Shown here: one piece after another, positions 1 to 20,057 of the stretch
Layout of the letters: each line of letters opens with the position of its first letter
How positions within the stretch are numbered: position 1 is the first letter of the stretch
DNA from: a virus
DNA length: 20,057 nucleotides
IMG/VR virus record: IMGVR_UViG_3300048027_000331
Span: 1-20,057 of that record
Direction: 5' to 3' (one strand)
Position numbers and translations under genes: made by a program
The notes under the pieces: generated by a model
The model's database searches: none
Seen by the model: the letters and a program-made list of their open reading frames with translations, nothing else
What the model was told of the DNA's origin: nothing

Positions 1-3000
1 CCTTTGTTATAGGTCAGGATTATGCAAATGTTACTGAACTAGTAGCGTCATCGGAGTTTATAGACTGTATAGCGTCAATGACTGGTATTTTTCAAAGTGT
101 TGTTATAACCACACCCCCACCAAACCCATTAAATCTTGTTTATGGTTCAGTTACTTTAGATTCATCAACATCAACAACTTTTACCTTACTGATGCCTGTT
201 AATGTTCACACAACAGACGATACACCAGCAGACGCAACAGATAATGATGACCCAGCTTTTCAGACAGATATAAACGAAGTATTTACACTTGAAGATGGTT
301 CAAATCTTAGAATAAAAGATACAGTAAGTAATGTATCTTTAAAATCTAATAGAAGTTTTGAAGTTGGGCTTTGTTATTTAGATTCACATGGTAGGTATTC
401 AAGTATACTGCTTCCAAAAGAATCTTTAGGTGAGTCTATAAGTGAGGTTTTTGTGCCAATAGCAAATTCTGTAAATCTTAATAAACTAAGAATTAAACTT
501 TTTAATAATCCTCCATATTGGGCTGATAGGTATAAATGGTTTGTAAAGGTAAACAAGGGACTTCATTATAATTTATATGCAACCATATTTTACGAAGACC
601 AAATCTACAGATGGATACTTTTACAAGGAGCTAATTTAGGAAAATTAGAAGTTGGAAAAAACTTAATTGTAAAGGCTGATGATAACGGTCCGCTACAACA
701 AGAAGTGAAAACAAAAATTCTTGAAATTACAACCAAAAACGCTACAGACGAGGTGGCTGCAGGTCAAGGGTGGATTAATGGAAATGCAGATAGTTCAGGT
801 GACCCATTAGTGGAATTAGCAGGAACATTTGTAAAAATAAGACCCAATGGATTCACTTTAGATTTTAACCCAGATAACTTTATTAATTACTCATCAAGCA
901 GGAGATTTGGTAGAGGTGGTGGGTCTGGTACTAATACAATCTGGATTCCAAAAGGAAGTAGTAGTGCTTTGGGCTTGTTAATATTGGGGAATTCTGGTCA
1001 ATTAAATGAAGGTCTTCTTCAAAAAAAAACTAGCGCACCTGGAGTAAGCCCTATAGAGTGGTCTGATATTGCTATAACACCAGGGACTCAAATAAAATTG
1101 GAGTTGGTTTATAGTGAAAGTGATGGTAGTCCTAATTTTAATTATTTCAAAGAATGGACTTCTAATAATGAGTATGTAAGTACACCAACAAGAAACGCTC
1201 TTCAGTTATTTTTTGATAGCGAAACAAATTTCACAAAAACAGAAGACTATGCTATGAGTGGTTATGATACAGCCACATCTATTAGGTTTAGAGTTCCTTC
1301 TCTAAATGATGAAAATGAAGGCTTCAAGTTAGTCATAGCAAAATCTAATTCGTCAATGGCAGGAAGATGGGTTATGAGAGTTCAGGCTACAGAAGGGACT
1401 GCAACTTTTGAATCCTCTAGATTAACATGTAATTTAAATCTTGTTTTAGTTACCACATTAGGAATTTTTGAAACAGAGCCAGATGATATAGATAACGATA
1501 TTTATTACGAAACAGAAGAAACTTTTTTGATTGAAAATGGCCTTCACAAAGGAAATGAGCAAGACCAAACATCTACATTACCTGCTATTTCTAAACTAGG
1601 ATTTGGTAATTGCTTTAGTTTTGGTAATGGGGTAGAATCAGTCAGGGTCAAAGACGATAGGTTTTTACCTTCTTTTGATATAAAATCAAGACCAAATATA
1701 GCTATAGTTGAGGGATATGAAAGAAAAGAGGATACTAATAAGCTTATATATAGTGGGCCGTTTAATGAAAACAGCGGATATAATACACTAAATGAGTTTA
1801 ATTCAAGTAGAGGTATAACAAAGTACATGGACATGAAATATGGTTCTATACAAAAGCTTTTTGCAAGGGAATCTGATTTAATAGTTTTTCAAGAAGACAG
1901 AGTTTCAAAGGTCTTGTATGGAAAAAATATACTTACAAGTCCTGACGGAACTGGTAGCTTATCTCAAATAGAACAAGTTTTAGGGCAAGACGTTCCTTTT
2001 TCTGGAGAATACGGTATTTCTTTAAATCCAGAATCTTTTGGCTTTTATGAAGGTAAAATGTATTTCTCAGACGCAAATAGAGGTACTGTTTTAAGATTGG
2101 GAGGAGATGGAATAACACCGATATCTTATATTGGAATGAAATCTTTCTTTAAAGAAAATCTTTACAATAATAAAAATAATTTTAACATAGGTGGATTTGA
2201 CCCTAAATATCATCAGTATGTGTTATCAATGAGTAGCGTTCAGATGCCATCAGAACCACTTGAACTTGATTGTGCTTCTGTATTCACAAAAACACTTGCT
2301 GGAACATTTACATATAGTTTAAATGTAGGTCAATTCCCAGGAACTGCAACTGTAGGTTACAGCACAACAGGAACTATATCAATTTCTATTGTGTACAACG
2401 GAAATACCTATGGTAGCACAGGTTTGACTGGAACAGGAACTGTTACATTTCCTGTAACATCTAGTGATTTAGAGACAACAAATTTAGCCACCGTACAAAT
2501 AACGCCTGTAGGGGTGGTTACTGCAACAATAACTCATGTTTGTCCAGTTCCAGAAACGCTTGAAATAGTTCTTATTGTTGTTAATGATTCACAAGAAGCG
2601 AGTGAAACAATTATAAATAGATATAAGCATAATGGAAGTAACGGGAATAATTATAATTCTGAATTAGATGTATTTGATTTTGATGAATTAACAAGGTTTG
2701 AGACTATATCTGGATTTATGGGAGGAGATGTTATACCAGACAATGGAGATACGGTTACTATTTCCTCATTGAAACAAATAGGAGTTCACACTGGAGATTT
2801 TAATGAGTGTAATAGTTTGGGATATCTTGTTTCTGAGGCCAGTTTAACAGTTCAAAACGTAGTAGACCAGGCCACATATCCAGCAGTTACAACCACTACA
2901 ACTTCCACAGAAGAGGAAAACATTGCAACATTTACATTTAACAGAACTAATACAAGTCAAAAATTGTATTTAGTGTGGAACTATATTGATAATCTTCCCG

Positions 3001-4076
3001 TTTTAGTTAATGATACTGTGACAGGAATTGCTAATGGTGGAAGTAGTGTAATTAATGTAGTAGCTAACGACACAATTCCTTCACCATTCACTATTACAAT
3101 AGGAACACAACCAACAAATGGAACAGCTGTAGTTAATGCTAATAACACTATTACATATACACATACCTCGGGTAACAGTTTAAATGACAGCTTTACTTAT
3201 ATCGTAAGTAGGGGTGGAGCTTGTACTGCAGAAGCCACTGTAACAACGGAAGCCCTTGCAATTACAGTAGATACATATATTTACATATATTTTGATGATT
3301 CTGGCTCTATGAATAACACAGAGGCAGAGCTCCAAACAATGAGAGCTGGAGCCTTAAAATCCACTCTTCAGGACCTTTACGCAACAGGAGGGACTGAATC
3401 AAGCGGTAACACAAACACAGCTACTAATGGTAGTGATGAATACGATGCTAAGGTAACTATTGTTTATGGAGCTACTGGGGGGTGGACAAATGAGAGAACT
3501 TTTGCTGCTATTGGTGATAATGACGTTAATGATTTCATAGCCACGAACACACACAACTCGTTTCCTTCAGATGCAGCTAATGTTATAGTAATGGTTTTCC
3601 AAGACGAAGCGAGTGCTGGTTATCACGATTCTAGAACTAGCGGTAGTTTTAATAATGACGCTAGAACAAATAATTATAACACAGATATGGCTGATATAAG
3701 GTCAAGAGTTACCTCTTTAAACACCTCTAATTCATCTTTTTATAGGGGAGTTGTTTTTCAAGTAGAGGATAATTCAGGAAACCCAGACTATCCATTTAAA
3801 GCGTTTTTGCAGGCTGTTGAAGGCGGTACTGCTTCAAACTACACAGGAACAAATGGATTAAGTGATTTGATGACAGGAAGCACGCCTACGTTTGTTTTTG
3901 AGTATGATATTGAAGACAGTACAAGCAATGATGCTACTGCTCCATTTAAGCCAGGCTCCACAACTGATAGATTTGACCAATGGCAATATTACTATCTATA
4001 TTGGATGACACACGCACTTAACACGCTAGGATATACACCAGATGGTCAAAGTTGGCCAATAATAATAGACGACTAA
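1..4076 (+). CDS. Tail nozzle/muzzle-like protein with Ig-like, Big_9-like and VWA domains (5' partial)
   Basis: Probable tail protein that joins the tail tip to a host-binding module. The first ATG is at 78, but the frame has no stop back to the window edge (first full codon at 3), so the true start is probably outside. Numbering below uses the ATG at 78. Residues about 510-715 (FSFGNGVESVRV, NENSGYNTLNEF, LIVFQEDRVSKVLYG, GGFDPKYHQYVLS) resemble the beta-propeller of crAss-like muzzle and T7-like nozzle proteins. Residues about 720-970 are Thr/Ser-rich Ig-like beta segments. About 973-1060 resembles a Big_9/cadherin-like domain (VVANDT, TNGTAVVNANNTITYTH, DSFTYIV). About 1063-1290 is a VWA fold with the MIDAS motif DDSGSM at 1073-1078 and a later VIVMVFQDE strand. 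No signal peptide is needed in a virion protein. The nozzle assignment is moderately sure; the VWA call is strong. The next gene starts 4 nt after the stop. Confidence 0.75.
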   Translation, partial: FVIGQDYANVTELVASSEFIDCIASMTGIFQSVVITTPPPNPLNLVYGSVTLDSSTSTTFTLLMPVNVHTTDDTPADATDNDDPAFQTDINEVFTLEDGSNLRIKDTVSNVSLKSNRSFEVGLCYLDSHGRYSSILLPKESLGESISEVFVPIANSVNLNKLRIKLFNNPPYWADRYKWFVKVNKGLHYNLYATIFYEDQIYRWILLQGANLGKLEVGKNLIVKADDNGPLQQEVKTKILEITTKNATDEVAAGQGWINGNADSSGDPLVELAGTFVKIRPNGFTLDFNPDNFINYSSSRRFGRGGGSGTNTIWIPKGSSSALGLLILGNSGQLNEGLLQKKTSAPGVSPIEWSDIAITPGTQIKLELVYSESDGSPNFNYFKEWTSNNEYVSTPTRNALQLFFDSETNFTKTEDYAMSGYDTATSIRFRVPSLNDENEGFKLVIAKSNSSMAGRWVMRVQATEGTATFESSRLTCNLNLVLVTTLGIFETEPDDIDNDIYYETEETFLIENGLHKGNEQDQTSTLPAISKLGFGNCFSFGNGVESVRVKDDRFLPSFDIKSRPNIAIVEGYERKEDTNKLIYSGPFNENSGYNTLNEFNSSRGITKYMDMKYGSIQKLFARESDLIVFQEDRVSKVLYGKNILTSPDGTGSLSQIEQVLGQDVPFSGEYGISLNPESFGFYEGKMYFSDANRGTVLRLGGDGITPISYIGMKSFFKENLYNNKNNFNIGGFDPKYHQYVLSMSSVQMPSEPLELDCASVFTKTLAGTFTYSLNVGQFPGTATVGYSTTGTISISIVYNGNTYGSTGLTGTGTVTFPVTSSDLETTNLATVQITPVGVVTATITHVCPVPETLEIVLIVVNDSQEASETIINRYKHNGSNGNNYNSELDVFDFDELTRFETISGFMGGDVIPDNGDTVTISSLKQIGVHTGDFNECNSLGYLVSEASLTVQNVVDQATYPAVTTTTTSTEEENIATFTFNRTNTSQKLYLVWNYIDNLPVLVNDTVTGIANGGSSVINVVANDTIPSPFTITIGTQPTNGTAVVNANNTITYTHTSGNSLNDSFTYIVSRGGACTAEATVTTEALAITVDTYIYIYFDDSGSMNNTEAELQTMRAGALKSTLQDLYATGGTESSGNTNTATNGSDEYDAKVTIVYGATGGWTNERTFAAIGDNDVNDFIATNTHNSFPSDAANVIVMVFQDEASAGYHDSRTSGSFNNDARTNNYNTDMADIRSRVTSLNTSNSSFYRGVVFQVEDNSGNPDYPFKAFLQAVEGGTASNYTGTNGLSDLMTGSTPTFVFEYDIEDSTSNDATAPFKPGSTTDRFDQWQYYYLYWMTHALNTLGYTPDGQSWPIIIDD

Positions 4077-4080
4077 TAAT

Positions 4081-4854
4081 ATGAGTTTAAAATTAGGAAA
4101 TAGAACAATAACATTTGATGAAGTTTATAACGTATGGACTTCTTTTCATTCATATGAACCAGAATGGATGGAAAGACTGGGTGCTAATTTTTATACATTC
4201 AAAGGTGGAGAGTTGTATATTCATGACGAAAACGAAACAAGAACTAGTTTTTACGGTATTTCTTATGGGTGTGATGTTACTTATTCAGCAAACAAAAACC
4301 CTTCGGAAATTAAATTATTTAAAACAGTTAATTTAGAGTCAAACTCTAATGGTTGGTTTGCAGAAATAACATCTGAACTTGAATCAGGTAGAATAGGAAC
4401 CAACTCTAATTTATTGTTTGAGGAAAAAGAAGGCATGAGGTATGGGTATATTAGAAGATATGAAACTGATAGATTAAACTTCAATAAATTGTCTGTAGTT
4501 GGTTTAGGTAACTTACAAAGCGAACCAGCTGCAAATCAATTTGCGTTAACAGATAACATACCAAATCAAGTCCAGGCAAATAATGCCGATGGTCTCGGAG
4601 GCGATGAGCTTTATTTTAATAGTGGCTCTACGCAGCTTATTGGTACTATAGATAGCTATGTTGACAATGTTATAACAGTAGCTTCAACCGATAATGACCC
4701 AGGTGTAGGAGATTTTCTTTTTGTTGTCAAAAACGCAGAAGCAGAGTCTTTTGGATTGAGGGGTTATCATGCAAAAGTAAAATTAATAAACAATAATACA
4801 GATTTTGTAGAGTTGTTTGGTGCGAATAGTGAGGTATTTAAGAGTTACATCTAA
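4081..4854 (+). CDS. Tail nozzle/muzzle-like protein, C-terminal part as a separate gene
   Basis: Structural protein of 257 aa beginning 4 nt after the stop of the VWA tail gene (TAA-TAAT-ATG), so probably translated by reinitiation or coupling. The N-terminal pattern (ITFDEVYNVWTSFHSYEPEW, FYTFKGGELYIHDE, SFYGISYGCDVTYSANKNPS, then KLFKTVNLES) resembles the last propeller part of muzzle proteins of crAss-like and related Bacteroidota phages, which in my recollection normally continues directly from the repeat that ends the propeller region of the upstream gene. Residues about 185-257 form a beta-rich tail (GDFLFVVKNAEAE, LRGYHAKVKLINNN). I see no enzymatic motif, transmembrane segment or signal peptide. 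It is most likely a tail-tip component assembled with the upstream protein. That it is the split-off C-terminal part of a nozzle protein is inference. Confidence 0.65.
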   Translation: MSLKLGNRTITFDEVYNVWTSFHSYEPEWMERLGANFYTFKGGELYIHDENETRTSFYGISYGCDVTYSANKNPSEIKLFKTVNLESNSNGWFAEITSELESGRIGTNSNLLFEEKEGMRYGYIRRYETDRLNFNKLSVVGLGNLQSEPAANQFALTDNIPNQVQANNADGLGGDELYFNSGSTQLIGTIDSYVDNVITVASTDNDPGVGDFLFVVKNAEAESFGLRGYHAKVKLINNNTDFVELFGANSEVFKSYI

Positions 4855-4868
4855 AATTCGTATATTTG
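4837..4868 (+). promoter_or_regulatory. Bacteroidota-type promoter for the ejection-protein genes
   Basis: A perfect -7 box of the form TAnnTTTG (TATATTTG, 4861-4868) lies in the only sizeable gap of the plus-strand arm. A TTTA at 4837-4840, 20 nt upstream, sits where the -33 TTTG element is expected. The start codon at 4893 follows after a short A-rich leader. The -33 box has one mismatch and overlaps the end of the upstream gene. The consensus is established for Bacteroidota sigma factors; use here is inferred. Confidence 0.5.
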
Positions 4869-4892
4869 TATAACTATATATAGAAGAAAAAA

Positions 4893-5618
4893 ATGGCATT
4901 TTTAACAACAATGGGATTGGTAACTGGAGGTTTAGGCTCCGTTAATCAATTTATACAAGGAGGTAAGATGAAAAGGCAAGCCTCAGATATGCTTGCTGGT
5001 ATAAGGGATGTTGAGTTAACTAATTTAGCAGAAAACCTAAAACCTTCTTTAGCAGCCGAAAGAACAGCAATACAGGGTATAAATCAAAGCATGTCTAATG
5101 CTGTAGATGTTGCTGGAACTATGGATGCTGCTCAAGCTATGGCTATGTTGGGTTCAGCACAAGGTCAGGCTTTTGACCAACAAACAAAAGTTTTTGATTC
5201 AATTCTTCAGAAAGAGTCTGATTTTGACGTAATGCGAATGGAACAAGAAGTAAAAAACAGAGATATACTGGAGGCGAGAAACATGGCGAAACGTCAAATG
5301 GCTATGGGACAAATGCAGGCTGGGGCTGAAATGCAAAGCGCAGCTGTAAAGGATTTTGCAACAACAGCTGTTAGTGCTGGTGTGGCTCAAGAAGCCGCAC
5401 AGGCTGAGGCAGGCTTTACAGACCCTAAAGCCCTTAGATTAAGTAAAAAAGCATCTAAATTTGGCGTAGGTAAGGATAAGCTTACTGAGGTCTACAATGC
5501 AAGTGGTACAGCAGGTCTTAAACAACTAGTAAAAGACAACAGACCTGATTTTAAAGATGGTAAATTTGCTCAGTTCTTTTCAGGTATTGGTAGTAAAATA
5601 GGAAGCTTGTTTAATTAA
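4893..5618 (+). CDS. Small internal virion (ejection) protein, T7 gp14-like by position
   Basis: A 241-aa protein, mostly helical and rich in Ala, Gln and Met (for example residues 75-175, with MAKRQMAMGQMQAGAEMQSA). The N-terminus starts with a short hydrophobic, Gly-rich stretch (MAFLTTMGLVTGGLGSVNQF) that could insert into or associate with membrane. The C-terminus ends in a Gly/Phe-rich segment (FFSGIGSKIGSLFN). Size, helical character and place (after the nozzle genes and before a 654-aa and a 2249-aa helical protein) match the smallest of the three internal core proteins of T7-like podoviruses, which form a channel through the cell envelope for DNA entry. There is no catalytic motif. 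The gene is the first after a promoter candidate. The role rests mainly on gene order and composition. Confidence 0.6.
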   Translation: MAFLTTMGLVTGGLGSVNQFIQGGKMKRQASDMLAGIRDVELTNLAENLKPSLAAERTAIQGINQSMSNAVDVAGTMDAAQAMAMLGSAQGQAFDQQTKVFDSILQKESDFDVMRMEQEVKNRDILEARNMAKRQMAMGQMQAGAEMQSAAVKDFATTAVSAGVAQEAAQAEAGFTDPKALRLSKKASKFGVGKDKLTEVYNASGTAGLKQLVKDNRPDFKDGKFAQFFSGIGSKIGSLFN

Positions 5619-5624
5619 TATAAT

Positions 5625-7589
5625 ATGGGATACTCAGGGGGAATATATTCAAAGCCAATTTTAGGGGGGTTTTCAGATGTTGCAAATCTATATCTTCAAG
5701 GGAAGATGCAGGTTATCAATATTAGACAACAAGTAAGACAGCAAAGAAGTGAAGAGCTTCAGGCTTTGGCAGAACAAGCCGCTGAAATAGAGGCTACTGG
5801 TGTTTCTGAGATAGACAAGCTTTATCAACAGGGTGCAAATGACTTAAGACAAGCCGCTAGTGATGCTCATACATCCAATATACTTGGTCAAACTAATAGA
5901 GGCGTAGCAACTGCGCGCGTAAATAACTACACATCACAAGCCTCACAGTTAGCAAATGCGTCCACTATCATCAAAACAAAAGTTGATGAGATGGACAAAG
6001 AAATATTAAACGGAAAAGTAAACGATTATTCGAGAGCAAAGTATTTAAGAGGTTGGTTTACTGAGCAAAATTTAGTCCCAAGGTATATAAAAATTCCAGT
6101 CGACCCCAATGACGCATCAAAAGGTTATACACAGGTGCCACAATACCAAACAATGGGCACTGAAATGATTGACGGAAAACTTCATTATAGAAAAACATCT
6201 AATTTTCTTAATACAAACACTGGGGTAGAAGAAGTTCAAACTCGATTGACAAGTATAAACGAAATGAGCAATACGCCTGATTTATTTATGCAGTTTGATG
6301 TTAATGATTATGTTAAGGAATCAACAAATGCAATAGGTCAAAGTCAAGCAGTTGATTTAGTGCCAGGACAACCTGCTGGAAGCCCTCCTCCATTTACAAG
6401 TCAACAAACAATAACTGCACAAGGAGGAAATACTCAAATATACACAAGAGTTATAGCTCCATCAAGATTAATTCAGGTGGCTGATATGATAGAAACAGAT
6501 ATTAATGCTGTTCTACAGGATGATAAAAAAGTTATTTCTATTCTATCTGAATATTATAATGCAAGGGCGATTGGAGATGAAGGTTTTGGTGGTATGAAAG
6601 ACCAAAGTCAAATTAATGATTTATTTGGAGAGACAGAGTATACAGACCAATCTACTGGAGTTGTAACAAAAATACCTCAATTTTATGATAAAAATGGTGA
6701 TGGCATTACTTTAACTAATACAGATTCAAGCGGCAATATAATAGACCCAACTATAATTCAGTTGGATGCGTATAATAACGAAGAGATTACAGACGACCAG
6801 AGGTCTATTGTGGGAGCTATACTAAGAAAGAAAATGCTTAATGCGTTTAACATAAAGCTTTCTGATTTCAAAATAAGAGATATATTAAAAGCAAAAAAAC
6901 CTAAAGGTGACGAATCCTTAAGCGTTTTAGCTTCAGTTTATACAAAGAATGGTCAAACAACTACAACAGACTTTGATAATATTAACACCATGATTTCATT
7001 AACAGAAGCACAAAACGCCAATAACACAAGCCTTACCACTCAAATATTGCAAGAAAGGAATACAAATGGTTTTACTACGAGAGGGTTTAATAATCAAGTT
7101 GCCGCAACAGTATTTAAACCAACAAATGAGTATGGTAGTATTAACATAGGTAATGAGTTCCAGGAAGTCTTAAGTGAAAATATGCTTATTTCTGACCTTT
7201 ACAACAAAAAACTGGATAAAATAAGAGGAGTAGGCTTCTCTGAAGACCCATCTGGAACTGGTAATTCTAGAATATTCGTTACTGGTGATGTTATAGTTGC
7301 AGAGACTGAAGCGGATTGGAATCAAACATCTGGTGGTCAAAACGCTGCCTCTTCAGGATACTCTACAAACTCAAAACAACAAGTCGTAAGTGAATCTGTT
7401 TCTGTTTTAGAAGATTCTAAGATTCAAAGATTATATCAAAATTTATATGCTAATGTTCCAGGTTTTGACGCTAAAATGCGAGGTTTAGGGTTTACTGGGC
7501 CTACTGCAAAAAGCTCTACCTTTGGCAATAGCGCTTATGTCGATGCTATAATTACATATATTAAAGATAAGAAAAACAACGCACTATAA
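5625..7589 (+). CDS. Middle internal virion (ejection) protein, T7 gp15-like by position
   Basis: A 654-aa protein that I do not recognise by sequence. Residues about 20-130 are strongly helical and Gln/Ala/Glu-rich (QQVRQQRSEELQALAEQAAE), as expected for a coiled coil. The middle is mixed and carries many polar Asn/Thr/Gln runs (for example VPGQPAGSPPPFTSQQT around 245-262). The C-terminus (about 600-654) is a compact region ending in basic residues. There is no signal peptide, membrane segment or enzyme motif. It lies 6 nt after the 241-aa gene and 1 nt before the 2249-aa gene, so all three are probably co-transcribed. Length and position fit the middle core protein (T7 gp15, about 750 aa) of the ejectosome. 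This is a synteny-based inference; a neck or tail protein remains possible. Confidence 0.55.
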   Translation: MGYSGGIYSKPILGGFSDVANLYLQGKMQVINIRQQVRQQRSEELQALAEQAAEIEATGVSEIDKLYQQGANDLRQAASDAHTSNILGQTNRGVATARVNNYTSQASQLANASTIIKTKVDEMDKEILNGKVNDYSRAKYLRGWFTEQNLVPRYIKIPVDPNDASKGYTQVPQYQTMGTEMIDGKLHYRKTSNFLNTNTGVEEVQTRLTSINEMSNTPDLFMQFDVNDYVKESTNAIGQSQAVDLVPGQPAGSPPPFTSQQTITAQGGNTQIYTRVIAPSRLIQVADMIETDINAVLQDDKKVISILSEYYNARAIGDEGFGGMKDQSQINDLFGETEYTDQSTGVVTKIPQFYDKNGDGITLTNTDSSGNIIDPTIIQLDAYNNEEITDDQRSIVGAILRKKMLNAFNIKLSDFKIRDILKAKKPKGDESLSVLASVYTKNGQTTTTDFDNINTMISLTEAQNANNTSLTTQILQERNTNGFTTRGFNNQVAATVFKPTNEYGSINIGNEFQEVLSENMLISDLYNKKLDKIRGVGFSEDPSGTGNSRIFVTGDVIVAETEADWNQTSGGQNAASSGYSTNSKQQVVSESVSVLEDSKIQRLYQNLYANVPGFDAKMRGLGFTGPTAKSSTFGNSAYVDAIITYIKDKKNNAL

Positions 7590-7590
7590 G

Positions 7591-10500
7591 ATGATTGTGA
7601 ACGAACAAACAACAACACCAGATATCAATACAGAATCTTCTGATGTTACAACAAATACAGCTGTGGTCGAAAATGATTCTCAGAATCAAACTAACCCAAC
7701 AGACCCGCCTATTGTTGTTGATAAAGTGGTTAATTATTTTAAGTCTAAACTTGATAAGGCAGGTAAAAAATATGATGAAAAACTTCTTTACCAATACGCA
7801 AAAAGAAGCGACTTAAAAACCTTTATAAGAAAGTGGCATGTTTACAATGGATTTGCAAACCAACTGCCATCTCCATCAGAGGTGGATAGTGTCTACAACA
7901 CTTGGATAGACCAAAACGCCATTGAAAAAAAAAATCAAAACCAGACTGCACAACAGGTTCTACAGAGCCAACCAAATGTTCAGTCTACAGATTCGGACTC
8001 ACCTTCCACATCTACAGATGGAAGCTCTTCATCGGCGCCAAATACAATAAATCTCAGTGAAGAAGATTTAAATAACGCTAGTAACACCAATACAGACGAA
8101 ATAAATCTATATGATTTTGACTCTTGGAAAAAAGAAATAGAGATAAAAGGTATTGGGGGTTATTTAAGTGAAACAAGATATCTTTCCACGATAGTAAATC
8201 AAATTCCTAAAGAGGTTTTTGAAATGAATGAAAGAGATGCGGAAAGAGAATTAAAAAAACTTCTTACGCCATATCAATACGAGGTTTCTCAAGCTGTTGG
8301 CACATCTAATCAGTTAAAAATAAAAACTCCTGACGGAAGAGAGCAGATTATTGAACTATACCCCAACCTTAAAAAACAAAGATTAAATTATATTAATGAT
8401 GGTGGAGTAGAGGATTTGGTAGATAACAGGTTCAAGCAATTTAAAAACTTTTTACTTGGATATGACGATGATGGAAATGTTGTAGGTAATCCAAACCTTG
8501 TTCAAAACATGGCTGATAGGTTTTCTAACTCTAACAATATAATTATAGATATTTTTCAGGAGACTGAAAGATTTGTAACGCCTGAATTAGTTGATTTAGA
8601 AAATCTAGCAGGGTCTCTTGGTGTTAGTGTTGACACATTTATGAAAGACGGCCTTATAGACTCAAGAAGTGTAGAGCTTGGCATCATATCTGCTAAAGCA
8701 AGCTTACAACAAGTTTATGATGATGCAATAGCGCAGGAACAAAATATATTCAATATAGCGTCTCAAAATGTAAGGTCAAAATTTAAAAACGTATATCGTG
8801 CTTCTGGAGAAGCCGTAACTACCGAAATCAAAAAAGAAACAGCTTCTTTATTTGAGTCATACGACCCAGATAACAATATTTTTGCAGTAAAACAAGCATA
8901 TAAATATTTAGATGATATGCTTGTGGCGATAAAAGAAAAAAAAGACATAGCTTCTAAATTTATGGGTTCTGCTTTGGCTTTGTCAGGCACTTATAAGGGT
9001 TTTGATTTAAATGACAGCGTAGGCATGATGTATGCCGTTAGAGCTGGTTTAGATTTGGGAGATATGCCATCAGATGGTATATTGATAAATGGACTTCCTT
9101 CTTCTGCAAATAGTTTTCAAAATATAGTTACAGACCCACAAGGACTTCATGATATTATGAAGGGTAAAATAAAAATTGAAGTAGACCCAAATAGTGATGC
9201 TTATGGCGTTTTAGCTCCTTATATTTCAGGAGCTTTAAAACTACAGGATAGAAACGAGGCCTACGACTCTACAGGGGGGCTTAAAGGTACAGCAGGCCAA
9301 GCCTTAGCAAATGCTAATATAGCATATGAGTGGGTAGAAGACTTAGTTCAAGGTGTAGGTATTGGTGTTTTAGATATTGGGGCAAACACTGGTGTTCTGT
9401 TTTCAGACGCACTACAAATGATTGGGTTTGATAAAACAACAGCAGATTCAGTGGTTTTTGGAATGTATGGCCTTCCAACGACCCCAGGACTAATATCTCC
9501 TCAAGAAGTTTTAATGCTTAAAGAATCGGCGTTGCCTTTATACGATAAGCAAATAAAAGATGCGGATAGTTTTGGTGAAATGTTGGCTTTAGTGAATCAA
9601 CCATTTTCTCAATCCATACCCTACTTTGCTGCTTTTGCAGTGAATCCAGCACTTGGGCTTACTGTAACAGGAACAAGTTCTTATGGAGCATCGAAAACAG
9701 AGTTTGATAGATTAAAAATGGCGGCGCAAGATGCATTAGATAGGGGAGCAGAGCTAACAGAAAGCCAAAAGAAAATACTATCGGTTGGAGAATGGGAAGC
9801 CAGAGGCATAGCTTTTTCAAAAGCAGCACAAGAGACAATAATGACAAGGCTTTTTACATATAGATATTTTAAAAGTATGTCTGGAGCTAAAAATTTTAGT
9901 GGTGCCAAAAACCTTGAAAACGCAAGAAAATTAGCTGAAAGTTTTGAAAAGGTTGCTGTAAAATCAAGAATGGATGGTTTCAAGAAAATGTTTGGTGTTG
10001 ATGGGAAAGCTTTACGAAATGAAATTATAGAAGAAGAAATAATAGCACTAAATAACTACACCATAAATGTAATGTGGGGTCTAGAAGAGTATGACCAGAA
10101 AAAACTTAACGACCTTATGGTTAATACAGGTTTGATATCTGTTTTTTCTTCTACTGCTATGCAAAAGTTTGCGACTTTTGGCATGAATAAAAAAATTAGA
10201 GGAGTTGTTGATAGTACTATAAAAGGGAACATAAAACTAGACTCTGAAAGACAAGTAGTTGAAAACTACCTTAAAGCTGATGTTGATGTTGCTGTAATAG
10301 AACAAGATGCTGAAAAAAATGGAACACCATTAGAGGGAAATGACTCTTATAATTCAGCTCTTCGGATGAGAAGCAAATATCAGGAAGAGTTGATGGATAT
10401 AGAAAATGCAAAGCAAGAGCTCGTAGACAACATGAGTGAATCTGATAAAGCGGCTTATTTGGAGCTTATTATTAGGCTAGAAGAGTCTCATAAAATATTA

Positions 10501-13500
10501 AACTCTGACAAAACCAATACTGAAAAACAGGTTGCACTCGATAATATACCTAAATTACAAGAGTCATTAAGAAGTATTCTTGCGAGAAACCCTTCTGAAT
10601 TAGGTTTTCATTTATTGAACAGTAAAACACAGCAAGAGTATTTTGACAAGGCTATGAATATGATTGTGAACGAGGAAAAAGATAAAGCTGTACAAGAGGG
10701 TAAGGGGGATGATTTTTCTATTGACCTCAGCTCAACAGACCCTATGGTTATTCAAAGAGCTGCTGAGATGTATAAAAATGAATTAGAGACAGGTCTTAGA
10801 AACAACAGAGAATCCTTTTTACCAGCATCTTCATATAATGTTTTAGACCCAACCAAGTACATGGTTGATGTGACTAGGGAGGAAATGGATAACTTCAACA
10901 TACAAGCAAGTATAGAGTCTTTTAGGTTGAAGCAATATAACGCAAAAACTCTTGACGAAAAAGGTGGGAAAAAGCCAGACAACCAAAGAGAAAATTTAGA
11001 ACAGCCTAAAGTTGAGCTAACAACTGAGGGTATTGAAAGACCTGTTACAAAAGAAGATGTTTTATTGCAGCAAAAAATAGACGAGCAACAAGAGAAAAAA
11101 GACAACTTAAAAGAAGACTCTGGTAAAAAACAAACTCTAGGCGAATATAAAACAGAATCAATAGACGACATTGTAAATATTATTGAATCGTTTGCTATAA
11201 ATGAAGACTTCATGGCTTCTTTGCCTGAATACCAGCAAAAACATATTGTTAAGTTTTTTAGTGATATTGAACTAGGAAAAGACCCACAATTAGGTCATGT
11301 TAGGTCTATACTAGACTCTCATAGAATTGCTACAGACATATCTGGTAGGTCAGCAGATAAAATAGAAATATTTCAAGCACTAGGGTTTAAAAAAGACGAA
11401 ATTGCAAACCTTACAGTAGAGCAAATGTACGCAAAGCTTAATTCTTTGTCTCAAAAATTTGTTACAGCAGGTTTTAATGTGGGAAGCTTTAAGACTGGAT
11501 TTGGTACAGGAGATATAATTCTAAAAACATTGTTTAGAGATAAATATGTTGGAAGTAAATTTTATGACTTATTTAGAAGGGTTAGTAGAAAAGTTGACGA
11601 AAGCAGACAAACAACAAACTTACAATACAAAGAGGCTTTAAGTTTATATGAAAAATTAGTTATAAAACAAAACTCAGAAACAGGAGGCAATAAGTCTGTA
11701 AACCCAAATGATTTAGAAAACTCCTATACTCTTTACATGTTGGCAGGCGGATTTAGGAAGTCTGGCAAAACAAATGAAAAAGGAGTTGATTTAGAGTTTA
11801 GTAGATTTAAAAGCCTTTTATCACAAGAGTTGAGGTTAAGAAAACAAGAGTTTGATTCATCTTCTGGCACAAATAAAGCAAAGTATAAAAAAGAATATGA
11901 AATGTTTAAAAGGGTTTATGATGCTCTTGGATATGAAACAGCAAATAGCTATAGTGAATTAAATGCATCTGAAGCCGATATAAATTTTATTAAGCGGGTT
12001 TCTCTTCTCCAGCCTGGAGATTTAGCCTTGCGAAGAATAACTGATTTCGGAGGCAAACTAGATAACCAAGACAGAGGAACTAGTGTTCCTTTTGTAGATG
12101 GAAGTTATATTCCGATTCCTTTGTTTAAAGGATTTGATTCATCTGGCTCAAGAACGTCGTCTAAAGACGGTGGAGAAGGTTCAAACATAAATGACGCTTC
12201 AAACCTAATGTCCATAGAGTTTGTAGAAAACCTTTCAGAAGACCTTAGACTAAACCCAGGTATGTTTGCAAAAAATGTTTTTGACAAAATGAATGGGGCT
12301 TTAACTGACATAAATGCAAGACAGGATGTTGTTACTTTAAAATACCTAATGGACAATCCTAGATTTCAAGAATTGTTTAGCAGTAAAAAAGAATATGATG
12401 TTTTAGCAGCTTATTTTAAAGGAAGAGAAAAGATTTTTAATAATATTGTGGCACAAGGCAACAATAATGTAGTTGAAGTATCATCTGGCGCTAAGTATAT
12501 AATTCCTAAAGTTATAAGAGCGGCTTACAGCACATGGGCGGCAAGAGCACTCGCAAGGTTAGACCAAAGACCATCTCAGTTTTATAGTGCTATTAGTGGT
12601 ACTGCTCCCTACTTAAAATCTAAGTTTGCTAAAAACCATTTAAATAGTGGAACATTTAAGTTTACAGGAGGTCTTTCTACTTTAACAAACGGGACAAAGG
12701 CTAGAACTATTGTTGGTAAGTATATGCAAAATAGCATGTTTGGAAGGGGTGATTTATCAAATATATACTCAAAATCAAGAACAGGACTTCGTAATGCTAT
12801 TCAAGCAGAATTCCTACTTGACGAAAATCAACAAATACCAACAAGCTATTACTTAAACTTTTTAAACATAAAAGACAAAGATGGCGCCATAATAAAAGAA
12901 GTAGGAGCTGTATCTACTTTGAACAACTTTATAGATTATATTTCTAAAGGAAGTGAGCTTTCTCTAGATATATTTTTAGCAAGTGCAGATAGAGCTGCAG
13001 CTAATGTAGCTTTTGAGTCTCATTACATAGACGCAAGAGTGAAGCAAGGGGAAAATCTTGAGAATGTTGACATGACGGCGTGGTGGAAAAAAGAAAATGA
13101 AAACCCAAATACTGATGCAATAAACGAAGCTGATGCTTTAGTTGCTCAAACCATGAGACAAACAGGTAAGTTTTCTGAAGCAGATATATATAATAACGGA
13201 GAGACAGGTCAAAACATATTAAGAGCATTTATACCTTTTCAAAGGTTTATTACAAACGCAAGAGCAAATTTTGCTAATCAAGTAGCTATATTAAATGACC
13301 CAACCATTCCACCAAGTCAAAAATCAGAAGCTAAATCAGCTATACAAGGAATAATTCAGGAAATTATGACTTTTAAAAGTGTAAAGCTTGGTAGCGCTTT
13401 AGTTACCATGAAGGGCTTTGCTGCTGGTATATTAGGATTTGGTTTGTCTGATGATGATATTAGGAGACGTGGGGGTGTTACTCAACTTATTGGGGCGGAT

Positions 13501-14340
13501 ATGCTTCCTGTTGAGGATAGGCCTGGCTTATTAGAATCAGGTCCAAATGAATACTCTGATTTATTTGGAGATTTACCTCCAGGACAAAAAGAAACACTTG
13601 AGGCTGACTTTATATCCAAGATGGCTAGTAGAGAGTATGCTTCTATTGAAGGGTTTTCTTATTACATAGGAGAATATGCTAGAGAGTATGAAAACAAATT
13701 TAAGGTTGGTAATACTTATAGTGTTTTGTCTGCAGCTATTGGTGATGTATTGTTGACAACAAAACCATTCGCACTTCCAAGTGCTGGAGAAAGTGCTCTT
13801 TTAGTTAAGCTAAATGAAATGATGGGTAATGAATTTTTCAATGACTTTGTAAGTAAAGATATTGAAAACGCAAAAACTAAAGGCGGCAGAAGAGAGTTGA
13901 TACTTGAAAACTTTTCAGGAGTGTATGGTATAGGTGAAGAACAATATAATAAGGTTGTAGAGGCTTTAGATTTGTATTTTGAAAATGAAGTAAACATCTA
14001 TACAGGGGAATACGGAAATAGAACACAATATGTAGGAGGTGGAAATAATGAAGCTAGAACAAAACAATTAAGAAGCAGTATAGGGTTTTTAGTTAGCCTT
14101 AGAACTCTTGGAGAAAACTTCTTACCAGGCGTTCCTAAAGGCGATTTAATTAAAATAGGTAACTACCTACAGAGAGCTATAGAGAATGAGTTTAAGACAA
14201 CTAAAAAAGACCCACTGATGCCTACAATAGATAGAGGTTCGGATTCTGGATTAATAAATGATGCCTATCAGCTACTTAAAGGTCCAAGACAAAATAACGA
14301 GGAAGAGATAAAAAAATACTTAAAGCAATTTCAAAGGTAA
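7591..14340 (+). CDS. Giant internal virion (ejection) protein, T7 gp16-like by position
   Basis: At 2249 aa this is the largest gene of the window. Residues 1-45 are an acidic, Thr/Asn-rich low-complexity tail; about 46-106 is a small helical unit (VVNYFKSKLDKAGKKYDEKL); about 107-155 is a Gln/Ser/Thr linker. Long helical stretches follow, with hydrophobic Gly-rich segments at about 581-606 (VQGVGIGVLDIGANTGVLF) and 671-705 (IPYFAAFAVNPALGLTVTGT). A charged linker (about 1124-1187) separates a second half whose end (ADRAAANVAFESHYIDARV near 1800, then a FIPFQRFITNARANFANQV segment and a Gly-rich hydrophobic stretch near 1945) resembles the helical C-terminal regions (LPD38-like) of large podovirus ejection proteins. 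I find no lysozyme or transglycosylase motif like the SLT domain of T7 gp16. It probably forms the DNA ejection conduit. Its 3' end overlaps the opposite-strand endonuclease gene by 10 bp. Confidence 0.6.
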   Translation: MIVNEQTTTPDINTESSDVTTNTAVVENDSQNQTNPTDPPIVVDKVVNYFKSKLDKAGKKYDEKLLYQYAKRSDLKTFIRKWHVYNGFANQLPSPSEVDSVYNTWIDQNAIEKKNQNQTAQQVLQSQPNVQSTDSDSPSTSTDGSSSSAPNTINLSEEDLNNASNTNTDEINLYDFDSWKKEIEIKGIGGYLSETRYLSTIVNQIPKEVFEMNERDAERELKKLLTPYQYEVSQAVGTSNQLKIKTPDGREQIIELYPNLKKQRLNYINDGGVEDLVDNRFKQFKNFLLGYDDDGNVVGNPNLVQNMADRFSNSNNIIIDIFQETERFVTPELVDLENLAGSLGVSVDTFMKDGLIDSRSVELGIISAKASLQQVYDDAIAQEQNIFNIASQNVRSKFKNVYRASGEAVTTEIKKETASLFESYDPDNNIFAVKQAYKYLDDMLVAIKEKKDIASKFMGSALALSGTYKGFDLNDSVGMMYAVRAGLDLGDMPSDGILINGLPSSANSFQNIVTDPQGLHDIMKGKIKIEVDPNSDAYGVLAPYISGALKLQDRNEAYDSTGGLKGTAGQALANANIAYEWVEDLVQGVGIGVLDIGANTGVLFSDALQMIGFDKTTADSVVFGMYGLPTTPGLISPQEVLMLKESALPLYDKQIKDADSFGEMLALVNQPFSQSIPYFAAFAVNPALGLTVTGTSSYGASKTEFDRLKMAAQDALDRGAELTESQKKILSVGEWEARGIAFSKAAQETIMTRLFTYRYFKSMSGAKNFSGAKNLENARKLAESFEKVAVKSRMDGFKKMFGVDGKALRNEIIEEEIIALNNYTINVMWGLEEYDQKKLNDLMVNTGLISVFSSTAMQKFATFGMNKKIRGVVDSTIKGNIKLDSERQVVENYLKADVDVAVIEQDAEKNGTPLEGNDSYNSALRMRSKYQEELMDIENAKQELVDNMSESDKAAYLELIIRLEESHKILNSDKTNTEKQVALDNIPKLQESLRSILARNPSELGFHLLNSKTQQEYFDKAMNMIVNEEKDKAVQEGKGDDFSIDLSSTDPMVIQRAAEMYKNELETGLRNNRESFLPASSYNVLDPTKYMVDVTREEMDNFNIQASIESFRLKQYNAKTLDEKGGKKPDNQRENLEQPKVELTTEGIERPVTKEDVLLQQKIDEQQEKKDNLKEDSGKKQTLGEYKTESIDDIVNIIESFAINEDFMASLPEYQQKHIVKFFSDIELGKDPQLGHVRSILDSHRIATDISGRSADKIEIFQALGFKKDEIANLTVEQMYAKLNSLSQKFVTAGFNVGSFKTGFGTGDIILKTLFRDKYVGSKFYDLFRRVSRKVDESRQTTNLQYKEALSLYEKLVIKQNSETGGNKSVNPNDLENSYTLYMLAGGFRKSGKTNEKGVDLEFSRFKSLLSQELRLRKQEFDSSSGTNKAKYKKEYEMFKRVYDALGYETANSYSELNASEADINFIKRVSLLQPGDLALRRITDFGGKLDNQDRGTSVPFVDGSYIPIPLFKGFDSSGSRTSSKDGGEGSNINDASNLMSIEFVENLSEDLRLNPGMFAKNVFDKMNGALTDINARQDVVTLKYLMDNPRFQELFSSKKEYDVLAAYFKGREKIFNNIVAQGNNNVVEVSSGAKYIIPKVIRAAYSTWAARALARLDQRPSQFYSAISGTAPYLKSKFAKNHLNSGTFKFTGGLSTLTNGTKARTIVGKYMQNSMFGRGDLSNIYSKSRTGLRNAIQAEFLLDENQQIPTSYYLNFLNIKDKDGAIIKEVGAVSTLNNFIDYISKGSELSLDIFLASADRAAANVAFESHYIDARVKQGENLENVDMTAWWKKENENPNTDAINEADALVAQTMRQTGKFSEADIYNNGETGQNILRAFIPFQRFITNARANFANQVAILNDPTIPPSQKSEAKSAIQGIIQEIMTFKSVKLGSALVTMKGFAAGILGFGLSDDDIRRRGGVTQLIGADMLPVEDRPGLLESGPNEYSDLFGDLPPGQKETLEADFISKMASREYASIEGFSYYIGEYAREYENKFKVGNTYSVLSAAIGDVLLTTKPFALPSAGESALLVKLNEMMGNEFFNDFVSKDIENAKTKGGRRELILENFSGVYGIGEEQYNKVVEALDLYFENEVNIYTGEYGNRTQYVGGGNNEARTKQLRSSIGFLVSLRTLGENFLPGVPKGDLIKIGNYLQRAIENEFKTTKKDPLMPTIDRGSDSGLINDAYQLLKGPRQNNEEEIKKYLKQFQR
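14331..14340. other. Convergent gene overlap joining the structural and replication arms
   Basis: The stop region of the giant ejection gene (TAA at 14338-14340) overlaps the stop of the opposite-strand DUF1064-like nuclease gene (TGA complement at 14331-14333) by 10 bp. No strong intrinsic terminator for either direction is visible around it; only a weak 5-bp hairpin (AAAGG/CCTTT, 14333-14352) spans the site. Transcripts from the two arms probably run into each other here. Confidence 0.85.
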
Positions 14341-14786
14341 TATTTATCCTTTATTATATTAATAACTTCTTGACAGTCCTTTTGATTTCTTGGTACAAAT
14401 AAATCAGTACACCATCCTTTTAGATTTATATACCTTTTAAACAACTTCCAAACCAAAGGAAATCTTTCATTTGGATTGCCTTTGCATTCTATTATATATC
14501 TTGGGGGTACTTGAGTGTCAACAAAGTCTGGAGTGTATGTTATTGGTAGTATTTTTTTATTTCCCCTATCATGAAGATATTTTTTTGTTGGGGTTTTTTC
14601 GTAAGAAGAATGGTCTGAGAAAAATGAATCAATGATTGTGAACTTTTCAGATTCGTAACCAGCTTTAATTTTATTAGCTTTTAGAAGCAGATACATATGA
14701 GATTCTAGTTTCGACTGAAACTGTATGCCGTCTATTTTTGTTTTTTTAGAGCGAGTTATTTGTCTTCCTTTTTTATATCTTCTCAT
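14331..14786 (-). CDS. DUF1064-like PD-(D/E)XK endonuclease
   Basis: A 151-aa basic protein with the layout of the DUF1064 phage nuclease family, related in fold to T7 endonuclease I and Holliday-junction resolvases. The pattern is KIDGIQFQSKLESHMYLLLK (the 'dG..F.Sk.E..yy..L' start), then ITYTPDF, then IIECKG. The likely metal-binding residues are E28, D87, E100 and K102 (the E-x-K pair). A basic N-terminus (RRYKKGRQITRSKKTK) suits DNA binding. It probably cuts branched DNA during recombination or packaging, or degrades host DNA. It is the last gene of the minus-strand operon, starting 2 nt after the 148-aa gene, and its stop lies inside the 3' end of the giant ejection gene. The fold assignment is fairly sure; the substrate is inferred. 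Confidence 0.75.
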   Translation of the reverse strand: MRRYKKGRQITRSKKTKIDGIQFQSKLESHMYLLLKANKIKAGYESEKFTIIDSFFSDHSSYEKTPTKKYLHDRGNKKILPITYTPDFVDTQVPPRYIIECKGNPNERFPLVWKLFKRYINLKGWCTDLFVPRNQKDCQEVINIIKDKYYL

Positions 14787-14788
14787 TT

Positions 14789-15235
14789 TTATTCATCTAC
14801 ATCCTCAAGATACATATAATTATCAATATGCATATCATCTAAGTTTTTTATAGCTTGGATAATGTTTTCTGCATATACAACCGTATCAAGATACTTTTTA
14901 GTTTTGCCATTATCTAAAGAAACAGGAATATATTTTTTTAAATCATTTATTCCATTCCAATACAAAACCTCATTTAAAGCTTGTTCTATTTTACTTTTAT
15001 TTCTTAAATATTCCACAGCCATTTTGTTTGTTATAAAAAATTCTTTTGAAACAAGATAAACATATTCGTCTTTTACACTTACAACCTCAAGATTTCCATT
15101 CTCATAAACTGATATATATATAAACGAATCATCTAAATATATCTTCAAATCTATGTTAATTAAAGAGTCTCTTACGAAAATCAACTCTGCTTCACTAAGG
15201 TCTTTGTTTACGAATATTTTTTTTCTAAAGTCCAT
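14789..15235 (-). CDS. Hypothetical protein, 148 aa
   Basis: I do not recognise a function. The frame is open further upstream to a TTG at 15265, but that codon lies in the stem of a terminator hairpin, so the ATG at 15235 (MDFRKKIFVNKDLSEAELIF) is the better start. The protein is mixed alpha/beta: an N-terminal helix-like stretch, a beta-rich middle (LKIYLDDSFIYISVYENGNL) and an acidic C-terminus (YLEDVDE). There is no signal peptide or membrane segment. It sits downstream of an intrinsic terminator and 2 nt before the DUF1064-like nuclease, so these two genes depend on readthrough or on their own promoter. The short acidic C-terminus could be a partner-binding tail, but this is speculative. 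Confidence 0.7.
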   Translation of the reverse strand: MDFRKKIFVNKDLSEAELIFVRDSLINIDLKIYLDDSFIYISVYENGNLEVVSVKDEYVYLVSKEFFITNKMAVEYLRNKSKIEQALNEVLYWNGINDLKKYIPVSLDNGKTKKYLDTVVYAENIIQAIKNLDDMHIDNYMYLEDVDE

Positions 15236-15249
15236 AAACAAATTTAATG

Positions 15250-15285
15250 AAAAAACCCTAAGCAATTTTGGCAGAGCTTAGGGTT
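15250..15285 (-). terminator. Intrinsic (rho-independent) terminator
   Basis: On the minus strand a perfect 10-bp stem (AACCCTAAGC / GCTTAGGGTT, at 15276-15285 and 15254-15263) with a 12-nt loop is followed directly by a T run (complement of the A run at 15250-15255). No matching T run exists on the plus strand, so it acts on leftward transcripts. It would end transcripts of the phosphoesterase/59-aa gene block before the last two genes of the operon. Confidence 0.85.
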
Positions 15286-15381
15286 CTTATGAATGAAAAC
15301 AATGTAACAAAGAATAAAACCAAAGACTTATGGTTAGTTAGGGTGTCAAAAGTAATCTTTGTTCATACCAAATATATGAAA
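15286..15381 (-). other. Non-coding leader/trailer segment between the 59-aa gene and the terminator
   Basis: I find no convincing open frame here on either strand. On the minus strand it starts with a TATATTTG box (15369-15376), which fits the Bacteroidota -7 element, but no good -33 element lies 19-20 nt upstream. The segment contains a pair of complementary arms (AACAAAG near 15358-15364 and CTTTGTT near 15307-15313) and a short inner hairpin (ACCA/TGGT). If the box is used, the product would be an RNA of about 110 nt ending at the terminator. Otherwise this is simply the structured 3' UTR of the operon. Confidence 0.3.
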
Positions 15382-15561
15382 TTATTCATAAGGACTATCA
15401 CCCCAGCCGAACTCATAGTTAATAGTTACTAACAGAAAGTGCATCTTTACAGTATTGTAAGGCTCTTCTTCTGTTGCTTCGAATGTTTCAAAGCCAACTA
15501 TCATTCCTTGATGAGGCCACCTAAATGTCATAGATAACATGTACCAGTTTTTTTCTTCCAT
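15382..15561 (-). CDS. Small hypothetical protein, 59 aa
   Basis: A short open frame read directly from the sequence. The ATG at 15561 lies 1 nt after the stop of the phosphoesterase gene and the frame ends at a TAA at 15382-15384. The protein starts MEEKNWYMLSMTFRW and ends INYEFGWGDSPYE. It is acidic and very rich in aromatic residues (three Trp, four Phe, four Tyr), with a likely two-strand beta pattern (YMLSMTFRW, then TVKMHFLLVTINYEF). There is no signal peptide or known motif. Its tight spacing to the upstream gene and the absence of any other gene in this gap support it as real; translation is probably coupled to the phosphoesterase gene. The function is unknown; small phage proteins in such operons often bind host proteins, but nothing here shows that. 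Confidence 0.65.
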   Translation of the reverse strand: MEEKNWYMLSMTFRWPHQGMIVGFETFEATEEEPYNTVKMHFLLVTINYEFGWGDSPYE

Positions 15562-15562
15562 T

Positions 15563-16660
15563 TTAAAAAATATGTGTTAATCTAGCTACCTGCCCAAACT
15601 TTGGGTGGTGTAAAAATCCTTCTACAGCTTTAGGGTTATGTTGGTATCCATTTCTATGATGCCAAGAATCTGTCCCACTTGGACTTCTTAGGCTTTCCAC
15701 AGTAACCCCTGCGTAATCTTTTGCGTTTTTGTGATGGACATGGTGCGTGTATACATACCTATGCTTACACTTGCTCCAAAATTTATTAGCCTCGACAGCC
15801 ATAAGTAGAGGTAGGTCTGGAATTTTAGCCCCATCTCCATGTGTTGTCCCTATAAGGTTTTGCCCATAACTATAATATTTTCTATGCTTGATACTTACAT
15901 CAAACGATACATTCTCACAATTTCTAAACCAAGAGGATATGACATCTGCTAAAAAGAATCCGTTTGTGTAATCGTGATTAGAAGGATTGTATGTTACATG
16001 AACATCTGCCACAGATAGCAGGCTTTCTATTACATCAACATAAAGCTTTTTAGCGTTTAAAAAGTTCTCATACCACATTCCATCGGTGTCTTGTGGTGTA
16101 CCACTTGTAGTGGTTCTTCTCGGTGTATCTATATGTAATATGTCGTTCCCGATAATTAATAATATTTTTTCTATATTAAATCCTGATGATTTACTAAGTA
16201 TTCCTTTTATACCTTGTTTAACTCTTTTAACTGCTATTTGTTGATTATAATCTTCTCCTGTCTCAAAGCTTGTAGCCAACTTCCCAATATGAACATCTGC
16301 TGGGTCTAAAACAAGCAGGTGTGGATTAGTTTGTTTATCTCTTTTGATTGGAGCGTATGATGGAGAGTGTTTATCCATCTCACTAATAATCCTTTTTGAA
16401 ATATCATTATATGATATAACATTGGGTCTGACTTTTACAGAATATTCTTTTGTTTTATCCCAATATTCTTTGACCGAAGAAAAATCTATACCCCTCTGCC
16501 TACAATACTCATAAACCCCACTATGCCTTATCTTGTTTAGCTCTAATTGTTGTTCTTGGTCAAGATAAACTCTGAACTTTACTCTTCCTGGTTGAGGTTT
16601 TTTTGGTCTTATGCCAAGTGCCTTGGCTTCATCATCTGATAAATAACATCTCTTCTTCAT
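15563..16660 (-). CDS. Calcineurin-like metallophosphoesterase
   Basis: A 365-aa protein with the metal-ligand motifs of the calcineurin-like phosphoesterase superfamily in order: D-x-H at 122-124 (DPADVHIGKL), GND at 171-173 (LLIIGNDILHID), the NHD of a GNHD-type motif at 228-230 (NPSNHDYTNG), H274 in GTTHGDG, and a HHVHH cluster at 306-310. These residues typically bind two metal ions and cleave phosphomonoesters or phosphodiesters, including DNA or nucleotides. Residues 1-110 form an N-terminal extension with a helical, Trp/Lys-containing stretch (KEYWDKTKEYSVKVRPN) that could bind nucleic acid, although I see no clear HTH. The start ATG overlaps the stop of the 56-aa gene (ATGA). The substrate is unknown; DNA end processing is plausible given the nucleases in the same operon. 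Confidence 0.85.
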   Translation of the reverse strand: MKKRCYLSDDEAKALGIRPKKPQPGRVKFRVYLDQEQQLELNKIRHSGVYEYCRQRGIDFSSVKEYWDKTKEYSVKVRPNVISYNDISKRIISEMDKHSPSYAPIKRDKQTNPHLLVLDPADVHIGKLATSFETGEDYNQQIAVKRVKQGIKGILSKSSGFNIEKILLIIGNDILHIDTPRRTTTSGTPQDTDGMWYENFLNAKKLYVDVIESLLSVADVHVTYNPSNHDYTNGFFLADVISSWFRNCENVSFDVSIKHRKYYSYGQNLIGTTHGDGAKIPDLPLLMAVEANKFWSKCKHRYVYTHHVHHKNAKDYAGVTVESLRSPSGTDSWHHRNGYQHNPKAVEGFLHHPKFGQVARLTHIF

Positions 16661-16827
16661 GGCTCCATTGATTTTTTCATTTGCCGTAGGTCATATATCA
16701 AGGAGTTTATGGTGTTTTTTCCATCTTCAAACTCTCCGTCAAAAACATGTTCATAAGCGTCGTTTAGTTTGTCGTGCATACGATTAAATGTTTTTTCAAG
16801 ATAAGCTTGCCTAGATGATAGTGCCAT
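16657..16827 (-). CDS. Small hypothetical protein, 56 aa
   Basis: An open frame too short for standard length cut-offs that fills the gap between the 78-aa gene and the phosphoesterase. ATG at 16827 (2 nt after the stop of the 78-aa gene); the TGA at 16657-16659 overlaps the phosphoesterase ATG as ATGA, a classic coupling arrangement. The protein starts MALSSRQAYLEKTFNRMHDK and ends LRQMKKSMEP. It is highly charged and predicted to be almost wholly helical, with a short turn (DGEFEDGKN) between two helices, like a helical hairpin or dimerising coiled coil. I recognise no family. The overlap with flanking genes and the lack of any alternative explanation for this gap support it strongly as a gene. 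Confidence 0.75.
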   Translation of the reverse strand: MALSSRQAYLEKTFNRMHDKLNDAYEHVFDGEFEDGKNTINSLIYDLRQMKKSMEP

Positions 16828-16829
16828 TT

Positions 16830-17066
16830 TTATTCTTTATCCATATGCCATAAAAGCTTTTCTCCGTCAGATTTATCAATCTGCTTTATTGCTCTGTAAA
16901 GAGCTCTTGATTTCTTTTTGGCTTCGTTTCTTTCGTTTTTACTAGAGTTTGAGCCAAGATTAGTGTAAAGACTGCAATCATATTCAAGTATTGCGTCTAT
17001 CTTTTTTTTGTCACTCCAAGTCTTATAGCCAAGGATTTTTTCTGTAAATTTTGTTACATCTTCCAT
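16830..17066 (-). CDS. Hypothetical protein, 78 aa
   Basis: A small basic and helical protein that I do not assign to a function. The start is an ATG at 17066, separated from the stop of the MazG-like gene by 1 nt. The N-terminus (KILGYKTWSDKKKIDAILEY) is followed by a Ser/Asn-rich turn (SNSSKNERNEAKKKSRALYR) and a helical end (LYRAIKQID...GEKLLWHMD). The cluster of Lys and Arg in the middle might contact nucleic acid. There is no signal peptide or membrane segment. Close spacing to both neighbours shows it belongs to the same operon as the MazG-like protein and the phosphoesterase. Confidence 0.75.
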   Translation of the reverse strand: MEDVTKFTEKILGYKTWSDKKKIDAILEYDCSLYTNLGSNSSKNERNEAKKKSRALYRAIKQIDKSDGEKLLWHMDKE

Positions 17067-17067
17067 T

Positions 17068-17613
17068 TCATAAAAATTGTTTTAGGTTTGGTTTAAAATA
17101 CTCAGACCCTTTCATCACCTTACCATCATTCCTTCTCAAAACTTTTCCATTTTCAAGCTTACTCATGTTTGATTTATGAACCTCTTCGAACATTTCAAAA
17201 ATAACATCTGACAATCCATGCGCTATCACAAAACCATAAAGCACATACATCATATCGACTATAGCATCTGAAACCTCAACTAAGTCCATGTTAAAAGAGG
17301 CTTTTTTATATTCATTTAATTCTTCCAATAATAAATTGTATCTTAAATCAGATTCTTCTTTTGATATTAAGACAGGGTTTTTTGAAGTCAATAAAGAAAA
17401 TGTTTTATTGAATTGCTTTACCATATCTAATTTTTGGTCTTTGACCGAAAGATGCTTTTCAATATAAAGAGTTGCATCCATTAACTCTTCTTGAAGATGC
17501 TGAAGAAAGTTATCAGTTGAGTTTTCATCAAGAGTAGTGTTGTATTTTTCTATACCCCTTATACTCCTGTCTGTGTACTTGTTTTTTACTGATTCTACTA
17601 TTGAGTCAAACAT
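17068..17613 (-). CDS. MazG-like nucleotide pyrophosphohydrolase with two all-alpha NTP-PPase-like modules
   Basis: A 181-aa protein. The C-terminal half matches the all-alpha NTP pyrophosphatase (MazG/HisE-type) pattern: E98-x-x-E101 in LLLEELNEYKK, then E113-x-x-D116 and D120 (VEVSDAIVDMMYVLYGFVIA), followed by EVHKSNMSK and a YFKP end common in phage homologues. These residues bind Mg for hydrolysis of (d)NTPs to (d)NMP and pyrophosphate. Residues about 15-55 (DRSIRGIEKYNTTLD, then HLQEELMDATLYIE with E42, E43, D46) resemble a second, shorter unit of the same fold, so this may be an internal fusion. Probable roles are nucleotide pool control or lowering host (p)ppGpp, as proposed for phage MazG proteins; which substrate it uses cannot be seen. 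Its ATG lies at the edge of a palindrome that overlaps a promoter candidate. Confidence 0.8.
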   Translation of the reverse strand: MFDSIVESVKNKYTDRSIRGIEKYNTTLDENSTDNFLQHLQEELMDATLYIEKHLSVKDQKLDMVKQFNKTFSLLTSKNPVLISKEESDLRYNLLLEELNEYKKASFNMDLVEVSDAIVDMMYVLYGFVIAHGLSDVIFEMFEEVHKSNMSKLENGKVLRRNDGKVMKGSEYFKPNLKQFL

Positions 17614-17637
17614 TTCCTAAACTTTATTTTTAGGAAA
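17613..17637 (-). promoter_or_regulatory. Palindrome overlapping promoter and start codon (possible operator or RNA hairpin)
   Basis: A perfect 9-bp inverted repeat (TTTCCTAAA at 17613-17621 and TTTAGGAAA at 17629-17637, 7-nt centre). One arm takes in the first base of the MazG-like start codon and the other overlaps the -7 box. No T run follows, so it is not an intrinsic terminator. As DNA it could be a repressor site; as RNA it could hide the start codon. Confidence 0.5.
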
Positions 17638-17664
17638 TATACTAATAATATTTTAGATAATCAA
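17634..17664 (-). promoter_or_regulatory. Bacteroidota-type promoter for the MazG-like gene
   Basis: On the minus strand TTGA (17661-17664), a 19-nt spacer and TATATTTC (17634-17641) fit the TTTG / TAnnTTTG consensus with one mismatch in each box. It lies mostly in the only real gap (39 nt) of this stretch of the operon. The leader would be very short, starting inside the palindrome at 17613-17637. Activity is inferred. Confidence 0.4.
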
Positions 17665-17952
17665 TTTTTCTTTAAAATTTTTCCTAACTTTAACTAAGTC
17701 TGTATACTTTTTTGTGTTTTCTTTAAGTAAATGAACTAGCTCGTGAATGATTCCTTCATCTGACAAACAATCATCGGTTGGTATGTCTTTTACCCAACAA
17801 ACATATACAGCAAAATGTAATGCTGATACGATGTTTTCTAAGAACTCATCATCTTCCATGCTTAAAAAATCATAGTACGTTAATCTTACTTCTTTTTTAT
17901 TGAAAGCATATAGCTTATCTCCTATCTTGTATTCTTTTGGCAATTTCTTCAT
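17653..17952 (-). CDS. Hypothetical protein, 99 aa, with an HExxH string
   Basis: A small protein without a recognised family. The N-terminus (KLPKEYKIGDKLYAFNKKEV) looks like a beta hairpin; residues 34-80 are helical and moderately hydrophobic (IVSALHFAVYVCWVKDI), and the end is basic (VRKNFKEKLII). HELVH at 70-74 matches the zinc-binding HExxH string, but there is no visible third ligand and the protein is very short, so protease activity is doubtful. The ATG at 17952 lies inside the 3' end of the 73-aa gene (38-nt overlap in another frame). A later ATG (residue 32) would remove the overlap but also the conserved-looking N-terminus. The gene ends 39 nt before the MazG-like gene. Confidence 0.65.
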   Translation of the reverse strand: MKKLPKEYKIGDKLYAFNKKEVRLTYYDFLSMEDDEFLENIVSALHFAVYVCWVKDIPTDDCLSDEGIIHELVHLLKENTKKYTDLVKVRKNFKEKLII

Positions 17953-18136
17953 AAATTTCTATTATTTTGTTTTGCATTTGTTTTTGCTCTGTTTTCCAAT
18001 TATATGTTTCAGAGCCTTGTTTTTTTCTTCCATTATAATCAACTTCTACCTTCATATGATTTCTATCATACACAACAGGGTAAACCTTTACTCCGTTTTT
18101 AAAGCATATTGACATTTGTTCGTTTATTTCCTTCAA
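17915..18136 (-). CDS. Hypothetical protein, 73 aa, probable TTG start
   Basis: Small basic protein of unknown role. The most upstream start is a TTG at 18136 that overlaps the stop of the upstream nuclease-like gene as TTGA, an arrangement typical of coupled translation. The first ATG is seven codons later (18115, MSICFKNGVKVYPVVYDRNH). The first half is beta-rich (GVKVYPVVYDRNHMKVEVDY) with Lys/Arg-rich turns, and the C-terminus is a charged helix (KQMQNKIIEIYEEIAKRIQD). There is no signal peptide or motif. It overlaps the 99-aa gene by 38 nt in another frame; both keep coherent amino-acid composition, so both are probably real. Confidence 0.6.
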   Translation of the reverse strand: MKEINEQMSICFKNGVKVYPVVYDRNHMKVEVDYNGRKKQGSETYNWKTEQKQMQNKIIEIYEEIAKRIQDRR

Positions 18137-18531
18137 AACTTACATTTCTCATTATCCCATCTTCTTCCCAAATAGTTTAGGAAAGATGTTAATTTGTATT
18201 TATTTTTTGTTTTACCCCATTGATACCTGTGAAAATATTCTGTAACGTAACAAGCGTCTAATGGTATATTGTCGTTCACATCATAAACATCCTCATATTC
18301 TACTTTTAAGACAACACTTTTTTTGGTTCTCCATGAAGATGATATTCTTTCTAACAACAGTCTCTGTCCAAGAGGTATATCTATTCCTTGTTTCTTAACC
18401 TCTATAAGAATTAATATATCATTATCAAACTCTAAAACAGCATCTATGTCACTAGGATGCATTGCTCCATTCTGAACGCCTGTAAAGTCTATAGCCCTTA
18501 CTATTTCTTTACTGTTTCTAATTAAGGTCAT
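18133..18531 (-). CDS. PD-(D/E)XK nuclease-like protein
   Basis: A 132-aa protein whose centre fits the PD-(D/E)XK nuclease core: HPSDIDAVLEF (D28 or D30 as the acidic residue), a hydrophobic strand, then ILIEVKKQG (E44 and K46 of the E-x-K pair) and a following helix with LGQRLLLERI (Q56, R57), as in many phage and RecB-like nucleases. The C-terminus (YFHRYQWGKTKNKYKLTSFL) is basic and may contact DNA. It likely cleaves DNA during replication, recombination or host genome breakdown; the exact substrate is unknown. The ATG lies inside the 3' end of the 3D-domain gene (14-nt overlap), and the stop overlaps the next start. This is a second nuclease of this fold in the operon besides the DUF1064-like gene. 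Confidence 0.65.
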   Translation of the reverse strand: MTLIRNSKEIVRAIDFTGVQNGAMHPSDIDAVLEFDNDILILIEVKKQGIDIPLGQRLLLERISSSWRTKKSVVLKVEYEDVYDVNDNIPLDACYVTEYFHRYQWGKTKNKYKLTSFLNYLGRRWDNEKCKF

Positions 18532-18862
18532 CTATTAATCTTATTTTCACATTAGACCACTTACCTCCTTTAATTTTGTAATCCACTAAAAAATCTATTC
18601 TTTTAACCCACCTCTTATTCATTCTATCCTCAACAGTCCATTCTCCATCCATATCCCCTGCTCCTTCAACGCAAACCTTAGCGCCGAATACAAATCCGTA
18701 TTCTTCTAGGTCTCTTGATACAGCAATCCACCTATGTGAGCCAGGTGATTGTGAATTTATTGTTTTTAGTGATGCCGTTGTTAAATAATCGGCGTTACAT
18801 TGTTTGGGGTCGGCGTGATAAATTGTAGCCGTTACCATAATTCCTAATAAAATTGTTTTCAT
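18518..18862 (-). CDS. 3D-domain (RlpA/MltA-like double-psi barrel) protein, possible cell wall lytic enzyme
   Basis: A 114-aa protein that follows the 3D-domain pattern: TATIYHAD...QCNADYLTTAS at residues 11-31, WIAVSRDLEEYGFVFGAKV at 45-63, then GEWTVEDRMNKRWVKRIDFL. The three Asp residues that name the domain appear to be D51, D79 and D90. Related barrels are found in MltA-type lytic transglycosylases and RlpA. Residues 1-10 (MKTILLGIMV) are a short Lys-plus-hydrophobic start that may be a signal or anchor, although it runs straight into the first barrel strand. It probably acts on peptidoglycan for lysis or entry. The start ATG overlaps the primase-helicase stop (ATGA), so it is translated with replication genes, an unusual place for a lysis gene. 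Catalysis is inferred, not proven. Confidence 0.7.
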   Translation of the reverse strand: MKTILLGIMVTATIYHADPKQCNADYLTTASLKTINSQSPGSHRWIAVSRDLEEYGFVFGAKVCVEGAGDMDGEWTVEDRMNKRWVKRIDFLVDYKIKGGKWSNVKIRLIDDLN

Positions 18863-20057
18863 TTGTTTATATTTAATTGTTCAAATTCTAAATCTAAGGT
18901 TTTTGTAACCTCATAAGGGTTGTTTTTATCCTCCATCCAATTAGTGTTATCCCAAGACACGTTTCCGTTGTCCATCTCAGTATACCTACCATTGTTCACA
19001 TTCCACGAAAGTTCTGTGTGTGCTTGGTTTTCACCTAGATTAGCAAACTTAACCTTCAGCACTTTAACTTTTACTGTCGCATTTTCATAATCTCTATGAA
19101 CCAGAATTCCATGCGGACTCATGTCATAAAATTCCCCACCTCCTTTAACATCATAAAAAGTAGGCTCTATTAACTTACCCTTATCGTTCTGTGGTTTAGT
19201 TGGGTGTGCCACAATTATGCATATCACATCATTCTTTTTACAAAACGTATCTACTTTATTAAGGTATGCGTTTGTGTAGTCTGTAATGCTTAAGTTTAAA
19301 TTGTTTTTATCCCTTATCTTGTTGTAAGGGTCAATTACAAGGCACCTTATACCCACTCTTCTGACTAATTCCTCTCCCTTTTTAAGAACCTTATCTAAAT
19401 CAAACCCATCTTCATAGTCAATAAAAAAAAAGTTTTTATTAATGTGTTCAACACATTTCTTCCAATCTTTCTTCTTTGTTTCTTCATACTTTGGAGTGTT
19501 TCCGTATATTTTCCTCACTAACTTATCTACATGTAGGTATTGTGGATAGTTTTCTGTTGAAGCGTATGCAGTTTTCCAATCATACATCATATTGTATCCT
19601 ATTGTCATTTGGTCTACAAAGTCAGACTTACCGCTACTTGGAAAACCTGTAACAACTATAAATTGCTTTGTGTATGTTGAAAATATACCATCAAAACTAT
19701 CTAAGCCTATTTTAAAGCCATTCTTTACACCATTTCTATAGAAATCATCAAGTTCCCCAACCATATCAGAAACCCTTAATACGTTTTCTATTGGACATGG
19801 CGTCGCATCATCAATAACTTTAAACAAAGCATCCTTACCATATTTAAGTAAATATTCGTTTGCATCCTTACAGTCTTTAAGGTCGCATAAATAAACTTTT
19901 TCTGAGCCGAATCTTCTTATTAATTCTTTCTTTCCGTTTTCACCTGCTTCATCTGAATCCACACAAATGTATATCTTCTTCTTACTCTCGAAGTGATAAT
20001 AGAAATCGTTTAAATAATCTAAATTAACTTGGCCGTTTGCAGTAAAGCCATTAGGCA
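18859..20057 (-). CDS. Primase-helicase, TOPRIM + DnaB/T7 gp4-like (5' partial)
   Basis: C-terminal part of a replicative primase-helicase; the frame is open to the right window edge and the N-terminus lies outside. The edge-proximal residues (YYHFESKKKIYIC, then VDSDEAGENGKK) are a TOPRIM domain with the DxD pair, and LKDCKDANEYLLKYG is the typical end of that domain. The RecA-like helicase follows: Walker A GFPSSGKS (19624-19647), Walker B CLVIDPYN (near 19332), the IIVAHPTK motif 3 (near 19206) and GGGEFYDMSPHGILVHRD (motif 4). It would unwind DNA as a ring at the phage fork and prime the lagging strand. A GTG near 19962 can open a shorter frame but would cut the TOPRIM domain, so it is not the start. 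It is the first visible gene of the minus operon and its stop overlaps the next ATG. Confidence 0.92.
   Translation of the reverse strand, partial: PNGFTANGQVNLDYLNDFYYHFESKKKIYICVDSDEAGENGKKELIRRFGSEKVYLCDLKDCKDANEYLLKYGKDALFKVIDDATPCPIENVLRVSDMVGELDDFYRNGVKNGFKIGLDSFDGIFSTYTKQFIVVTGFPSSGKSDFVDQMTIGYNMMYDWKTAYASTENYPQYLHVDKLVRKIYGNTPKYEETKKKDWKKCVEHINKNFFFIDYEDGFDLDKVLKKGEELVRRVGIRCLVIDPYNKIRDKNNLNLSITDYTNAYLNKVDTFCKKNDVICIIVAHPTKPQNDKGKLIEPTFYDVKGGGEFYDMSPHGILVHRDYENATVKVKVLKVKFANLGENQAHTELSWNVNNGRYTEMDNGNVSWDNTNWMEDKNNPYEVTKTLDLEFEQLNINK

Follow-up and report, generated by a model that had tools for sequence, protein, structure and literature searches.

The tail of the crAss-like phage PhicrAss001 ends in a hexameric muzzle, whose length varies by insertions and for which a role at the cell surface was proposed by the authors (Bayfield et al. 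2023, PMC10172136). Its muzzle protein, gp44, is one chain comprising the IG1 and IG2 domains and a crass domain, whereas the muzzle described here is encoded by two ORFs; the two share a homologous muzzle body (phrog_14478) and C-terminal part (PF25729), while the large insertions vary (PMC10172136). The first of the two parts also ends in a Big_9 domain followed by a VWA-like head, which is absent from the isolate phages compared. Tailed viruses encode VWA domains with a MIDAS as CobT-type cobaltochelatase subunits (PMC8651126), yet these are metabolic proteins, while the domain considered here belongs to a putative tail tip. The same domain family, with about 38-49% aligned identity, is found beside baseplate genes in extracellular contractile injection systems (eCIS) of Bacteroidota (Dokdonia and Chryseobacterium), where the carrier protein, with a PKD domain, is unrelated to the muzzle. 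In the literature, of which coverage was incomplete, no earlier report of a VWA domain in a crAss-like tail was found. In substance, the first-pass finding holds. A VWA-like head is an unusual feature for a tail tip, and the one described here is part of a broader family exchanged among tail-like systems; it is this family, together with the split muzzle design, that makes the finding of interest.

Muzzle genes of the window

The window, i.e., the whole 20,057-nucleotide (20-kb) stretch of viral DNA that was analysed, is 99.9% identical to three IMG/VR contigs across 9-11 kb. Its long ORF (3-4076, plus strand) is open at the 5' edge, and the near-identical contig L003 encodes the whole protein of 1782 aa. 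Residue numbers here count from the ATG at nt 78; as the ORF is 5'-truncated relative to L003, the true numbering is higher by 450, and the MIDAS-type residues discussed below correspond to D1523, S1525, S1527, T1591, and D1626 of the full-length protein. Homology to the muzzle body was found both with phrog_14478 (virion structural protein, E=1e-154) and with isolates, as tblastn matched structural genes of Cellulophaga phages phi18:3 (gp114) and phi38:1 (gp097), Flavobacterium elemo phages, and others. Judged from these similarities, the ORF encodes the first, N-terminal portion of the split muzzle (tail-tip) protein of a marine, crAss-like Bacteroidota phage, which bears out and refines the first-pass annotation, where the domain was placed at the end of a phage tail protein. 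The features are as follows.

1-4076, plus strand: N-terminal part of the muzzle (tail-tip) protein, cut at its 5' end by the window edge (phrog_14478, tblastn, L003)
1800-2189, plus strand: best-conserved stretch of the muzzle body, directly before the swap site (muzzle alignment)
2235-2990, plus strand: spacer from the muzzle body to the Ig-like domain, where the inserted part begins (comparison with phi38:1)
2991-3245, plus strand: Big_9 bacterial Ig-like domain, a stalk ahead of the VWA-like domain (PF17963, E=6.8e-11)
3273-4025, plus strand: VWA-like domain, residues ~1066-1316 (AlphaFold2, 68 aligned sequences)
3294-3308, plus strand: MIDAS-type motif DxSxS with D1073, S1075, and S1077 (sequence, conservation)
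3492-3500, plus strand: ERT, with E1139 and the candidate MIDAS Thr T1141 (conservation)
3597-3608, plus strand: FQDE closing strand beta4, with the candidate MIDAS Asp D1176 and the invariant E1177 (conservation, model)
4074-4083, plus strand: junction, where the in-frame stops TAA TAA are followed by the start codon (ATG) of the second muzzle ORF
4081-4854, plus strand: 257-aa ORF of its own for the second part of the muzzle, with the crAss MUZ C-terminal region (PF25729 crAss_MUZ_C, E=2.2e-7)

The C-terminal region of the muzzle (MUZ_C) is thus encoded alongside the muzzle, in the ORF that begins behind the pair of in-frame stops. This second ORF is homologous to the end of phi38:1 gp097 and to phi18:3 gp115; in phi38:1 the C-terminal part belongs to the same chain, the muzzle passing straight into MUZ_C without the inserted part, whereas the window and phi18:3 encode it in an ORF of its own. 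In the relatives L052 and L080, the stop and the start overlap at the junction (TAATG). The separate MUZ_C ORF, the in-frame stops, and the stop-start overlaps in relatives together show that the muzzle is split, and a fusion of the two ORFs by readthrough or frameshifting was considered and ruled out by the tandem in-frame stops, the separate start, and these overlaps. As the muzzle of phi18:3 is also split, a single chain is not a defining feature of muzzles. Both phi18:3 parts, gp114 and gp115, were annotated from virion MS/MS, and by analogy with these proteins and with PhicrAss001, the muzzle of the window probably sits at the tail end of the virions. Downstream of the muzzle, the window holds a 2249-aa ORF (7591-14340) without a Pfam match, whose location would suit a crAss-like cargo or ejection protein.

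Fold and MIDAS-type motif of the C-terminal domain

Relatives of the domain were collected stepwise to 68 aligned sequences. Using this alignment, AlphaFold2 gave a confident alpha/beta model (mean pLDDT 92.6, pTM 0.91), superseding a single-sequence prediction that reached a pLDDT of only 35. The predicted element order, b1-a1-b2-a2-a3-b4-a4-b5-a5-b6-a6, is that of VWA domains without the beta3 edge strand. The predicted fold extends to residue ~1316 (nt 4025), with the stop of the protein at 4074-4076, and an end at 3950, as first proposed, would omit the last helix.

Fold comparison placed VWA domains on top, albeit weakly. The best PDB match in Foldseek was the VWA domain of ANTXR1 (E 0.03, TM 0.27/0.38), nothing in the PDB fell below 1e-3, and in the top 50 the VWAs of integrin beta, C2, factor B, and CACHD1 were interspersed with other Rossmann folds. 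Against BFVD, three matches fell below 1e-3, those with E<1e-7 including a protein already named as VWFA, and nine of the matches at ranks 4-14 carried VWFA or von-Willebrand names. The match in question, the 986-aa 'VWFA domain-containing protein' A0A7S9SU38 of Virus NIOZ-UU157 (E=5.4e-8), has a predicted structure that matches the domain at 19% identity and a TMq of 0.49.

Sequence profiles were largely silent. The window domain had no VWA match in Pfam, the profile search proposed in the first-pass annotation; of 32 family members, one matched VWA_2 at E=0.053. Comparison of the domain alignment with VWA by hhalign gave an E of 3e-4 and a probability of 38-41%, compared with E-values of 0.05-0.8 for response-regulator, SDR, reversed, and shuffled control alignments. 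This pairing is reliable over beta1-MIDAS-alpha1 only, since pairing beyond it differs among alignment subsets, and global hhalign was uninformative. FQDE paired with the VWA motif TDG in the full alignment but not with the compact subset and was dropped as evidence. Searches of PDB sequences with phmmer and HMMs yielded no relevant match, the atrolysin matches (E 0.23) being due to chance, and no relatives of the domain were found in the GenBank phage set or the PLSDB plasmid set.

The motifs DDSGSM (nt 3294-3311, beginning at D1073) and FQDE (beginning at residue 1174, nt 3597) lie exactly where they had been reported. DxSxS directly follows strand beta1, predicted at residues 1066-1072, and D1073, S/T1075, and S1077 are each kept in 66 of the 68 aligned sequences. 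The Ser or Thr of the second MIDAS loop, assigned by its place in the element order and not by geometry, is position 1141 (S/T in 57/68), and D1176, at the end of beta4, takes the place of the MIDAS Asp (66/68). Because these MIDAS-type positions are conserved across the 68 sequences, the motif is not a chance occurrence. Around the site, loop length and loop sequence are variable, with the DxSxS loop constant; the bottom loops are also variable, so loop variability by itself is no proof of a binding face. For one pair of sequences, dN/dS was 0.22 in the domain and 0.09-0.13 in the rest of the protein, which indicates that the domain is under purifying selection, weaker than elsewhere in the protein.

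Compared with described VWA/I domains (PF00092, PF13519; ANTXR1, integrin beta I-like), which are its best Foldseek matches, the domain is alike in the DxSxS after beta1, in the S/T and D that fill the remaining MIDAS positions, and in the predicted order of alpha/beta elements, whereas it lacks the beta3 edge strand, carries family-specific insertions, falls below Pfam detection, and has FQDE where TDG is common. Alternatively, the domain could be a Rossmann-like fold that merely resembles VWA, either enzymatic or independent of metal, and that uses its D and S residues for other chemistry. The absent Pfam match, the weak TM to solved VWAs with other Rossmann folds intermixed, and the additional conservation of E1139 (66/68) and E1177 (68/68) are in keeping with such a domain, but the DxSGSM that follows beta1, the S/T and D in the two remaining MIDAS positions, the VWA element order, and the VWAs among the top fold matches speak against it, and we regard it as unlikely. 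As profile searches do not identify the domain as VWA and fold matches are weak though top-ranked, the name VWA-like is used rather than VWA. The claim of a VWA domain with an intact MIDAS accordingly stands in part: the five MIDAS-type positions are conserved and the model follows the VWA order with confidence, but beta3 and the Pfam match are missing. On sequence and model, the C-terminal domain is best described as VWA-like with a conserved MIDAS-type motif.

Two groups of relatives deviate from this pattern. Phage proteins of ~1205-1209 aa in L088, L090, L091, and L099 carry the domain with a degraded DxSxS (YSSFGNM, YSSLGNM, YTSGAEM, and YTSGVEM), a natural loss of the metal motif. Diverged relatives with DGSGSI occur in L123, L126, L137, and L144, on contigs labelled as viral but possibly cellular; the L123, L126, and L144 proteins have an N-terminal membrane segment (the start of L137 is cut off), and L123 has a TSP3 repeat.

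Exchange at the muzzle site and other carriers

Ends of the first muzzle part were surveyed in the best 80 muzzle loci (L150-L229), all near the query, of which 64 had readable ends. Eight combined the VWA-like domain with a split muzzle, 32 were split with another end, 22 were unsplit without the domain, and in two MUZ_C was not found; none of the 22 unsplit muzzles thus carries the domain. Among the examined VWA muzzles with a readable 3' side, MUZ_C is a separate downstream ORF in 18 of 19. In the remaining one, L070, the chain likewise terminates behind the VWA-like domain, with no MUZ_C found nearby. In L159-L160, L171-L202, and L025, the split site of the crAss-like muzzle is occupied by other, unrelated C-terminal ends of several families.

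In the tree of muzzle bodies, the VWA label requires seven changes, at least six of them forced by well-supported branches, compared with a mean of 14.4 for shuffled labels. The VWA-bearing L079 pairs with the unsplit L167, phi18:3, with another end, pairs with the VWA-bearing L060/L070, and the unsplit phi38:1 is placed among VWA muzzles. The domain tree, built without the L088/L091 relatives that have lost the MIDAS motif, is discordant, grouping the L079 domain with those of L062/L082, whose muzzle bodies are nearest phi38:1. From the label changes and the discordant trees it follows that the domain has been exchanged, or else repeatedly gained and lost, at the muzzle site; exchange between related phages, which the first-pass annotation had proposed as a check, is thereby supported.

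VWA domains frequently function in protein assembly, and the domain could be structural, its MIDAS-like site joining muzzle chains or neighbouring subunits or gating the tail without binding the host. Its location right at the break of the muzzle chain and its absence from the unsplit muzzles would fit such a function. However, 32 of the 40 split muzzles in L150-L229 carry other ends without the domain, and the lipoproteins and the eCIS protein described below end in the domain yet have no muzzle, leaving assembly a small but appreciable chance of being its role.

Outside muzzles, the domain ends a protein of ~1030-1090 aa with a PKD-like domain in Dokdonia and Chryseobacterium. In Dokdonia pacifica (L311, G002:C10:151500-171400), the PKD and VWA-like domain protein (702-3971) follows baseplate genes and adjoins genes for Baseplate_J, Phage_base_V, CIS_tube, gp19 tube, and sheath, while in Chryseobacterium (L074, L075) sheath matches lie ~14-18 kb from the carrier on the same strand. 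Gene content identifies both loci as contractile injection systems. The Flavobacteriaceae genomes G036, G248, G264, and G400 (L316-L319) encode proteins of 524-570 aa that end in the VWA-like domain and begin with a lipoprotein signal followed by CSKDE, which we take to resemble the surface lipoprotein export signal of Bacteroidota; they are candidate surface lipoproteins. Altogether, the domain was present in 5 of 400 sampled Flavobacteriaceae genomes. Many further phage proteins bear it at or near the C-terminus, some on contigs >200 kb.

The abundance of the domain on non-muzzle phage proteins and the neighbouring Ig-like domain, a common decoration module of phages, may suggest an ordinary decoration, i.e., an adhesive domain for glycan, mucus, or matrix that holds the phage near surfaces or particles without deciding host range. 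Yet, the domain is placed in the muzzle and not on the capsid, and it is exchanged among related tail tips, making mere decoration improbable. Its occurrence on an injection-system protein and on candidate lipoproteins fits recognition at a surface, and its sharing among phage tail tips, injection machines, and surface lipoproteins suggests a shared recognition module.

One further carrier is an element of ~11.4 kb in Leeuwenhoekiella aequorea (L312, G001:C6:1-20000; 4991-16382), inserted in tRNA-Leu(gag) and flanked by imperfect 20-nt direct repeats, one of them at the 3' end of the tRNA-Leu gene. It encodes an integrase, an excisionase, a regulator, and a lone 1553-aa muzzle with a VWA-like head, and no other virion gene was recognised in it. 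The genome of L. aequorea, the sole muzzle carrier among the 400 sampled Flavobacteriaceae genomes, showed neither a MUZ_C match nor a second muzzle. The element resembles a phage satellite equipped with a tail-tip part of its own, with a decayed prophage remnant as the rival explanation.

A candidate for host recognition

The reading we favour is that of a split muzzle with a free C-terminal arm, whose head probably binds a ligand on the host surface via a metal ion. The muzzle chain is cut where the insert sits, unsplit relatives forming one chain, and the cut at the insert gives the first muzzle part a free C-terminal arm of spacer, Ig-like domain, and VWA-like domain, while the second part, from the next ORF, completes the muzzle. 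In the muzzle hexamer, six heads would then attach to the ligand by way of a metal ion at D1073/S1075/S1077/T1141/D1176, and the variable loops beside the site would provide specificity; a swap of heads would in that case alter recognition by the tail tip. The sequence, its conservation, the confident predicted fold, the gene split, and the swapping are observed, whereas metal binding, the tail-tip position of the head, ligand binding, and a role in adsorption are what we infer for the domain, and binding of a host receptor would be consistent with its position, its swapping, and its relatives. A gliding adhesin as the target, raised in the first-pass annotation, would be a guess. Alternatively, receptor binding in these phages may be carried out by dedicated tail fibres instead of the muzzle.

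It could be speculated further, though with considerable doubt, that the split muzzle serves as a port at which exchangeable tip domains dock, and that members of the VWA-like family, as recognition modules that depend on a metal, pass between the tail tips of crAss-like phages and the contractile injection systems and surface lipoproteins of Bacteroidota. The satellite-like Leeuwenhoekiella element could put its first muzzle part on helper particles. If so, the helper phage would supply the second muzzle part, and the head encoded by the element would change what the helper particles bind. The two-chain design of the muzzle leaves a free C-terminus for such a head, and the presence of the domain in phages, flavobacterial injection systems, and host lipoproteins would represent three independent systems for finding a ligand. 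For host recognition by crAss-like phages, the head may offer a defined, exchangeable, and testable candidate with a metal site that can be altered by point mutation.
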